Assembly: GCF_000427625.1 (NCBI RefSeq)
Contig: NZ_KE386569.1
Coordinates: 1,326,216-1,390,215 of the forward strand
Origin: Methylobacter luteus IMV-B-3098
GTDB taxonomy: Bacteria > Pseudomonadota > Gammaproteobacteria > Methylococcales > Methylomonadaceae
Length of the DNA stretch: 64,000 nt
Direction: 5' to 3'
Part shown: in pieces, positions 1 through 64,000 of the stretch
How the letters are laid out: every line of letters starts with the position of its first letter
Position numbering within the stretch: the first letter of the stretch is position 1
Position numbers and translations under genes: made by a program
Notes under the pieces: generated by a model
What the model saw: the letters and a program-made list of their open reading frames with translations, nothing else
Databases searched by the model: none
What the model was told of the DNA's origin: nothing

Positions 1-1218
1 CTTGCCGGCTTTGGCCGCTTTGACCAGGGCGCTGACGATGGGCGAGTCCGCGCCGGTGCGATACAGCGTCTGCTTAATCGCCAACACATCCGGATCGACG
101 GCCGCCTGCCGCAGAAATTCGACAACCGGCGAGAACGATTCGAACGGATGATGCAGCAGGATATCATGGCGCTTGATTGCCGCGAATATGTCCTTGTTGC
201 GGGCCAGTTGCGGCGGAACGGAAGGCTTAAAAGGCGCGAACTTGAGATCGGGTCTGTCCACCAGATCAATAATTTCCTGTACCCTGTTCAGATTGACCGG
301 ACCATGCACCAGATACAGACGGTCGCGAGTCATGTCGAAGCGGCCCAGTAAAAAATTAACGGTTTCATCCGGACAATTGGCATCAATTTCCAGACGCACT
401 TCATCGCCGTAATTGCGCATGGCCAGTTCGCCTTCGACAGCCAGCAATAAATCGTCTATCGCATCATCATCAACGAAAAAGTCGCTATTACGCGTCACAC
501 GGAACTGGTAACAGCCCTTAACGGTCATGCCGTTGAACAGGTCGCCCACGAAGGCGTGAATGATCGACGACAAAAACACAAAATCAGCCGGTCCGCTGCC
601 TGTCTCCTCAGCTGGCAATTGCACAAGGCGCGGCAATGCGCGGGGCGCCTGTAAAATTGCCCTGCCGCTATTGCGGCCGAAGGCATCCTTGCCGGTCAGG
701 GAAATAATGAAATTTAAACTTTTGTTGAGTATGCGCGGAAAAGGGTGCGCCGAATCGAGGCCGACGGGCGTCAAAATCGGCAGCAGTTCATCATTAAAAT
801 AATTTTCCAGCCATTTGTGCTGCGCTTCAGTCCATTTGCTGCGGCGGATAAAGCGGATATTTTGCTCTTTGAGATTCGGGATCAGAATTTCATTAAGAAC
901 GTTATATTGCTCATCAACCAGCTGATGGGCATTGATCGAAATCTGCTCCAGCTGTTCATGCGGCGTCAAGCCATCCGGCCCTATCGCCTTGGGGTCCATA
1001 GTCGCCATCTGCAGAACACTGGCCACCCTGACCTCGAAAAACTCATCCAGATTGGAACAGGAGATGCACAGATAATTGAGCCGCTCCAGCAACGGCACAT
1101 TTTCATCCTTTGCCTGCGCCAGGACCCGCTTGTTAAACTCCAGCAAACTCAACTCGCGATTGATATACAGCTCAGGTTTATGAAGATCTATTATGTCGTC
1201 TGTTTCATTTATGTCCAT
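1..1218 (-). CDS. ppk1: polyphosphate kinase 1 (5' part, cut by window edge)
   Basis: Polyphosphate kinase 1 reversibly makes inorganic polyphosphate from ATP. The frame opens at an ATG at 1218 and stays open for 406 codons to the window edge, so about 280 residues of the usual ~690 are missing. Visible family hallmarks are RELSLLEFNKRVL near residue 22, LNYLCISCSNLDEFFEVRV near residue 50 (N and head domains), and IKQTLYRTG near the cut, at the start of the catalytic core. The histidines that are phosphorylated during catalysis lie beyond the window. The next gene upstream on this strand, a methyltransferase, ends 22 bp before this start. I saw no pho-box-like control site. Confidence 0.95.
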   Translation of the reverse strand, partial: MDINETDDIIDLHKPELYINRELSLLEFNKRVLAQAKDENVPLLERLNYLCISCSNLDEFFEVRVASVLQMATMDPKAIGPDGLTPHEQLEQISINAHQLVDEQYNVLNEILIPNLKEQNIRFIRRSKWTEAQHKWLENYFNDELLPILTPVGLDSAHPFPRILNKSLNFIISLTGKDAFGRNSGRAILQAPRALPRLVQLPAEETGSGPADFVFLSSIIHAFVGDLFNGMTVKGCYQFRVTRNSDFFVDDDAIDDLLLAVEGELAMRNYGDEVRLEIDANCPDETVNFLLGRFDMTRDRLYLVHGPVNLNRVQEIIDLVDRPDLKFAPFKPSVPPQLARNKDIFAAIKRHDILLHHPFESFSPVVEFLRQAAVDPDVLAIKQTLYRTGADSPIVSALVKAAKAGK

Positions 1219-1240
1219 TTTTTAACTACACCTTAAGCTG

Positions 1241-1900
1241 TCAGGATGCGATACCCGTGATAAAAACATGTCGGTCGCTGATTTGCTCGATTTTCAGATC
1301 CAGACCAGCTTGTGCTATTTGTCCGGCGATTTCTTCCATGCGAAACGCCGCCAGTAAAGATTGATAAAAATCCCGTTTGAGGATATCAGGCTCATCAGCC
1401 GCATAGGTGCGCACCATCGTTTGTGCCTCGTCAATGCTGGCCGGGCGTAATAAATCCATAATGACTATCTGTGTACCCGGTACCGCAAATCTTTTAATGA
1501 CGTCCCAAAGCACCATGGGATCAGGCAAATGATGCAGCAAGCTATTGCTGAAAATAATGCCATAGCTGGCTTGCGGCAAGCTTACATGAGGCAATAAACC
1601 CTGAATAAAACTTATGCGCGGCTTCAATGCATCATCTATCAATAACTTACCATAATTTATCATGGCAGCCGAACCGTCGACAGCATGCACCCTGGCCAAA
1701 GGATAAGCCCTGGCAAAACGGCAACTGATATCACCGGGCCCGCAGCCTAAATCCAACGCCGTACCGCTGAAATCAGGTTCGTTAACGAAGGCTTGCAGGC
1801 GCTCTATGAACTGGCTGTGCGGCACTTCAAAGTCCGCTTCGGCATAGGCCTTGACCTGCGCTTCATCTTCCATCAATTCCGGTTCCAATACTCTTTTCAT
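1241..1900 (-). CDS. class I SAM-dependent methyltransferase
   Basis: The 219-residue protein has a Rossmann methyltransferase fold. The SAM-binding glycine loop is ALDLGCGPGDI at about residues 47-57, followed by an acidic strand end (VHAVDGS) and the post-motif SNSLLHHLPDP. The substrate cannot be told from sequence. The size and HHLPDP motif resemble small-molecule methyltransferases more than rRNA enzymes. Its start overlaps the stop of the ACC deaminase-like gene by four bases (ATGA), so the two are probably co-transcribed and translationally coupled. ppk1 follows 22 bp downstream. Confidence 0.8.
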   Translation of the reverse strand: MKRVLEPELMEDEAQVKAYAEADFEVPHSQFIERLQAFVNEPDFSGTALDLGCGPGDISCRFARAYPLARVHAVDGSAAMINYGKLLIDDALKPRISFIQGLLPHVSLPQASYGIIFSNSLLHHLPDPMVLWDVIKRFAVPGTQIVIMDLLRPASIDEAQTMVRTYAADEPDILKRDFYQSLLAAFRMEEIAGQIAQAGLDLKIEQISDRHVFITGIAS

Positions 1901-2802
1901 TGGTCGAATCCCCTTTTCCCCTGCAGGCCGCCGGTATGGACGGCAATAATACGCTGCCCGGGCTTGAAACAGCCTTGGGCTATCAAATCGTAAAGCCCGT
2001 ACAGCATTTTGCCGGTATAGACAGGCTCCAGCGGAACATGCGTTTTTAGCTCGAAAGCCTCTATAAAGGCCATCAATTCGGCATTGACTTGCGCGAAACC
2101 GCCGAAGTGGTAATCCGGATTGATTTGCCAGTTAGCGTAAGGGCGGCTCAGCAACGATTCGACATCGGCCGTTAAAAAACCTGCGTTCTTTAACGCCGCA
2201 AAACCCATGACCGATACACTCTCCGGAACGGCTTCAATGATGCCGGCCAGCGTCGTGCCGGTGCCGCATGGCACACAAAGCATATCGTAAGGCATATCAA
2301 TTTCCCGAACCAGTTCCGCCACGCCTTTTAAGGCCAAAGTCTGCGCCCCGCCTTCGGGCAGCCAGTATTGCCGGGATTTGATGCCGGGCAAATCCTGCCA
2401 GTCTTTATAATGCCGGAGATCTCTGTAATCGGAACGCGAGACAAATTTCAGCTCCATGCCCCAATTCCGCATATCGACCAGAGTCGGGTTTAACGTGTCC
2501 GGTTGTTCGCCGCGAATAAGCCCTGTCGTTTTCAATCCCAATTCTCGCCCCACATAAGCCAGCGCATGCAGATGATTGGAATAGGCCCCGCCCATACTGA
2601 TAAGCGTATGCGCGCCTAGCGACAAGGCATGGTCCAGAATATATTTGAGCTTGCGCCATTTATTGCCGGAGATGACCGGATGCAGCAAATCGTCGCGCTT
2701 GACCCATAGCTCGATTCCGTAATGGTCAAGCATCGGATCTTGAATCCTTGATAGAATGGACTTGTCGAAGGTTTTTTCCAGTTGAATCAGTTCCGGGTGC
2801 AT
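1897..2802 (-). CDS. PLP-dependent ACC deaminase / D-cysteine desulfhydrase family protein
   Basis: A 301-residue fold-type II pyridoxal-phosphate enzyme. SGNKWRKLKYI contains the expected Schiff-base lysine (about K48), and GGAYSNHLHA (about residues 71-80) is the cofactor phosphate/catalytic loop. A glycine-rich phosphate-binding stretch (PCGTGTTLAGI) lies further on. Known family members deaminate 1-aminocyclopropane-1-carboxylate or desulfurate D-cysteine. Sequence alone does not separate these, and many environmental copies are probably desulfhydrases. Its start codon lies only two bases from the divergent SRAP start, so at least one promoter must sit inside the other gene or a true start is internal. 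Confidence 0.85.
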   Translation of the reverse strand: MHPELIQLEKTFDKSILSRIQDPMLDHYGIELWVKRDDLLHPVISGNKWRKLKYILDHALSLGAHTLISMGGAYSNHLHALAYVGRELGLKTTGLIRGEQPDTLNPTLVDMRNWGMELKFVSRSDYRDLRHYKDWQDLPGIKSRQYWLPEGGAQTLALKGVAELVREIDMPYDMLCVPCGTGTTLAGIIEAVPESVSVMGFAALKNAGFLTADVESLLSRPYANWQINPDYHFGGFAQVNAELMAFIEAFELKTHVPLEPVYTGKMLYGLYDLIAQGCFKPGQRIIAVHTGGLQGKRGFDQ

Positions 2803-2804
2803 TT

Positions 2805-3458
2805 ATGTGTGGACGTTTTGTATTGATCGCATCAGAGCAGCAGATTATTGAACATTTCAGCCTGCGGCGTCTGGCTAATTATCAACCTGACTATAACATT
2901 CCGCCAGGACAAAAAATTCTCAATATCGTTCAACTTGAAGACGGCAGCAACAAAGCCGCCTACCTGCATTGGGGATTGATTCCCTCCTGGTCCAAGGACC
3001 GCGGCATCGGCAATCGATTGATCAATGCCCGGGCCGAAACGCTGATAGAAAAACCATCGTTCAGATCGGCCTACAGGAAGCGCCGCTGCCTGATTCCGGC
3101 AACCGGTTTTTATGAATGGCAGCGCACCGAATCGGGCAAGCATCCTTATCATATCCATTATCCGGATAACCATTTGTTTGCTTTTGCAGGACTTTGGGAG
3201 CACTGGAAAAATGAGACGGAAACGATCTATTCCTGTGCCATTGTCACGACAGCGGCCGACGCTAAAATCGCATCGATCCACGACCGCATGCCTGTCGTCA
3301 TCAGGCCCGAACAGTACGCCAGCTGGCTGGATAAAAAAACCGAAGCGGTTGATGTCTTGTCTTTTGATCAGTCAGCCGCTTACCGCGATATGCTGCTGAC
3401 GCCGGTCAGCAATCGCGTTAACAATCCGGTGCATAACGATGCGGGCTGTTTATCTTGA
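2805..3458 (+). CDS. SRAP domain protein (YedK/HMCES-type abasic-site shield)
   Basis: The family crosslinks covalently to abasic sites in single-stranded DNA through the amino-terminal cysteine. I chose the ATG at 2805, not an upstream in-frame start, because the mature protein must begin MCGRF with Cys2 exposed. The product is 217 residues. Other family signatures are INARAET (about residue 76), LIPATGFYEW (about residue 100) and IHDRMPVVI (about residue 160), which carry the active-site Asn, Glu and His. It is transcribed away from the ACC deaminase-like gene with two bases between the starts, and tRNA-Val follows on the other strand. Confidence 0.93.
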   Translation: MCGRFVLIASEQQIIEHFSLRRLANYQPDYNIPPGQKILNIVQLEDGSNKAAYLHWGLIPSWSKDRGIGNRLINARAETLIEKPSFRSAYRKRRCLIPATGFYEWQRTESGKHPYHIHYPDNHLFAFAGLWEHWKNETETIYSCAIVTTAADAKIASIHDRMPVVIRPEQYASWLDKKTEAVDVLSFDQSAAYRDMLLTPVSNRVNNPVHNDAGCLS

Positions 3459-3525
3459 AGGATTTATTCGTAAGAATGCCGGTTTCGAAGTAAAAACTTC
3501 TAACCGATAAGGAAGCTTTAAAGTC

Positions 3526-3601
3526 TGGTGGGTGCTGAGGGGTTCGAACCCCCGACCCTCGCCTTGTAAGGGCGATGCTCTCCCAGCTGAGCTAAGCACC
3601 C
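3526..3601 (-). tRNA. tRNA-Val (anticodon UAC)
   Basis: Read on the minus strand, a complete 76-nt cloverleaf is visible. The acceptor stem is GGGTGCT/AGCACCC, the D arm contains AGCTGGGAGAG, the anticodon loop is CTTACAA with TAC complementary to 3566-3568, the T loop is TTCGAAC, and CCA is encoded at the 3' end (3526-3528). The anticodon reads GUN valine codons. It lies about 100 bp downstream of cmoM on the same strand. CmoM acts in the pathway that modifies wobble U34 in tRNAs of this class. Confidence 0.97.
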
Positions 3602-3702
3602 GACTTAGAGCCCGGCATTTTACACAACGAAAAATAAAAAGCAAGCCTGTTTATGAGGATATAACACTCAATTAAAATATTTTTTAAAATATTGCCTGAA
3701 AA

Positions 3703-4467
3703 TCAATCCCGCCGCGCGACCAGATGAATATAGCGCCCCATCTCGCGATAAGTCGGCATCCGGCAATGGCGGTATTCCAGCTCAAACAGCTCATCCAGAT
3801 CACTTTGCTCCCGAACGGCACGAGTCAGGTAATCATGAAACACGCGAATGCCGGTATGGGCCGTTACGGCAAAGCCCCATTGCCGAAGCTGATCGATAAC
3901 CTCATGGGGATATTGCGGATTGGGCGGCGTCAGATTCTTGCCCTTGCCCATATAGCTGTCATCGAGCAGATGTTTCCAGCGCCATTCACCTTTCAGGGCA
4001 TTGGTATAAATCATGGCATTTCGATTATAAAACAACAGCGACAGCGAACCTCCCGGCTTGACCTGATTGGCTATTGTCTGTAAAGACGGCATGGGATCGG
4101 CCAGCCATTCCAGCACGGCATGAAACAGCACCAGATCAAACTGGGGCAATTGCGGCGCCAGCGTTTGCGCGGCGGCATGATGAAACTGCGCCGATAAACC
4201 GGCCTCGGCAAATTGACGCTCCGCGCGCGCCAGCATTTTTTCCGACAAATCGCACAGCGTCAGCCTATGTCCCTGTTCTGCAAACCACAGACTGATCTGT
4301 GCAAACCCGCAACCGGCGTCCCATACCGTCAGCGGTTCATGCCGGTAAAAGCTGTCAAGATCTTCCTTGACCAGCTTAAGCCGCCAGTCGCCTTTATGCG
4401 TGTCATAGATTCTCTGCTCAAACTTTTTGATCAGGGAGTCAAAATTTCGGTCTTGTTGCGGTTTCAT
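3703..4467 (-). CDS. cmoM: tRNA 5-carboxymethoxyuridine methyltransferase CmoM
   Basis: CmoM (formerly SmtA) methylates 5-carboxymethoxyuridine at wobble position 34 of several tRNAs to the methyl ester. The 254-residue protein matches the family along its length: QDRNFD near the N-terminus, VWDAGCGFAQISLWFAEQG (SAM loop, about residues 48-66), LCDLSEKML, LFHAVLEWLADP (about residue 136), LSLLFYNRNA, and the C-terminal IRVFHDYL and GRYIHLVARRD. The intact family signatures make this assignment firmer than for the other methyltransferase in the window. It precedes the tRNA-Val(UAC) gene on the same strand and may be read into it. Confidence 0.92.
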   Translation of the reverse strand: MKPQQDRNFDSLIKKFEQRIYDTHKGDWRLKLVKEDLDSFYRHEPLTVWDAGCGFAQISLWFAEQGHRLTLCDLSEKMLARAERQFAEAGLSAQFHHAAAQTLAPQLPQFDLVLFHAVLEWLADPMPSLQTIANQVKPGGSLSLLFYNRNAMIYTNALKGEWRWKHLLDDSYMGKGKNLTPPNPQYPHEVIDQLRQWGFAVTAHTGIRVFHDYLTRAVREQSDLDELFELEYRHCRMPTYREMGRYIHLVARRD

Positions 4468-4524
4468 TCGATGGGGAAGTCAGAGGAAGTATGATCAGAA
4501 GCAGGATACGCATTTATTCCGCGG

Positions 4525-4596
4525 AGGGTATCGCGCACCATTTTTAAAACGTTTTTAGTGAATCAAGCCCAAAATGGTGCGCTATGCGTACCCTAC
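4525..4596. repeat. diverged copy of the TAGGGTACGC palindromic repeat
   Basis: The arm GCGCACCATTTT pairs with AAAATGGTGCGC. The outer ends read AGGGTA and TACCCT, and the right arm carries four extra bases. The right end CTATGCGTACCCTA matches the ends of the repeats at 31967, 37841 and 54432, although the interior differs. No open reading frame lies inside. Confidence 0.6.
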
Positions 4597-4648
4597 CGGA
4601 CTTGCTGTCCTGCGAAGACTCACATTGTAACTGATGTTGATTCAAGAT

Positions 4649-4672
4649 AAAAAAAACCTGCCCGAAGGCAGG
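4649..4672 (-). terminator. rho-independent terminator (minus strand)
   Basis: A six-base-pair stem CCTGCC/GGCAGG with the stable tetraloop CGAA lies at 4657-4672. On the minus strand it is followed by eight U residues (A tract 4649-4656). It would end a transcript coming from the folP side. Confidence 0.85.
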
Positions 4673-4705
4673 TAAAAAGTAGAACAAACAGGACCCGCTT
4701 GTTCT

Positions 4706-4786
4706 TCACCAGGAAGGAAGTAATCTACTGCAAAAAACTCTAGCGATGTTTCTCCATGCGTCTAAAACTGGAGTCACGGTTTTCAT
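4706..4786 (-). CDS. possible 26-residue small protein, or part of a small RNA
   Basis: An ATG at 4786 opens 26 codons ending in TGA at 4706. The product has a basic, amphipathic look (WRNIARVF in the middle, ending LLPSW). A stem (GAACAA/TTGTTC) and the terminator at 4649-4672 follow directly, so the unit would be compact. The upstream ribosome-binding site is weak and no homologue is recognised. The alternative is a non-coding RNA whose terminator is real while the ORF is chance. Confidence 0.25.
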   Translation of the reverse strand: MKTVTPVLDAWRNIARVFCSRLLPSW

Positions 4787-5078
4787 GATGGGTACTTTTT
4801 CGTATCCTGAAAAATACTCATTGGCTATTCAATCTGGTAACAACCGCTGCTTACGAACAGCTTCCTGCTACAGTAACGCATCATGACGTGACTTACATTA
4901 TTAATACAGCAATAATCTTGCCAAGTTCTATCTTCAGTTTTATCAACGCTTTCAGGTTATCGAATGGCAGTCGTTTGTTGGAAAAGCAACAAAGATTGTT
5001 GATTTTCTGTTCATGCAGGAACAGCGCGAAGAGAGCGACCCCTGGCTCTTGACTGTTTAAGGTAGAGTACGCGGCAGA

Positions 5079-5909
5079 TTACAGGCTCTGCCTGCTCTGC
5101 TTGATCGCCCACGCCACATCCGCCGCCTGCCGGTTTTCCCTGACATCATGCACGCGAAACATCTGCACGCCCGCCATGATGCCTAAAGCCGTGGTCACGG
5201 CAGTGGCGATCACCAGCTCGGACGGTTCCGATACATCGCAGATGGTGCCCATGAAACGCTTGCGGCTGGTGCCCAGCAAGACAGGATAGCCTGCAGCCAC
5301 GAACGCATCAAGATGCGCCAGCAGATCGAGATTGTCCTGCTTGCGTTTGCCGAATCCGATGCCCGGATCGATGGCTATTCTTTTCTTTTTAATGCCGGCC
5401 TTTAATGCCGCATCAATTTGCTGATATAGCGCGGCCAGCACATCCTGCACGACATCGTCGTAATAAGGATTATCCTGCATGGTTTTCGGCGTGCCCTGGC
5501 TGTGCATCAAGATAATCGGCGCATCGGTTTCGGCGGCCAGCGCCAGGATAGCCTCATCATCACGGCCTGCCGAAATATCGTTGATGATGTCGGCGCCGGC
5601 CTCAAGCGCCGCTCTGGCGACGGCACTCAAGGTCGTATCGATACTGATCGGAATATCGGCCGATACCTGTCGCCTGATCGCGGCAATCACCGGCACCACA
5701 CGCTGTATCTGTGCATCGGCGGCAACCGGTTCGGAACCCGGCCGGGTCGATTCGCCGCCTATGTCGATAATATCGGCGCCTTCGTCCAGCATGCGCCGCG
5801 CCTGCCGGACAGCGGCATCGACGTCCGAATACTGGCCGCCGTCGGAAAAACTGTCCGGCGTGACATTCAAAATCCCCATAATCAGCGGTTTGTCGATATG
5901 GCCGAACAT
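5079..5909 (-). CDS. folP: dihydropteroate synthase
   Basis: FolP condenses 6-hydroxymethyl-dihydropterin pyrophosphate with p-aminobenzoate in folate synthesis. The 276-residue protein has the family motifs in order: MGILNVTPDSFSDGG (about residues 11-25), DIIDIGGESTRPG (about 46-58), IDPGIGFGK (about 176-184), LLGTSRKRFMG (about 208) and the C-terminal RVHDV. Length is normal. The gene is divergent from the cofactor operon that starts at 5998, which itself encodes a second, highly diverged dihydropteroate synthase-like protein. The folate and methanopterin routes therefore share this locus. Confidence 0.97.
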   Translation of the reverse strand: MFGHIDKPLIMGILNVTPDSFSDGGQYSDVDAAVRQARRMLDEGADIIDIGGESTRPGSEPVAADAQIQRVVPVIAAIRRQVSADIPISIDTTLSAVARAALEAGADIINDISAGRDDEAILALAAETDAPIILMHSQGTPKTMQDNPYYDDVVQDVLAALYQQIDAALKAGIKKKRIAIDPGIGFGKRKQDNLDLLAHLDAFVAAGYPVLLGTSRKRFMGTICDVSEPSELVIATAVTTALGIMAGVQMFRVHDVRENRQAADVAWAIKQSRQSL

Positions 5910-5997
5910 GCTTGATCTCCTGTGCGCATTGCTGTGTGTTTATTCAGGTATAATAAAAAAGTCATTGATTATAACGAAATCCTTTCGACCCTGAATA

Positions 5998-6534
5998 ATG
6001 ATTAAACCACGTTTAGCCTGGGCCATTACCGGCTCCGGCCATTACATAGAAGAGTGCCTGGATTTCCTCCTGACCCTGGATGATGTCGACTTGTATATCA
6101 GCCAGGCCGGCGAGGAAGTGCTTAAAATGTACGGCATCGATCTGAGTGATATCCGCGCGAAAATGCCGGTGTATCGCGATAAAGCCGCCTCGGCGCCGCC
6201 GGTCGGGCATTTTTACAAGGGTCATTATCATACCTTCGTAATGGCGCCGGCTACGTCTAACACGGTTGCCAAATGCGTGCTGGGGATCGCCGATTCGCTC
6301 GTGACCAATTTATATGCGCAGGCCGGGAAATGCAGAGTGCCCAGCATTGTCTATCCTTGCGATACCGCGCCGGAAATGGAGACGACGGCGCCGGGCGGAA
6401 AAGTCATGGTTTATCCGCGCAGGATCGATCTGGAAGCCACCGAGAAACTGCGCACATTTGAATACACGACGGTCGTTGACAATGTCGACGAACTAATCAT
6501 CAAAGTGAATGAACGGCTTAAGACCCTAAAATGA
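5998..6534 (+). CDS. archaeal-type flavoprotein, probable dihydromethanopterin reductase (DmrB/DmrX/AfpA family)
   Basis: A 178-residue protein of the flavodoxin-like HFCD family. The N-terminal AWAITGSGHYIEECLDFL is the flavin phosphate loop, and APATSNTVAKCVLGIADSLV (about residues 82-101) and YPCDTAP follow. Archaeal DmrB and proteobacterial DmrX relatives reduce dihydromethanopterin to tetrahydromethanopterin, the C1 carrier used by methanotrophs to oxidise formaldehyde. The assignment to that step rests on the family and on the following three genes, all linked to methanopterin/methanofuran synthesis. It overlaps the next gene by four bases (ATGA) and begins the operon 88 bp from the divergent folP. 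Confidence 0.82.
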   Translation: MIKPRLAWAITGSGHYIEECLDFLLTLDDVDLYISQAGEEVLKMYGIDLSDIRAKMPVYRDKAASAPPVGHFYKGHYHTFVMAPATSNTVAKCVLGIADSLVTNLYAQAGKCRVPSIVYPCDTAPEMETTAPGGKVMVYPRRIDLEATEKLRTFEYTTVVDNVDELIIKVNERLKTLK

Positions 6535-7919
6535 GCGAACACATACTCTTTCTGACCGGCAGGCTGGCGGAAAAACAGCTGCACGCGATCCTCGGAAAAA
6601 TGCAGCCGGCCTTCACCTACACGGTGCATGAACTGGGCCTTAAAGTCGCCGCCCTGATGACCGCAGACATGATAGCCCGGCGCCTGACCGATACGTTCGG
6701 CGCCGACCGCATTCTCGTGCCGGGGCGCTGCCGCGGCGATCTGGACACGTTATCAAAGAATTTGGGCATTCCGGTGGAACGCGGGCCGGAAGAATTGAAG
6801 GATTTGCCGCAGTTTTTCGGCCAGGCGGCGCACAAGATCGATTTAGGCCGCTACAGCGTCAAAATCTTCGCCGAAATCACCGATGCGCCAAATATCACCG
6901 TTGAAGAAGTTGTCAGACGCGCTTATTACTATAAACAAAACGGCGCCGATGTGATCGACATAGGCTGCCTGCCGAGCACCGATTTCCCGCACATGGAAGA
7001 CATCATCGGCACGTTGAAACAGGAAGGCTTCACGGTCAGCATCGACTCGCTCGAAAACGACGATTTGCTCAGGGGCGGCAAGGCCGGCGCGGACTATCTA
7101 CTCAGCCTGCACGAGAGCAGCCTTTGGATCGCCGACGAAGTGGAATCAACACCGATTCTGATCCCCAAAAAACATGAAGATCTGGCTTCACTGGACCGGG
7201 CCATTCAAGGCATGCAGGCCAAAAACCGCGCCTTTATCGTCGATCCCATTCTGGATCCCCTGCACTTCGGTTTTACGGCTTCGATCGTGCGCTATCATGA
7301 AGTCAGGAAAAATTATCCCGATATCGAAATGATGCTCGGCGTCGGCAACATTACCGAGCTGACGCATGCCGACACCATGGGCATGAATGCCCTGCTGCTG
7401 GGCATTTGCTCGGAACTCAATATCAACAGCATTCTGGCTACCGAAGTCAGCAAGCATGCCTGCCGGGCCGTCAAGGAAGCCGATCTGGCGCGCCGCATCA
7501 TGTTTGCGGCCAAAGAGCACAATATGCTGCCCAAACATATCGATCCGGGTTTGATGGCCCTGCATGAGATATCGCCATTCCCGTACCAACTGGAAGAAAT
7601 CAAGGAACTGGCCTCGCAAATCCGAGACCCCAGTTTCCGCATCCAGATCAGCGCCGAAGGACTGCATATTTTCAACCGCGACGGCTTTCACAGCGCGACC
7701 GATCCGTTCGATCTGTATCCCAAACTGCAGGTTGAGAACGACGGCGGCCACGCCTTTTACCTGGGCGTCGAACTGGCGCGCGCCGAAATCGCCTGGCTGC
7801 TCGGCAAGCGCTTCACTCAGGATCAGTCCTTGACCTGGGGCTGCGCCGCCAACACGACGGAACCCACTGTCGACCTGCACACCTTCAAGCCGGCAGGCAC
7901 CACCTTGCAAAAAAAATAA
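6531..7919 (+). CDS. dihydropteroate synthase-related protein (DUF6513 type) of methanopterin synthesis
   Basis: A 462-residue protein. An N-terminal domain of about 115 residues (DUF6513-like) precedes a TIM-barrel pterin-binding domain with DVIDIGCLPSTDFPH (about 140-154), FTVSIDSLEND and FIVDPILDPLHFGFTASI (about 236-253). These echo FolP motifs, but the FolP glycine-rich pterin loops are altered. Methylotroph genomes carry this family with methanopterin genes, and it is thought to form the pterin-arylamine bond of that cofactor. The exact step here is inferred. It is flanked by an ATGA overlap upstream and a one-base stop/start overlap downstream, which indicates tight coupling. Confidence 0.85.
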   Translation: MSEHILFLTGRLAEKQLHAILGKMQPAFTYTVHELGLKVAALMTADMIARRLTDTFGADRILVPGRCRGDLDTLSKNLGIPVERGPEELKDLPQFFGQAAHKIDLGRYSVKIFAEITDAPNITVEEVVRRAYYYKQNGADVIDIGCLPSTDFPHMEDIIGTLKQEGFTVSIDSLENDDLLRGGKAGADYLLSLHESSLWIADEVESTPILIPKKHEDLASLDRAIQGMQAKNRAFIVDPILDPLHFGFTASIVRYHEVRKNYPDIEMMLGVGNITELTHADTMGMNALLLGICSELNINSILATEVSKHACRAVKEADLARRIMFAAKEHNMLPKHIDPGLMALHEISPFPYQLEEIKELASQIRDPSFRIQISAEGLHIFNRDGFHSATDPFDLYPKLQVENDGGHAFYLGVELARAEIAWLLGKRFTQDQSLTWGCAANTTEPTVDLHTFKPAGTTLQKK

Positions 7920-8551
7920 TGATCCAAGAAACCATAGTCACTACCGTAAACAGCTCGGGGGCAGCGCATATCGCGCCCATGGGCATACATGTTATCGCCA
8001 GAGATGGTGTGTATACCGCAAGCCCGTCGGGAACGGGCGCGGCCACTAGGGCAACAGGCACACCAGCCGATGAATTGATCATCCTGCCTTTCCGTCCATC
8101 AACGACGCTCGACAACCTGCTGTCCAGCCGGACCGCCGTAATCAACTATTGCGATGACGTGCGTATTTTCGCCGGTTGCCTGACCGGGCGGCGCGACTGG
8201 CCGTTGAAGCCGGCCGAGAAAATCAACGGCCAGGTACTGACGGCGACATTGGCCCATGCCGAAGTTGAATTGGTGCGCGTGGAAGAGGATCCGGTCCGGC
8301 CGAAACTGTTCTGCAAAGTTATCCATAGAGTCAATCACTCGCCATTTCAGGGCTTCAACCGTGCCCAGTTTTCGGTGCTGGAAGCGGCGATCCTGATCAG
8401 CCGTCTGCATAGGCTTCCGCTGGAAAAAATTGAATCCGAAATAGACTATCTGCGCATCGGCCTTGAAAAAACCGCCGGCGACCGGGAACTGGAAGCCTGG
8501 GGCTGGTTGATGGACATTATTGATGCGCATAAAAAGGAGGTGGATGAATGA
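7919..8551 (+). CDS. DUF447 domain protein, methanopterin-cluster associated
   Basis: A 210-residue protein of the DUF447 family, found in methanogens and methylotrophs. The N-terminal half (ETIVTTVNSSGAAHIAPMGI) resembles flavin-binding split-barrel proteins. The C-terminal half is helical (ISRLHRLPLEKIESEIDYLRIGL region). No catalytic residue can be named. The gene starts on the last base of the preceding stop and ends in a four-base overlap with mfnB, so it belongs to the cofactor operon. Its reaction is unknown to me. Confidence 0.8.
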   Translation: MIQETIVTTVNSSGAAHIAPMGIHVIARDGVYTASPSGTGAATRATGTPADELIILPFRPSTTLDNLLSSRTAVINYCDDVRIFAGCLTGRRDWPLKPAEKINGQVLTATLAHAEVELVRVEEDPVRPKLFCKVIHRVNHSPFQGFNRAQFSVLEAAILISRLHRLPLEKIESEIDYLRIGLEKTAGDRELEAWGWLMDIIDAHKKEVDE

Positions 8552-9228
8552 CCGGAATGCTTGCCAGCGTCAACAGCCTGGACGAAGCCGCCCTGGTGTT
8601 GGGCGCACAGGTAGACATTATTGATCTGAAACAACCCGAACAAGGCGCTCTGGGCGCTTTGGAGACCGGGGTCGTCAGGCAAATCGTGACCGCCATCGAC
8701 CACCGCTGCCCTGTCAGTGCGACGGTCGGCGATTTACCCATGCAGCCCGAACTTGTTTTCGAGGCTGTCAAAGCCATGGCTGAAACGGGCGTCGATTACA
8801 TAAAGATCGGCTTTTTTCCCGGCGGTGACTGGACCGGAACCGTAGCCAAATTGTCGGCACTAACCAGGCAACACGCCTTGATCGCGGTATTATTCGCTGA
8901 TGCTCAACCCGACCTTTCCATTATTGCTGCACTGAAAAATGCCGGCTTCAAGGGTGCCATGCTCGATACCATGGACAAGCAAAAAGGCTCATTGGTGCAA
9001 GTCATGGACGAAACCATTATCGGACAATTTGTCGCGCAAACTAAAGCCTGTCAATTGCTGTGCGGGCTTGCCGGCTCTCTCAGACTGGCGGATATCGCCG
9101 GTTTGATGCCTTACCAACCCGATTACCTGGGCTTCAGGGGCGCATTATGCCAACAATATAACCGTACCGCGCAATTGGACACAGAGGCGATTGCCCGTAT
9201 CAGACAGGCCATTGTCGATGCCGCCTAA
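8548..9228 (+). CDS. mfnB: (5-formylfuran-3-yl)methyl phosphate synthase
   Basis: MfnB makes the furan precursor of methanofuran from two glyceraldehyde-3-phosphate molecules. The 226-residue TIM barrel shows the signature DIIDLKQPEQGALGAL, whose lysine (about K28) corresponds to a catalytic lysine of the archaeal enzyme. GVDYIKIGFF (about 85) and AMLDTMDKQKGSL (about 139) line up with later family motifs. In methanotrophs the product would feed methylofuran, the formyl carrier of formaldehyde oxidation. A strong GGAGG ribosome-binding site precedes the ATG inside the end of the DUF447 gene. Confidence 0.9.
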   Translation: MTGMLASVNSLDEAALVLGAQVDIIDLKQPEQGALGALETGVVRQIVTAIDHRCPVSATVGDLPMQPELVFEAVKAMAETGVDYIKIGFFPGGDWTGTVAKLSALTRQHALIAVLFADAQPDLSIIAALKNAGFKGAMLDTMDKQKGSLVQVMDETIIGQFVAQTKACQLLCGLAGSLRLADIAGLMPYQPDYLGFRGALCQQYNRTAQLDTEAIARIRQAIVDAA

Positions 9229-10522
9229 AACCACTATCACGACCAAGATCCTGATCGCAATGGTGATCGGGCTGCTGACGGGCAGCCTGATCAACGCCTT
9301 CGGCAAGGATGCCGTTTTTATCCAGACTTATCTGGTCGACGGCCTGTTTTATGTGGTTGGCGCCGCATTCGTCAATGCCTTGAAAATGCTGGTCGTGCCG
9401 CTGGTCACTTTTTCGCTGATTTGCGGCGTCTGCGGCATCGGCGATGTCAGCGTGCTGGGCCGCGTGGGTCTTAAAGCACTGGCTCTTTTCATTCTGACCA
9501 CATCGATTGCGATTACGCTGGCGCTCAGCGTCGCGGCCTTGATCGGCCCCGGTAAGGATTTTGCCAATGCGCATCCCTTGTCAGACTTCACGCCGCCATC
9601 GGCGCCGCCTGTCACGGATGTATTGATCAATATCGTGCCAGGCAATCCCGTTCAGGCTTTTGCCGAAGGCAATATGCTGCAAATCATTTTCTTCGTCATC
9701 GTGTTTGCCATCGCCATGCTGATGACCGGCGATACAGGCCGGCAATTAGCTCAGTCGGCCGAGAAAATGAATGAAGTCATGATGAAGGTCGTGACGCTGG
9801 TCATGGATTTCGCCCCGGTCGGCGTGTTTTTCCTGATGGCCAGGACCTTTTCCGAACAGGGCATCGGCCTGATCATGCCGATGATCGGCTATTTCTCGGC
9901 GGTCGTCTTTTGCCTGCTGCTGCACTTCTTAGGCACTTTCAGTCTGCTGATGATCTTGATGGCCAAACTGAATCCTCTGGTGTTTATCCGAAAAATGCGT
10001 TCCGCGCACATTTTTGCGTTCAGCACGGCCAGTTCCAATGCCACGATCCCGGTTAACCTTCAGGTCGTCGAAAAGCGCCTCGGCGTCAACAATGCCATTG
10101 CCGCGTTTACAATCCCTTTGGGCGCGACCATCAACATGGATGGCACGGCGATCATGCAAGGCGTCGCGACCGTGTTTATCGCCAATGTCTATGCCATCGA
10201 TCTGAGCCTGAGCCAGTATGTGACTGTGATCGGTATGGCGACATTGGCGTCGATCGGCACAGCCGGCGTGCCCGGCGTCGGCCTCGTCATGCTGGCCATG
10301 GTGTTGAATCAGGTCGGGCTGCCTGTGGAAGGCATCGGTTTGATCATGGGCGTGGACCGAATTCTGGACATGCTGCGCACGGTGGTCAATATCACCGGCG
10401 ATGCGCTAGTCACCTGCATTATCGCGCGAGGGGAAAATGCGTTTGATGAAAAGGTTTTCAATGACCCTGAAGCCGGCGTTATCGCGGAGATTGAGCTCCC
10501 TCATAAAAAGACGCAGCCATGA
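9218..10522 (+). CDS. dicarboxylate/amino acid:cation symporter (DAACS family)
   Basis: A 434-residue sodium/proton-coupled transporter of the GltP/DctA family. Hallmarks are the serine-rich re-entrant hairpin 1 (FAFSTASSNATIPVN, about 267-281) and the TM7 motif NMDGTAIMQG, followed by hairpin 2 (GTAGVPGVG). About eight hydrophobic helices are visible. I chose the ATG at 9218 (MPPKTT), which overlaps mfnB by 11 bases, over the in-frame start at 9191. Likely substrates are aspartate, glutamate or C4-dicarboxylates. Its place at the end of a cofactor operon is unusual for a nutrient transporter. Confidence 0.9.
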   Translation: MPPKTTITTKILIAMVIGLLTGSLINAFGKDAVFIQTYLVDGLFYVVGAAFVNALKMLVVPLVTFSLICGVCGIGDVSVLGRVGLKALALFILTTSIAITLALSVAALIGPGKDFANAHPLSDFTPPSAPPVTDVLINIVPGNPVQAFAEGNMLQIIFFVIVFAIAMLMTGDTGRQLAQSAEKMNEVMMKVVTLVMDFAPVGVFFLMARTFSEQGIGLIMPMIGYFSAVVFCLLLHFLGTFSLLMILMAKLNPLVFIRKMRSAHIFAFSTASSNATIPVNLQVVEKRLGVNNAIAAFTIPLGATINMDGTAIMQGVATVFIANVYAIDLSLSQYVTVIGMATLASIGTAGVPGVGLVMLAMVLNQVGLPVEGIGLIMGVDRILDMLRTVVNITGDALVTCIIARGENAFDEKVFNDPEAGVIAEIELPHKKTQP

Positions 10523-10523
10523 A

Positions 10524-11837
10524 TTAAATGTCTTTCAATAAACGGTTTTTCTCGTCGTTTTCGATCCGTTGCCTGAAGTCGTTGACCACAGTCATAAACC
10601 GCTCGTCCTGCCTGATATCCGGCAAATGATTCTGCCCCCGCCGCTCCAGCGCATTAATAACATAAGCCATCGTCACTTTATTGACATCGACAGCGGGAAG
10701 ATAAACCTCATCGGCATCGTCCTCGGTTTTAACCTGGACAACAATCTGGCACGCCATCAGTTCCAACAGAACGCTATGGACAACATAGGCGGGAATAGCC
10801 AGTCTGGATGCTATTTCAACCGCGCTTAGGGGATTTTGCTGTTCAACAAAATTCTTAATGATCAAATGCGCTATTTTCAGCGCGACAACTTTTTTCAGAA
10901 AAACACTGATGTCTTCAACTTTGTTCTTGCCTTGGTAATCCTCGTAATTCTGCAGATAAAAACTGATCTCGCAACCGAACAGGACGATCATCCAGCCGAT
11001 CTGCAGCCAGATGATGAACAAAGGCAAGGCGGCGAAACTGCCGTAAATGGCGTTATAGCTCGACACGCCGATTTGCAGGCTCAGATAGGCCCACTGCACC
11101 AATTGATAGACAACACCCGTAATCACACCGGCGATAATGCCCGCCTTATAATCCACTTTAAGGTTAGGCATAAAAATAAATGTAAAAGCGAAGAGCGCGG
11201 ACAGAATGATGACCGGCAATAAACCCAGTAATCTAAGCACTAGCAATGTACCTACTTCCGGCAAGTTGATAGCCTCTATCAGCCAGGTTATCTGTGTTTT
11301 CAGAAATACGGTAATACCGCTGGAAATGACCAATAAAACAGGGGCCAGCAGCATGACTGACAGATAGTCGCTTAATTTACGCCCTAGCGGCCTGCCTTTG
11401 TCTATTTTCCAGATATGGTTAAACGATTTTTCGATATGACCGATCAATTTGATCACGGTCCAAAACAAGACAACGATACCGATACCAGCCACCACCTCGC
11501 CTTGCGTACTGGCCAGCATATTTTCCGCAAAATCGATTAATTTCAGCACCACCGCATCCTGGCTTGGCATCTGCTCGAGTAATTGCTTCTTCAGTGTTTT
11601 TTCATAGCCGAAGCCCTTGGCGATGCCAAACAGCAAGGCGATAACCGGTACAATCGCCAATAGCGAATAAAGCGTCAAGGCGGACGCTCTTAAAGGTCCC
11701 AGATCGCGATTGAATCCTTCATAGGACAAGAGAATGACTTTTGTGAATTTCAGCAGTTTCGCCTTGAAAGGCGAAAGCCGCTGTTCGCGCTGTACCCAGA
11801 TGTCTTCTTTAAAATAATCGATGAAATTGAGATTCAT
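10524..11837 (-). CDS. YihY/UPF0761 family inner membrane protein
   Basis: A 437-residue membrane protein of the YihY (BrkB-like) family. An N-terminal helix region contains the family signature SALTLYSLLAIVPVIALLFG (about residues 51-70), then five or six further transmembrane stretches, including the FKHIWKI-like segment SFNHIWKIDKGRP and LFIIWLQIGWMIVLFG (about 274-289). The last ~130 residues are soluble and resemble a winged-helix module seen in the longer members of the family. Function is not established; older RNase BN assignments were withdrawn. It converges on the symporter gene with a single base between the two stop codons. Confidence 0.88.
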   Translation of the reverse strand: MNLNFIDYFKEDIWVQREQRLSPFKAKLLKFTKVILLSYEGFNRDLGPLRASALTLYSLLAIVPVIALLFGIAKGFGYEKTLKKQLLEQMPSQDAVVLKLIDFAENMLASTQGEVVAGIGIVVLFWTVIKLIGHIEKSFNHIWKIDKGRPLGRKLSDYLSVMLLAPVLLVISSGITVFLKTQITWLIEAINLPEVGTLLVLRLLGLLPVIILSALFAFTFIFMPNLKVDYKAGIIAGVITGVVYQLVQWAYLSLQIGVSSYNAIYGSFAALPLFIIWLQIGWMIVLFGCEISFYLQNYEDYQGKNKVEDISVFLKKVVALKIAHLIIKNFVEQQNPLSAVEIASRLAIPAYVVHSVLLELMACQIVVQVKTEDDADEVYLPAVDVNKVTMAYVINALERRGQNHLPDIRQDERFMTVVNDFRQRIENDEKNRLLKDI

Positions 11838-11899
11838 GAGCTGGTCCTATGCTGTCGAATTCCGTTAAATATGACTGCTTGAAGCGCCTCTAATTCAAA

Positions 11900-12076
11900 T
11901 CAATGCGAATCCTTGCTGTAAATCGTGTCAATGAGTCTTTTAAACCATAGCGGCCGAAACAGTACGATAAACAAGCCCATGCCGGCAGTGATCGGAATCG
12001 GGCCGATATCCAGTATCATCAGTAGCAACAATGTAAAAACGCATTTGATTCTCGTAGCCATAGGGCGATCGCTCAT
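11900..12076 (-). CDS. small hydrophobic membrane protein (58 residues)
   Basis: I place the start at the ATG at 12076 (MSDRPMATRIK) and treat the 82-codon in-frame extension upstream as non-coding, because it is compositionally unlike protein. The remainder is one long or two short membrane helices (VFTLLLLMILDIGPIPITAG and MGLFIVLFRPLW) with a basic end (WFKRLIDTIY). The family is unknown to me. It lies 60 bp upstream of the YihY-like gene on the same strand and may share its transcript. Confidence 0.55.
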   Translation of the reverse strand: MSDRPMATRIKCVFTLLLLMILDIGPIPITAGMGLFIVLFRPLWFKRLIDTIYSKDSH

Positions 12077-12531
12077 GAAAACACCTGGTCGAAATAGAAG
12101 TCGATGAATTGAAAAGATTGTAAGGCAATCCGGTTGCCAACAGAAGCTACAACGCATAACGTCATTTAGCGTAAAATATAAAGGTTGAGCGGCCGTGTTT
12201 TGACAATAGCGCATCGCTAAGTCTTTGTCTATCTTGATGCCGGGACTAAATTCAGGATGAATGCCGCTCTCATTAACGCCACGAATTAACCTATGATCCG
12301 TTTCCGACGTACTTGTTGCCATTGGCGCTATTCGTCAGCCGACGGCGATTATTCAAATGTTACCAGGACAAAAACCGGGCAGATGACTGAGGAAGACAGA
12401 TTATTTCAACAAACGGGCCGCCGATGCTTTGATGAGCGCCTTGCCAAGGTATTCGGCAACAGGACCTCCAGAAGCGTGCCTTTTTATAGTGCGATTCGAC
12501 GCATCCAGCCCGATCATATTTAAGGCTGGCC

Positions 12532-12966
12532 ATGTCTGACGAGTTTATATTTGTTTATGGCACTCTAAGGCAGGAATTTGCATTGCCTGTGCATGATTTG
12601 ATGAAGCGATATTGCCAGTTCCACGACCAGGGCAGCCTGTGCGGCCATCTCTATCAGCTCGACAGTTACCCCGGCGTCGTCGAATCGACTCATGGTCGTT
12701 GCCGCGTGCATGGAGAACTCTATCGCATCATTAACAAAGATGAACTTTTCCTGCTGCTGGATGACTATGAGCAGTGCTCGGCTAAGTATCCAAAACCGCA
12801 TGAGTACGTCAGAAAGCAGATTGATATAACGGTGCGCGACGGCACTGTCCGTCAGGCATGGGTTTATATCTACAACCGCGCCGTCGCCGGACTGGCCCGC
12901 ATTCCCTCGGGCGATTACGTCGCCCATCTACGGGGTTTTGGCAAAGTCCGATACAATGCCGGTTAA
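12532..12966 (+). CDS. gamma-glutamylcyclotransferase-like (AIG2/GGACT fold) protein
   Basis: A 144-residue protein with the family N-terminus FIFVYGTLRQE (about residues 4-14), where YGTLR forms the substrate loop, and LDDYEQC (about 82-88), which supplies the conserved acidic residue. YVRKQIDITV and AWVYIYNR complete the beta barrel. The fold covers gamma-glutamylcyclotransferases, gamma-glutamylamine cyclotransferases and bacterial YtfP proteins, so the substrate is open. The start at 12532 sits next to GGCTGGCC rather than a strong ribosome-binding site. It precedes two coiled-coil genes on the same strand. Confidence 0.85.
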   Translation: MSDEFIFVYGTLRQEFALPVHDLMKRYCQFHDQGSLCGHLYQLDSYPGVVESTHGRCRVHGELYRIINKDELFLLLDDYEQCSAKYPKPHEYVRKQIDITVRDGTVRQAWVYIYNRAVAGLARIPSGDYVAHLRGFGKVRYNAG

Positions 12967-12999
12967 ACTATTTATCAAAGATTTATTGCGGTTGGCTGC

Positions 13000-13524
13000 T
13001 TGATTATCAGAATTTCCTTTCTACTGTTCCTGCTCTCGCTGCCGGTCTTGGTGCTGGCGGAAATACTGCTATGGCTGAACATTCCCGGTTTGCCTGAACT
13101 GATCACCAAATTGGGATCAGCGATGCTGTTAAGCGCGCTGGCTGTCCTGATCATTACTGCATTGCTGGCCATGCCTAAAATAATCATGCGCTCTGTTTTG
13201 AATTACTTGTCTGCCGGAGAGCGCCTGCACCGCCGGCTGCTGTTTGTTCAGGCCCAGCAGGAGCGCATCAGGCAACTGTTTCATTTCAGAACATTAAAAA
13301 TAAAATACCTGAATGAATTGCGTAGAAAGCGCCTGTTAAAGGCGAACAACCGCAAGCACATCCGATCTTTATCGAAATCCATTCATAAGGATCTGCTGGC
13401 GATCAAGAAAGAATTGCCAAAAACCACTTTCAAGCAATTACGGCAGGACAATATCCGCTATCGCAAGCAGCAGGATATTGAGTCTCTGCTACAACTTCAG
13501 CAAAAAATTTCCACCTTCATCTAG
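13000..13524 (+). CDS. membrane-anchored coiled-coil protein, unknown function
   Basis: A 174-residue protein that I do not recognise. Two hydrophobic segments (about residues 3-24 and 36-58) are followed by a long basic helical region rich in K, R, L and Q (about 70-172) that should form a coiled coil facing the cytoplasm. The start codon is TTG at 13000 with a weak ribosome-binding site, so the exact start is uncertain. The next gene, five bases downstream, is also a coiled-coil protein, which suggests the two products act together. Confidence 0.6.
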   Translation: MIIRISFLLFLLSLPVLVLAEILLWLNIPGLPELITKLGSAMLLSALAVLIITALLAMPKIIMRSVLNYLSAGERLHRRLLFVQAQQERIRQLFHFRTLKIKYLNELRRKRLLKANNRKHIRSLSKSIHKDLLAIKKELPKTTFKQLRQDNIRYRKQQDIESLLQLQQKISTFI

Positions 13525-13529
13525 CGCTT

Positions 13530-14063
13530 ATGTCTGTTTTAAAAAACTGGGTACTTAACCTTGCCAATCTTTTTCATGCGGTTAAAAAGGACAACCTGGA
13601 CTGGCAGGAGGCCAATCAGGAACAACAGGCCAGACTCAGGCACGCACACGTGTTGGCCGAGAAAGCGCTGGAAGCCGACCTGAAAAAGCGCAGCGTGCAA
13701 CTGGAACACGACATTGCATTGCTCAGGACCAGGCATGATGCCGAGCTGGCCATGTTCAAAACCAAGTGCCAACAGGACATCAAGGACTACAAGCAGTATC
13801 TGGACTCACTCGATCAGCTCAAATCGTCGATCCGTACCAGTTACACGCATCTGCCAGAGGCAGTCGCCTTCACGATCCATCATCACGCGAAATACCTGCT
13901 CAATCAGATGTGGGAAGCCGAGGATTTTGAAGAGAAAATGCAGCACGAGATGCGTCTGATCAAGTTCATGACCACCGTGCATGAAGATGCCCGGTTGCAT
14001 CTGGAGGGAAAGACGGACGATAAACTGCCTGAGAAAACGCTGAGTTTGATTCAGGAGCTGTGA
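13530..14063 (+). CDS. soluble coiled-coil protein, unknown function
   Basis: A 177-residue protein without membrane segments. Residues about 20-100 are heptad-like and rich in E, K, Q and L (EKALEADLKKRSVQLEHDIAL region). A helical C-terminal part contains HHHAKYLLNQMWEAEDFEEK. No known domain is recognised. It lies five bases after the membrane-anchored coiled-coil gene, an operon-like arrangement. The last 107 bases (13957-14063) are repeated at 15396-15502, on the far side of the rlmN-like gene, with four differences. Confidence 0.65.
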   Translation: MSVLKNWVLNLANLFHAVKKDNLDWQEANQEQQARLRHAHVLAEKALEADLKKRSVQLEHDIALLRTRHDAELAMFKTKCQQDIKDYKQYLDSLDQLKSSIRTSYTHLPEAVAFTIHHHAKYLLNQMWEAEDFEEKMQHEMRLIKFMTTVHEDARLHLEGKTDDKLPEKTLSLIQEL

Positions 14064-14282
14064 ATACTTACAAGCTCACCTGACGATTTGTATATGCATC
14101 CATTAATTGTAAAACCCCGAACTTGATGTGCCGCCACCAATAAGCTAATTATCTAAGCCCTTACTGCTCGAGGGTGATTGTTGCATGAAAATTAAGCCGG
14201 GTTGGAACAAAATTTGACTCGCCCCTAATATTTTTAAAGCTAATCGATATCGGCAAAATGCTGATCTTGCCTGGAGAAACTT

Positions 14283-15323
14283 TTGAAACAGTCTTTTTAT
14301 GATCTAAATTATTCTGATTTAGAGGCAGTTGTAAATCAAAATAACTTAAACCCCTCAGTGGCGACAGTTCTTTTTAACTGGTATTACAAGAAAAAAGAAA
14401 ACACTCAGTGCCATAATAAAATTTCTAAATCCTCATTGGCCTTTTTTGAACAAAATTTTGATTTTTCTCTACCCGAAATCGATACAGTTTATGAGTCACA
14501 AAGAGATCGATCAGTAAAATTTCTTTTTAAGCTTAAAGACCATCATAAGGTTGAAACAGTCCTTATCCCGTTTAACAATAAATATTCTATTTGCCTCTCA
14601 TCGCAGGTTGGCTGCGCAATGAATTGTTCTTTTTGTTTTACCGGAGAGCAAGGGCTTAAAAGAAATTTGACCACGAGTGAAATTGTTGGGCAATTTCTAA
14701 AGGCTTGGCGCTGGTTGGCAACAAACAGGCCTGGAGAAGAGAGGATTTTAAATATTGTTTTTATGGGACAAGGCGAGCCTTTACATAATTTTGATGCCGT
14801 TAAAAAAGCGTGTGAAATTTTTTTATCTCAACATGGAACTTCAATTGGCGTTCAAAAAATTACTGTCTCAACGGCTGGTTATATTCCTGGGCTTAAAAGA
14901 TGGAGTCAGGAAGTTCCTGGCGTGAACCTTGCGCTATCCCTTCATTCACCGTTTGAAGAAAAGAGAAATGAACTTATCCCCATTAATAAAAAATATCCAC
15001 TAGATGAGGTGTTGGCCTATATTGACAAGATACCTTTAAATAAAAAGCAATTTGTTACTTATGAATATATTCTGATAAAGGATTTTAATGACTCTCCAGA
15101 TGATGCTAAAAAACTGGGGATGATGCTGGCCGGCAAAAGCGCTTATATAAACCTGATTCCTTTTAATTCATTCCCGGGATCACGTTACACGCGTCCGGAT
15201 TTGGATAAGGTTGAAAAGTTTAAGGAAGTTTTGGATGCTTTTAAGATCCCGACTTTAATAAGAGGTGCTAAAGGTGATGACGTATTAGCAGCATGCGGAC
15301 AACTCAATTCCAATAATCAGTAG
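14283..15323 (+). CDS. RlmN/Cfr-family radical SAM rRNA methyltransferase-like protein
   Basis: A 346-residue radical SAM enzyme with the iron-sulfur motif CAMNCSFC (C111, C115, C118) and the methyl-carrying cysteine near the C-terminus (ACGQL, C338). NIVFMGQGEPLHN (about 157-169) and NLALSLHSP are further family motifs. RlmN methylates C2 of A2503 in 23S rRNA; Cfr acts on C8 of the same base. This copy is nearer RlmN in its C-terminal GDDVLAACGQL. It is visibly AT-rich compared with its neighbours, starts at TTG (14283) after a GGAG site, and its TAG stop is the first triplet of a palindromic repeat. These are signs of acquisition. It may be an extra copy beside a housekeeping rlmN elsewhere. 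Confidence 0.85.
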   Translation: MKQSFYDLNYSDLEAVVNQNNLNPSVATVLFNWYYKKKENTQCHNKISKSSLAFFEQNFDFSLPEIDTVYESQRDRSVKFLFKLKDHHKVETVLIPFNNKYSICLSSQVGCAMNCSFCFTGEQGLKRNLTTSEIVGQFLKAWRWLATNRPGEERILNIVFMGQGEPLHNFDAVKKACEIFLSQHGTSIGVQKITVSTAGYIPGLKRWSQEVPGVNLALSLHSPFEEKRNELIPINKKYPLDEVLAYIDKIPLNKKQFVTYEYILIKDFNDSPDDAKKLGMMLAGKSAYINLIPFNSFPGSRYTRPDLDKVEKFKEVLDAFKIPTLIRGAKGDDVLAACGQLNSNNQ

Positions 15324-15388
15324 GATGCGCTGAACGCAGTGATGCGCATCGATCGCGAACGATGCGGTTCGTACCTCACCGTATCCTA
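15321..15388. repeat. palindromic repeat supplying the rlmN-like stop codon
   Basis: The left end TAGGATGCGCTGAACGC and the right end GGTGAGG.../GTATCCTA form an imperfect inverted repeat around the centre GATCGCG. The first three bases are the TAG stop of the preceding gene. It is related in its outer bases (TAGGrTnCGC) to the repeats at 37841 and 54432, but its interior is diverged. Confidence 0.6.
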
Positions 15389-15395
15389 CCGCGCT

Positions 15396-15502
15396 TGATC
15401 AAGTTCATGACCACAGTGCATGAAGATGCCCGGTTGCATCTGGAGGGAAAGACGGTCGATAAACTGCCTGAGAAAACGCTGAGTTTGATTCAGGAGCCGT
15501 AA
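15396..15502 (+). pseudogene. duplicated 3' end of the coiled-coil gene at 13530-14063
   Basis: These 107 bases match 13957-14063 with four substitutions, by direct comparison. They encode the last 34 residues of that gene (from LIKFMTTVHEDAR), still open to a TAA in place of TGA. There is no start codon or upstream part, so it is a fragment. Together with the original copy it brackets the rlmN-like gene and one palindromic repeat, about 1.3 kb. Confidence 0.85.
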
Positions 15503-15511
15503 AGGTTCATA

Positions 15512-15531
15512 GGGCGGCCGGCTGGCCGCCC
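15512..15531. terminator. strong GC hairpin after the duplicated fragment
   Basis: A perfect eight-base-pair stem GGGCGGCC/GGCCGCCC with a four-base loop lies between the fragment and the proS stop. No U tract follows on either strand, so it may block read-through between the convergent genes without being a classical terminator. Confidence 0.45.
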
Positions 15532-15541
15532 CTGCCCTGAC

Positions 15542-17254
15542 TTAAGGGTTCAGTCTGGCTTTCAAAAAGTCGATGATTTCCGTAAACGGGATTTCCATGC
15601 TGTCCTGCTCCGTTCTGGCCTTGTATTCGACCGTGCCCGTATCCAGGCCGCGGTCGCCGACGACGATGCGGTGCGGAATGCCGATCAGCTCCATGTCCGA
15701 GAACATGAAACCGGCGCGGACTTTACGGTCGTCGAACAACACCTCGATGCCGGCCGCCTGCAGGTCCTGATACAGCTTTTCGGACGCTTCTTTCAGACGC
15801 TCGGATTTGTGCATGTTCATGGGGCAGAGCGCGACCTGGAACGGCGCCAGACTGTCCGACCAGATAATGCCTTTATCGTCGTGATTTTGTTCGATGGCCG
15901 CCGCCACCACACGCGAGATGCCGATGCCGTAACAGCCCATGATCATGGTCTGGTTTTTGCCGGCTTCGTTAATGATATCGGCTTTCATCGCAGCGCTGTA
16001 CTTGGTGCCCAACTGGAAGATATGACCGACTTCAATGCCGCGCGCCAGCGTGATCGTGCCCTGACCGTCCGGGCTGACATCGCCTTCAACAACCGTGCGC
16101 AGGTCCTCGATTGCGGGCACCGGCAGATCTCGCTCCCAGTTGACGCCTTGATAATGCTTGCCGTCCTGGTTAGCGCCGCAGACGAAATCGGACATCAAAA
16201 CCACGCTGCGGTCAGCGATAATTTTGATGTCCAGGCCTATCGGGCCGAGTGAACCGGGTTTGCTGCGGCAGGCGCTGTAGACTTCCTCGTCGCTGGCAAA
16301 GCTAAGCGGCGCGGCAATGCCGTCGATTTTTTCAGCCTTGATCACGTTCAGTTCATGATCGCCTCTTAACAGCAGCGCCACCAGCGTGCCCTCTTCTTCG
16401 CCTCTTACTATCAGGGTTTTCAGGCATTGCTGCGGCGAAATGCCGAAAAAGCGGCTGACCTCTTCAATGCTGTGCTGATCGGGCGTATCGACCAGTGTTA
16501 ATTCAGCCGTCGGCTGGGCGCGCGATCCGGCCGGCATGACGGCTTCGGCCTTTTCGACATTGGCCGCGTAGTCGCTCTCGGTCGAGAAGGCGATGGCGTC
16601 TTCTCCGGAATAGGCCAGCACGTGGAATTCATGCGAGACGGCGCCGCCGATGGATCCAGAGTCGGCAATCACTGCACGAAACTTCAAGCCCAGACGATTG
16701 AATATATTGCTGTAGGCCTGATACATGACATCGTAGGTTTCCTGCAGCGAAGCCTGGTCAAGATGAAACGAGTAGGCATCCTTCATGACGAATTCGCGTG
16801 AACGCATGATGCCGAAGCGCGGACGAATTTCGTCGCGGAATTTGGTTTGCACCTGATAATAGGTAATGGGCAACTGCTTGTAGCTTTTGATTTCGTTGCG
16901 CGCCAGATCGGTAATGATTTCCTCGTGCGTGGGGCCCAGGCAGAAGTCGCGATCGTGGCGGTCTTTCAGGCGCGCCAGTTCCGGCCCGTACTGCTCCCAT
17001 CGACCGGTCTCCTGCCACAGCTCAGCCGGCTGCAACGCCGGCATCAGGACTTCAAGCGCGCCGGCTTTTTCCATTTCCTCGCGCGTGATCCTTTCCACTT
17101 TGCGCAATACCCGCAGCCCCAACGGCAACCAGGTATAAAGACCGGCAGCCAGTTTACGGATAAGTCCGGCGCGTATCATCAGCTGATGGCTGGCGATTTC
17201 GGCATCGGCCGGGGTTTCTTTAATGGTATTGAGTGGAAATTGAGTAGTACGCAT
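15542..17254 (-). CDS. proS: prolyl-tRNA synthetase (bacterial type)
   Basis: ProRS charges tRNA-Pro. The 570-residue length and the insertion between motifs 2 and 3 (about residues 225-395, YAANVEKAE to [12 protein letters not shown]) mark the bacterial type with the editing domain that hydrolyses Ala-tRNA-Pro. Class II motifs are seen: motif 1 [14 protein letters not shown] (about 44-57), motif 2 [21 protein letters not shown] with its arginine, and motif 3 [13 protein letters not shown] (about 444-456). The C-terminal ~100 residues form the anticodon-binding domain ([20 protein letters not shown]). It runs against the duplicated fragment at 15502 and is single on its strand. Confidence 0.97.
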
Positions 17255-17413
17255 TCTGTTTTTGAAAGATGAAAAAATTGAAAAATGCTATTTTACAGAT
17301 TTAATACGGTTTTAGTCATCCCGATATCTCGGCTTGCCTGCCTGGCTGTAAAAAAACAGATAGGCCACTGAGTTTTTAAGGTAGACTTAATAAAATTTAA
17401 CTACAGCTTATCA

Positions 17414-20400
17414 ATGAGGCCAATGACTACACTAAATATGTCAGTTAAAAGTTGGTTGCCTATCATTGCAACTACTGTAATTTTCTATACGGCCGGCATG
17501 CTGACGCTGCCATTATCGCTGCCTCCCAGTTATGCGACGGCCATTTGGCCACCGGCGGGTATCGGTTTGGCTGCTGTTCTGTTATGGGGCAACCGGGTCT
17601 TGCCTGGCATATTTGTGGCTGAATTGCTGATACACTATGAGGTCTATGATATATCGGCATTATTGGCATCATCGCCGGAATCAGCCATTTCTTTTCTTAG
17701 TCCGCTTAATAGCGTGCTCAGAGCCTGGCTGGGCAGTACCTTGGTCAGAAAACTGGCAGGCTTTCCGAATGACTTGATTTCAACCCCTCTGATTATTCTG
17801 TTCTTTATGCTCGCAGGCCCCGCGGCGACCTTCCTGCCGGCCGTCCTGAGTGTGTATTCTCTATTTCTGACCGGCGTTATCATCGAACAGGATCTGGGTT
17901 CTTCGTTTTTAACCTGGTGGCTGGGAGACTGTGCCGGCATTGCCGTCTTTACCCCGCTGTTTTTCGTTGTTTTTAACCGCCGCCATAGAATTTGGCGACA
18001 GCGTTTGTTTTCTCTGGGCTTGCCATTGGTCGGCATTTTCATTCTGATTTCAGCCGGCTATTTATTTGCCCAGCAGAAAGAGACTGAGCGCCTGCATAAA
18101 CTTATCGATCGCCGATCCACTATCATCCGCAACGATCTGCAACATGCACTCCAACAGCATCGGATGGTTTTGCAATTAGTTAAAGGATTAATTGACCTCC
18201 CCGGATCGATATCAGAAGACAATTTTCAGGCTTTCTCGCGTTCCATTCTTAATCAACAGACAGATATTGCACGGCTTGAGTGGCTTGAAGCATCCGGCAA
18301 TAAAAACGACCCCTCCTTCATCAGCAAATATAGGGCGGACAACAAGGAAACCGCCGAATTTAAATCAGTGGCTGAAATAGCAAACGGACTAGCTATAGGG
18401 ACGCGCGAATTGATTGTGACGGGCAAGCACGAATTCATGGTTTGCCTGCCTGTTTTTCACACCGATACAAGATTGAAAGGTCTCGTAGTCGGCGTTATCA
18501 ATATTAAGAACTTTGTCGGAAAGGCCATGGACTGGAAAAACTATCCGCATGTTGTGGTCAAGCTTTTTGATGACACAAGTTCAGCCGCGATAACTATTTT
18601 TCAATCAAATGATAATCGGGCATTACACGATCCATTAAATTTGACCGCCTTCACAACCGTGAATCTGGCAGAGCATCAATGGTTTCTGGAGATTGCGCCC
18701 GACCAGGAATTTCTCAGCGATCATTATTCCTGGTCTGTCTGGCAGTGGCTTGCAGGAGGCATGGTATTGACCAGCTTTATGAGTATCGGCTTGTTGGTAT
18801 TGACAGGTCATACCGAAAAGGTGAGATCCGAAGTCGACAAGCGCACTGAGGAACTCAATCAGAGCAATATAAAACTGGCTGCCAGCGAACAACAATTCAG
18901 AAAACTGGTGCAAACGCAATCGGCCATCGTCTGGCGCGCGGATCCGAAGTCATTCAGATTCTTGTTTGTCAGCGATGAAGCGGAAAGCATATTGGGTTAT
19001 CCGGTTGACAGCTGGCTTAATGAAGCCGATTTTTGGCGGCAGCATATTCATGAGGATGACAGAGAAGCCGCGACCGCTTATTGTGCGGAAGAAATCCGGA
19101 ATCTTCGCAATTACGACTTTGAATATCGCATGATTGCGGCCGACGGCCGCTGCGTCTGGCTGCGTGATGTGGTTCATCTGATCATCCACGGTGATAGAGT
19201 GACGGAAAAGGTCGGTTTCATGATTGATATCACCGACCAAAAGAAGGCTGAAGAACAATTGCGTCTGGCCGCAACGACTTTTGAAAGTCTGCAAGGCATC
19301 ATGATTACCGATAAGAACGCCAGAATCCTGCGCGTCAATAGGGCCTTCACCGAAATTACCGGCTATTCAGCCGAACAGGCTGAAGGGCAAAGCGCTAACA
19401 TCCTGAAATCGGGATATCATGATCAGGCGTTTTATGACGAATTTTGGCGGCAACTGCAAACCCTCGGTAAATTTGAAGGAGAAATATGGAATCGGCGCAA
19501 GAATGGAGAAATTTATCCTGAATGGCAAACGGTTACCGCTGTTAAAAACGATGCCAATGAAGTCAGCCACTATATAAGCGTTTTCTCGGATATTACCGAG
19601 CAGAAAGAGGCCGCCAATAAAATTCATAAAATGGCTTTTTATGACTCCTTAACGGGTTTGCCCAATCGACGCCTGCTGCTGAACCGGTTCGAGCATGCCC
19701 TGGCCGTAGCCAGAAGACATCGGCGGTATGGCGCCGTCATCTTTCTGGACCTGGATCACTTTAAATTACTGAATGACTCACTAGGCCATCAGGCCGGTGA
19801 TGAATTGTTGATACAGGTTGCGGCGCGCCTGTCTTCGGTGCTTAGAAAAGAGGACACCCCGGCCCGTCTGGGTGGAGATGAGTTTGTTATACTGCTGCAT
19901 CCTGACCTGGGCAGTTTAACGGTAGCGGCGGATCATGCCATTGCCGCCGCTGAAAAGATCAGAGCCGCACTAAATCAGGCCTTCTTTCTCAAGGATTATC
20001 AGCATCAGATATCAACCAGCATCGGTATTGCCTTGTTTCCCGATAACCATGAAAGCACGGATATCATTTTACAACAAGCCGATACCGCCATGTATCGTTC
20101 AAAAGCCAGCGGCCGCAACACGATCAGTTTTTATCACCCCAGCATGCAGGAAGTCGCTGATTTGCGCATCAACATGGAAAATGATTTGCGGTTTGCTATC
20201 AAGCAGACCCAATTCAGTCTTTACTATCAACCTCTGGTTGACAGCGAAGGCGTCGTATTGAGCGCGGAAGCGCTGATTCGATGGCGACATCCCAGTAAAG
20301 GCACCCTACTGCCGATAGATTTCATTTCTATTGCTGAAGAAAGCAGTTTGATTTTGGCGATAGGCCAATGGGTATTGGTGGAAGCATGCTGCCAGATTAA

Positions 20401-20947
20401 AGCCTGGCAAGCGACGGGAGTTAATTTGCCGCATATTTCCATCAATGTCAGTTCCCGCCAATTCAGGCAGCCCGATTTCGTTGAACAGGTAAGACATGCC
20501 CTGACCAGTAACGGAATCGCACCGTATCTGCTTGGTATTGAGCTGACTGAAGGCGTGATGATTGATAATATAAACGATACCATCGCCAAAATGAGAGCCT
20601 TAAAAGCATTAGGAGTCTCGATTGCCATGGATGATTTCGGCACCGGTTACTCTTCCCTGTCCTATTTGAAAAAACTGCCGATTGACATTTTAAAAATAGA
20701 CCGCAGTTTCGTCAGGGACATTTTAACCGATCTCAGTGATGCAGTGATTGTAGAGACCATTCTTGGCATGGCCAAACACCTGGGCTTGCATGTCATTGCC
20801 GAAGGTGTGGAAACGGCGGAACAGTTCGACCTTCTGAAACAGCAGGAGTGCCAAAGCTTTCAGGGCCATTATTTCAGCCCGCCTCTGCCGGCAATCCAAT
20901 TTGCGGAAAAATACTATAGCTTGTGGCGCCGGTCCATAAGCCTTTAG
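17414..20947 (+). CDS. MASE1-PAS-PAS-GGDEF-EAL cyclic-di-GMP signalling protein
   Basis: A 1177-residue inner-membrane protein. The N-terminal ~210 residues form a MASE1 sensor (ATIWPPAGIGLAAVLLWGN near residue 40, then about eight helices). A periplasmic region of about 240 residues and another helix (about 440-465) come next. Two PAS/PAC modules (about 495-610 and 615-735), a GGDEF domain with intact ARLGGDEF (about 816) and an EAL domain with intact SAEALIRWRH (about 950), DDFGTGYSSLSYL and ECQSFQGHYFS follow. Both catalytic signatures are complete, so it could make or degrade c-di-GMP. The EAL residues favour hydrolysis, with GGDEF possibly regulatory. Its TAG stop overlaps the end of the remnant on the other strand. 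Confidence 0.92.
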   Translation: MRPMTTLNMSVKSWLPIIATTVIFYTAGMLTLPLSLPPSYATAIWPPAGIGLAAVLLWGNRVLPGIFVAELLIHYEVYDISALLASSPESAISFLSPLNSVLRAWLGSTLVRKLAGFPNDLISTPLIILFFMLAGPAATFLPAVLSVYSLFLTGVIIEQDLGSSFLTWWLGDCAGIAVFTPLFFVVFNRRHRIWRQRLFSLGLPLVGIFILISAGYLFAQQKETERLHKLIDRRSTIIRNDLQHALQQHRMVLQLVKGLIDLPGSISEDNFQAFSRSILNQQTDIARLEWLEASGNKNDPSFISKYRADNKETAEFKSVAEIANGLAIGTRELIVTGKHEFMVCLPVFHTDTRLKGLVVGVINIKNFVGKAMDWKNYPHVVVKLFDDTSSAAITIFQSNDNRALHDPLNLTAFTTVNLAEHQWFLEIAPDQEFLSDHYSWSVWQWLAGGMVLTSFMSIGLLVLTGHTEKVRSEVDKRTEELNQSNIKLAASEQQFRKLVQTQSAIVWRADPKSFRFLFVSDEAESILGYPVDSWLNEADFWRQHIHEDDREAATAYCAEEIRNLRNYDFEYRMIAADGRCVWLRDVVHLIIHGDRVTEKVGFMIDITDQKKAEEQLRLAATTFESLQGIMITDKNARILRVNRAFTEITGYSAEQAEGQSANILKSGYHDQAFYDEFWRQLQTLGKFEGEIWNRRKNGEIYPEWQTVTAVKNDANEVSHYISVFSDITEQKEAANKIHKMAFYDSLTGLPNRRLLLNRFEHALAVARRHRRYGAVIFLDLDHFKLLNDSLGHQAGDELLIQVAARLSSVLRKEDTPARLGGDEFVILLHPDLGSLTVAADHAIAAAEKIRAALNQAFFLKDYQHQISTSIGIALFPDNHESTDIILQQADTAMYRSKASGRNTISFYHPSMQEVADLRINMENDLRFAIKQTQFSLYYQPLVDSEGVVLSAEALIRWRHPSKGTLLPIDFISIAEESSLILAIGQWVLVEACCQIKAWQATGVNLPHISINVSSRQFRQPDFVEQVRHALTSNGIAPYLLGIELTEGVMIDNINDTIAKMRALKALGVSIAMDDFGTGYSSLSYLKKLPIDILKIDRSFVRDILTDLSDAVIVETILGMAKHLGLHVIAEGVETAEQFDLLKQQECQSFQGHYFSPPLPAIQFAEKYYSLWRRSISL

Positions 20948-21256
20948 AAAAAACCGATAGCCATGACCTGAACCACAGACTCATTAATACCGCTTATGCC
21001 AAACTTGCTGTACCAATAGGAATATTCGGTGCCCACATAAATCTTATCGCTTTTCCAACCGAATAAATCCCCTAAATCCAGTAGTAATTGCAGTTGCAGA
21101 AAAACATTAAAGCACCTGAAGCATTGGTTTCATCGGCGCGAAAATCGGTAAAGCCTCTGAACCCGAATTTTGTCGAGACAATCTGAAAAGGCAAATCCCA
21201 CACAGGCGTGATCTGGATACCGTATTTGTTGCTGACGCTATCGTCTTTATTAGGAG
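20944..21256 (-). pseudogene. remnant of a Tsx/OmpK-like outer-membrane channel
   Basis: Minus-strand translation gives KYGIQITPVWDLPF and FGFRGFTDFRADETNASGA. After a one-base frame change it continues FNVFLQLQLLLDLGDLFGWK and KIYVGTEYSYWYSKFGI, ending in a terminal aromatic (AIGFF) and TAA. The alternating pattern and the final Phe are typical of an outer-membrane barrel C-terminus, and the segment resembles the last ~100 residues of Tsx/OmpK-like proteins. The N-terminal half and signal peptide are absent and a frameshift is present near 21110, so the gene is broken. Confidence 0.6.
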
Positions 21257-21283
21257 AATGACATTTTTTGTGTTTTCCATCGT

Positions 21284-22081
21284 TTACTGCTTTTTTCCCA
21301 GTTTCATTTGTTTCAGATAATGCACGATATCCTTGGCATCATCAGGCGTAATGATGTTCTCAAACGATGGCATTTTCGTGCCGGCTCTATACTCAGCCGC
21401 ATTGCGTATGAATCCGGCCAGTTCCTGTTCCTTAAAATATTCGGTAATGTTTTTCGGGATATTCAGTTCCGGACCGACCTCACCTCCGGCAAGATTGACC
21501 GAGTGGCAGCGAATGCAGTAGCGGCTGAACAATTTAAAACCATTTTTAGTCCGGTCATCGGTTTTGGCGGGCGCGGCGGCGCCGAAATAAGACTTGGTGG
21601 GCTGCAGCGACAGCGAAACCAATTGAAATGGCCAGGGAAATCGCCACTCGTCCAGTCCTTTTTTTGGCCAGACCAGGTAAAACGGTGACGGCGTGATAGT
21701 TTGCTTGCCGAATTTAAATTCCAGCCATTTTTTGGGCTCGGCGGCATTGTCCTTGAAAGCGATAAAGCCCTTTTCGTCCATGGCATCCTGATAAGCCATG
21801 GACACATTATAGCCATCGGCCGCTGTAAACACGACAACCAGCTCATCGTCTTTTAATGAAGGCGGCACGGGAATTTTGTTCAGGATTGCCGACAGCGAAT
21901 AAGCTTCGTATTCCTTCGCTGACTTGTAAACAGGATCATGGCTGATTTTTACCGTTTCCGATTTAGGCAGTTGCGCGGGATCGGCTTTAAGCAGATTAAA
22001 ATTCGGCCAGTCAGCAGTCGGGCTTACCTGGGGCAATGCTAGTAACAATACAAAGCTGAGTAATTGTCTTATGCCTGTCAT
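21284..22081 (-). CDS. periplasmic c-type cytochrome with N-terminal extension domain
   Basis: A 265-residue protein with a signal peptide (about residues 1-22, LLSFVLLLALPQVSP). Residues about 35-160 form a beta-rich domain of unknown role that recalls molybdopterin-oxidoreductase-like domains (DELVVVFTAADGYNVSMAY). A class I cytochrome c domain follows with one CIRCH heme site (about residue 193) and a distal methionine in AGTKMPSFENI. It should carry electrons in the periplasm; the partner is unknown. It lies between the two MASE1 signalling genes and just downstream of the hybrid kinase on the same strand (90-bp gap), so a functional link is possible but unproven. Confidence 0.82.
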   Translation of the reverse strand: MTGIRQLLSFVLLLALPQVSPTADWPNFNLLKADPAQLPKSETVKISHDPVYKSAKEYEAYSLSAILNKIPVPPSLKDDELVVVFTAADGYNVSMAYQDAMDEKGFIAFKDNAAEPKKWLEFKFGKQTITPSPFYLVWPKKGLDEWRFPWPFQLVSLSLQPTKSYFGAAAPAKTDDRTKNGFKLFSRYCIRCHSVNLAGGEVGPELNIPKNITEYFKEQELAGFIRNAAEYRAGTKMPSFENIITPDDAKDIVHYLKQMKLGKKQ

Positions 22082-22170
22082 GTCAGAGTCTCTTTTTTTG
22101 TTTTTGTTAAGCGGGTCTTTCCGGAAGAAATGGTCTGATTGTTTTAAATCATATCACCGAGCTTTTTACA

Positions 22171-24816
22171 TCACCATGATAGAGGCGTAATGGAGCTGTT
22201 CTTAATAAGATCAGGCCCGCGGACAATAATTTGTTTCTCTTCCCGCACATCCATTAATATTTTTATCAGTTTGTTTTCATCGAGCGGCTTGGTTAAATAA
22301 AAATCGAATCCGGCTTTCAGTGCTTCCGTTATCTTATGTTCATCGGCATAAGCACTGATAGCGGCAATTTTTAGCGGATTATGCTGACTTCTTATAACTT
22401 TCACCAACTCCAGGCCGGTCATGACAGGCATATTGAGATCTATGAGTGCCATCTGATAGTCCTGTTCGCTGATTAATTGCAAGGCTTCCTGGCCGTTCAT
22501 GGCAGAATCGACGACACAACCATACTGCTCAAGCATATTAGCCAGTAACAGCAAATTGATCTCGCTATCATCGGCAATCAAAACGCGCATAGCGGTATTT
22601 CTTTCGGTCTTCACCTGTTGATCAGGGATTGCGCCATACTGATTTCTAGTACTGATCGGCAGCGGCAGTGAAACTGAAAAAATACTACCTTTGCCGGGCT
22701 GACTGGTGACAGTGATTTCCCCTCCCATAAAATCAACCAGTTCGCGGGTAATGGCCAAGCCGAGACCCACGCCTTCCCTGACAAAGTCAGAAGCATTGAT
22801 TTGCACAAAAGGAGAAAAAATCTGCTCCAGATCCTTTTGGGCAATTCCACAGCCTGTGTCCCCAACAGAGACAACCAGATTTCCGTTATGGTAGCTTGAA
22901 TTGATGCTTACGCTGCCATAGTCTGTGTATTTGATGGCATTGCTGAGCAAGTTGACAAGGATTTGCCGGATGCGTGTTTCATCACCTTTCAAATATTGGG
23001 GGCTGACTTCATTGTTGACAATTAAAGTCAGGTTTTTTTCATCGGCTTGCAGCTTGAAAACATCAACCAGATTGTCCAGCAATAACTCAAAGTCAAAATT
23101 GCCGATATCAATCTTAATTTTATTGGATTCAATCGCCGAAATATCGAGAATATCGCTAATCAGCGTCAGAAGATTATCGCTGCATTGTTTAATGATATTG
23201 ACGTGCTTTTTAACATCCTCAGGCAGGGATGATCGCTTCTGCAACAGTTGTGTAAAGCCTAATATGCCATTCAACGGGGTGCGCAACTCATGGCTGATAT
23301 TGGCCAGAAACTGGTTTTTGGCATTATTGGCCGTTTCGGCAGCATTTTTTGCCTGCAGTAATGCTGCCGTCCGTTCCTCGATAATGGATTCGGTCCGAAA
23401 ATAACGTCCTGTTAGTATTAAAAGACCGACGCCGAGCAAGCTGGTAAATAGCAATCCACTGACTAAAACCCACCACATGGGCCAGTAAATGCGCGAATTT
23501 TCCAAAACCGAGTTATGGTAAAAGCTCAATCGCCACTGGTGGTCGGCGACAGAGAATGCGTATTCTTCGGAAGCTTTGTTGGTGGATTGGTCGCCAGCAT
23601 TGGAAAAAATGATTTTTTTCTGGTTCTCTGCGCCTTTAGACGTGCTGACAGTAAAAAAGCTGTCTGCCGTGTTCAATTCGTTGAATGATTCGCGCACCAG
23701 TTCATCAATAGAAATCCTTGTTACAATAGCCCCTCGCAGTAGTTTTTCATTGTTTTTTGCTTTGTTGAAAACCGGCATTACCAGTATGACCTTATCGCCT
23801 TCGACTGAGAGATAGCCAAATTCGGAAGAGGTAAAATCCCCCTTCAGCAAATGATTTGGATTTGCCGAGAATACCTGCTGATCGTTTGAATAGTCGGTAA
23901 TTCGCTTATTAAGTATGGATGTGAATTCAATGTTGCCAATTCCTGCCGACAAATGGCTTATCCATGTCAGCGATTCTATCTCTTTAAAAGGAGACAACGC
24001 CTGCTTGGTAAACAATATGAACTCCTGATTTTCAACATTATCGGAACCCATGAAAAAAATCCGGACGCTGTTAATGGCGTGCAGATCGCCATCAATACGA
24101 TTTTTTAAGGCCTGAGATAGCGTGATGACCTGATTTTTGAATTTTTGCTGACGCTGTTGCTGATCTATTTCTTGCATATACAAGAAAAATACAATAACTA
24201 ATGCGTTTGCCAAAACAAGCGGTATGCCTACTGAAGCCAGGCGCTTGCGCCATATATGTTTCGGCTGCGCAAAAATGATCAATGTCAACGGGGTGAATAC
24301 CAGCACGCCCATGGTATCGCCAACCCACCAGCTAATCCAATTGACGGGAATCTCGGATGCCGAAATAATACCGTCCAGGCTCATGGCGATCATGGCTATG
24401 GTTGGCGGTAACAGACAACTTAAGGGGCCACCCAGCAACATGAAAAGCACAATGCTTTTATCCTCAACTAGCGGATTTGGAAAGCCGACAAAGCGTTTTA
24501 TCAGATAGGTGCCGGCAAGAGCACATGACACAGCCCCCAAACCGGTTACCGCATATACAATCAGTGATTCTTCCTTAAAACCAAAGGCCCACGCACTGAT
24601 ACAGAAATTGCCTATGAATATACCGGGCCAGATCCGCTTGCCCAACAGGAGCATTGCCGCCAGGGAAATACCGGAAGGCGGCCATAGTGCGCCGGCATTA
24701 CTGGGCGGAACTTTAAGCATTTGGCCTAATAAACCAGAAACAAAATAGGCTCCGGCAATAAGCCCGATTAAAAATAGATATTTTGATGTACGGATCATTG
24801 CAAAACCGAAAGTCAT
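22171..24816 (-). CDS. MASE1 hybrid histidine kinase with C-terminal receiver
   Basis: An 881-residue sensor. The N-terminal MASE1 domain (GALWPPSGISLAAMLLLGK near 40; about eight helices to ~215) is followed by a periplasmic CHASE-like region (about 235-440) and a helix near 450-470. The HisKA domain has the phosphorylated histidine in NISHELRTPLNG (about 508), then an HATPase domain (GDTGCGIAQKDLEQIFSPF, GVGLGLAITRELV). The receiver domain at about 735-855 has the phospho-aspartate in MALIDLNMPV and the conserved lysine in FYLTKPLDENKL. No output domain is attached. The first methionine (MTFGFAMIRTSK) is uncertain; M7 is an alternative. Confidence 0.92.
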   Translation of the reverse strand: MTFGFAMIRTSKYLFLIGLIAGAYFVSGLLGQMLKVPPSNAGALWPPSGISLAAMLLLGKRIWPGIFIGNFCISAWAFGFKEESLIVYAVTGLGAVSCALAGTYLIKRFVGFPNPLVEDKSIVLFMLLGGPLSCLLPPTIAMIAMSLDGIISASEIPVNWISWWVGDTMGVLVFTPLTLIIFAQPKHIWRKRLASVGIPLVLANALVIVFFLYMQEIDQQQRQQKFKNQVITLSQALKNRIDGDLHAINSVRIFFMGSDNVENQEFILFTKQALSPFKEIESLTWISHLSAGIGNIEFTSILNKRITDYSNDQQVFSANPNHLLKGDFTSSEFGYLSVEGDKVILVMPVFNKAKNNEKLLRGAIVTRISIDELVRESFNELNTADSFFTVSTSKGAENQKKIIFSNAGDQSTNKASEEYAFSVADHQWRLSFYHNSVLENSRIYWPMWWVLVSGLLFTSLLGVGLLILTGRYFRTESIIEERTAALLQAKNAAETANNAKNQFLANISHELRTPLNGILGFTQLLQKRSSLPEDVKKHVNIIKQCSDNLLTLISDILDISAIESNKIKIDIGNFDFELLLDNLVDVFKLQADEKNLTLIVNNEVSPQYLKGDETRIRQILVNLLSNAIKYTDYGSVSINSSYHNGNLVVSVGDTGCGIAQKDLEQIFSPFVQINASDFVREGVGLGLAITRELVDFMGGEITVTSQPGKGSIFSVSLPLPISTRNQYGAIPDQQVKTERNTAMRVLIADDSEINLLLLANMLEQYGCVVDSAMNGQEALQLISEQDYQMALIDLNMPVMTGLELVKVIRSQHNPLKIAAISAYADEHKITEALKAGFDFYLTKPLDENKLIKILMDVREEKQIIVRGPDLIKNSSITPLSW

Positions 24817-24874
24817 ATTCTGATTATTAACAACGTAAAAATGGTTTTGTTTACGTTACGCCCTATTTTTTTAA

Positions 24875-24912
24875 TAGCATAACTGAGTAAAAGTAGCATA
24901 ACTGAATAAAGG
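24875..24912. repeat. two tandem 19-bp direct repeats
   Basis: TAGCATAACTGAGTAAAAG (24875-24893) is followed at once by TAGCATAACTGAATAAAGG (24894-24912), differing at two positions. The pair sits between the divergent hybrid kinase and FAD-protein genes, where a regulator could bind. This may also be simple slippage. Confidence 0.6.
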
Positions 24913-25026
24913 TGCCTAAATAGCTGCTAACAAGAAAAATGCCATTAAGGTAAAATAGTTCTTATCCCATCACACTGACCCGCAATATATAAGGTCCCCT
25001 AAGCGAGGCCTCTCGGAATAAACTAC

Positions 25027-26637
25027 ATGTTGAGAATCACTGAACTTAAACTCCCGCTCGATCATCCGGAAAGTATGATCAAAACCGCCATTCTCGATCG
25101 GCTTGGCCTCAGTGCAGAACATTTAATTAATTATACGATATTTCGTCGCGGCATTGATGCCCGCAATCGGGATTCAATTTTCCTTATTTATACTATCGAT
25201 GTTGAAACCGACAATGAGCAGGGTATCCTGAAACGCTTGCATGATGATCCGCATATTTCCTTAACACCGGACACTACTTATCGCTTTGTAACCCGGGCGC
25301 CCATGGATTTGTCCAGTCGGCCCGTTGTAATCGGCACCGGCCCCTGCGGACTGTTTGCAGCTTTAATTCTGGCCCAAATGGGTTTTCGACCCGTCATTCT
25401 GGAGCGCGGCAAAGAGGTTCGCGAGCGCACTAAGGATACTTTCGGCCTCTGGCGCAAAAGCGTATTCAATCCTGAATCGAATGTTCAGTTCGGCGAAGGC
25501 GGCGCCGGCACTTTTTCCGACGGCAAACTTCATACCCAGATCAAGGACCCTAATCATTACGGCCGCAAGGTGCTGACAGAGTTCGTGAAAGCCGGCGCGC
25601 CTGCTGAAATTCTCTATGTCAGCAAACCGCATATCGGCACCTTCAAACTGGTATCGATGGTAGAACAGATGCGCGCGACCATCGAGTCATTGGGCGGCGA
25701 AATACGCTTTCAAAGCCGCGTGGACGACATTGACATCGACAACGGACAGGTGCGCGGCGTCAAACTCGCCAACGGCGAAACAATTCGCTGCGATCACATC
25801 GTGCTGGCCGTCGGCCACAGCGCACGGGATACCTTCAAAGTGCTTTATGATCGCGGCGTTTATATTGAAGCCAAGCCCTTTTCCATCGGCTTTCGCATCG
25901 AGCACCCTCAATCGCTGATCGATGCCTGTCGTTTTGGCAAAAATGCGGGGCACCCCATGCTCGGCGCCGCCGATTACAAACTGGTTCATCACTGCCGCAA
26001 CGGACGCTCCGTTTACAGTTTCTGCATGTGTCCCGGAGGCACGGTGGTAGCCGCCACATCCGAGACGGGCCATGTCGTGACCAATGGCATGAGCCAGTAT
26101 TCGCGCAATGAGCGCAATGCCAACAGCGGCATTGTTGTCGGCATTACGCCGGATGATTATCCGGACCATCCGCTGGCCGGAATCGAGCTCCAGCGCCGAC
26201 TGGAAGCCCATGCCTTTGAGTTGGGCGGAAAAACCTATGAAGCGCCGGGACAGCTGGTGGGCGATTTCCTGGCCCAGCGACCCTCGGTTGCGCTGGGCAG
26301 CGTGCAACCCTCCTATACGCCGGGCGTGCATTTATGCGATCTAAGCTCCGCCCTGCCCGATTACGCCATAGAGGCGATACGCGAAGCCATACCGGCTTTC
26401 GACAAAAAAATAAAGGGATTTGCCATGCACGATGCAGTGTTGACCGGCGTTGAGACACGAACGTCATCCCCCGTGCGCATCAAACGCAACGCCGACTATC
26501 AAAGCCTGAATACCAAAGGGTTGTATCCGGCGGGAGAAGGTGCGGGCTATGCGGGCGGCATTCTTTCCGCCGCCGTGGACGGCATCAAGATAGCCGAAGC
26601 TGTGGCTTTGGACATAGTCCGAAACCAGGAAAAATAA
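25027..26637 (+). CDS. FAD-dependent oxidoreductase (COG2509 family), unknown substrate
   Basis: A 536-residue flavoprotein. A small N-terminal domain (about 1-90) precedes the dinucleotide-binding motif VVIGTGPCGLFAALILA (about 98-114), ending in VILERG. The phosphate-contacting VQFGEGGAGTFSDGKL (about 155-170) and the C-terminal GLYPAGEGAGYAGGILSA (about 498-515) are typical of this uncharacterised but widespread family. The family is often described as an FAD-dependent dehydrogenase. The substrate cannot be read from sequence. It is single in its orientation and ends against the BamE-like gene with an inverted repeat between the two. Confidence 0.88.
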   Translation: MLRITELKLPLDHPESMIKTAILDRLGLSAEHLINYTIFRRGIDARNRDSIFLIYTIDVETDNEQGILKRLHDDPHISLTPDTTYRFVTRAPMDLSSRPVVIGTGPCGLFAALILAQMGFRPVILERGKEVRERTKDTFGLWRKSVFNPESNVQFGEGGAGTFSDGKLHTQIKDPNHYGRKVLTEFVKAGAPAEILYVSKPHIGTFKLVSMVEQMRATIESLGGEIRFQSRVDDIDIDNGQVRGVKLANGETIRCDHIVLAVGHSARDTFKVLYDRGVYIEAKPFSIGFRIEHPQSLIDACRFGKNAGHPMLGAADYKLVHHCRNGRSVYSFCMCPGGTVVAATSETGHVVTNGMSQYSRNERNANSGIVVGITPDDYPDHPLAGIELQRRLEAHAFELGGKTYEAPGQLVGDFLAQRPSVALGSVQPSYTPGVHLCDLSSALPDYAIEAIREAIPAFDKKIKGFAMHDAVLTGVETRTSSPVRIKRNADYQSLNTKGLYPAGEGAGYAGGILSAAVDGIKIAEAVALDIVRNQEK

Positions 26638-26651
26638 CTTAAAAGGTCGGC

Positions 26652-26687
26652 AGGGTATGGGGTGCGAGCCGTATATAACGCACCCTA
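26652..26687. terminator. hairpin between convergent genes
   Basis: GGGTGCG (26660-26666) pairs with CGCACCC (26679-26685), and the outer bases AGGGTA/TA recall the ends of the dispersed repeat. There is no strong U tract. It probably serves as a bidirectional stop for the convergent FAD-protein and lipoprotein genes, or is a decayed repeat copy. Confidence 0.4.
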
Positions 26688-26693
26688 TTTGAA

Positions 26694-27110
26694 CTATTTT
26701 GATCGCTTGGTAGTATTAAATACAAATGAGGAAACAATGCCGCGCTTGTCAAACCGAATGAGAAGATCTTCCGTGCTGGCATCATCGAACAGACTGTATT
26801 GGTAAATGCCATAGGTCCAGGTTCTCAAGCCATTTTCCATGCCGGTCCTCCAGGGATTGCCGAAAGTGGCGCGAATATCATTCTGAGTCGTTTCGCCTAT
26901 CCTGATAGTTGAAACCTGGCCAGCCGGAAACTCATGCCCGACAGTGGCGCATCCTGCAGCAGATGAAAGAAACATAACCATAATCAGGCCTCTGAGCGTT
27001 TTTCTCAATAGTCCGGAAGAAACTGCTGTATATAAAATGTCAATCTTCATCATTAGCATTATTAACTTTAAAAAATAAGTTATCCTGATATTAAAATGAA
27101 AATCTGTCAA
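26694..27110 (-). CDS. BamE/SmpA-like outer membrane lipoprotein
   Basis: A 138-residue ORF with a lipobox-like sequence SSAAGC (cysteine about residue 54) after a hydrophobic stretch (LRGLIMVMFL). The true start is therefore probably one of the internal methionines around residues 18-21. After the cysteine come VSTIRIGETTQNDIRATFGN and TYGIYQYSLF, the helix-then-sheet pattern of the SmpA/OmlA fold used by BamE. The sequence is too divergent to call BamE itself, so it is probably a paralogue. An IS1595-type element lies immediately upstream, between it and mtgA, and may have replaced the original promoter. Confidence 0.75.
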   Translation of the reverse strand: MTDFHFNIRITYFLKLIMLMMKIDILYTAVSSGLLRKTLRGLIMVMFLSSAAGCATVGHEFPAGQVSTIRIGETTQNDIRATFGNPWRTGMENGLRTWTYGIYQYSLFDDASTEDLLIRFDKRGIVSSFVFNTTKRSK

Positions 27111-27180
27111 ATTTACTGCTTATATATGTGAATAAATGCATCTTTTTTATACATGCACGCTATAAAGAAAGAAAAATAAA

Positions 27181-28213
27181 TGGCTCTTATTGGATTCCAG
27201 GGAGATACCCAACCATTGCTGAAAGCTTGAATTTGAGGTTCAGTATCCCCAGATAGGACGGATGATTACCTTACCTCAACTATTAGACAATGCCAAATGC
27301 TTTGAAACGATTCGCGTCCTGCGCTGGCCGGATAAAGTCTCTTGTCCCCATTGCGGCTCAGAAGCCATAATCAAGCAGGGCAAGGATGATACCCAGTCTG
27401 AAAGGCAGCGTTACAGCTGCAAGGCCTGTCAGCGCAAATTCGACGATTTAACCGGTACGATTTTCGCGGGTCACCATCAACCCTTGAAGATCTGGGTGCT
27501 GTGCTTGTATTTTATGGGCTTGAACTTATCGAACGCGCAGATTGCCCGTGAGCTGGATTTAAATGAAACGGACGTTCAGCCAATGACCCAGCAGTTGCGG
27601 TCAGGGATCGTCAGCAAAAGACCAGTGGTGGTGCTGGAAGGCGAAGTCGAATGCGACGAAGTTTATGTGGTAGCCGGGCATAAAGGCCAACCGGAAGCCG
27701 TAAAAAAAAGGCCGAAAAGGTCGGCGTAACCGCTTAAAAGGTGCGCGTGGACGCGGTACGCTGGCCAAGGAAAAGCCGCCGATATTGGGCATGATTCAAC
27801 GCGGCGGACCAGTGGTCATTCAGATGCTGGACAATGTTCAGCAAACGACCATCCAGCCTGTGATTCAAAGCACCATAGCGCCGGGTACGCTCATTTACAC
27901 CGATGAATATGCGATTTATGACCGCCTGGAGTCATGGGGATACGCGCGAAAAAGCGTTTGCCATGGTGCCGGGGAATATGCGCGCGATGAGGACGGTGAT
28001 GGGTTTTATGAAGTGCATGTGAACACAATGGAAGGGTTTTGGTCGCTGCTGCGTTCCTGGTTACGCCCGCATCGCGGGATTTCTCAAGCGCATCTGCCCA
28101 TTTATTTAGGCTTTTTCGAGTTTGTCCATAACGCCAGAAAACGCGGTAAAGCGTTATTAAGTTCTCTGTTGGAGCTGATTATCAGCTAACTCCCTGGAAT
28201 CCATTATGAGCCA
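27181..28213 (+). mobile_element. IS1595-family insertion sequence
   Basis: The element is 1033 bp with 24-bp terminal inverted repeats that differ at only two positions. The left end begins TGGCTCTTATTGGATTCC (27181) and the right end (28190-28213) reads as TGGCTCATAATGGATTCC on the other strand. Both continue AGGGAG. The flanks share AATAAA on either side (27175-27180 and 28214-28219), shorter than the 8-bp duplication usual for this group. It carries one transposase in two frames. It sits in the intergenic space upstream of mtgA. Confidence 0.9.
27262..28189 (+). pseudogene. ISXO2-like transposase, split by a frame change in an A8 run
   Basis: The first part (27262-27729, 155 residues) has a zinc ribbon (CPHCGS ... 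CKACQRKF, about residues 29-61) and the first catalytic acidic motif ECDEVYVVAGHKGQ. The second part carries TDEYAIYDRL and VNTMEGFWSLLRSWL, the remaining DDE/N-type catalytic motifs, and ends at 28189. The frames join cleanly if one A of an eight-A run (27702-27709) is skipped: the joined protein reads VKKGRKGRRNRLKG into the second half. This may be an inactivating indel, a sequencing artefact, or slippage that yields the full enzyme. Confidence 0.8.
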
Positions 28214-28382
28214 AATAAATAAGCTTATGCATGGATTTGGTTTTAATTTAAACTTCGCCAATAAATTTCCTTATACATGAAAGTATTACACTATCTCCAA
28301 AAAACGGGTCGTAATTTGATTATCGCGGACGCACCTTAATCTGGAATATCTCATTAACCCAGCAGTATTTAGATTATTTTTA

Positions 28383-29168
28383 ATGGCTATCAGGCTCTCA
28401 TCAGATATAAAACTTTTCAGTACCTTGACAAAAAAATCCCGCCGCCTGCAAAACAGAAACTTACGGTCATTGCCACTAAGGCTCATGCTACGGAATATAA
28501 CGCTTTATCTGCTGCTGACTTTTCTGGTTACATCTATCGCATTCTGCGCATTATTACGCTGGTTACCCGCACCCACATCGACATTCATGCTCTACCGGCA
28601 TTTTGAAGATTTAATCGATGATCAAACGTTTAAAGCTATCGACTATACCTGGGTCAGTTCGGAAAAGATTTCCTCCAACGCTTCGGCGGCCGTTATCGCT
28701 GCTGAAGATCAGCGTTTTTTCCAGCATTCCGGATTTGATCTGGATTCCATACAGTCTTCAATTGATGTCTATATGGAGGGCGGCAGACTGAGGGGGGCAA
28801 GCACGATTTCCCAGCAGGTGGCTAAAAATTTATTCCTGACTCCGGCAAAAAGTTTTTTTCGTAAAGGACTGGAAGTCTGGTTTACGCTGTTAATTGAAAT
28901 AATGTGGAGCAAAGAACGAATACTGGTCATGTATCTGAACATAGCCGAATTCGGCGATCATTTATTCGGCATAGAAGCCGCCAGTCGCCACTATTTCGGC
29001 ATTTCCGCAAAACAGCTTAACCGCTCTCAGGCCGCGCTGCTGGCGGCCACTTTGCCCAACCCGATAACGCTGCGCGCAAACCGCCCGTCGAATTATGTAC
29101 TCAAGCGGCAATACTGGATTCTCAAGCAAATGCGGAATCTTGGCTATCATCATATAAAAAACGGGTAA
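28383..29168 (+). CDS. mtgA: monofunctional peptidoglycan glycosyltransferase
   Basis: MtgA polymerises lipid II into glycan strands at the inner membrane. After a basic N-terminus and one membrane helix (about residues 36-58) comes a GT51 domain. It contains AAEDQRFFQHSGFD with the catalytic glutamate (about 101), RGASTISQQVAKNLFL (about 139-154), KERILVMYLNIAEFG with the second conserved glutamate, and AALLAATLPNP. Length is 261 residues if the ATG at 28383 is used; an internal ATG near 28485 would give a size closer to typical MtgA. No transpeptidase domain is present. The IS element lies about 170 bp upstream. Confidence 0.93.
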   Translation: MAIRLSSDIKLFSTLTKKSRRLQNRNLRSLPLRLMLRNITLYLLLTFLVTSIAFCALLRWLPAPTSTFMLYRHFEDLIDDQTFKAIDYTWVSSEKISSNASAAVIAAEDQRFFQHSGFDLDSIQSSIDVYMEGGRLRGASTISQQVAKNLFLTPAKSFFRKGLEVWFTLLIEIMWSKERILVMYLNIAEFGDHLFGIEAASRHYFGISAKQLNRSQAALLAATLPNPITLRANRPSNYVLKRQYWILKQMRNLGYHHIKNG

Positions 29169-29320
29169 TGTTATTAACCATATAACGGGCGCAATACAAT
29201 AAATTTCAACCAAATCTGGCATTAACCGCCTGATCAAATTAAAATAGAGGGTTTCTTATTGAGCTTGAATTAATCTCACTCAATAAATATACCGAGGCAC
29301 CCATTCCTGACGGATTATTA

Positions 29321-30229
29321 ATGACTGATTATAAACTGACCCACCTCAAACAGCTGGAAGCTGAAAGTATTCATATTATTCGTGAAGTAGCCGCCGAATT
29401 CGAACGCCCGGTGATGTTGTATTCCATCGGCAAGGACTCCGCCGTCATGTTGCATCTGACCATGAAGGCATTTTATCCCGGCAAGCCGCCCTTCCCTTTG
29501 ATGCACGTCGACACGACCTGGAAATTCAGGGAGATGATCGAATTTCGCGACCGCATGGTTAAAGATCTCGGTCTTGAGCTGCTGGTTCATGTCAACCAGG
29601 ACGGTGTCGATCAGGGTATCGGGCCTTTTACCCATGGCAGTAAAAAACACACCGATGTCATGAAAACCGAAGGCCTGAAGCAGGCGCTGAATAAATATCG
29701 CTTTGATGCCGCTTTCGGCGGTGCCCGGCGCGACGAGGAAAAATCCCGTGCGAAAGAACGCGTTTATTCCTTCCGTGATAAAAATCATCGCTGGGATCCA
29801 AAAAATCAGCGCCCTGAGTTATGGAATATCTATAACGGCAAAATCGACAAGGGCGAAAGCATTCGCGTGTTCCCGCTTTCCAACTGGACCGAGCTGGATA
29901 TCTGGCAATACATTCATCTGGAAAACATCCCGATTGTGCCGCTGTATTTCGCCAAGGAACGCCCCGTCGTCAACAAGGACGGCATGCTGATCATGGTCGA
30001 CGACGACCGCATGCCGATCGACCCGAACGACAAGGTGGAAATGAAAATGGTCCGCTTCCGCACCTTAGGCTGCTACCCGCTGACAGGCGCTGTCGAATCG
30101 ACCGCCACCACACTGCCTGAAATCATTCAGGAAATGCTATTGACCACAACCTCTGAACGCCAGGGACGACTGATCGACCACGACCAGGCCGGTTCCATGG
30201 AGCAGAAAAAGCGCGAAGGGTATTTTTAA
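29321..30229 (+). CDS. cysD: sulfate adenylyltransferase small subunit
   Basis: CysD, with the GTPase CysN, activates sulfate to adenosine 5'-phosphosulfate in the cytoplasm. The 302-residue protein has the PP-loop-type motif [14 protein letters not shown] (about residues 31-44), and [20 protein letters not shown] (about 127-146) and [16 protein letters not shown] in the usual order. Size equals that of the E. coli protein. cysN starts 48 bp downstream in the same direction. No separate cysC, cysH or cysG is visible nearby. Confidence 0.97.
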
Positions 30230-30277
30230 CAACACCCGCCACTGCAACCAATAACAGGAATTCAGAGAAACAATACT

Positions 30278-31906
30278 ATGTCACACCAATCAGATTTAAT
30301 CAGCACCGACATCAACGCTTATCTGGCGCAACATGAGCGCAAGGAATTATTGCGCTTTTTGACCTGCGGCAATGTCGACGACGGCAAAAGCACACTGATA
30401 GGCCGCCTGCTGCATGATTCCAAAATGATCTATGAGGATCAGCTGGCCGCGGTTCAGGCCGACAGCGTCAAATCCGGCACTACAGGCGCCGGCAAAATCG
30501 ATCTGGCCCTGCTGGTTGACGGCTTGCAGGCGGAACGCGAACAGGGCATCACAATTGATGTCGCTTACCGCTATTTTTCCACCGCCACACGCAAATTTAT
30601 CATTGCCGATACGCCGGGACACGAGCAGTACACGCGCAACATGGCTACGGGCGCCTCGACCTGCGATCTGGCCGTCATTCTGATCGATGCGCGCTATTGC
30701 GTGCAGACCCAGACCAAACGCCACAGCTTTATCGCTTCGTTGCTGGGTATCAGGCACATCATCGTCGCGGTCAATAAAATGGACCTGGTCGGCTATAGCG
30801 AAGAAACCTTCAATAACATCAAGGCCGATTATCTGGCGTTTACCCGAACGCTGGATCTGCATGACATCACCTTTATCCCGCTGTCGGCGCTGGACGGCGA
30901 CAACGTGGTCAACAGCAGCGACAACATGCCCTGGTTTACCGGCGTGCCGATGATGGAAGCGCTGAATACCATTGAAATCGCCAATGACCGCAATTTCGAC
31001 GATGCACGCTTCCCGGTCCAGTACGTCAACCGCCCCAACCTCGACTTCCGCGGTTTCTGCGGCACGGTGGCGTCGGGCATTTTCCGCAAAGGCGACCGCA
31101 TTACTGCCTTGCCTTCAGGTAAAAGCAGCAAAATCAAAGCCATCGTAACTTACGACGGCGACCTCGACCAGGCCTTTCCTCCCATGGCCGTAACCTTGAC
31201 CCTGGAAGATGAGATCGACATCAGCCGCGGCGACATGATTGTCGGTGAGGAAAAGGCGCCCGCAACGGTTGCGGATAAATTCAAAGCGAGCATCGTCTGG
31301 ATGGCCGAACAGGCCATGACGCCGGGCCGTCAGTATATTATCAAGCTGGCCACCCGCAGCGTGCCCGGCTCCATCTCGATGATTCATCACCGCATCGATG
31401 TGAATACCCTGGAACATCATGACGCGAGCGAGTTGAAACTCAACGAGATCGGTTCCTGCACGGTTTCAGTCAATGCGCCCGTGGTATTCGACCCCTACAA
31501 GCGCACTAAAGGCACCGGCTCATTCATCATTATCGATCGCCTGACCAACGGTACGGTCGGCGCCGGCATGATCACAGGCCATACGGAAGATGAAATTCAA
31601 CAGCCGGTCAGCGTGGCGGAACGGGCGGCTCGATTCAGCCAGACGGCCACGACTATCGCCCTGACCGGCGCAAACGGCAAGGAAATGGCTTATCAACTGG
31701 AACGGAAATTATTCGACAACGGCCACGCCACGACCGTTCTGGAAACCGAGGATGCGGCGCCGCTTATTCAGGCTGTCAAAAATGCCGGATTGATCTGTCT
31801 ATGCGTGAACAGCAATGCCGAAGTGTCTGATATGGCTTTTGATAGTGATAAATTATCTATTGATGCTATTTACGCGGCTTTAAAAACTCAAAAAATTATT
31901 TATTAA
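30278..31906 (+). CDS. cysN: sulfate adenylyltransferase GTPase subunit with degenerate C-terminal CysC-like domain
   Basis: CysN couples GTP hydrolysis to sulfate activation. Motifs are G1 [15 protein letters not shown] (about 31-45), the switch region [16 protein letters not shown]3 [12 protein letters not shown] (about 111), and G4 NKMDLV. Elongation-factor-like beta barrels follow. At 542 residues it is some 65-70 longer than a plain CysN. From about residue 458 the tail begins [20 protein letters not shown], which looks like the start of APS kinase (WLTGLSGSGKSTIA) but lacks the GKS/T P-loop. The tail is only about 85 residues and ends with [16 protein letters not shown] read it as a decayed CysC fusion, probably without kinase activity. 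Confidence 0.93.
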
Positions 31907-31917
31907 TCAATATAAGC

Positions 31918-31941
31918 AAAGAGGCGCATATGCGCCTCTTT
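31918..31941. terminator. bidirectional rho-independent terminator after cysN
   Basis: A perfect 24-base palindrome (AAAGAGGCGCAT followed by its reverse complement) 12 bases after the cysN stop. The stem is GC-rich in the middle and A/T-rich at its ends, giving short U runs on both strands. It also faces the 3' side of lon. Confidence 0.8.
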
Positions 31942-31966
31942 CATTGTTCATTTATCATTGCCAACT

Positions 31967-32038
31967 GTAGTACGCATCGCGTACCTTCTCAAAGTCCTGA
32001 TGAGACGATAGAAGAGTAGTACGCGATGCGTACCCTAC
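31967..32038. repeat. TAGGGTACGC-type palindromic repeat
   Basis: The left arm GTAGTACGCATCGCGTACC pairs with the right arm GTACGCGATGCGTACCCTAC around a 30-bp centre. The arms match those at 37841-37910 and 54432-54487 almost base for base. It lies between the convergent cysN and lon genes. Confidence 0.85.
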
Positions 32039-32053
32039 AACTACAACTGCATA

Positions 32054-34492
32054 TCATGTAGGTTCAGGATTATTCCGGCTCGCCTTTTCAACAGCAACCT
32101 CCAGCGCATCATCCACCTTTTCCAGCCAGACAAACTGGAGCTGATCACGGACCGCTTCCGGTATTTCCTCAAAATCCCTTTTATTGCGTGCAGGCAGCAT
32201 GACCGTTTTGATCCCGGCGCGCGCCGCGGCAATGACTTTTTCCTTGATGCCGCCGACCGGCAGAACCAGTCCGCGCAAACTGATTTCACCGGTCATAGCC
32301 ACATCGTTTTGCACGATTCTCTCGGAAAATGCCGAATACAAAGCTATGAACATTGCCACGCCGGCACTGGGGCCGTCCTTAGGAATAGCGCCGGCAGGCA
32401 CATGCACATGAATATCCGTCTTTTCAAACAGTTCCCGCCCCAGACCGAACTCGCCCGCCCGGAATTTGACCAGACTCAATGCCGCCTGGGCACTTTCTTT
32501 CATCACGTCACCGAGCTGTCCGGTCAAGATCAGTTTTCCGGATCCGGGTATGCGGGTCGCTTCGATAAACAGGATATCGCCGCCGACGGGCGTCCAGGCA
32601 AGCCCTGTCGCAACACCAGGCACACTGGTGCGCATGGCCACATCGCTTTCAAATTTTCTCGCCCCCAAAATGGCCGGGATTTGCTCGGCATCGATCTGTT
32701 CCTGAACCACGTTGCCTTCGGCAATGTTCATGGCAACATGACGGAACACAGCGCCTATTTCGCGTTCGAGGTTCCGGCAGCCGGCTTCACGCGTGTACTC
32801 CTGAATGATGATCCGTATGGCCCGATCGGTAATGGTGCATTGCTCAGGCTTTAAACCATTCGCCTCCAACTGCCTGCCGACCAGGTAGCGCTTGGCGATC
32901 TGCTCCTTTTCATCAGCCGTATAGCCGGATAGCTCTATCACTTCCATGCGATCGCGCAGGGCGATAGGAATATTGTCCAGGACATTGGCCGTTCCGATAA
33001 ACAGGACATGGCTCAGATCAAACTGCACCGCCAGATAATTATCGCGAAAAGTCGAATTCTGTTCCGGGTCAAGCACTTCCAGCAGTGCCGCGGAAGGATC
33101 GCCCTGAAAACCCGCGCCGATCTTGTCCATTTCATCGAGCATAAACACGGGGTTATTGGTGCCGGCCTTACGAATGGACTGAATGATTATGCCCGGCAGC
33201 GCGCCCAGATAAGTGCGCCGGTGCCCTCGAATTTCGGCCTCATCATGCAGACCGCCCAAACTGGTTCGTACGAATTCGCGCCCTATCGCACGGGCAATAC
33301 TGCGGCCTAGGGAAGTCTTACCGACGCCCGGAGGCCCTACGAAACAAAGAATCGGGCTCTTGCCTTCCGGATTCAGCTTGCGCACGGCCAGATATTCCAG
33401 AATACGCTGCTTGATCTTGTCCAGCCCGTAATGATCTTCATTAAGAATGTCACGCGCCCTGTTAATATCGATATCGCCTGTGCTGGAAACTGACCAGGGT
33501 ATTTCTATCAGCCAGTCCAGATAGGTGCGCAACATGGAATACTCGCCGGCCGCCTCCGGCATTTGCCGCAGGCGATTCAGTTCCTTGCGGGCATGTTTTT
33601 CCACTTCCTCAGGCATTTTGGCTGCCGTGATGGCGTTGTTTATTTCCTCAATCTCGACAAATCCTTCCTCGCCCTCGCCCAGTTCCTTCTGTATGGCTTT
33701 CATTTGCTCTCTCAGAACAAACTCTCGTTGGCGCTGCCCCATTGTTTCCTGGGTCTGCTCATTGATTTGATGGGAGAGTTTCAATACTTCAATCCGATAA
33801 TTGAGCATCTCCAGTATTCTGTCGATGCGTTTCTGGACATCGAATAGCCCCAGTATCTGCTGTTTCTCCTCGGATTTTGTAATTAGATAGCTGGAAATCA
33901 GATCCGCCAGCATAGGGGGCGAATTGATCAATTGAATGGCGCTAACCAGTTCATCGGGAACTTGTTTTGATAAATTCAGCACTTCCAGTGCTTTGTTTTT
34001 AAGCGTTACAACGCGAGCCTCGATATCCTTCGTTGTTTCGTCGGATTCCTGATAAGCCTCCCAGCGCGCCACCAGAAAGGGATAACCCGGCAGGAATTCC
34101 TTTACCCGGAAACGCTGAATGCCTTGGCAAACGATATGGTGGTTACCGTCGGGCGCTGTCAGATAACGCAATACTTCCGCCACAGTACCGACCGTATACA
34201 GGTCATTGGGCATAGGATCCTCATCCTTGTCATCCCGGCGCAACAGCAATCCGATCGACCTTTCGGTGCGAACCGCGTACTGCACGGCAGCAATCGATTG
34301 CTTACGGCCAATCACCAACGGCAGGACGACCTGAGGGAACAGCACAGTGCCGAGCATGGGCACAATGACTAAGGCGTCACTGGGAATGGATATGTTGGAG
34401 GAATCATCCTGAGCTTGTTGGATTGTGGCCGAATCCTCTTCGGACTCGCTCTTTGAACCCAGAATTAAATTCTTAAGGTCCTTGATCCGCAT
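32054..34492 (-). CDS. lon: ATP-dependent protease Lon
   Basis: Lon degrades misfolded and regulatory proteins in the cytoplasm. The 812-residue protein begins with the LAN substrate domain (LVIVPMLGTVLFPQVVLPL, about 42-60). The AAA+ module follows with Walker A GPPGVGKTSLG (about 388) and Walker B PVFMLDEMDKIG. The protease domain contains the catalytic serine in PKDGPSAGVAMF (about 706) and lysine in GGIKEKVIAAARAG. Size is close to E. coli Lon (784). It starts six bases after an hsp20 gene, so the two chaperone/protease genes are very likely one heat-stress operon. Confidence 0.97.
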   Translation of the reverse strand: MRIKDLKNLILGSKSESEEDSATIQQAQDDSSNISIPSDALVIVPMLGTVLFPQVVLPLVIGRKQSIAAVQYAVRTERSIGLLLRRDDKDEDPMPNDLYTVGTVAEVLRYLTAPDGNHHIVCQGIQRFRVKEFLPGYPFLVARWEAYQESDETTKDIEARVVTLKNKALEVLNLSKQVPDELVSAIQLINSPPMLADLISSYLITKSEEKQQILGLFDVQKRIDRILEMLNYRIEVLKLSHQINEQTQETMGQRQREFVLREQMKAIQKELGEGEEGFVEIEEINNAITAAKMPEEVEKHARKELNRLRQMPEAAGEYSMLRTYLDWLIEIPWSVSSTGDIDINRARDILNEDHYGLDKIKQRILEYLAVRKLNPEGKSPILCFVGPPGVGKTSLGRSIARAIGREFVRTSLGGLHDEAEIRGHRRTYLGALPGIIIQSIRKAGTNNPVFMLDEMDKIGAGFQGDPSAALLEVLDPEQNSTFRDNYLAVQFDLSHVLFIGTANVLDNIPIALRDRMEVIELSGYTADEKEQIAKRYLVGRQLEANGLKPEQCTITDRAIRIIIQEYTREAGCRNLEREIGAVFRHVAMNIAEGNVVQEQIDAEQIPAILGARKFESDVAMRTSVPGVATGLAWTPVGGDILFIEATRIPGSGKLILTGQLGDVMKESAQAALSLVKFRAGEFGLGRELFEKTDIHVHVPAGAIPKDGPSAGVAMFIALYSAFSERIVQNDVAMTGEISLRGLVLPVGGIKEKVIAAARAGIKTVMLPARNKRDFEEIPEAVRDQLQFVWLEKVDDALEVAVEKASRNNPEPT

Positions 34493-34498
34493 ATGTAA

Positions 34499-34903
34499 TC
34501 ATCCTATTTTCCGCAGTGAAATTAACAGGCAGCCATTCGAGAACTCGTGCGCACTTAATTTAAAGTGCCCTTCAGGGAGTTCAATGCTCCGTTCAAATCG
34601 ACCGTAGGGAATCTCCAATCGCTGAATCTCTGCCCCGACATCTACCGGCAAATAGCGCCGTCCGCCTACGATTAAGTGGCCCTCCTCAAGTGATACACTG
34701 ATATGCTCCGGCTCAACTCCGGGCAACGCGACCATAATTTTGAATTCATCCAGGGTTTCATAAATGTCGATCGGCGGCTCCCACGCCCGATGTTTGACTT
34801 GCATGGCAACGGGCCGGAAAAACTGCCGATGCAGTCGCTCTGCCCGATCCAGCACTTTGCAGGCTTCCGCCCACATTGATAATTCAAAATTACGTAATGG
34901 CAT
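34499..34903 (-). CDS. Hsp20/alpha-crystallin family small heat-shock protein
   Basis: A 134-residue protein with an alpha-crystallin domain (about residues 35-130): PPIDIYETLDEFKIMVALPGV, then HISVSLEEGHLIVGGRR and FERSIELPEGHF. The C-terminal IXI-like tail is short (LLISLRKIG). Such proteins hold unfolded substrates for refolding or degradation. The gene immediately precedes lon. I looked for a sigma-32 promoter upstream and found no convincing match. Confidence 0.88.
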   Translation of the reverse strand: MPLRNFELSMWAEACKVLDRAERLHRQFFRPVAMQVKHRAWEPPIDIYETLDEFKIMVALPGVEPEHISVSLEEGHLIVGGRRYLPVDVGAEIQRLEIPYGRFERSIELPEGHFKLSAHEFSNGCLLISLRKIG

Positions 34904-35244
34904 AATGTCTTAAATTCAGATAGTCGGTTATACATGCTATGTGAAGTAAAACAAATAGACCACCATAGCACGGGTATGTTTCACTCAGGGTGTGACAGAA
35001 GGACGAAATCAGAAAAACAATTTATTCGTCTATTAACATCAGATTTCAAGATTGCAGATTTATTCAAAGTATTCGCGCGCTTTGAAGTGCCTGAGCCATG
35101 ATTATTTTTTAGTTATATCCGATAAATAACGACAGGGTAATCAGTAACATTACTTAGGTAAGTACATGTATATCATGATATTTTTTTTCATCGTAGTATC
35201 GAATGTTATTATGAAAAACCTACTGATGAAAGCAAAGTAAAGCC
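34904..35244. other. AT-rich divergent promoter region, hsp20-lon / archease-rtcB
   Basis: About 340 bp between divergent operons. It is AT-rich, with runs such as ATATTTTTTTTC near 35180, and must hold both promoters. I could not identify a reliable sigma-32, sigma-54 or regulator site, nor an open frame. Confidence 0.5.
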
Positions 35245-35664
35245 ATGCCGCCTTCTTGGGAACATTTTGCACATGAAGCCGATATGGGCATACGCGGAAT
35301 TGCGCCAACCCTCGAACAGGCGTTCGAACAGGCGGCACTGGCCATGACGGCAGTCATTACCGATCCCGCCAAGGTTCTGCCTTCGGAAGCGATTCCGATA
35401 CACTGTTCAGAACCCGACAACGAGTTTCTGTTTCTGGACTGGATCAATGAACTGATTTACGCCATGGCTGTTCGCCGCCTGTTGTTCAACCGGTTTCAGG
35501 TGTCCATCAATGACGGGGAATTAACGGCAACGGCCTTCGGCGAAGCCATTGATCGGCAAAAACACCAGCCTGCCGTGGAAATCAAAGGCGCAACACTTAC
35601 CGAGCTTCATGTTTATCAACAACCGGACGGCTTATGGGTTGCCCAATGCGTCGTCGACGTTTAA
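35245..35664 (+). CDS. archease (RtcB cofactor)
   Basis: Archease speeds RtcB guanylylation and allows multiple turnovers. The 139-residue protein shows HEADMGIRGIAPTLEQAFEQ (about residues 10-29), with the conserved His and Asp residues that bind metal, DWINELIYAMAVRRLLFNRF (about 66-85), and the terminal CVVDV. It ends nine bases before rtcB, so the pair is clearly an operon. The ATG at 35245 follows AAAGTAAAG, a weak ribosome-binding site. Confidence 0.93.
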   Translation: MPPSWEHFAHEADMGIRGIAPTLEQAFEQAALAMTAVITDPAKVLPSEAIPIHCSEPDNEFLFLDWINELIYAMAVRRLLFNRFQVSINDGELTATAFGEAIDRQKHQPAVEIKGATLTELHVYQQPDGLWVAQCVVDV

Positions 35665-35673
35665 AGGATACTC

Positions 35674-37104
35674 ATGGATACTTCTCAATTCATACAGCAC
35701 GATGAAACCCGCTGGGAAATTCCGGCTCAAGGCCCCATGCGCGTTCCGGCGATCATTTATGCCGATGAACAGTTGCTGCGCAATATGGACCAGAAAGTCT
35801 ATGAACAGATCACCAACGTGGCCGCATTGCCGGGCATTGTCGAAGCGGCCTATGCGATGCCCGATGCGCACTGGGGTTACGGCTTCCCTATCGGTGGCGT
35901 CGCCGCCTTCGATCCGGCACTGGGAGGCGTCGTTTCGGCCGGCGGCGTAGGATTTGATATTTCCTGCGGCGTGCGCACCTTGCTGACCGACCTTGTCATG
36001 GCCGATCTACAGCCTCATAAGCAGCAGCTGGCGGATGAACTCTACCGCACCGTCCCGGCCGGTGTCGGCAGCACCGGGCGCATCCACCTGAATCATGACG
36101 ACATGATTGCCATGCTGAAAGGCGGTGCCTCATGGGCCGTTGAACGGGGATTTGGGGTCGCCCGCGATCTGGAATTCATAGAAGAACGCGGCTGCATGGC
36201 CGGCGCCGAGCCCCAATATGTGTCTTCCAAAGCGCGGGAGCGGCAAAAAGACGAGATGGGCACACTGGGCTCCGGTAATCATTATCTGGAAGTGCAACGC
36301 GTCGTTGATATTTACGATCAGGCCCTGGCCAATGTTTTCCGCCTGAAACCCGATGCCGTCGTCATCACTATCCACTGCGGTTCCAGAGGACTGGGCCATC
36401 AGATCGGCACCGAGTTTCTGAAAGACATGGCCATGGCGGCGGCTCAATACCATATCTCATTGCCTGATCGGGAACTGGCCTGTGCGCCGCTGGATTCGCC
36501 ATTGGGCAAACACTATCTGGGCGCCATGCGCGCCGGCATCAACTGCGCCCTGGCCAATCGCCAGATCATCACGCATTTGACCCGCAAGGCTGTGGAGACG
36601 GTATTTCCCGGCCTCCACCTCGATCTGCTGTACGATGTCTCGCACAACACCTGCAAACTGGAGCAGCATTCCATCGATGGGCAAAAAAGAAATCTGTTCG
36701 TTCATCGTAAAGGCGCCACCCGCGCTTTTGGCCCAGGCCACCCCGACTTGCCGCCGGAATACCGCCATGTCGGACAGCCGGTGCTGATAGGCGGATCGAT
36801 GGGAACCAGTTCGTATGTACTCTGCGGGACAAGCGACAGTGAACAGCGTTCATTCAGCTCGGCCTGTCATGGCGCAGGCCGAGCCATGAGCCGTCACCAG
36901 GCGACCCAGCAATGGCGCGGCCGAGCATTGGTTGATGAACTGGCAAACCAGGGCATCATTATCCGCAGCGCATCGATGCGCGGCATCGCCGAAGAGGCGC
37001 CTCTGGCTTATAAAGACGTCCATGCCGTCATCGATGTAGCGGACCGTGCCGGCCTGGCGAAAAAAGTAGCCCGGCTGGAGCCCGTTATTTGCATAAAAGG
37101 TTAA
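35674..37104 (+). CDS. rtcB: tRNA-splicing/repair ligase RtcB
   Basis: RtcB joins RNA 3'-phosphate or 2',3'-cyclic phosphate ends to 5'-OH ends using GTP and Mn2+. The 476-residue protein has PDAHWGYGFPIGGVAAFD (about 68-85), GGVGFDISCGVRT with the metal cysteine (C106 region), GSGNHYLEVQ, HCGSRGLGHQIG, DVSHNTCKLE, GSMGTSSYVL and SACHGAGRAMSR, whose H399 is the guanylylated histidine. All catalytic residues I can check are present. It is encoded with archease and without rtcA or rtcR. The longer length fits archaeal/metazoan-like RtcBs that need archease. Confidence 0.97.
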   Translation: MDTSQFIQHDETRWEIPAQGPMRVPAIIYADEQLLRNMDQKVYEQITNVAALPGIVEAAYAMPDAHWGYGFPIGGVAAFDPALGGVVSAGGVGFDISCGVRTLLTDLVMADLQPHKQQLADELYRTVPAGVGSTGRIHLNHDDMIAMLKGGASWAVERGFGVARDLEFIEERGCMAGAEPQYVSSKARERQKDEMGTLGSGNHYLEVQRVVDIYDQALANVFRLKPDAVVITIHCGSRGLGHQIGTEFLKDMAMAAAQYHISLPDRELACAPLDSPLGKHYLGAMRAGINCALANRQIITHLTRKAVETVFPGLHLDLLYDVSHNTCKLEQHSIDGQKRNLFVHRKGATRAFGPGHPDLPPEYRHVGQPVLIGGSMGTSSYVLCGTSDSEQRSFSSACHGAGRAMSRHQATQQWRGRALVDELANQGIIIRSASMRGIAEEAPLAYKDVHAVIDVADRAGLAKKVARLEPVICIKG

Positions 37105-37108
37105 TCGT

Positions 37109-37843
37109 GTGTCGCGCTTTTATATAGGCACCAGCGGTTGGAATTATCAAGAATGGCAGGATAGTTTTTACACCGGCATTGGCCGCAAGGACCGCTTGAG
37201 ATTCTATGCAGAGCGGCTGCCCGCCGTGGAAATCAACGGGACTTTTTATCGTTTGCAAACTCCCGACACTTTTAAAAAATGGGCCGATGAAACGCCGGCA
37301 ACCTTCAGATTCGCTATCAAAGCCAATCGCTATCTGACTCATCACAAGAAATTAGTCGATCCGGCCGCGTCGGTGCTGATTGAGAAAAGCCATGCCGAAG
37401 CGCTGAAAGAAAAACTGGCTGTCGTGCTCTGGCAGTTGCCCGGCCTGGTCAAAAAAGATCGGGTCAAGCTACAGCAGTTTATTGCCGCTTTACTGCAATG
37501 GCAGAGCGTACGTCACACTGTGGAATTCAGGCACCGCTCCTGGTTTGATGACGAAACGGCACATTATCTGGCTGAAGCCGGCATTGCTGTCTGCCTGTCC
37601 GATGCCGAGGCCTGGCCTATGTGGGATCGCGTTACCACGGATCTTGTTTACATTCGCCTGCATGGCCATACGCAAACCTATGTATCCAGTTACAGCACGC
37701 CGGAATTGATGCAGTGGGTCGAGCGTATCGAGCAGTGGCTAAGGCAGGGCAAACAAGTGCATGTTTATTTTGATAATACGGCTAAGGGTGCAGCCCCCCA
37801 CAATGCGCTTGAGTTGCAGAAACTGCTTCGGAACAGGATGTAG
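37109..37843 (+). CDS. DUF72 family protein
   Basis: A 244-residue TIM-barrel protein of the widespread DUF72 (YecE-like) family. It begins FYIGTSGWNYQEW (about 3-15), with LPAVEINGTFYRLQ (about 35-48), FRFAIKANRYLTH, HTVEFRHRSWF and VYIRLHGH further on. No biochemical function is known. The start is GTG at 37109, five bases after rtcB, so it is translated with the RtcB pair. Its TAG stop (37841-37843) is the first triplet of the palindromic repeat. Confidence 0.88.
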   Translation: MSRFYIGTSGWNYQEWQDSFYTGIGRKDRLRFYAERLPAVEINGTFYRLQTPDTFKKWADETPATFRFAIKANRYLTHHKKLVDPAASVLIEKSHAEALKEKLAVVLWQLPGLVKKDRVKLQQFIAALLQWQSVRHTVEFRHRSWFDDETAHYLAEAGIAVCLSDAEAWPMWDRVTTDLVYIRLHGHTQTYVSSYSTPELMQWVERIEQWLRQGKQVHVYFDNTAKGAAPHNALELQKLLRNRM

Positions 37844-37910
37844 GGTACGCATCGCGTACCACTTTTCTACAGTGCGTTAAACCTCAAAACGGTACGCGAT
37901 GCGTACCCTA
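37841..37910. repeat. TAGGGTACGC palindromic repeat shared by two gene ends
   Basis: A 70-bp element: TAGGGTACGCATCGCGTACC at the left and its exact reverse complement at the right, around a 30-bp unpaired centre. The left TAG is the stop of the DUF72 gene and the right CTA is the stop of pcm on the other strand. The element exactly fills the gap between the convergent genes and may act as a bidirectional terminator. Confidence 0.95.
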
Positions 37911-38603
37911 CATTGGATTGTGCCTGTCCGGTTGATGAGAGGAACTCGTATTCCGCCCTTCGACCAACGGCACGAAAGCGACGCTGAGAACATCCTGAGT
38001 TTCGATTTTTCCATCCGGTTTTTTCTCCACAACCATCAGTTCCTGAGCGCTGTAAGGCAGGCCTAAAGGAATGACCAAGCGGGCGCCTGTGTGCAATTGA
38101 TCAATCAGGGACTGCGGGATATGCGGCGCCGCAGCCGTGACTATGATGCCGTCGTAAGGCGCATGCTCCGGCCAGCCCAGGTTGCCATCACCGGTGCGAA
38201 TCTCTACATTGTTATAGCCCAGTTCATGCAGATGGGTACGCGCCATTGTCGCCAGCTCCTCAACGACTTCGATGCTGTAGACCTGCCTGACCAACTTCGA
38301 AAGGATGGCTGCCTGATAGCCTGAACCCGTACCAATTTCCAGCACAACGTCGGAGGGCTTCGTGTCCAGCAAATCGCTCATCAAGGCGACAATGTAGGGT
38401 TGCGATATCGTCTGTCCAAAACCTATCGGTACGGGGCCATTCTGGTAGGCGTATTCGCGCAAAGCCTTGGGTATGAATTTGTGCCTCGGCACCTGCTTCA
38501 TGGCGGCCATGACGCGATCGCTCAATGCCGCCTTGCCGATCATACTGCGGGTTAACTTGACCTCCCATTCAATGTCCGACAGCATTTGCCGCATCTCTTT
38601 CAT
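37908..38603 (-). CDS. pcm: protein-L-isoaspartate O-methyltransferase
   Basis: PCM repairs isoaspartyl residues in aged proteins by SAM-dependent methylation. The 231-residue protein has VPRHKFIPKALREYAYQNGP (about 38-57), the family's GFGQTISQPYIVALM (about 62-76), the SAM loop VLEIGTGSGYQAAIL (about 90-104), and IVTAAAPHIPQSL. Start choice is loose because M1, M4 and M7 are close together. Its TAG stop is provided by the palindromic repeat at 37841-37910, so the last residues (HNPM) may be variable between strains. Confidence 0.95.
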   Translation of the reverse strand: MKEMRQMLSDIEWEVKLTRSMIGKAALSDRVMAAMKQVPRHKFIPKALREYAYQNGPVPIGFGQTISQPYIVALMSDLLDTKPSDVVLEIGTGSGYQAAILSKLVRQVYSIEVVEELATMARTHLHELGYNNVEIRTGDGNLGWPEHAPYDGIIVTAAAPHIPQSLIDQLHTGARLVIPLGLPYSAQELMVVEKKPDGKIETQDVLSVAFVPLVEGRNTSSSHQPDRHNPM

Positions 38604-39077
38604 TTGTCATGCCCTCGCTATTTGTGCTCGTCAATGCAGGCGAAAACGACGGCCCGTAACTCATGCCAGCAGCCCGGCATGAGCGGGAATACGCGCCGTC
38701 CCTATCATTCCGTATCATGATAAGAATGGCGCGGCTTGTGCCAAGCATCGAAATCCAGTGTAGGTATGAAGAAGCTTATACCGCATTATTGAAAGCCATA
38801 TAATTCGAATGACTACTTACGCGGTTATCTTTGATTCAGCGGTTTTGAATGGGGAGGATCAGCTCAAAAAGATCGGTTGATGAAATGCAATTTCAAGCTG
38901 ACTTAAATTTATGGAAAGCAATGCTCCCTTGATCATGGAAATTGCACCGAGGCTTTTGTTTTTAAATGAATATGTTTTTAAATGAATAAGGCTATTTATC
39001 GTAAACGTGACCGTCCACAGTTGTTCTCGTCGAGGACCGGGAGCGGATTAACTCAATTCGCTTCATGCGATGTGCGG
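38604..39077. other. gene-free interval
   Basis: About 470 bp with no credible frame on either strand. The only pattern I see is a 16-bp tandem direct repeat TGTTTTTAAATGAATA at 38957-38972 and 38973-38988. The part nearest 39077 probably holds the end of the small acidic gene's transcript. Confidence 0.5.
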
Positions 39078-39362
39078 TTAAAAATCGAAATCAAGGTCAA
39101 AGTCATCAAATTCGCCGAGTTGTTCTTTTAATTTTTTTTTCTCCCAATACATTTCAATTTTTCTACGCGCGGCCATCTTTTTGGCTACCTTGTCATTTTC
39201 AACCGGCATCATGATGTAATCCTCGCTTAAATCGAAATCCTCGATATCCAGGTCAATTTCACCTTTGGCTTCATTGGCCTCGGATTCCGGCGCGGATTTA
39301 TCCGGAGTGGCGTCATCTAACAGAGGTTTATCCGATTCAGCTTGAGATGCTTTTATATTCAT
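39078..39362 (-). CDS. small acidic protein, PA3496-like putative envelope integrity family
   Basis: A 94-residue very acidic protein. The first 50 residues are disordered and rich in D, E, S and A. A conserved-looking helix MAARRKIEMYWEKKKLKEQL (about residues 64-83) is followed by an Asp/Phe tail (FDDFDLDFDF). The RRKIEMYWE core resembles the small PA3496 family of gammaproteobacteria, whose role is not established. No signal peptide or membrane segment is present. It stands alone between gene-free stretches. Confidence 0.65.
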   Translation of the reverse strand: MNIKASQAESDKPLLDDATPDKSAPESEANEAKGEIDLDIEDFDLSEDYIMMPVENDKVAKKMAARRKIEMYWEKKKLKEQLGEFDDFDLDFDF

Positions 39363-39749
39363 TTTTTAACCAACCATAAAAAATTGTTTTTAGTGTTTAC
39401 AACAATGCCTGAAACGCAAAATTATACAAGCATCATATTAAAAATGTTACTCGAACGAGAGATGATCATTGTAGTCTGAAACAATGAATAAACTATGTAA
39501 ACAGACTGGATCAAAAACGCTCCGCTTTCGAGTGGCCGTTACTTATATCGTATTTGTGCGCGCAACATAATTAGTAAATGTACTTAAGTCAATACCCTGT
39601 TATTTATTGCCGGGACGCGATTGCTCAGTCACGTTATTAAAGGCAATATAGAAACAGTAAGATACCAGTGATAGATGCCTGTTTATCCGGGTCCAATAAT
39701 TCAAAACCCGGTATTATTTTGGTCGCAATAGCCGCTAAAGGATCAGATC
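39363..39749. other. gene-free interval upstream of the MgtC-like gene
   Basis: About 390 AT-rich bases between divergent genes. No open frame or recognisable regulator site was seen. It must hold promoters for the small acidic gene and the MgtC/DUF4010 gene. Confidence 0.5.
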
Positions 39750-41012
39750 ATGGAATTTCCAGATGGCATTCCTCCCCTCTTGATTGAATTTGCCCTGACC
39801 GTGGCATTCTCTTTTGTCGTCGGTCTGGAATTTCGCCGTTACCAGCGCACGAACCAGTATAAGTTCCATTTCGGCAGCACGCGAACCTTTGTTCTGATCG
39901 GCTTATTGGGATTCATTCTTTATACCATTGATACCACGCATGTGTTGTTTGGCATCGGCCTGTTTCTGCTCGGGAGCATGCTGCTGATCTATTACTGGCG
40001 GTTATCCTCGAAAGAAATGCTGTCGCTGTTCAGCGTTCTGCTGGCTCTTTTGATTTATCTGACTGGGCCTATTGTCAGCATTTTCCCCAGATGGTTTCTG
40101 ATACTTTTTATCGTATTGCTGGTTTTAATACTCAGCGAGAAGCCGCTGATTCATCGCATCTCCGATAAACTGGCCAGTGAAGAAATCGTAACCCTGGCCA
40201 AGTTCCTTGTTATTTCCGGCGTTATTTTGCCATTGCTGCCGGATGAGCCCATCGCACCGGTAATGCCCGTTACCTATGACAAGATCTGGCTGGCGGTGAT
40301 CATCGTTTCCGGTTTCTCTTACCTGAGCTATCTGGTCAACACTTATTTTTTCAAGAGCCGCAGTCTGATGATAACCGGTGTTTTGGGCGGACTTTATTCC
40401 AGCACCGTCGCTACCGTTGTTATCGGGCGCCGTGCTCATCACCTGGCGGAAGCCGCGCCCTTCGTTTCATCGGCACTGATTATGGCAACCGCCATGATGT
40501 ATATCCGATTGCTGATCATTATTTTACTTTTTGCCCCGGTTGCCGGTCAGCGCCTGCTGGCTCCGTTTCTTGCAGCCATTCTATTGTCTATCTGCACTGT
40601 CTTTGCCTTGCTTCGTTTCAAGGCTGATTCATCGCAACCGTCCGAGGTGAACATTATTGAACACCCGCTGGAACTATCAACCGCCATTGTGTTCGCGCTA
40701 TCGTTTATGATCTTTACTTCCATCACGCAGTTCGTAACCAGCAATTATGGCGGTCGCGGCCTGAATTTTCTGTCTATCATCGTCGGTTTTACCGATATTG
40801 ATCCTTTTATTCTGTCGTTGCTCAGCGGCGAATTTACCGTTTCCGATTCGGCCATTGTTTCCGCCGTAATACTGGCAAGCGGCAGCAATAACCTGCTGAA
40901 GGCGATTTATGCCGTCGTCCTCGCGCGTAACCGCTCGGTGAGGGCGGCGGCTGTCTGGCTGATATTTTTATTTGCGGTTTCGATTTTGTATGCGTTTAAG
41001 ATCAATGCGTGA
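39750..41012 (+). CDS. MgtC/SapB-DUF4010 family inner membrane protein
   Basis: A 420-residue protein with about eleven to twelve membrane helices. The N-terminal ~130 residues are MgtC-like (IEFALTVAFSFVVGLEFRR, about 10-28, and STRTFVLIGLLGFIL, about 45-59). The rest is a DUF4010-type domain (FVTSNYGGRGLNFLSIIVG and the GFTDIDPFILSLL region, about 345-358). MgtC proteins affect magnesium homeostasis and ATP synthase in pathogens. The role of the long DUF4010 version is unknown. It is read alone, with the composite palindromic repeat directly downstream. Confidence 0.85.
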   Translation: MEFPDGIPPLLIEFALTVAFSFVVGLEFRRYQRTNQYKFHFGSTRTFVLIGLLGFILYTIDTTHVLFGIGLFLLGSMLLIYYWRLSSKEMLSLFSVLLALLIYLTGPIVSIFPRWFLILFIVLLVLILSEKPLIHRISDKLASEEIVTLAKFLVISGVILPLLPDEPIAPVMPVTYDKIWLAVIIVSGFSYLSYLVNTYFFKSRSLMITGVLGGLYSSTVATVVIGRRAHHLAEAAPFVSSALIMATAMMYIRLLIIILLFAPVAGQRLLAPFLAAILLSICTVFALLRFKADSSQPSEVNIIEHPLELSTAIVFALSFMIFTSITQFVTSNYGGRGLNFLSIIVGFTDIDPFILSLLSGEFTVSDSAIVSAVILASGSNNLLKAIYAVVLARNRSVRAAAVWLIFLFAVSILYAFKINA

Positions 41013-41035
41013 TTTGATACACACTGTATAAAAAC

Positions 41036-41178
41036 ACCACGAAGAGCACGAACAACTGCATGGACGGGAAATGATCCTGTCATTTCTCTGCATTCGCCCC
41101 ATCCACGGGGCTTATGCAGGAGCTATTGCCGAGGACGCGAAGAAATATAAACTTCGTGTCCTTCGCGCTCTTCGTGGT
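41036..41178. repeat. composite palindromic element
   Basis: ACCACGAAGAGCACGAA at 41036-41052 pairs with TTCGCGCTCTTCGTGGT at 41162-41178 (one mismatch). Inside, GGACGCGAAG and CTTCGTGTCC form a second hairpin. The interior also contains TGCAGGAGCTATTGCCGAGG-like sequence. It is unrelated to the TAGGGTACGC family. An open frame of the following MFS gene runs through it by chance. Confidence 0.7.
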
Positions 41179-41224
41179 AAAAATTCCTTACTTGATAGCA
41201 GCATCAGCCAACAAGAATAAACTT

Positions 41225-42419
41225 GTGTTTATAAGAAAATCGCCAAAAATTCCGCGCACCGTCTGGACCCTGGGCTACGTCAGCCTGTTCATGGATTTGT
41301 CTTCGGAACTGGTCCACAGCATATTGCCGGTATTTCTGGTTACTGTGCTGGGCGCCAATGCGCTGACTGTCGGCTTTATTGAAGGCATTGCCGAGGCGGC
41401 CGCGCTGATCGTAAAAATATTTTCAGGCGCACTGAGCGATTTTTTTAACCGCCGGAAATGGCTTATTCTGGCTGGCTACGGCATGGCAGCGCTTACCAAG
41501 CCTTTGTTTCCTCTTGCAAGCTCCGTGGAAACCGTATTCACAGCGCGCTTTCTGGACAGAATCGGCAAGGGCATTCGGGGCGCACCGCGCGATGCCCTGA
41601 TTGCCGATGTAGCGCCTTCAGACATTCGCGGCGCCTGTTTTGGCCTCCGCCAATCCATGGACACGGTCGGCGCGGTTCTCGGCCCTCTTGCAGCCATAGT
41701 GTTGTTATATCTTTACCACGGCGACATGAAGACGGTCTTGTGGTTTGCCGTTGTGCCCGCGGCAATCACGATTATTTTAATCATGGCCGGCGTCAGGGAA
41801 CCCCGCCGCTAAAGCCAGGCCGCGCCAATTCCGCTCACCCTTGCGGCTGACTTTTCTGAAGGCTTTTTCCAAACACTACTGGTGGGTTGTCGTGATAGGC
41901 GCCGTCTTTACGCTGACCCGGTTCAGCGAGGCATTTCTGGTACTGCGAGCCGAGCAAATGGGCCTGTCTATCACCTGGATTCCCCTGGTCATGGTCGTGA
42001 TGAGCCTATTCTATGCGCTATCGGCTTATCCCGCCGGCGTTTTATCGGACCATGTGAGCAAGAGCTACTTGCTGGCCGCGGGCCTTGTTCTGCTGGCTTT
42101 GGCTGATCTGATACTTGCCCGCGCCGATTCGTCTCTTGCAGTCATGTGCGGCGTCGCTTTATGGGGACTGCATATGGGATTTACGCAAGGCATTCTGGCG
42201 ACGATGGTTGCCAATGTCACGCCTCAGGAATTGAAAGGGACGGCATTCGGACTGTTCAATTTTGTAACCGGCCTGTTCATGCTGCTGGCCAGCGTCATTG
42301 CCGGATGGCTATGGGACCGTTATGGCGCGGATATGACGTTCTATGCCGGCGCGGTGTTTTCGGTGCTGGCAATGTTGCTGCTGGTATTCCATAAAAACCA
42401 TAAACGGGCAGCACCTTAA
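41225..42419 (+). pseudogene. MFS transporter broken by a one-base frameshift
   Basis: The first half (to the TAA at 41812) contains SLFMDLSSELVHSILPVFLV, the MFS loop FSGALSDFFNRRKW and RFLDRIGKGIRGAPRDALIA, about six helices. The second half continues in the +1 frame as PAAKARPRQFRSPLRLTFLKAF and then RFSEAFLVLRAEQMGLS, six more helices, ending at 42419. Frames join if the CCCC at 41801-41804 has one C too many. Start is probably GTG at 41225, since the open frame upstream runs through a repeat. The family (drug/proton antiporter-like) has no assigned substrate. It is either a recent pseudogene or a base error. Confidence 0.8.
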
Positions 42420-42747
42420 GCCTGGGAGAAAACAGCGCTCGGCTTTACCGTGTATGGCAGGTTGATTAACTGATGTTACGCATGGACTGTTTTTTATCCT
42501 GCTTGTCGCGCTGGCGACAGATTCTTCATTGAACTAACAGGACTTCGTCGCCTGAATAGTGATGCGTGTGTGTAGGTGCGAATTTACTTGTGCCCCTTGC
42601 GGGTATTCGCACTATTTATTAACGCCCATATCTCGGGGAAGCGTTTCGGGTCGAATTAATTCGACCCTACAGTTGAATTCAAACAACCGTCGCGCTGACG
42701 GTACTTTTTAAGCCCGTCTCAATTCAACTGATGCGTAACATCAGTGA
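42420..42747. other. gene-free interval with a perfect palindrome
   Basis: About 330 bp between convergent genes. A 20-bp perfect palindrome GGGTCGAATTAATTCGACCC lies at 42649-42668. A direct echo, TGATGTTACG at 42472-42481 against CGTAACATCA at 42735-42744, forms long-range inverted ends. No open frame is credible. Confidence 0.55.
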
Positions 42748-44085
42748 TTAAAGTAAGGTTTGTTCATCCACGCTTTTCGCCAACGCTTGCAGTTCGGCAG
42801 AAATGATCACTGGATAGTCGGGCGTATCACTAAGCGCGCGCAATGCTTCTGGCAATCGGCTTAACTGCCCTTTGGCATACTCCCTGGATTCCATCAGCGA
42901 AGGCTGCGGCAGCACGGTCCGTCCGCCCTGCATGACCCGTTGCAGTAAGGGCTTTCCAGTGCACGGGGCGTTTTCAACCGTCACGGTATCGCCACACATG
43001 AAGCCACTGTCGTCATAATTACGATAAACCTGTTTGCGCCCGGGCCAGGTTGCCTTGCCTTCCGAGCGTTTGCGCCTGGCGATGCCCGCATATTCCTGTA
43101 GCTTATAAGCGCAGTCGAGATAAGGCGCATCGGCCGAGGTATCCAGGTGCGTGCCGATGCCGAAGCCGTCTATCGGCGCCTGTTGGGCTATCAATGCCGC
43201 CAGTTTGTATTCATCAATACCGCCGCTGGCAAAAATGGTGGCCTGCTGAAGGCCGCCCTGATCGAGAATCCTTCTGACCTTTATGGCGTGTTCGGCCAGA
43301 TTGCCGCTATCGATACGCACGCCCTTGATTTTTATGCCCTGCGCATGCAGCGTATCGGCCAGATCGACGACTTTCCGCGCAGCCGCTTCGGTATCATAGG
43401 TGTCGATCAACAACACGACATTATCAGGATTGGCTTTTGCGAAATCGATAAAAGCCTGGCTTTCGCGGCTGTATGTCTGCACGAAAGAATGCGCCATCGT
43501 GCCATAAATCGGGATATCGAAATACATGCCGGCATTCACCGTCGCGGTACCGCCGAAGCCAGCCAGATAACTGGCACGTGCCGCCAGCAGCGCGGCTTCG
43601 CTGCCATGCGCACGGCGCATGCCGAAATCGACCAGTAGCTTATCCGGCGCGATCAATACCGAACGCGCGGCCTTGGAGGCGATCAGGGTCTGGAAATGCA
43701 GCAGATTGATGAGCCTGCTTTCGACCAGTTGCGCTTCAGGCAATGGCGCCGTGATGCGCAGAATCGGCTCATGCGGAAAAAACACTGTCCCTTCAGGCAT
43801 CGCATGCACATCGCCGGTAAATCTGAAAGCTTCAAGCCGATCAAGCACGGCCGGCTTGAAGCGCCCGGTGCCGGCGAGCCAATCGATTTCATCCGGGGAG
43901 AATTGCACTTCTTCGAGATAAGCCAAAACCTGAGCCAGCCCCGCCGCAACCATATAGCCCCGGCTTTTAGGCAGTTTCCGGACAAAAAACTCGAAGACAG
44001 CAAGCTCTTCCCTGTTTTGCTCATAATAGCCCTGAAGCATGGTCAACTGATAGAGATCAGTCAACAATGCCCTGTCGGCGATCAT
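42748..44085 (-). CDS. pncB: nicotinate phosphoribosyltransferase
   Basis: PncB converts nicotinate to nicotinate mononucleotide in NAD salvage. The 445-residue protein has LTDLYQLTMLQGYYE at the N-terminus, DFGMRRAHGSEAALLAARAS (about 153-172) containing the family's GxRRA(H) signature, DTYDTEAAARKVV (about 228), KGVRIDSGNLAEHA (about 254) and FASGGIDEYK. It starts inside the stop of pncA (ATGA), so nicotinamide deamidation and nicotinate use are coupled. Confidence 0.95.
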   Translation of the reverse strand: MIADRALLTDLYQLTMLQGYYEQNREELAVFEFFVRKLPKSRGYMVAAGLAQVLAYLEEVQFSPDEIDWLAGTGRFKPAVLDRLEAFRFTGDVHAMPEGTVFFPHEPILRITAPLPEAQLVESRLINLLHFQTLIASKAARSVLIAPDKLLVDFGMRRAHGSEAALLAARASYLAGFGGTATVNAGMYFDIPIYGTMAHSFVQTYSRESQAFIDFAKANPDNVVLLIDTYDTEAAARKVVDLADTLHAQGIKIKGVRIDSGNLAEHAIKVRRILDQGGLQQATIFASGGIDEYKLAALIAQQAPIDGFGIGTHLDTSADAPYLDCAYKLQEYAGIARRKRSEGKATWPGRKQVYRNYDDSGFMCGDTVTVENAPCTGKPLLQRVMQGGRTVLPQPSLMESREYAKGQLSRLPEALRALSDTPDYPVIISAELQALAKSVDEQTLL

Positions 44086-44687
44086 AAAATCATGGAAAGG
44101 GTAATGGGCTTAGCGCCCTTTTGAACCATTTCATCGATGGCTTTTTGTCCATCCCGAGGCTGAACATTGATGGCTCTCACGGCATCGGTTAACAAGAAGA
44201 CTTCATAGTCGAATGCCAGTGCATCGCGCACCGTGTTTAAAACGCAATAATCGGTGGCAAGTCCGCCGATGAACAAGCGTCTGGCGCCAGCACTGTCGAG
44301 TTGCTGCTTGCAGAGGGATGTCTCAAAAGCTGAATAACCGTCGCGCTCAACCTCACTACCGGCTGAGATAATCCGCACGGAAGCAGGAAGATGCAACTCG
44401 GCCGAAAACTCCGCGCCTCTGGTGCCGGCAACGCAGTGTTCAGGCCATGGCCCGCCCTGTTCAATAAAGGAACTGTGGTTTTTCGGGTGCCAATCGCGTG
44501 TCGCAAATATGGGCAGCTCTTGATTGATGAACCGTTCGATGTAACCATTCAGAACCGGTATAACCTGTTCGCCACCCGGAACGGCCAGACGGCCGCCGGG
44601 CAAAAAATCATTTTGCAGGTCCACTATGACCAGAGCATCGCCTTCAGCTAAACTGATTTTTTCATATCCGCTGTGTGTGTTGCTCAT
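44082..44687 (-). CDS. pncA: nicotinamidase
   Basis: PncA hydrolyses nicotinamide to nicotinate, the substrate of PncB. The 201-residue isochorismatase-fold protein shows DLQNDFLPGG with the catalytic aspartate (about 23-32), DWHPKNHSSF with the metal-binding histidines (about 64-73), and GLATDYCVLNTVRDAL with the nucleophilic cysteine (about 148). Together with pncB it forms a minimal nicotinamide salvage operon. Its start lies within the end of a small cytochrome c gene on the same strand. Confidence 0.95.
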   Translation of the reverse strand: MSNTHSGYEKISLAEGDALVIVDLQNDFLPGGRLAVPGGEQVIPVLNGYIERFINQELPIFATRDWHPKNHSSFIEQGGPWPEHCVAGTRGAEFSAELHLPASVRIISAGSEVERDGYSAFETSLCKQQLDSAGARRLFIGGLATDYCVLNTVRDALAFDYEVFLLTDAVRAINVQPRDGQKAIDEMVQKGAKPITLSMIL

Positions 44688-44937
44688 AAATCACCGCAGG
44701 CGCTGCCATGGCTTCAGCAGACCGGTCGGGTTGAGCATGGCAAGCATCGCAATTACCCGATCCGGGCATATCAAAAACCTTATCATTAATCAGTTTAACA
44801 TCTTGAGGCATAGTCGCCCGGGCTTGCGTAGCGATTTCAGGCGTGGGAACACTAAAGGCGTCAATACCGGATCTGATCATCAAGATCCCCCCGCATAACA
44901 GTAGAACGGATAAGGCGATTTTTATTTTGATATTCAT
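44662..44937 (-). CDS. small membrane-anchored c-type cytochrome-like protein
   Basis: A 91-residue protein if started at MNIKIKI (44937); a 14-codon extension upstream is less likely. An N-terminal anchor (LSVLLLCGGILMIRS) is followed by a short periplasmic part with one heme site CDACH (about residue 62) in GSGNCDACHAQPD. The domain is too short for a usual class I cytochrome, and the axial methionine is not obvious. It overlaps the start of pncA by 26 bases, so the two are probably on one transcript. The functional link to NAD salvage is unclear. Confidence 0.6.
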   Translation of the reverse strand: MNIKIKIALSVLLLCGGILMIRSGIDAFSVPTPEIATQARATMPQDVKLINDKVFDMPGSGNCDACHAQPDRSAEAMAAPAVIYEQHTQRI

Positions 44938-45262
44938 TATCGGTGCCTTGGTTTGTGGCTTTATCAGCAGAGTTAACAAAGTAAAAATGCTAATGAATTT
45001 TTAAAGTCAAAATAACGCCCGTCACTGTTCTGTCTCTGGATGAGGTTAGAGAATTTTGAAAACTCATTTCATTTATGTTGATTTATATCGAAAAGCAATT
45101 ATCCAGTAAATCAGTATAAAAACTTATACGAGATGACTTTTAGCGGATGTGAAGGCAAATTCATTCACCTTTATTGACTTAAACAGATCGCAATAAACCA
45201 CAACGGGGCAAAGAAAAATGGCAAGCGATGCATACCCTGCTCCACTAACTTTGCAAGTCATC

Positions 45263-45296
45263 GGTGCAAATGAACCACAGATGGTGGTTTTGCACC
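45263..45296. promoter_or_regulatory. inverted repeat about 130 bp upstream of the predicted sigma-54 start
   Basis: GGTGCAAA at 45263-45270 mirrors TTTGCACC at 45289-45296, with inner arms ACCAC and GGTGG. Its distance from the -24/-12 element suits an enhancer-type site for an NtrC-family activator. A run of CTTCC and T6 follows, so it could instead be a rho-independent terminator. Both readings are inference. Confidence 0.4.
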
Positions 45297-45381
45297 TTCC
45301 TTTTTTAATTTCACGGCTACCGGACCAATTCAAATCAATATTTTACTCACCAAATCATAAGCTTAAATATAATTATTTAAT

Positions 45382-45396
45382 TGGCATGATAAGTGC
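45382..45396 (+). promoter_or_regulatory. sigma-54 (-24/-12) promoter match of the sulP operon
   Basis: TGGCATGATAAGTGC matches the consensus TGGCACG-N4-TTGC at all four invariant GG/GC positions, with the required 10-base spacing; two consensus bases differ. The predicted start, about 12 bases further on, gives a leader of roughly 38 bases to the sulP ATG at 45446. A sigma-54 activator gene (56810-58201) lies in the same cluster. Confidence 0.7.
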
Positions 45397-45445
45397 CTTC
45401 ACAATAGTCCGAAGCATTTCATTTTTACACTGTGAGGACTTAACC

Positions 45446-47101
45446 ATGATCAAGACTTCGCTACCGGCATTACCTGAAACCGGCCTGGCCGGTTTGAAAG
45501 AGCACTGGCGCAGCGATTTGCTGTCGGGGTTTCTGGTTTTTCTTATTGCATTGCCGTTATGCCTGGGCATCTCGATGGCGTCCGGATTTCCGCCTTCGGC
45601 GGGGATTCTTACGGCCATTATCGGCGGCCTGCTGGTGTCGCGCATCAACGGTTCCTACGTGACGATCAACGGGCCGGCCGCCGGCTTGATCGTCGTGGTT
45701 CTGAGTGCCGTGCAAACGCTGGGAGAAGGCGATGCGATGGCCGGCTACCGCTACACGCTGGCGGCGATCGTCGTTGCCAGCGCGCTGCAGATTCTGATGG
45801 GGGTCTTTAAGGCCGGGCGCCTTAGTTCATTTTTTCCGGCGTCGGTCGTGCACGGCATGCTGGCCGCGATCGGCATCATTATCATGACCAAGCAGATTCA
45901 TGTCATGCTCGGCGTGACGCCTGAAGAGGGCAGCCTGTTTTCGACCATGGCACAGATTCCGCACAGCCTGCTGAGCCCCAATCCGGAAATCGCGCTAATC
46001 GGCCTGACCGGACTGGTTATCCTGATCATCTGGTCGCTGTTGAAAAATCCCAAATTGAAAATGATTCCGGCGCCCATTATCGTCGTGCTGGTCGGCATGG
46101 GACTGGGCCGCTATTTTGATTTGAATCACGAGCATATGTATCTGTTTTTGCCGGATGCGCCTTTCATAAGCCATCATGAGGCAACGGTCGGACCGAGGTT
46201 TCTGGTCGCGATCTCCGACAAGTTCATGTCCAGCTTCTATTTTCCCGATTTTGCCAAGGTTGCGACGGTTGAATTCTGGGAAGCCGTGGTCAGCATCTGC
46301 CTGGTAGGCAGCCTTGAAAGCCTGCTCAGTGCCGTCACGGTGGATAAACTGGACCCTTACAGACGCCATTCCGATCTGGACCGCGACTTGACGGCGGTAG
46401 GCATTGGCAACCTGGTCGCCGGCCTGATAGGCGGCATGCCGATGATCGCCGAGATCGTGCGCAGTTCCGCCAACGTCAACAATGGCGCCAAAACCGGCTG
46501 GGCCAATTTCTTTCATGGCGCGTTGCTGTTGCTGTTTGTCGTGCTGTTCCCGCGCCTGATTCACAGCATTCCCCTGGCAGCCTTGGCGGCATTGCTGGTT
46601 TATACCGGTTTTCGTCTGGCCTCACCCAAGGAATTCGCCAAAGTCATGGGTATCGGAAAAGAACAGTTCTTTATTTTTATGGTCACAATCACAGGTGTTC
46701 TGGCGACCGATTTATTGATCGGCGTCGCTATCGGCATTGTGGCCAAGCTGGCTATCCATATTGCACGCGGGGTCTGGCTCAGGAATCTGTTCAAAATTCA
46801 TTTTTCCATCGAACGGCCAAATAGTGATACCGTGGTGGTCAAGCTGACAGGTTCGGCGATTTTTTCCAATTTTCTGCCATTGAAAAAAGCGCTGGCTGCG
46901 CTGGAACCGGGCAAATCGGTTGTTTTTGATTTATCGGACGGGTATCTGATCGACCATACAGTCATGGAGTTCATACATGATTACATGCATAACTATGAAG
47001 CGCATGGCGGCCACTGTAGGCAGATAGGCCGGGCTTCGGAAAAGTTTTCAGATCATGCGCTGGCCGCACGGTTGATGACGGCCGACGAAAGAAAAGGCTA
47101 A
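45446..47101 (+). CDS. SulP/SLC26-type anion permease with STAS domain
   Basis: A 551-residue inner-membrane transporter. I chose the ATG at 45446, preceded by GTGAGGA, over the in-frame 45218. Residues about 20-420 hold the SulP core (LLSGFLVFLIALPLCLGISM, NGPAAGLIVVVL, and the family-typical ANVNNGAKTGWANFFHG region, about 345-361). The last ~110 residues form a STAS domain (VVVKLTGSAIFSNFL, VVFDLSDGYLIDHTVMEFIH). SulP proteins carry sulfate, bicarbonate or other anions. Here the substrate is unknown; a link to the following proton-pumping-type subunits favours bicarbonate or another ion-coupled anion. It ends 65 bp before the complex's first gene. Confidence 0.9.
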   Translation: MIKTSLPALPETGLAGLKEHWRSDLLSGFLVFLIALPLCLGISMASGFPPSAGILTAIIGGLLVSRINGSYVTINGPAAGLIVVVLSAVQTLGEGDAMAGYRYTLAAIVVASALQILMGVFKAGRLSSFFPASVVHGMLAAIGIIIMTKQIHVMLGVTPEEGSLFSTMAQIPHSLLSPNPEIALIGLTGLVILIIWSLLKNPKLKMIPAPIIVVLVGMGLGRYFDLNHEHMYLFLPDAPFISHHEATVGPRFLVAISDKFMSSFYFPDFAKVATVEFWEAVVSICLVGSLESLLSAVTVDKLDPYRRHSDLDRDLTAVGIGNLVAGLIGGMPMIAEIVRSSANVNNGAKTGWANFFHGALLLLFVVLFPRLIHSIPLAALAALLVYTGFRLASPKEFAKVMGIGKEQFFIFMVTITGVLATDLLIGVAIGIVAKLAIHIARGVWLRNLFKIHFSIERPNSDTVVVKLTGSAIFSNFLPLKKALAALEPGKSVVFDLSDGYLIDHTVMEFIHDYMHNYEAHGGHCRQIGRASEKFSDHALAARLMTADERKG

Positions 47102-47166
47102 AGGTTTAGCCAAAGAATGGGCGATCAACCGATCGCCCTGTCCTGAATCGCTTTACGGAGAATTGA

Positions 47167-49248
47167 ATGATTCTTGTATTGGCTTATTGTTCTGTCCTGT
47201 TAAGCTTTGCTTCCTGCCTGCCGGCGCTGCTGATGTATCAGCGCCATAATCTGCCGGCCTTTAACCGGCAGTGGATCATTAATCTGGAAGAGCAGCATTT
47301 CCCGATTCTGATGCGGCGAGCCGTGTTTGGCTTATTGGGCTTGTCGGGTCTTTTCGCCATACTGGCCGGTCTGGGCGTACTGATCACCGGCGAGGTGATG
47401 ACCGACCGGATCAGTCTGGGCCTGCCCTGGCTGCCCTGGCAGGTGCGCTTCGACAATCTGTCCGGCTTCTTCTTTTTGATCATCGGCATTGCCGTTAGCG
47501 CCGTCAGCCTTTACGGCCCTGGCTATGTCTCGACCTATGAAGAAGGCCGGCATCCGTTTGCGGTCCTGAGTTTATTTACCGGCCTCTTTGTCGCCGGCAT
47601 GCTGCTGGTGCTGTTGGCCGATGATGCCTTCTTTTTCATGATCGCCTGGGAACTGATGTCAGTCGCCAGTTATTTTCTGGTGGCGTTTCAGCACGAAAAT
47701 CCGGCCAACCGGCGCGCGGCTTTCCTTTATCTGTTGATGGCGGAAATCGGGGCGCTCGCCATTATTCTGGCTTTCGGCGTGCTGGCCAGCTTTGCCGACG
47801 GCTTTACATTCGATGCCTTGCGCGATGCCCGGTTATCGACCACCTGGGCCAGCATCGCGTTTGTGCTGGCGCTGTTGGGTTTTGGCATGAAAGCGGGGCT
47901 CGTGCCCGTGCACGTCTGGCTGCCGGAAGCGCATCCCGTGGCGCCGTCGCATATTTCGGCTTTGATGAGCGGCGTGATGCTGAAAGTGGCCTTGTACGGC
48001 CTGATCCGGTTCTGTTTTGACCTGATCGGCGAGGTGCACTGGCAATGGGGACTGGCGCTGATGATATTGGGCACGGTCTCGGCCCTGGGCGGCATTCTGT
48101 ACGCCATGATGCAGACCAATCTGAAGCGTCTGCTGGCCTACAGCTCGGTAGAGAATATCGGCATCATCTTCATGGTGCTGGGCCTGTCGATGATTTTCAT
48201 GTCACAGAACCAACCGCAACTGGCGGCGCTGGGTTTTCTGGCGGCGCTGTTCCACGCTTTCAACCATGCCTTGTTCAAGAATCTGCTGTTTCTGGGCGCG
48301 GGCATTATTCATCATCAAACGCATGAGCTGAATATCGACCTGATGGGCGGCCTGATCAAGCGCATGCCGAAGACCGGCATGCTGTTCCTGATCGGCTGCA
48401 TGAGCATTTCGTCGTTGCCGCTGTTTAACGGCTTCGTTTCGGAATGGCTGGCTTTCCAGACCGCGCTGCAGGTCGATGTCATCGACAACGGCGTATTGCG
48501 CAGCCTGATTCCGGTCGCGGCCGCCTCTCTGGCATTAACGGCGGCCCTGGCGGCGGCCTGCTTCGTCAATGTTTTCGGCATCCTGTTTCTGGGACTGCCC
48601 CGCTCACGGCATTCCGACAAAGCCCAGGAAATTACCGATCAAGGCATGCTGGCAGGGCCTGCCCTGCTGGCCGGCCTGTGTTTTCTGTTCGGCATCTTTC
48701 CGGGCCTGATGCTCGGTTTGATCAATGACGTTGCCGGGCAAGTGCTGGGGGCATCCCTGCCGGATGGCGCTACGCTCAGTTGGCTGCACCTGGCGCCCGT
48801 TTCCGCCGACAAGGCGTCCTATTCGGCGCCGCTGGTGCTGGTCGGCGCCCTGATCGCAGCCGGCATCTGTTTCCGGTATCTGCGCCGGAGCCCTGCAACA
48901 GTCATGCGCCGGGCCGAAACCTGGGACTGCGGCTTTGGCGGTCTGACACCGCGTATGCAGTACAGCTCCAGCGCCTTCATGATGCCTTTCAGGCGTATTT
49001 TCGCCAGGGTCTGGATCATCGACGAACAGGTCAGGAAAGACAGCCAGGGCGCCATGAATCAGGATGTCGCGGCGATTCATTATTCCCTGCAGATACAGGA
49101 TCACAGCTGGCCGCGCCTGTACCAGCCGATTGAACGGGCCGTCAACAGGACGGCCAGACTGGTGGGACGCATTCAGACCGGCAATATCCGGACTTATCTG
49201 GGTTATTCGTTCGTTACCTTAATCGTTATGTTATGGATCATTAGTTAA
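47167..49248 (+). CDS. HyfB/NuoL-like membrane subunit of an energy-converting complex
   Basis: A 693-residue integral membrane protein related to the HyfB/HycC subunit of group 4 hydrogenases and to NuoL. About sixteen helices are visible. The proton-channel core is MKAGLVPVHVWLPEAHPVAP (about residues 241-260), with the lysine and histidines of antiporter-type subunits, followed by SHISALMSGVMLKVALYGL. RLLAYSSVENIGI and NHALFKNLLFLGAGIIHH continue the core. The ATG at 47167 follows a GGAG site. It starts the compact block whose genes overlap by one to four bases. Its job would be ion translocation, coupled to the hydrophilic subunits. Confidence 0.9.
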   Translation: MILVLAYCSVLLSFASCLPALLMYQRHNLPAFNRQWIINLEEQHFPILMRRAVFGLLGLSGLFAILAGLGVLITGEVMTDRISLGLPWLPWQVRFDNLSGFFFLIIGIAVSAVSLYGPGYVSTYEEGRHPFAVLSLFTGLFVAGMLLVLLADDAFFFMIAWELMSVASYFLVAFQHENPANRRAAFLYLLMAEIGALAIILAFGVLASFADGFTFDALRDARLSTTWASIAFVLALLGFGMKAGLVPVHVWLPEAHPVAPSHISALMSGVMLKVALYGLIRFCFDLIGEVHWQWGLALMILGTVSALGGILYAMMQTNLKRLLAYSSVENIGIIFMVLGLSMIFMSQNQPQLAALGFLAALFHAFNHALFKNLLFLGAGIIHHQTHELNIDLMGGLIKRMPKTGMLFLIGCMSISSLPLFNGFVSEWLAFQTALQVDVIDNGVLRSLIPVAAASLALTAALAAACFVNVFGILFLGLPRSRHSDKAQEITDQGMLAGPALLAGLCFLFGIFPGLMLGLINDVAGQVLGASLPDGATLSWLHLAPVSADKASYSAPLVLVGALIAAGICFRYLRRSPATVMRRAETWDCGFGGLTPRMQYSSSAFMMPFRRIFARVWIIDEQVRKDSQGAMNQDVAAIHYSLQIQDHSWPRLYQPIERAVNRTARLVGRIQTGNIRTYLGYSFVTLIVMLWIIS

Positions 49249-50192
49249 TGAATTGGTTATTGGCAGTTTTACAGACCGTGCTGTTTGTCGCGCTGGCGCC
49301 CCTGCTGGCGGGCTGGATCAAATGGTGTAAATGTCGCTTGCAGAACCGCAAGGCGCCGTCCTTGTTCCAGCCTTACCGGGACTTGCTCAAGCTGACGCGC
49401 AAGCAGCCGGTGGTCTCGGATCAGGCATCCTGGATCTTCACGACCTCTCCGTACATCATCTTCTCGGCCATGGTGCTGGCCGCCAGCATCGTGCCGCTGG
49501 TGGCCGTTGACCTGCCCACCTCGGCCAACGCCGATGTCATCGTGCTGATCGGTTTTTTTTCTTTCGCCCGGTTTTTTCTGGCATTGGCCGGCCTGGACAT
49601 CGGCACGGCTTTCGGCGGCATGGGTTCATCGCGTGAAATGACGATATCCTCGATGGCTGAACCGGCCATGCTGATGGGTATTTTTGCGCTGACCATGTCC
49701 GCCTCCACGACTAATCTATCGTTCGCTATCGACTTTGTGCTCAATGAAGGACTGGTACTGCGGCCGTCATTCATTTTCGCCCTGCTTTCGCTGATGCTGG
49801 TCGCGATTGCCGAGACCGGGCGCATACCTGTCGATAATCCGGCGACGCATCTGGAGCTGACCATGATCCATGAAGCCATGATCCTGGAATACAGCGGCCG
49901 CCATCTGGCCCTGATCGAATGGGCCAGCCAGTTGAAACTTATGCTGTACGGCGTACTGATCGCCAACATCTTTTTCCCGTGGGGCATTGCCGAACGAATT
50001 ACGGTTGAGGCATTGAAATACGGCCTGCTGGCCATCGTCGTCAAACTGGCCTTGCTGGCGGTTCTGCTGGCGCTGTCGGAAACGCTGTTTGCCAAAATGC
50101 GCCTGTTTCGCGTGCAGGAATTCCTCAGTTTTGCTTACTTGCTGGGCTTGCTGGGCATGTTGAGCCATATTATTCTGGAGGGGGCCCGTTGA
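49248..50192 (+). CDS. HyfC/NuoH-like membrane subunit
   Basis: A 314-residue protein with about eight helices, of the NuoH/HycD family that joins the hydrophilic arm to the membrane. The signature loop region AETGRIPVDNPATHLELTMI (about 185-204) holds the conserved acidic and proline residues; ILEYSGRHLALIEWASQLKL follows. FGGMGSSREMTISSMAEPAM (about 122-141) matches the quinone-channel-like loop of complex I. It starts on the last base of the preceding stop (TAATG). Confidence 0.92.
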   Translation: MNWLLAVLQTVLFVALAPLLAGWIKWCKCRLQNRKAPSLFQPYRDLLKLTRKQPVVSDQASWIFTTSPYIIFSAMVLAASIVPLVAVDLPTSANADVIVLIGFFSFARFFLALAGLDIGTAFGGMGSSREMTISSMAEPAMLMGIFALTMSASTTNLSFAIDFVLNEGLVLRPSFIFALLSLMLVAIAETGRIPVDNPATHLELTMIHEAMILEYSGRHLALIEWASQLKLMLYGVLIANIFFPWGIAERITVEALKYGLLAIVVKLALLAVLLALSETLFAKMRLFRVQEFLSFAYLLGLLGMLSHIILEGAR

Positions 50193-50869
50193 TGAATATA
50201 GAACAACTGGATTTTTACACGCAGGCCGTTTTATCGCTGGCGGCATTGGTCGGGCTCACGTCTTTTCTGATGCTGGGCCAGGGGCGGCTGTTACGGCTGA
50301 TTTTCGTATTTGCGGTACAGGGTTTTTTATTGGCTTTGACCACGGCCGTGGCCGCCTACAGCCTGAATATTCACCATTTGTATATTTCCGCCGTGCTGAC
50401 GCTGGTTCTCAAGGTGATTGTCATTCCGTGGATGCTGCGGCGACTGGTGCTGCAAATGAACATGCACCGTGATGTCGAGGCGTTGAAAAATAATTCCGCA
50501 GTAATGCTGGGCGGCGCTAGCCTGATGGTATTCAGCTATTACATACTGCACCCTATCGTGCAGACCTCTTCTATCGTCATGCTGAATGCGCTGGCGGTCA
50601 GTTTGTCCGTGATGTTATTGGGCATGCTGCTGATGATCTCGCACCGGCAGGCGGTCGCGCATGTGGTCGGTTTTATGTCGATAGAGAACGGCCTGTTTTT
50701 TGCCGCCATTGTCGCCACGCACGGCATGCCGATGGTGGTCGAACTGGGCGTGGCATTCGATGTGCTGGTGGCGGCTGTGCTGTTCGGCATCTTTTTCTTT
50801 CATATCCGCACCAGTATCGATTCGCTCGACGTCGATCTGCTGAACCGCTTGAGCGAGGTGGATAAATGA
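50192..50869 (+). CDS. HyfE-like membrane subunit
   Basis: A 225-residue membrane protein with about six helices, resembling HyfE, which corresponds to a NuoK-like subunit with extra helices. Features are LILKVIVIPWMLRRLV-type sequence (about 66-83) and VVGFMSIENGLFFAAIVATHGMPMVVELG (about 155-185), whose glutamates fit the proton path of NuoK. The ATG at 50192 overlaps the preceding stop (TGATG); an in-frame TTG one codon earlier is less likely. The last codons overlap the HyfF-like start. Confidence 0.85.
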   Translation: MNIEQLDFYTQAVLSLAALVGLTSFLMLGQGRLLRLIFVFAVQGFLLALTTAVAAYSLNIHHLYISAVLTLVLKVIVIPWMLRRLVLQMNMHRDVEALKNNSAVMLGGASLMVFSYYILHPIVQTSSIVMLNALAVSLSVMLLGMLLMISHRQAVAHVVGFMSIENGLFFAAIVATHGMPMVVELGVAFDVLVAAVLFGIFFFHIRTSIDSLDVDLLNRLSEVDK

Positions 50870-52329
50870 TCGCGGCCTATCTGGTGCTCTTGATTCCACT
50901 GACCGGCATGGCCTTTTTCGCGTTGGCCGGACACCGGGCCGATTCCGGTATCTGGAATATCCGCCTGAACGCCATCAATCTCGTTGCCACGGTCTGGCTG
51001 GCCGTTAACGTGCTGCGCGAAGGCACGATTCTGTCATCAGGCAAGGCGTTTCTGGTCGATCCGTTCAACGTCTACCTGATCGTGCTGACGGCTTTCGTCG
51101 GCCTGACCACGGCCATTTTTTCCGCGCCTTACATGGAGCACGAAAAGGAAATCGGCAGGCTCAACGATGCCCGCCTGAAGCTTTACCATGCCATGTATCA
51201 GGGCTTCATGCTGTCAATGTACCTGGTACTGACGACCAACAACATGGGCATCCTGTGGGTCGCGATGGAAGGCGCGACGCTGGCGACGGTGCTGCTGGTC
51301 AGTCTTTATCGCACGCCCGAATCGGTAGAAGCGGCCTGGAAATATTTCATCCTCTGCGGCGTCGGCATCGCGCAGGCGCTGTTCGGCACGATTTTGCTGT
51401 ATTACGCGGCCGAGCAAATAGGCAGCGAAGAAAATGCCCTGCTCTGGTCGGTGCTTTATGAGAATGCCGGCAAGCTCAATCCCGAAGTGCTTAAAATCGC
51501 ATTCGTATTCCTGCTGATCGGCTACGGCACCAAAATCGGCCTCGTGCCGCTGCATAACTGGCTGCCCGATGCGCACTCCGAAGGTCCGACGCCGATGTCG
51601 GCGGTTCTGTCCGGTCTGCTGCTGAATGATGCGCTCTATGCCGTCGTGCGCAACAAAATGCTGGTCGACGGCGCAACCCATTCCGATATGGCCGGTTTCC
51701 TGATGATGGGATTCGGCCTGCTGTCGTTCCTGGTTGGCGCCCTGTTCCTGCATCGGCAAAAAGATATCAAAAGGCTGTTCAGTTATTCCTCGATCGAACA
51801 CATGGGCATGATGACTTTTGCTTTCGGTATCGGCGGCCCATTGGCGACTTTTGCCGCCTTGCTGCATATGACCGTGCATTCCTTGACCAAGTCGGCGATT
51901 TTCGTAACGGTCGGTCATGCCTCCCAACTCGCCGGCACGCAAAGCATGGAAAAAATACGCGGATTGATTAAAACCCAACCGGAAGTCGGCTGGGGCCTGT
52001 TGATCGGCACGGTTTCTATTGCCGGCTTTCCGCCATTCGGCGTGTTTACCAGCGAGTTTCTGGTGCTGCTAGCCACAATGCACAGCTATCCGTGGCTGGC
52101 GCCGTTGTTGTTGCTGGGTATAGGCATTGCCTTCGCGGGCCTGTTCCGGCATATCCAGCCGATCGTCTATGGCGACAGGCCCGAAGGCCAGCAGCCGATC
52201 AAAGCCAACCTGTGGCCGGTCATGATTCATTTGGGTCTGGTGCTCTGGCTGGGCCTGGCTATTCCGGGCTTCCTGGCCGACTGGTTTTCACAGGCGACGA
52301 TATTAATCTCGGGGAGCGCGCCGTTATGA
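50866..52329 (+). CDS. HyfF/NuoN-like antiporter-type membrane subunit
   Basis: A 487-residue membrane protein with about fourteen helices. GYGTKIGLVPLHNWLPDAH (about residues 217-235) and the next block EGPTPMSAVLSGLLLNDALY form the antiporter-type core. KRLFSYSSIEHMGMMTFAFG (about 302-321) and MTVHSLTKSAIFVTVGHASQ follow. It is the second of two antiporter-type subunits; the third found in Hyf (HyfD) has no counterpart here. The start overlaps the preceding stop by four bases (ATGA). Confidence 0.9.
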   Translation: MIAAYLVLLIPLTGMAFFALAGHRADSGIWNIRLNAINLVATVWLAVNVLREGTILSSGKAFLVDPFNVYLIVLTAFVGLTTAIFSAPYMEHEKEIGRLNDARLKLYHAMYQGFMLSMYLVLTTNNMGILWVAMEGATLATVLLVSLYRTPESVEAAWKYFILCGVGIAQALFGTILLYYAAEQIGSEENALLWSVLYENAGKLNPEVLKIAFVFLLIGYGTKIGLVPLHNWLPDAHSEGPTPMSAVLSGLLLNDALYAVVRNKMLVDGATHSDMAGFLMMGFGLLSFLVGALFLHRQKDIKRLFSYSSIEHMGMMTFAFGIGGPLATFAALLHMTVHSLTKSAIFVTVGHASQLAGTQSMEKIRGLIKTQPEVGWGLLIGTVSIAGFPPFGVFTSEFLVLLATMHSYPWLAPLLLLGIGIAFAGLFRHIQPIVYGDRPEGQQPIKANLWPVMIHLGLVLWLGLAIPGFLADWFSQATILISGSAPL

Positions 52330-53909
52330 GTTATTCAAATTCCAGCTGGAAGGTCGATTTTTTAAAGCAGGCTGATGAGGTTGGCATCACAGTCGAACAG
52401 CTCACTATCGGCCCGGCAAGCCTGTGGCGGATTGTCAGCAGCGACTGGCAACGATTCGCGGAGCTGGCCTTGCAGCAAAACCTGCGCTGGGCGGCCGGCT
52501 GGGCCGAGCAGGAGCAGGAATGGTTTTTAATCAATGCCTGTTTCGAAAAGCAGGGCTGTTATGTTCTGCTTAGGACAAAAGTACATAACCCGAAACCGGA
52601 ACTGCCTTCGCAGGCCACGGTATATCCGGCCGCCAGCCGCAGTGAACGCCATACGCAGGATATGTTCGGCCTGAATTTCGTGGGCCATCCCGACAACCGG
52701 CCCTGGACACGGCACAAGGCCTGGCCCAAAAACAGCTATCCGTTGCGCAAGGATTTTCCTGTTCAGGGCGAACCGGAAGCGGTCACGCCGCCCGATCGGG
52801 ATTATTCCTTCGTCAAGGCCTACGGTGCGGGCGTTTATGAAATTCCGGTCGGCCCGGTTCATGCCGGCATTATCGAACCCGGCCACTTCCGCTTTCAGGC
52901 CATGGGCGAAACCATCTTGAATCTGGAAGAGCGCCTCGGCTATACGCACAAGGGCATCGAGAAAATCGCCGAAGGCCGAACGCCCGAACAGCTGGCGCGT
53001 CTGGCCGGACGGGTTTCCGGCGATACTACGATCGGGCATTGCTGGGCGGCCTGCATGGCCATGGAACAGGCCGCCGGCCTTTCCATTCCGCCGCGCGCGG
53101 CCTTGATACGCGGCATTCTGGCCGAGCGTGAGCGGATCGCCAACCATTTGGGCGATATGGGCGCGATCTGCAATGACGTCGGTTTCGCCTTTGCGCAGAT
53201 GCAATTCACGCGCCTGCGGGAACTGTGGCTGCGCTGCAATGCGCAACTGTTCGGCCATCGCCTGCTGATGGACAGGATTGTACCGGGCGGCGTGGCCTGT
53301 GATTTATCCGAGCAGGCCGGTATCGCGATCAAGCGGGGAATATACCAACTGAAAGTTGAATTGGGCGAAATCCTGCCGGCGCTGGATTTGAACTCGTCTC
53401 TGGAAGACAGGCTCTACACGGCCGGCTACCTGCCCGAAGAGATCGCCGCCGCTCTCGGCACATTGGGTTTTGTCGGCCGGGCCAGCGGACAGGATTTCGA
53501 TGTGCGCCGCGACGCACCTTACGCGCCCTATGACCGGCTGACTGTCAAGGTGCCGGTGGAAGCGCAGAGCGATATCGCCTCGCGCTTCTGGGTCAGATAC
53601 AAGGAGATCAGCGTTGCCCTTAAACTGATAGGGCAATTCATCGATCTGCTGGCGCCGGGCGATCTGCTCAGCGACTGGAAAACACCCGAAGCGGGCCGTG
53701 AAGGTCTGGGCATTGTCGAAGGCTGGCGCGGTGAGATCATTACGTATGTCCGTTTTGATGCCGACAATGCCATCGCCCGCTTCTATCCGCGCGATCCCAG
53801 CCTGCTGAACTGGCCAGCGCTGGAAAAGCTCGTGCTGGGTAACATCGTGCCGGATTTTCCGGTCTGCAACAAATCCGTGAACGGTTCCTATTCGGGCCAT
53901 GATTTGTAG
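52326..53909 (+). CDS. NuoCD/HyfG-like large subunit without the nickel-binding cysteines
   Basis: A 527-residue fusion: a NuoC-like N-terminal domain (SERHTQDMFGLNFVGHPDNR, about 106-125) and a NuoD/HycE-like domain (YGAGVYEIPVGPVHAGIIEPGH, about 166-187; ALIRGILAERERIANHLGDM, about 258-277). True group 4 hydrogenases have CGxC near RVCGICG and CxxC near the C-terminus. Here the first reads GRVSGDTTIGHC (228-239), and the second is a single cysteine, VCNKS (C514). The active site therefore cannot hold the NiFe centre. This fits the Ehr (energy-converting hydrogenase-related) type. I start at 52326, overlapping HyfF's stop by four bases; the upstream in-frame extension is rejected. Confidence 0.9.
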   Translation: MSYSNSSWKVDFLKQADEVGITVEQLTIGPASLWRIVSSDWQRFAELALQQNLRWAAGWAEQEQEWFLINACFEKQGCYVLLRTKVHNPKPELPSQATVYPAASRSERHTQDMFGLNFVGHPDNRPWTRHKAWPKNSYPLRKDFPVQGEPEAVTPPDRDYSFVKAYGAGVYEIPVGPVHAGIIEPGHFRFQAMGETILNLEERLGYTHKGIEKIAEGRTPEQLARLAGRVSGDTTIGHCWAACMAMEQAAGLSIPPRAALIRGILAERERIANHLGDMGAICNDVGFAFAQMQFTRLRELWLRCNAQLFGHRLLMDRIVPGGVACDLSEQAGIAIKRGIYQLKVELGEILPALDLNSSLEDRLYTAGYLPEEIAAALGTLGFVGRASGQDFDVRRDAPYAPYDRLTVKVPVEAQSDIASRFWVRYKEISVALKLIGQFIDLLAPGDLLSDWKTPEAGREGLGIVEGWRGEIITYVRFDADNAIARFYPRDPSLLNWPALEKLVLGNIVPDFPVCNKSVNGSYSGHDL

Positions 53910-53918
53910 GAAAGACTC

Positions 53919-54434
53919 ATGCTGAGACTATTTAAAAAAATTCTGACCACCGGCGTAGTCACCGAGCGCGTTAAAGCACCGAAAGACGATGAACTGGAAC
54001 AGCTCGGCATCGAGATTAAAAGGCATATCGACCGGAAATTCTCGGGCAGTATCGCGATCAGGGAAGTCGATGCCGGCTCCTGCAACGGCTGCGAGCTGGA
54101 GATCCATGCGCTCAACAATCCCTTCTATGACATAGAACGCTTCGGCATCCATTTCGTCGCCTCGCCTCGGCATGCCGACGTGCTGCTCGTGACCGGCCCG
54201 GTATCGCGGCACATGCAGACCGCTTTACTGCGCACTTATGAGGCGACGCCCGATCCGAAGTGGGTTATCGCAGCCGGCGATTGCGCCGCCTGCGGCGGTG
54301 AATTCGGCGTGTCCTACGCCAGCTGCGGCGCAGTATCCAACGTCATCCCGGTGGACATGGTGATCCCCGGCTGCCCGCCGACGCCGTTGGTCTTGATGAA
54401 AGGCTTGTTAGGGTTAATGCACAGGCAGAGGTAG
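53919..54434 (+). CDS. HyfI/NuoB-like small subunit with intact Fe-S cysteines
   Basis: A 171-residue soluble protein. It keeps all four ligands of the proximal [4Fe-4S] cluster: SCNGCE (C55, C58), AAGDCA (C122) and PGCPPTP (C152). VRHADVLLVTGPV-like sequence (about 84-96) is typical of NuoB and HycG. So electrons can reach the large subunit even though it lacks NiFe. No separate ferredoxin-like (HyfA, HyfH) gene is found. Its TAG stop (54432-54434) is supplied by a palindromic repeat, so the terminal HRQR may not be ancestral. Confidence 0.92.
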   Translation: MLRLFKKILTTGVVTERVKAPKDDELEQLGIEIKRHIDRKFSGSIAIREVDAGSCNGCELEIHALNNPFYDIERFGIHFVASPRHADVLLVTGPVSRHMQTALLRTYEATPDPKWVIAAGDCAACGGEFGVSYASCGAVSNVIPVDMVIPGCPPTPLVLMKGLLGLMHRQR

Positions 54435-54487
54435 GGTACGCATTGCGTACTATTTCTACTTAATAAAGGTACGCGATGCGTACCCTA
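54432..54487. repeat. TAGGGTACGC palindromic repeat at the end of the complex
   Basis: The left arm TAGGGTACGCATTGCGTAC and right arm GTACGCGATGCGTACCCTA pair around an 18-bp centre; one base differs. The first TAG is the stop of the small-subunit gene. It separates the Ehr-like genes from the DUF2490 gene and may weaken read-through. Confidence 0.9.
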
Positions 54488-54575
54488 CATGAGTTTCCAA
54501 TCAGCCGGTATAATCCCCCATGATGCAACGCGGCAATAGCTGTACAGCATCCCTTGCCTTTTACAAAAATAAAAC

Positions 54576-55298
54576 ATGACGTTAAAAACAATGAAGACAT
54601 CAAAAATGAGGCTGATTTTACCGCTGCTGATCGGCCTAACGCTTTCGAACCCGATAGCCGCCAAGACGGCTGAAGACTTCCAGACCTGGGGCAATATCAC
54701 GGCCATGGGCAGCCTGGGCGTCCTCAATCCCGATCTGAAAAACTACAAATACTGGCTAGAAGGCCAGGGCCGGTTCGGCGAGGATACCTCGCGTTTCTCT
54801 CAGGGTATGTTGCGTACGGGCCTCGGTTATGCACTGAACGACAATACCAGCGTCTGGCTGGGCTATGCCTTCATTCCCACCGAGGAACCTTTCACTGTCT
54901 CGCCTGTTGACGAGCACCGCATCTGGCAGCAATTGTTATGGAGCGATACATTTTCGTTCGGCACGATCACCAGCCGCAGCCGCTTCGAGCAACGCTTTGT
55001 TCAGAACGGCGAAGATGTCGGCTGGCGTTTCCGGCAGTTGTTGAAACTATCGACGCCGTTGCCCTTCGCGACCGATTTCAGCCTGGTGCTTACTGACGAG
55101 TACTTCGCCAATATCAACCGCACCGACTGGGGCGCCGACGACGGCTTTGACCAGAACCGCGTGTTTGGGGGCGTCGGTTACAATTTTAATAAAAACACCC
55201 GCACGGAAATCGGTTATATGAACCAGTACATCCGCAAAGCCGTCGGGCCAGACAGGATGAGTCATATCCTGTCGGTTAACTTGTATTTGAATTATTGA
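54576..55298 (+). CDS. DUF2490 outer-membrane beta-barrel protein
   Basis: A 240-residue protein with a signal peptide (LILPLLIGLTLSNPIAA, ending near residue 29) and an alternating beta pattern of a DUF2490 barrel: FQTWGNITAMGSLGVL, DNTSVWLGYAFIP, SRSRFEQRFVQNGEDVGWRF, and the C-terminal aromatic-ending VNLYLNY. Starts at M1, M6 or M11 are possible. The family's role is unknown; such barrels often sit near transport or redox systems. It lies between the Ehr-like operon and the kinase/activator pair in the same direction. Confidence 0.75.
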   Translation: MTLKTMKTSKMRLILPLLIGLTLSNPIAAKTAEDFQTWGNITAMGSLGVLNPDLKNYKYWLEGQGRFGEDTSRFSQGMLRTGLGYALNDNTSVWLGYAFIPTEEPFTVSPVDEHRIWQQLLWSDTFSFGTITSRSRFEQRFVQNGEDVGWRFRQLLKLSTPLPFATDFSLVLTDEYFANINRTDWGADDGFDQNRVFGGVGYNFNKNTRTEIGYMNQYIRKAVGPDRMSHILSVNLYLNY

Positions 55299-55358
55299 AG
55301 CAAATGGCGCAAGGTAAAACTTTCAGTTCTTGCCTTGCATCTCAAATCCTGATCCCGA

Positions 55359-56810
55359 ATGAAATCAATTTTCTACCGCCCTGTGCAACTGCGCGGCCTG
55401 GCTTTTTTAGCATTGCTATTACTGGCGCTGGCTATACTCGGCGGCATGATCTGGCGCAATCTGCATCGCTTTGAGACGGTTTTATCCTACGTCACTTATT
55501 CTCACCGCATTCAGAACGTATCGGTCGGCCTGCAGCAATCCTTGATCGAGTATCTGACCGAAGCCGTACCGGTTGCGCCCTCCGAGGCCTTGGCCAGAAC
55601 GCTGGAGGAAATGGATGCGTTAATGACCGATAACCGTCATTTGTCGGAAAAAACCCGGCAAAGTCTGGAAACGGTCAGGGACTTGCTGAGCGATGTGGGC
55701 AAACTGGACCAGTTGGAAAAAAACACGCGCCTGATCACGGCGCTGAAGGTCATGAGCGAAACGCTCGAGAACGAGTCCCTGCAGCGCGAATACTTGCTGG
55801 AAAACATCAGCCGTACCACGGAGACCGAACTGTACCTGGCGCTGGTCATCCTGGCCTGGACGTTGATCGTGGCCGTGCTCTTTCTGCACAGCCGCATCCT
55901 GCATCCGCTCAACGATTTGAAGCAGCTCCTGCAACGGTTGACGGAAGAGAACTATACGCCGATCACGACCGACCACCTTGACCCGCTGCTGCTGCCGGTA
56001 TTCAATAGTTATAACGAGATGGTCAAGCATCTGGCGGAACTGGAGGAAGCCAAGCGCCTGCATGCCCAGTCCCTGCAACAGGAAGTCAAATTGGCTACGC
56101 AGGCCCTGCTGGAGCAGCAATCAAGTCTGGCGCGGGCGGAGCGGCTGGCGGCAATAGGTGAAGTGGCCGCTGAACTGGCGCATGAAATACGCAATCCCCT
56201 GGCCGGCATTCAAATCGCGTTCAGTAATTTCCGCCGCGAAATTCAGGCGCCCGACCAGCAGGAAAGACTGGATATGATCGGCGAGGAGCTGAAGCGACTG
56301 GCCCGGCTGCTCAACGAGATGCTGGACCAGAGCCGGCATTCGCCGGAGCCGGCGACCGAATTCGATGCGGCAACACTGATCCGCGATCTGGTCACCTTGA
56401 CGCGCTACCAGATTGCCGAAAGCGTGCGCCTGGAAATCGATGCACCCTATCCTCTGCCGGTCCAGCTGCCCGAGAGCGCGCTGCGCCAGGCACTGCTGAA
56501 CCTGATCCTGAATGCGGCCGAAGCGCTGGAAGACGAACCGGGCGTGGTCAGCATCAAAGCGCGCAAGGATGCGCAAGGACTCCATATCGATGTCATAGAC
56601 AATGGCCATGGCTTTTCAGAAGATATACTGAACTATGGCATTCGCCCGTTCCGTACCAGTCGCCAGCGCGGCACCGGACTGGGACTGGCTATGGTTCAAC
56701 GCTTTGTCAAAGATATGGGCGGCAGCATCAGACTCACCAATTACCAGCCGCATGGCGCCTGTGTGTCTATCGTTCTGCCGAATAGTCACCTTGCCGGAGA
56801 TCAATCCTGA
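55359..56810 (+). CDS. sensor histidine kinase of an NtrB-like pair
   Basis: A 483-residue membrane kinase. Two helices (about 10-30 and 157-176) enclose a periplasmic helical sensor of about 125 residues, followed by a HAMP-like stretch (HPLNDLKQLLQRLTEENYTP) and a coiled coil. The phospho-accepting histidine is H275 in AHEIRNPLAG. The ATPase part has NLILNAAEAL (N box), DNGHGF and GTGLGLAMVQRFV. It overlaps the activator by one base (TGATGG), so the pair is co-produced. The ligand sensed is unknown; likely candidates relate to the upstream sulP/Ehr module. Confidence 0.93.
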   Translation: MKSIFYRPVQLRGLAFLALLLLALAILGGMIWRNLHRFETVLSYVTYSHRIQNVSVGLQQSLIEYLTEAVPVAPSEALARTLEEMDALMTDNRHLSEKTRQSLETVRDLLSDVGKLDQLEKNTRLITALKVMSETLENESLQREYLLENISRTTETELYLALVILAWTLIVAVLFLHSRILHPLNDLKQLLQRLTEENYTPITTDHLDPLLLPVFNSYNEMVKHLAELEEAKRLHAQSLQQEVKLATQALLEQQSSLARAERLAAIGEVAAELAHEIRNPLAGIQIAFSNFRREIQAPDQQERLDMIGEELKRLARLLNEMLDQSRHSPEPATEFDAATLIRDLVTLTRYQIAESVRLEIDAPYPLPVQLPESALRQALLNLILNAAEALEDEPGVVSIKARKDAQGLHIDVIDNGHGFSEDILNYGIRPFRTSRQRGTGLGLAMVQRFVKDMGGSIRLTNYQPHGACVSIVLPNSHLAGDQS

Positions 56811-58201
56811 TGGAAACCCTGCTGATTATCGAGGACGAAAAACTGTTGGGCTCGGAGCTGTCACGCCACTATCGGCAATCCGGCTGGGAGGTCATGCTGG
56901 CGACCTCGCTGGCCGAAGCCGAGGAATTATTGCTTAGAGATGAGCTGGAGCCTTTGCTGATTCTGTCCGACATGAATCTGCCGGACGGCAATGCGCTGGA
57001 TTTCATGGAAAAGATGAAAAAAAACATCAGCCATGCCGAATGGCTGTTTCTGACCGGCTACGGCAGCGTGCCGGACTCGGTCCGAGCCTTGCGTTTGGGT
57101 GCTTATGATTTTCTGGAAAAGCCCTGCGATCCGGATCGACTCGACCTGGTCGTCAACAGCGCTGCCCGCAGCGCGGCGATACAGCGCCGGGTTATTGACC
57201 AGACACGGCAGGAGCATAGGCGCTATTCGCCGGAAGCCTATGTCGGATCGAGCCGGCAGGCACGCAATGTCCGGGAATTGCTGGCGCGCCTGACCAAAGT
57301 CCCGTTCAGCGCCCTCATCATAGGCGGCGAAACGGGCACCGGCAAAGGGCTGGTTGCCCGCATCCTGCATTATGGCGGCGCCAGGGCGCAACACCCGATG
57401 ATCGAAGTCAATTGCGCCGCTTTGCCGCGCGAACTGCTGGAGTCGGAATTGTTCGGCCACGAACCCGGCGCCTTCACCGGCGCCTCGGGGCGGCATCGCG
57501 GCCTGTTGGAACAGGCCGACGGCGGCACGCTGTTCATGGATGAAATAGGCGAAATGCCGCTCGATTTACAGGCCAAGCTGCTGAAAGCGATCGAGGATCA
57601 CAAAGTCCGGCGGCTGGGCGGCGAGAAGGAAATCACAATCGATGTCCAGATCATCGCGGCCAGTAACCGTGATCTGGAGCGGATGATACGGGACGGCCAT
57701 TTCCGCAGCGATCTCTATCACCGCCTGAGTGTTTTCCGCGTGATGCTGCCGCCTTTGCGCGAAGCCAGGGAGGATCTGGACGAACTGGTGCCGCTATTCG
57801 TGGCCGAATACAACGCCAAGGCCGGACGCCATGTCAAAGAGATTCCCGAACAGGTCTGGGATAAATTGCGCGCTCATTACTGGCCGGGCAATGTCCGTGA
57901 ACTGCGCAATGCCATCGAACGTTGCGTGCTGTTCGCCGACGGTCCGATTTTTCCGGTCCAATGGCTGCAATTGCCCGGCCAGGAAAGCGCGGCTTCGGAA
58001 AACATGGCTTCCGAACCGAAAAACAGGATTTGTCTGCCGTTGGACGGCAGCATGGCGTTGGAAGACATGGATCGTTTCATTATCAAAACCGCCCTGGAAA
58101 GGGCCGACAACAATCTGGCCGCTGCAACGCGGGCATTGGGCACAACGCGGGAAACACTGCGCTACCGGGTGCGTAAATATAATATTAAAACGACGGATTG
58201 A
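56810..58201 (+). CDS. sigma-54-dependent NtrC-family response regulator
   Basis: A 463-residue activator. The receiver domain has the phospho-aspartate D54 in LSDMNLPDG. The AAA+ domain shows Walker [16 protein letters not shown] (about 166-180), the sigma-54-contacting GAFTGA (about 220-225), Walker [15 protein letters not shown] and the R-finger region. A C-terminal Fis-like helix-turn-helix ([24 protein letters not shown]) binds DNA. Its natural target is a -24/-12 promoter. The best one I found in the cluster is at 45382, upstream of sulP. That link is inferred from position. Confidence 0.95.
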
Positions 58202-58297
58202 TTTAGACTGAACGGCTCTGAATATTGCTACATTGAAAAAGAACAGAGCAGTCCGGCACTGATTTGCTGAACTGCCCTTCCTCTGAGTGCTTACGGT

Positions 58298-59272
58298 TTA
58301 TCTAGGGTAGCCGTATTGCTGAGGATAAGTGTTTTGCTGAGGGTAACCTTGTTGCTGAGGATAGCCGTAGCTGCCCCCCTGCGGATAACTTTGCTGCTGA
58401 TAACCGCCTCCCTGCGGATAACTTTGCTGTTGCGGGTAACCCTGCTGAGGGTAATTTTGCTGCTGATAGCCGCCACCTTGAGGATATCCTTGCTGCTGGT
58501 AGCCTCCGCCTTGAGGATATCCTTGCTGCTGTTGAGGGTAACCCTGTTGCTGTTGAGGATAACCTTGTTGTTGCTGCTGATATCCGCCTTGCGGTTGTTG
58601 AGCGCCTGGCTGGCTGCCGGCAGTCGGATTGGCAACGATAGCCAGTTCCACGCGACGGTTCTCGGCCCGGTTAGCATCATTGGTATTAGGCAGTTTCGGC
58701 ATACGCTCGCCCATACCCTGCTGGGTGATACGCGAGTAATTCACGCCATGCTGAGATAGATAACCGGAAACACTGGTAGCCCGTTGCTCGGATAATTTCT
58801 GATTGTAATTATCCGCCCCGACATCATCGGTGTGGCCAGTGATACTGATTTTGGAATCCTGATACTGATTTAACACATTAGCCACTGAATCCAGAGCGGA
58901 TTGAGCTTGCGACGTCAAGTTGGACGAATCGAATCCAAACGTAACGTTGTTCGGCATGGTCAGGGTCAGCGTATTCTCGGCTGTTCTCTGAACCTCGATA
59001 CCGGTTCCCTGCAGCGATTCATTCATCTGCTGTTCCTGACTGTCCATATAGGCACCAACCGCCGCGCCTAACGCGCCACCGGCCAAGGCGCCCCAACCGG
59101 CATTCTTAAGATCGTTACCCCCAAACAAAGTACCGGCGCCGGCGCCTACCACTGCTCCCAGTCCCCCGCCTTTAGCAGTATTGCTTATACGTGATTGACC
59201 GGTATAGGGATCGGTAACACAAGCTGTCAATAAAGCAGAACTGATACCGATAACTAATAAACTTTTTTTCAT
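58298..59272 (-). CDS. OmpA-family lipoprotein with a Q/G/Y/P-rich low-complexity tail
   Basis: A 324-residue protein. The lipobox LLTAC places the lipidated cysteine at C18. A glycine-zipper segment follows ([14 protein letters not shown] and [17 protein letters not shown], about 39-75). The peptidoglycan-binding OmpA domain (about 110-215) contains [19 protein letters not shown] and [20 protein letters not shown]. Residues ~225-324 are a low-complexity repeat of [13 protein letters not shown]-type units. Such YigB/OmpA lipoproteins anchor the outer membrane to peptidoglycan. The tail is unlike the rest of the family and is prion-like in composition. Confidence 0.88.
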
Positions 59273-59736
59273 AATTGCACAGCCTTTGGCTAATTTTTAT
59301 AAAAATATTTATGTATCTATCTGAGACTTTTCAGTTAGAAACGAATTGATAATTATAGAGCAACCTCAGCATTTTGAGTTCACAATGGGCTATTGTTCTT
59401 TGCACTTTTAAGCATTTAAGAAGTAATGATTGATGATCTTTTATGAATTCCGGCTGAATGTCACCATTAAAATCATGTATGAAACTTTTCATTTGAATCA
59501 CGAAAAATAGTGTTCAGCATCGGCATGGCAAAAAGAGTAATTGAATGCATAAGTATTCGTACGAATAAAATCTCTCTACTCCTTTTGTTAGGATGATCCC
59601 CGTCGATTAGCAATAGCTCCCATGCTTTTCGACAATTTTGTCTCTACTTTAAAAAGACCACCTCCCACCAACCCCCCACAATTTCTGGTGGTCTTTCTTT
59701 TTTATCACCCGTTATCTTTTTAAGACTTCCGCTCCA
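59273..59736. other. intergenic stretch that may encode a small RNA
   Basis: About 460 bp between two minus-strand genes. On the plus strand it ends in a strong terminator (59653-59703) although no plus-strand protein gene precedes it. The segment 59510-59650 has no usable ORF, so a short non-coding transcript is possible. The terminator loop is unusually C-rich. Confidence 0.5.
59653..59703 (+). terminator. rho-independent terminator with a 24-base C-rich loop
   Basis: AAAGACCACC (59653-59662) pairs with GGTGGTCTTT (59687-59696) and is followed by CTTTTTT. The 24-base loop between them has TCCCACCAACCCCCCACA and could pair with ribosome-binding sites. It points to the end of a plus-strand transcript that has no coding gene. 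Confidence 0.8.
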
Positions 59737-60381
59737 TTATCGCTTAATCCTGTTCAGCAATAAAAGCACCGCTGCCCCTGCAAAAAACGAAACCAGTAAA
59801 GTCCCCCAGGCGCTTTTATCCCAGTCTACCGTATAAGAATCAGCATTGACAGCCGCCGATATGCCCGGAATACTCGGCAAATCGCCATCGCCGCCGTCCA
59901 CTTTCAACTGCGCCTTCATGCCTTTCTCCATGTGCTGAGGCACTTCGCAATGGACCAGATAGGTCTTGCGCTGGCTGGGCACGATAAAAGAAGCCGTCTT
60001 CTGGCCCGGCCCGTAGATTTCCATCGTGAACATGCCTTGCGGGTAAATATAACCCGGCAGATCGTGAATCATGAACTGGTGCCGGATCTTGTCCTCATTG
60101 ATAAACGTGACATTAATGCGCGAACAGGGCGGCGCTTCCCATTGCTGCTGGTCGAACGCGTACATGATGCCGTTGAATTTCCTGGCCTGTTTATGACCGG
60201 CGCGGACCGTAATATTGACATCGCCGGCGATCTTCTTGCAGTCGCGCGGCACGTTATCGGTATTGCTATTCATGATCATGCCGGTTTCGTCCATCATCAT
60301 GCCGTTATGGTTCATAGCCGCCATGACCGGCTGAACACCGGCTATCGCCATTAACAAAATAAGAGGCTTAACAAAACTCAT
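59737..60381 (-). CDS. membrane-anchored cupredoxin-like copper protein
   Basis: A 214-residue protein with a signal peptide (about 1-22) and a Met/His/Asp-rich N-terminal segment (NHNGMMMDETGMIM). A cupredoxin domain (about 55-160) has the type 1 copper ligands: His in RHQFMIHDLP (about 102) and the VHCEVPQHMEKGM motif (Cys about 144, His and Met). A C-terminal helix (about 190-208) anchors it. It should pass electrons or copper to the multicopper oxidase whose gene precedes it with a four-base overlap (ATGA). Confidence 0.85.
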   Translation of the reverse strand: MSFVKPLILLMAIAGVQPVMAAMNHNGMMMDETGMIMNSNTDNVPRDCKKIAGDVNITVRAGHKQARKFNGIMYAFDQQQWEAPPCSRINVTFINEDKIRHQFMIHDLPGYIYPQGMFTMEIYGPGQKTASFIVPSQRKTYLVHCEVPQHMEKGMKAQLKVDGGDGDLPSIPGISAAVNADSYTVDWDKSAWGTLLVSFFAGAAVLLLLNRIKR

Positions 60382-62057
60382 TCCGCTGCTCCTTTCTTAA
60401 AGCTGCGCACGAGGTAGAACACCAGCGCGAACAGCAAGCCGACCGTCAGGCCGAAGGCGATGATTTTCAGATAATTCGGGGGCAGAGGACCTGCTTCGCC
60501 CAGTAGTTGCACAAACTCGCCCGTGGCCCACATGGGTTTTTCGCGCGCGTAATAAGCGCTGGTAAAGAACTGATCAAACATCCCTTCGTGCAGTTTCGGC
60601 ATGCCCTGCTCATCGATGTAATCGCGGTACACGACTAAAGAGATATTACCCCCCGGGCTCACACCGTCATTGGTCGCGCCGACCTCGACATGATCGTGAA
60701 ACATCCAGACACCCTCGCCATCGTTGTGGAGGCCGTCATTGGTCGTATCCAGCTTGATATCGACGCGCTGCGCCGATGCAATATCGACCACATCGCGGAT
60801 GACCTGCATGGTCTCGGGCTGTTTGATGCCGTCGTAATGCGTGATCGTGGCCTTATGACCGTGAAAATGCAGCGCCATGGCCGAATTCTGAGCATTAGCG
60901 ACGCGCAGTTTGATCTTTTCATTGGGTTCCGTGACGATCAGATCATCACGCAACGTATACGGGAAGGCATGGCCGTTCAGCAGGAAATAGTTTTCATGCG
61001 ATTCGGCCATGTTGTATTCGCGGTTCATTTTTTTCTCGATCAAGCGAGGATCGTTGGCCTCCTGGATGATTTTGGCCAGACGCTTGTCGACGGACTGATA
61101 ATGCAGGTCATATTCCTGATTGTATTCCTCTTTGACGCCAACAGACGGATGCCGTACGTGTCCTCCGCCAATATTGAAGGTCTGCACCCAGTTGTTCGGG
61201 CGATTTTCTTCCACGATGAACATACCGGCCATGCCCATCATGAAGTGTTTGTCGGTCTGTACATGGCAGTGATAAAGCATGGTGCCGGTCGTCCGAGGCT
61301 TCATTTCATAAGTGTGGCTATCGCCCGGGAAAACGCCCATGTCGCCAGCGCCGCCGTGCGCATCGCCGTCGTTATCGTTGCCGGACGCCGTTTTCCAGGG
61401 GTGGTCAACGCCGTGAAAATGAATCGTGTGCGGGAAATAATGCGAGTTTTCCAGCGTGATATAGACCTGATCGCCCTGCTCGACGCGAATCACCGGCGAC
61501 GGCGCGCGCAGGAAATAATTGGCCTGGTTGGAGCCGTAATTCTTCACGGCCATGTCACTGGTCTTGGGCGCGAACACCCACAGCCCCGGCTGCACGCCCG
61601 GCAACACATCATAACTGGGGATCAGAAAATCGCCGTCGGGCGATCTGCCGTTAAGCTCGATGACTTCCAGCTTGATGCGGATCACATCGGGGTCGCCGTC
61701 GCCGTCCAGGTCGTCGGTTTTGGTCAATGCGTCTTCGGACAGATGCGTGCTCATCAAGGTAGGCATCGAAATGTTATTGACGCCTTTGACGAAAGCAGCG
61801 ATGTCGTATGGATTGTCGGGACTGCACGCCAGCGATTCAGCGATCTCGACGCCGTCAATAGTCTGAGCCTGGCGCCATTCGGGGTGTTCGTCCTTACAGG
61901 GTTTTTCAAAGCCGGACGGCTTGCCGGCCATGTTAGGGCGCGTGGACGGCGGATTCAGATCGGCTTCCTCGAACTTGCCGGGTCTTAACCAATATGCCAG
62001 GGGAATTAATAAAACGATCAGGAGAAGACTTAATAAACGTAAGTATTTATTCTGCAT
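60378..62057 (-). CDS. membrane-anchored multicopper oxidase
   Basis: A 559-residue protein if started at MQNKYL (62057); the longer TTG start at 62078 is less likely. Helices lie at both ends (LLSLLLIVLLIPLAYWL; IIAFGLTVGLLFALVFYLV). Copper motifs are TIHFHGVDHP (about 210), YHCHVQTDKHFMMGM (about 263, type 1 Cys in the first domain), ALHFHGHKA (about 395) and WMFHDHVEVG (about 452). Domain two has trinuclear-site histidines but no type 1 cysteine. This points to a two-domain or laccase-like oxidase with type 1 copper only in domain one. Its substrate is unknown; copper oxidation or nitrogen oxides are candidates. Confidence 0.85.
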   Translation of the reverse strand: MQNKYLRLLSLLLIVLLIPLAYWLRPGKFEEADLNPPSTRPNMAGKPSGFEKPCKDEHPEWRQAQTIDGVEIAESLACSPDNPYDIAAFVKGVNNISMPTLMSTHLSEDALTKTDDLDGDGDPDVIRIKLEVIELNGRSPDGDFLIPSYDVLPGVQPGLWVFAPKTSDMAVKNYGSNQANYFLRAPSPVIRVEQGDQVYITLENSHYFPHTIHFHGVDHPWKTASGNDNDGDAHGGAGDMGVFPGDSHTYEMKPRTTGTMLYHCHVQTDKHFMMGMAGMFIVEENRPNNWVQTFNIGGGHVRHPSVGVKEEYNQEYDLHYQSVDKRLAKIIQEANDPRLIEKKMNREYNMAESHENYFLLNGHAFPYTLRDDLIVTEPNEKIKLRVANAQNSAMALHFHGHKATITHYDGIKQPETMQVIRDVVDIASAQRVDIKLDTTNDGLHNDGEGVWMFHDHVEVGATNDGVSPGGNISLVVYRDYIDEQGMPKLHEGMFDQFFTSAYYAREKPMWATGEFVQLLGEAGPLPPNYLKIIAFGLTVGLLFALVFYLVRSFKKGAAE

Positions 62058-62457
62058 TTTTAGACAACTGTACAGCAAGATTCAACTAAACACGCCACTA
62101 TACCGAAAATTTCCCGGCAGGGAAGCATTAGTTCATCATGATATGGGATAAACGCCTCATCCTGATTCCTGAATAAGAATAACATCTGTTTGCTTTCCTC
62201 AAGACCATGCGCTTCCTGTGAGTATTTCTACCGACTATAAGCAATTTTACTGATTTCAGAATAGCTGAATCGGTGCCATGATAGTTTATTTAACAAATGC
62301 CGCCTAAACATGATTCTGGTTCAGGCTCTGTTTAAACGCCGCTGTATTGACGTATGATTACTTAAATTTATAGGCCGGCTTATCCCAAGCCTGTCCTAAA
62401 AATCATTAAATGACTTCGGCAAAAAATATAACGAAAAACGAGCCTACCTGTTTTTGA
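62058..62457. other. gene-free interval between divergent genes
   Basis: About 400 bp between the multicopper oxidase and the sensor gene. It must hold both promoters. I found no credible frame, repeat or recognisable copper-regulator site. Confidence 0.45.
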
Positions 62458-64000
62458 ATGCAAACTTTTATACCCACTCGATTGCTCGTCAGGTATCCGC
62501 AAGTTTACCGCTTGACACTAGCGCTCATCACTCCCGTTACCGCAGCGATCCTTCAGCAATGGTTCTGGCCCTATATCCTGCCTTACACCTGGTTGCTGCT
62601 ATATCCGGCGGTGTTTTTCAGCGCATGGATTGGCGGCTTTTGGGCGGGGCTGATGAGTACGGCGGTAGCGACGCTGTTAGGCCTTCATTTTTTTGTTCAT
62701 CCCGAAGAGCCCTGGCCTGTGCAAAATCTGGAGCGCAGCTATTCTATTGCGGTATTCGCTGCCATGGGACTTCTTATCAGCATCACGCACGAGAAGCTAA
62801 AGCGCAGCCAAAGGGCATGGGCAACCAATGCCAATCAGTTGAAAACCCATCAAGCCCGATTGACACTGGCTCTCGCATCGGCCAACGCCGGCCTGTGGGA
62901 ATGGGATGTACAAACCAACCAGCTATTTTGGTCTGATAATCTTTGGTCGATGTACGGCCTCGAACCTTCAAGCCCGCCTTCGTATGACAATTGGTTAGGG
63001 AGCGTGCATCCCGATGATCAGGCCGCGGTGTTTGCCACTCTGAATCATTGTGTAACGGCCGGCCTTGAAATCAATCTGGAATGGCGGGTGGCCAATCTGC
63101 CGGGAAATCAGGAGCGCTGGCTCATGTCGCGCGGCCAAGCGGTTTTTGACGAACAAGGGAAAGCCGTTCTCTATCGCGGCATCGTGCTGGATATTACCCA
63201 GCGCAAGCAACAGGAGCAGCTCATCGAAGAGCATCAGCAGCGTCTCGATTTCGCCCTGTCAACCCTGGAGGCCGGCGCATGGGAGTTGAATCTGCAGGAT
63301 CGCACGGTGCACCGAACGTTATTGCACGACCTCATCTTCGGCTACCAGAAACGCTTGCCCGGATGGACCTTTGAGCAATTCCTCGACCATGTATTGCCTG
63401 AGGACCGGGACGCCGTGCAGCAGCGCTTCAATAAGGCCATACAGATGCGGACTGACTGGGACTTTGAATGCCGCATCCGCCGTACCGATGGCGAAATACG
63501 CTGGATTTACGCCAAAGGCCGCCTTAAGCTGGACCAGATGGAACGGCCCGTGTCCATAGCCGGCATCGTCCAGGACATCAGTGGACGCAAGCAGGCCGAA
63601 GAGTCGCTGACCAGAACCCACACGCTCCTCAACGCCCTGATGACGCAAGCGCCCATGGGCTTTGCCTATCTGGATCTCGAGTTACGTTATCTGCTTATCA
63701 ACGACAGTCTCGCGGCACTCAATGGCCTCCCTGCCGCCGCTCATATCGGCCGACGTGTCCACGACATCGTGCCGACGCTGGCTGCCACGGCGGAGGACGT
63801 AATCAACCTCATTCTGGCGACTGGAGAACCGGTCAAGGACTATGAGTTCAGCGGCGAGATCCCCACAGCGCCCGGCGTAACAGGCTACTGGAACGAAAGC
63901 TGGTATCCCTTGTATGACGATACCGGCCAGATCACCGGCTTCGGAGCGATGGTCGAGAACATTACCGAGCGCAAACGGGCCGAAGAAGCCCTGCGCGAAG
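62458..64000 (+). CDS. DUF4118-PAS sensor protein, cut by the window edge
   Basis: An ATG at 62458 (MQTFIPTRLLVRYPQVYRL) opens a frame that is still open after 514 codons. The first ~115 residues are a KdpD-like DUF4118 membrane sensor with four helices (LITPVTAAILQQWFWPYILP, AWIGGFWAGLMSTAVATLLG). Three PAS/PAC modules follow (about 135-265, 268-385 and 390-505), marked by GLWEWDVQTNQLFWS, VLDITQRKQQE, IVQDISGRKQAE and VENITERKRAEEALRE. The output domain (kinase or GGDEF/EAL) lies beyond the window. Confidence 0.88.
   Translation, partial: MQTFIPTRLLVRYPQVYRLTLALITPVTAAILQQWFWPYILPYTWLLLYPAVFFSAWIGGFWAGLMSTAVATLLGLHFFVHPEEPWPVQNLERSYSIAVFAAMGLLISITHEKLKRSQRAWATNANQLKTHQARLTLALASANAGLWEWDVQTNQLFWSDNLWSMYGLEPSSPPSYDNWLGSVHPDDQAAVFATLNHCVTAGLEINLEWRVANLPGNQERWLMSRGQAVFDEQGKAVLYRGIVLDITQRKQQEQLIEEHQQRLDFALSTLEAGAWELNLQDRTVHRTLLHDLIFGYQKRLPGWTFEQFLDHVLPEDRDAVQQRFNKAIQMRTDWDFECRIRRTDGEIRWIYAKGRLKLDQMERPVSIAGIVQDISGRKQAEESLTRTHTLLNALMTQAPMGFAYLDLELRYLLINDSLAALNGLPAAAHIGRRVHDIVPTLAATAEDVINLILATGEPVKDYEFSGEIPTAPGVTGYWNESWYPLYDDTGQITGFGAMVENITERKRAEEALRE

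Follow-up and report, generated by a model that had tools for sequence, protein, structure and literature searches.

The window analyzed here is a 64,000-nt stretch of the Methylobacter luteus IMV-B-3098 genome, in which a sulP gene is followed by six hyf-like genes, each an intact frame from ATG to stop on the + strand. The sulP gene (45446..47101, +) encodes a 551-aa SLC26/SulP anion transporter (PF00916, 1.4e-61). After a gap of 65 bp come the genes for a HyfB-like, NuoL/M-type proton-channel subunit (47167..49248, +; 693 aa; PF00361, NF005086), a HyfC-like, NuoH-type subunit (49248..50192, +; 314 aa; PF00146, 1.3e-35), a HyfE-like membrane subunit (50192..50869, +; 225 aa; NF008556 below cut-off), a HyfF-like, NuoN/M-type proton-channel subunit (50866..52329, +; 487 aa; PF00361, NF005045), a HyfG-like large subunit, a HycE-like fusion of NuoC and NuoD (52326..53909, +; 527 aa), and a HyfI-like small subunit in which a single [4Fe-4S] site is predicted (53919..54434, +; 171 aa; PF01058). 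hyfB/hyfC and hyfC/hyfE overlap by 1 base each, with the hyfE start at ATG, hyfE/hyfF and hyfF/hyfG overlap by 4 bases each, and hyfG and hyfI are 9 bp apart. The Pfam and NCBIfam results agree with the original prediction in its naming of sulP and of the HyfB/C/E/F, NuoCD/HyfG and HyfI homologues, and the tight junctions it described are found as well. Further downstream lie genes for a 240-aa DUF2490 protein (54576..55298, +; PF10677), a sensor histidine kinase (55359..56810, +) and a sigma-54-dependent response regulator (56810..58201, +), all three linked to the block in a number of loci of the order (Methylococcales); a small helix-turn-helix gene, signaling proteins and housekeeping genes are among the other recurrent neighbors. 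The B-C-E-F-G-I order is found in 176 of 216 scored loci, with many others cut by contig ends, and this arrangement is more than chance, although the genome samples overlap, so that not all alignment and locus rows are independent.

The large subunit carries S231, T234, S521 and G524 at the four positions of the NiFe ligands. When HyfG is aligned with its best solved match, HycE of the E. coli formate hydrogenlyase (FHL; 7z0s_E), RVCGIC of HycE corresponds to RVSGDT and DPCYSC to NGSYSG, and none of the eight cysteines of HyfG occupies a ligand position. This bears out the claim that HyfG, with VSGDTT at 230-235 and C514, has lost both NiFe-binding cysteine pairs. Across 217 aligned large subunits, 204 have none of the four cysteine ligands, 8 have one, and 5 have all four; the four-Cys rows (L102-L105 and the first copy in L274) provide a positive control, and ligand loss in the same alignment rules out an ordinary hydrogenase-4. 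Because the NiFe ligand cysteines are lost, the six-gene complex is, judged from its sequence, not a hydrogenase, as originally proposed on the same residues, and it is a hydrogenase-like complex without NiFe ligands, the definition of an Ehr complex. The residues of the old NiFe site (RxSGD(S/T)T ... NKSxNxSYSGxDL-COOH) are highly conserved. The large, small and membrane subunits are homologous to those of E. coli FHL (hydrogenase-3) and hydrogenase-4, whereas the window block lacks the NiFe ligands, the ferredoxin-like subunit and the C-terminal tail, HyfG having none past the ligand-equivalent motif NGSYSGHDL. In our own tree, the six-gene block is placed next to Cys-bearing homologues. By our own alignment, G232 of HyfG would lie at the position of the complex I quinone-site Tyr; the host genome also has a separate NuoCD-like match (stretch L187).

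The antiporter-like membrane subunits and the NuoB-like small subunit, both features of group 4 [NiFe] hydrogenases, are kept. In HyfI, the cysteines C55, C58, C122 and C152 listed in the original prediction are present, together with C125 and C136, and the former four, which make up the predicted [4Fe-4S] site, are kept in all 201 aligned rows. HyfB scores 798 bits against NF005086 (cut-off 667), and its E162, K242, K371 and E426 show a conservation of 1.00 and K273 of 0.98 in 179 rows, while HyfF scores 777.6 bits against NF005045 (cut-off 543) and its E135, K223, K302 and E397 show a conservation of 1.00 in 208 rows. Acidic residues are conserved in HyfC (190 rows). HyfE has no match in the Pfam scan and reaches 5.8e-22 and 78.6 bits against NF008556, the hydrogenase 4 membrane subunit, with a cut-off of 136. 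Thus, the putative proton-channel residues of the complex are conserved, and the complex probably descends from a NiFe hydrogenase of group 4 in which the metal site has disappeared, with one iron-sulfur cluster and an intact putative proton-translocating arm retained. Among the 10 window proteins scanned there is no ferredoxin-like electron-transfer subunit, and none of the window proteins scanned has a NuoEFG/NuoI-type domain of an NADH-oxidizing arm.

In the accessible parts of previous reports, the identical six genes are listed for published blocks (PMC5596200, PMC7735108, PMC2864759), among them H16_A2196-A2201 of Cupriavidus necator H16 in PMC2864759, and relatives are described whose large subunit lacks the NiFe CxxC motifs or is a non-hydrogenase by HydDB, their function being given as not known (PMC10284858, PMC7735108). 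Elsewhere in the portions consulted, the function of the complex is called unknown or guessed as formate, hydrogen or CO; formate oxidation or formate hydrogenlyase is suggested for Cupriavidus, Nitrospira and Acidithiobacillus, and the neighbors or co-occurring genes in Nitrospira are a CO dehydrogenase and a formate dehydrogenase (PMC5596200). These suggestions, and HycE of FHL as the best solved match, favor a formate- or hydrogen-linked FHL-like enzyme with a partner dehydrogenase encoded elsewhere and an incidental sulP adjacency. We consider such an enzyme highly unlikely, given the loss of the cysteine ligands in most aligned large subunits, the repeated SulP linkage, and the recurrent neighbors in the order, class and named sets of loci, part of whose clusters were identified by model, among which no electron-transfer subunit, ferredoxin-like or other, and no dehydrogenase was recognized. 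The block described here differs from the published six-gene blocks in its link to SulP, and its relatives differ in links to DabAB, RuBisCO or carbonic anhydrase. In the accessible portions of a mostly open-access literature, we found no published six-gene block linked to SulP and no paper that associates such a block with any of SulP, DabA, RuBisCO and carbonic anhydrase, except for Acidithiobacillus caldus, whose hyfBCEFG lies beside a beta carbonic anhydrase (PMC3826726), a case compared by gene content.

The best solved-structure match of SulP by sequence is BicA (6ki1), and the two share PF00916, but SulP scores 125.4 bits on the NCBIfam BicA model, far below the equivalog cut-off of 880. 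E291 and R339, which are invariant across the SulP sets aligned, replace the D and G of BicA, which suggests that SulP may be coupled to H+ rather than Na+. The predicted model has the SLC26 fold by structure comparison; Pfam finds no STAS domain at the C-terminus, where the model alternates strands and helices at 452-528, with full-length SLC26 matches. Fold comparison did not separate sulfate from bicarbonate carriers. In the fold search, BicA comes behind the sulfate carriers SLC26A11 and SULTR4;1 by E-value, PF00916 takes in sulfate carriers, the nearest NCBIfam model, below its cut-off, is DauA (C4-dicarboxylate), and the E291/R339 pair presumably resembles that of H+-coupled sulfate carriers. 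All of these would suit a SulP that takes up an assimilated anion, either sulfate or a different one (a dicarboxylate, for example), with the ex-hydrogenase as a separate respiratory complex that shares only its regulation. We regard this as quite unlikely, because, of the neighbors identified, those that share a theme are carbon genes, for DabAB, carbonic anhydrases and RuBisCO, in model searches that left out sulfate-assimilation genes.

We examined the linkage of sulP and the block in 81 informative loci of the order, which was assigned by named matches. A full-length SulP is encoded on the same strand in 51 of them, upstream of hyfB in 48 (10 in tandem) and between hyfF and hyfG in 3. SulP is divergent in 3 further loci, present as remnants in 2, and absent from 25. 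The order's module SulPs form one group in a quick tree, largely tracking the host families. Outside the order, a STAS-type SulP lies within 2 kb upstream of the block in 7 of 50 named loci (95 kb searched), while the other flank has a single SulP in 448 kb, the tandem partner in L269; in the same tree, the STAS-type SulPs adjoining the block form a separate deep group. Since 25 of the 81 order loci have no SulP and 43 of the 50 outside loci have none within 2 kb upstream, the complex can occur without a neighboring one. Lack of conservation of the adjacency, which the original prediction named as a refutation, is not what the search across genomes found within the order; most of the outside loci sampled are without the adjacency. 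The proposed joint module gains from the recurrence of the adjacency elsewhere with another SulP type, but SulP is not an obligate neighbor. Single upstream genes are often unrelated, encoding dynamin, helicase, amidohydrolase, MCP and COX1 proteins.

Genes for inorganic carbon accumulation or fixation adjoin the block in several relatives. DabA and DabB, which form an inorganic-carbon accumulating complex according to the accessible text on DAB, lie beside the block in three loci (L052, L058, and L092; DabA is PF10070, tested in L052). Of 125 genomes with listed matches, 19 have dabA and a window-type sulP no more than 3 kb apart, and 11 of these 19, again among the matches listed, have no six-gene block. 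DAB/DAC (DabA-DabB) thus adjoins the block or the same sulP subfamily in relatives and also has a PF00361 proton-channel subunit, but DAB has no redox-type subunits and the window block has no DabA domain, PF10070 being absent from the window proteins scanned. DabA is present elsewhere in the host genome. Outside the order, DabA occurs in just 10 of 43 block-bearing genomes of the class, and none was seen beside the block on shared contigs. Outside the order, each kind of carbon-gene neighbor comes from a single locus that was noticed on inspection of the flanks and not in a pre-set test, and several of the matches score below curated cut-offs. In Thiomonas (L249), hyfI is followed by a RuBisCO large-subunit gene and then by genes for a GvpN/CobS-type ATPase, a VWA protein and a CbbR-like regulator; a Thiobacillus locus (L239) has a weak match to a CsoSCA-like (carboxysome-type) carbonic anhydrase and a CbbR-like regulator; and in L265, a Cam/CcmM-like gamma carbonic anhydrase is encoded between sulP and hyfB. 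A beta carbonic anhydrase like that of the host was looked for near the block; of 139 stretches, L186, from the host itself, was the only one with a match, and of the next 84, the only ones were L287 and L289, which cover RuBisCO regions. Two DAB candidates were rejected, an 860-aa protein in L103 that is ClpB-like and NuoL-like genes in L239 that are Mrp/MBH-type antiporter genes. Of the two anions first suggested, bicarbonate and sulfate, these neighbors favor bicarbonate or inorganic carbon, and sulfate is less favored.

RuBisCO is absent from the host genome and present in just 4 sampled genomes of its family. In class genomes of the close clade (E<1e-160, a split chosen afterwards), RuBisCO is found in 20 of 28, and 153 of the remaining 341 have it (Fisher p=0.009); it is depleted in the weaker clade (2 of 17), and all block-bearing class genomes taken together show no enrichment (22/45 versus 151/324, p=0.87). 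Methanotrophs make CO2, and with a host that has no RuBisCO this speaks for pH/redox homeostasis, in which the complex would dispose of or balance electrons and move protons, while SulP would transport bicarbonate, perhaps out of the cell, as a buffer against the CO2, formate and protons that methane oxidation yields, carbon supply not being the purpose. The sequence cannot tell the direction of transport, and in the accessible parts of Acidithiobacillus papers, pH homeostasis is proposed for SulP/Can2 and for a Hyf cluster beside carbonic anhydrase. The linkage to DabAB and, in a different bacterium, to a gene for RuBisCO argues against this role, which we consider possible but rather unlikely.

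Gene order, ligand loss, the conservation of cluster and channel residues, linkage, and the carbon-uptake and carbon-fixation neighbors can be read from the sequences themselves. The reading that we hold to be somewhat probable is that an Ehr-like, proton-pumping ex-hydrogenase supports SulP-mediated bicarbonate uptake and thereby inorganic-carbon supply. The complex would translocate protons, driven by a putative electron donor and acceptor. SulP, usually encoded with it in Methylococcales, would act as a secondary anion transporter with bicarbonate as its most likely substrate, and the proton motive force from the complex may drive bicarbonate inward. The analogous cyanobacterial CO2 uptake complex is NDH-1MS, from which the block differs in that no CupA/CupB-like subunit was noticed among its genes by inspection and no NuoI-type gene is present. 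A complex I relative serving inorganic carbon supply is known from the cyanobacterial NADH-dehydrogenase-type CO2 uptake complexes, as described in the accessible text of PMC10880623. A bolder version, which we think unlikely, is that the old hydrogenase pocket, with its conserved motif as a new active site, became an energized CO2-hydration/bicarbonate site; the complex would then be a third independently evolved energy-coupled carbon pump beside NDH-1MS and DAB, and SulPs of two separate lineages would have been recruited as its bicarbonate carrier. If true, the favored carbon-supply role would help explain how the CO2 need is met in RuBisCO-free methanotrophs. The recurring association with genes for SulP, DabAB, RuBisCO and carbonic anhydrases suggests a role in supplying inorganic carbon that can be tested in bacteria ranging from methanotrophs to oxidizers of sulfur and iron. 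Relatives of the large subunit are widespread, with at least 582 confirmed, counted irrespective of ligand loss.

The original prediction had described a sulP gene followed by six Hyf-like genes, and all seven were recovered as intact plus-strand genes with tight junctions at 45446-54434. The SulP protein matches PF00916, the two antiporter-like subunits (hyfB and hyfF) match PF00361, and the other four are a NuoH-like and a HyfE-like subunit, a fusion of NuoC and NuoD, and a small subunit resembling NuoB. This sulP-hyf set is a real, conserved module, and no description of it was found in the available portions of the literature on hyf/Ehr, SulP and DAB cited below.

We aligned the window large subunit (HyfG) with its counterpart in the solved formate hydrogenlyase structure (7z0s_E; E 7.8e-70), and the NiFe motifs RVCGIC and DPCYSC of the latter correspond to RVSGDT and NGSYSG. 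When 23 large subunits are aligned (A1), they share a conserved core and end in a C-terminal signature with the consensus VPDFPVCNKSVNGSYSGHDL. Because the order/class and GTDB-contig genome samples overlap, the rows from the fetched loci are not all independent; among 217 large-subunit rows, the ligand positions read S/T/S/G in 96 and S/S/S/G in 88, with cysteines at none of the four positions in 204, at one in 8 and at all four in 5 (loci L102-L105 and the first copy, 608-2518, of the two in locus L274). HyfI keeps its four cluster cysteines in 201/201 rows, and the key Glu/Lys positions of the channel subunits are conserved in 98-100% of 179 HyfB rows and 208 HyfF rows. The complex is best called Ehr-like. 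In a FastTree tree with 105 rows and the host's NuoCD as root, the joint group of one fork has a support of 1.0, and the 99 rows other than its three all-four-Cys rows have 0.79. Because those three rows are the sister group of the 99, the ligand-free state looks derived from a hydrogenase. The copies in L102-L105 are divergent (~40% identity to the window) and keep all four NiFe cysteines (RICGVC ... CYSC), and the four-Cys copy in L274 has a ligand-free block next to it in tandem, capturing the split between hydrogenase and non-hydrogenase forms.

Within the order, matches at E<=1e-20 occur in 107/201 genomes, complex I among them, and 94 carriers were chosen by hand from the stronger matches; two of these (G052 and G081) contain no copy other than a cysteine-bearing one, leaving 92 with the ligand-free block. 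In the class, 45/369 genomes gave matches at E<=1e-60. The GTDB contigs yielded at least 582 confirmed relatives, and the best 80 of these include methanotrophs, Thiorhodococcus, Marichromatium, Thioalkalivibrio, Thiobacillus, Thiomonas, Gallionella, Mariprofundus, Nitrospirae, Rhodoferax, Paraburkholderia, Azospirillum, Mesorhizobium and others. In one genus (g22), two genomes (loci L068 and L191) carry hyfF-G-I without hyfB-C-E, which may reflect assembly breaks or a reduced form; three other g22 genomes have the full block set with SulP.

We next examined sulP linkage in 96 order loci, the window not counted and stronger matches in genomes G109, G111 (contig C187) and G159 left out. After exclusion of 4 NiFe-bearing copies, 6 contig-edge loci and 5 loci with no hyfB within reach, 81 remained. 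One full SulP lies just upstream on the same strand in 38 of the 81, two lie there in tandem in a further 10, SulP sits between hyfF and hyfG in 3, is divergently oriented in 3 and survives as remnants in 2, and no SulP was found at the block in 25. In a SulP tree built by a quick method (85 rows), the order block SulPs, copies inserted between hyfF and hyfG included, cluster largely by host family, which suggests old vertical inheritance with position shifts; those from the window's family split into two groups, and the inserted SulP of locus L078 is a long branch of unsure placement. In three loci, short SulP-like remnants located either before hyfB or in the hyfF-hyfG interval look as if sulP had decayed (L050, 5006-5266; L079, 5054-5188 and 10604-10837; L096, 3538-3762; coordinates given in block orientation). 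A third host SulP (L185, 8616-10271; 69% identity to the window SulP), distant from any block and adjoining a gene that by eye is multicopper-oxidase-like, clusters with those tandem SulPs of relatives that lie nearer to hyfB.

Outside the order, 50 named loci had hyfB and >=400 bp upstream, and a STAS-type SulP lies <=2 kb upstream in 7 of them (2-kb windows totalling 95 kb), a count that may miss other SulP types because these loci also supplied the sequences for the SulP profile. The seven are L239, L251 and L269; L205, where another gene intervenes; L224, with SulP on the opposite strand; L265, where a carbonic anhydrase gene intervenes; and L252, at a contig edge with only the STAS part. 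The other flank of the named outside loci holds one SulP in 448 kb, the tandem partner in L269. No SulP was found by hyfB in 40 class loci, and class locus L154 has a STAS-type SulP before hyfF. Since the STAS-type SulPs branch as a deep group of their own in the SulP tree, SulP was probably recruited at least twice.

The best solved matches of the window SulP by sequence are BicA (6ki1) and then SLC26Dg. The structure predicted for it (pLDDT 71.5) is an SLC26 fold, with matches to carriers of sulfate, of chloride and of bicarbonate alike. Neither E291 nor R339 varies in the two sets of 14 aligned SulPs, both lineages included; BicA has Asp and Gly at these positions. The Asp is part of the Na+ site of BicA, and H+-coupled sulfate carriers of plants are marked by a Glu/Arg pair, from which we infer that the SulP may be H+-coupled.

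The best-supported interpretation is a role in supplying inorganic carbon, to which we give an even chance or slightly better. DabA and DabB genes lie after hyfI in loci L052 and L058; in L092 the pair faces hyfI. Among the matches listed, 125 order genomes have a window-type SulP, which lies <=3 kb from dabA in 19 of them, divergently in 17, and 11 of the 19 lack the block. With these adjacencies and that of SulP to the block, every pairing among SulP, the block and DabAB is represented. In Thiomonas locus L249, hyfI is followed by a RuBisCO large-subunit gene (which we take to be form II), GvpN/CobS-type ATPase and VWA-protein genes (by position, presumably CbbQ and CbbO) and a CbbR-like regulator matching below its cut-off. 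In Thiobacillus locus L239, SulP precedes the block, and a CbbR-like regulator and a weak CsoSCA-like carbonic anhydrase match follow it (11298-12356, 352 aa; PF20686 at 24.9 bits, over 21.5; TIGR02701 at 37.4 bits, far below 241). In betaproteobacterial locus L265, sulP and hyfB are separated by a Cam/CcmM-type gamma carbonic anhydrase gene; its solved-structure matches start at 8e-33, and it scores below the cut-off of the NCBIfam carbonic anhydrase model. A RuBisCO gene starts ~6 kb from the block in class genome G509, and RuBisCO lies ~30 kb away in genomes G282 and G334. One host cluster (L186, C1:2818000-2837000) holds a beta carbonic anhydrase, a second SulP, and NuoM-like, DabA and NuoL-like genes; its DabA is of the long type (1092 aa), and a universal-stress-like gene was seen there by eye.

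Other results did not support this carbon role. RuBisCO was not found in the host genome and is present in 30/201 order genomes. After removal of 13 weak RuBisCO matches, the class carriers as a whole show no RuBisCO enrichment (22/45 vs 151/324, p=0.87); the close clade is enriched (20/28 vs 153/341, p=0.009) under a split at E<1e-160 set after the matches were seen, and the distant clade is depleted (2/17). DabA occurs in 10/43 class carriers, in none near the block on a shared contig. The available portions of published work describe, in Nitrospira hyf-like/Ehr loci (PMC5596200, PMC10284858), CO dehydrogenase and formate dehydrogenase as neighbouring or co-occurring genes (PMC5596200). 

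On further hyf loci, the available published work describes hyfBCEFG adjoining a beta carbonic anhydrase in A. caldus, together with a core copy accompanied by carbon-fixation genes, with the complex interpreted there as a hydrogenase (PMC3826726), hyfBCEFGI as a non-hydrogenase by HydDB in A. ferrooxidans (PMC7735108), hyfBCEFGI in Cupriavidus (PMC2864759), Ehr complexes (PMC6349859) and Methylocaldum hydrogenase subunits (PMC10974252). On the transport side, it covers sulP-can2 as a bicarbonate system (PMC6458275), SulP with carbonic anhydrase in M. capsulatus (PMC11423575), the DIC toolkit (review, PMC10880623) and the DAB2 structure (PMC13144422).

Downstream of the window block lie genes for a DUF2490 protein, a sensor kinase and a sigma-54 response regulator (54576-58201); they reappear close to the block in a number of loci of the order and may regulate the sulP-hyf module. 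Directly before hyfB, a small helix-turn-helix gene is also found repeatedly, in 8 class loci and in 9 of the named loci outside the order, for example L153 (13712-14131; class cluster d0, XRE-like by Pfam) and L206 (168-509; named cluster 2).
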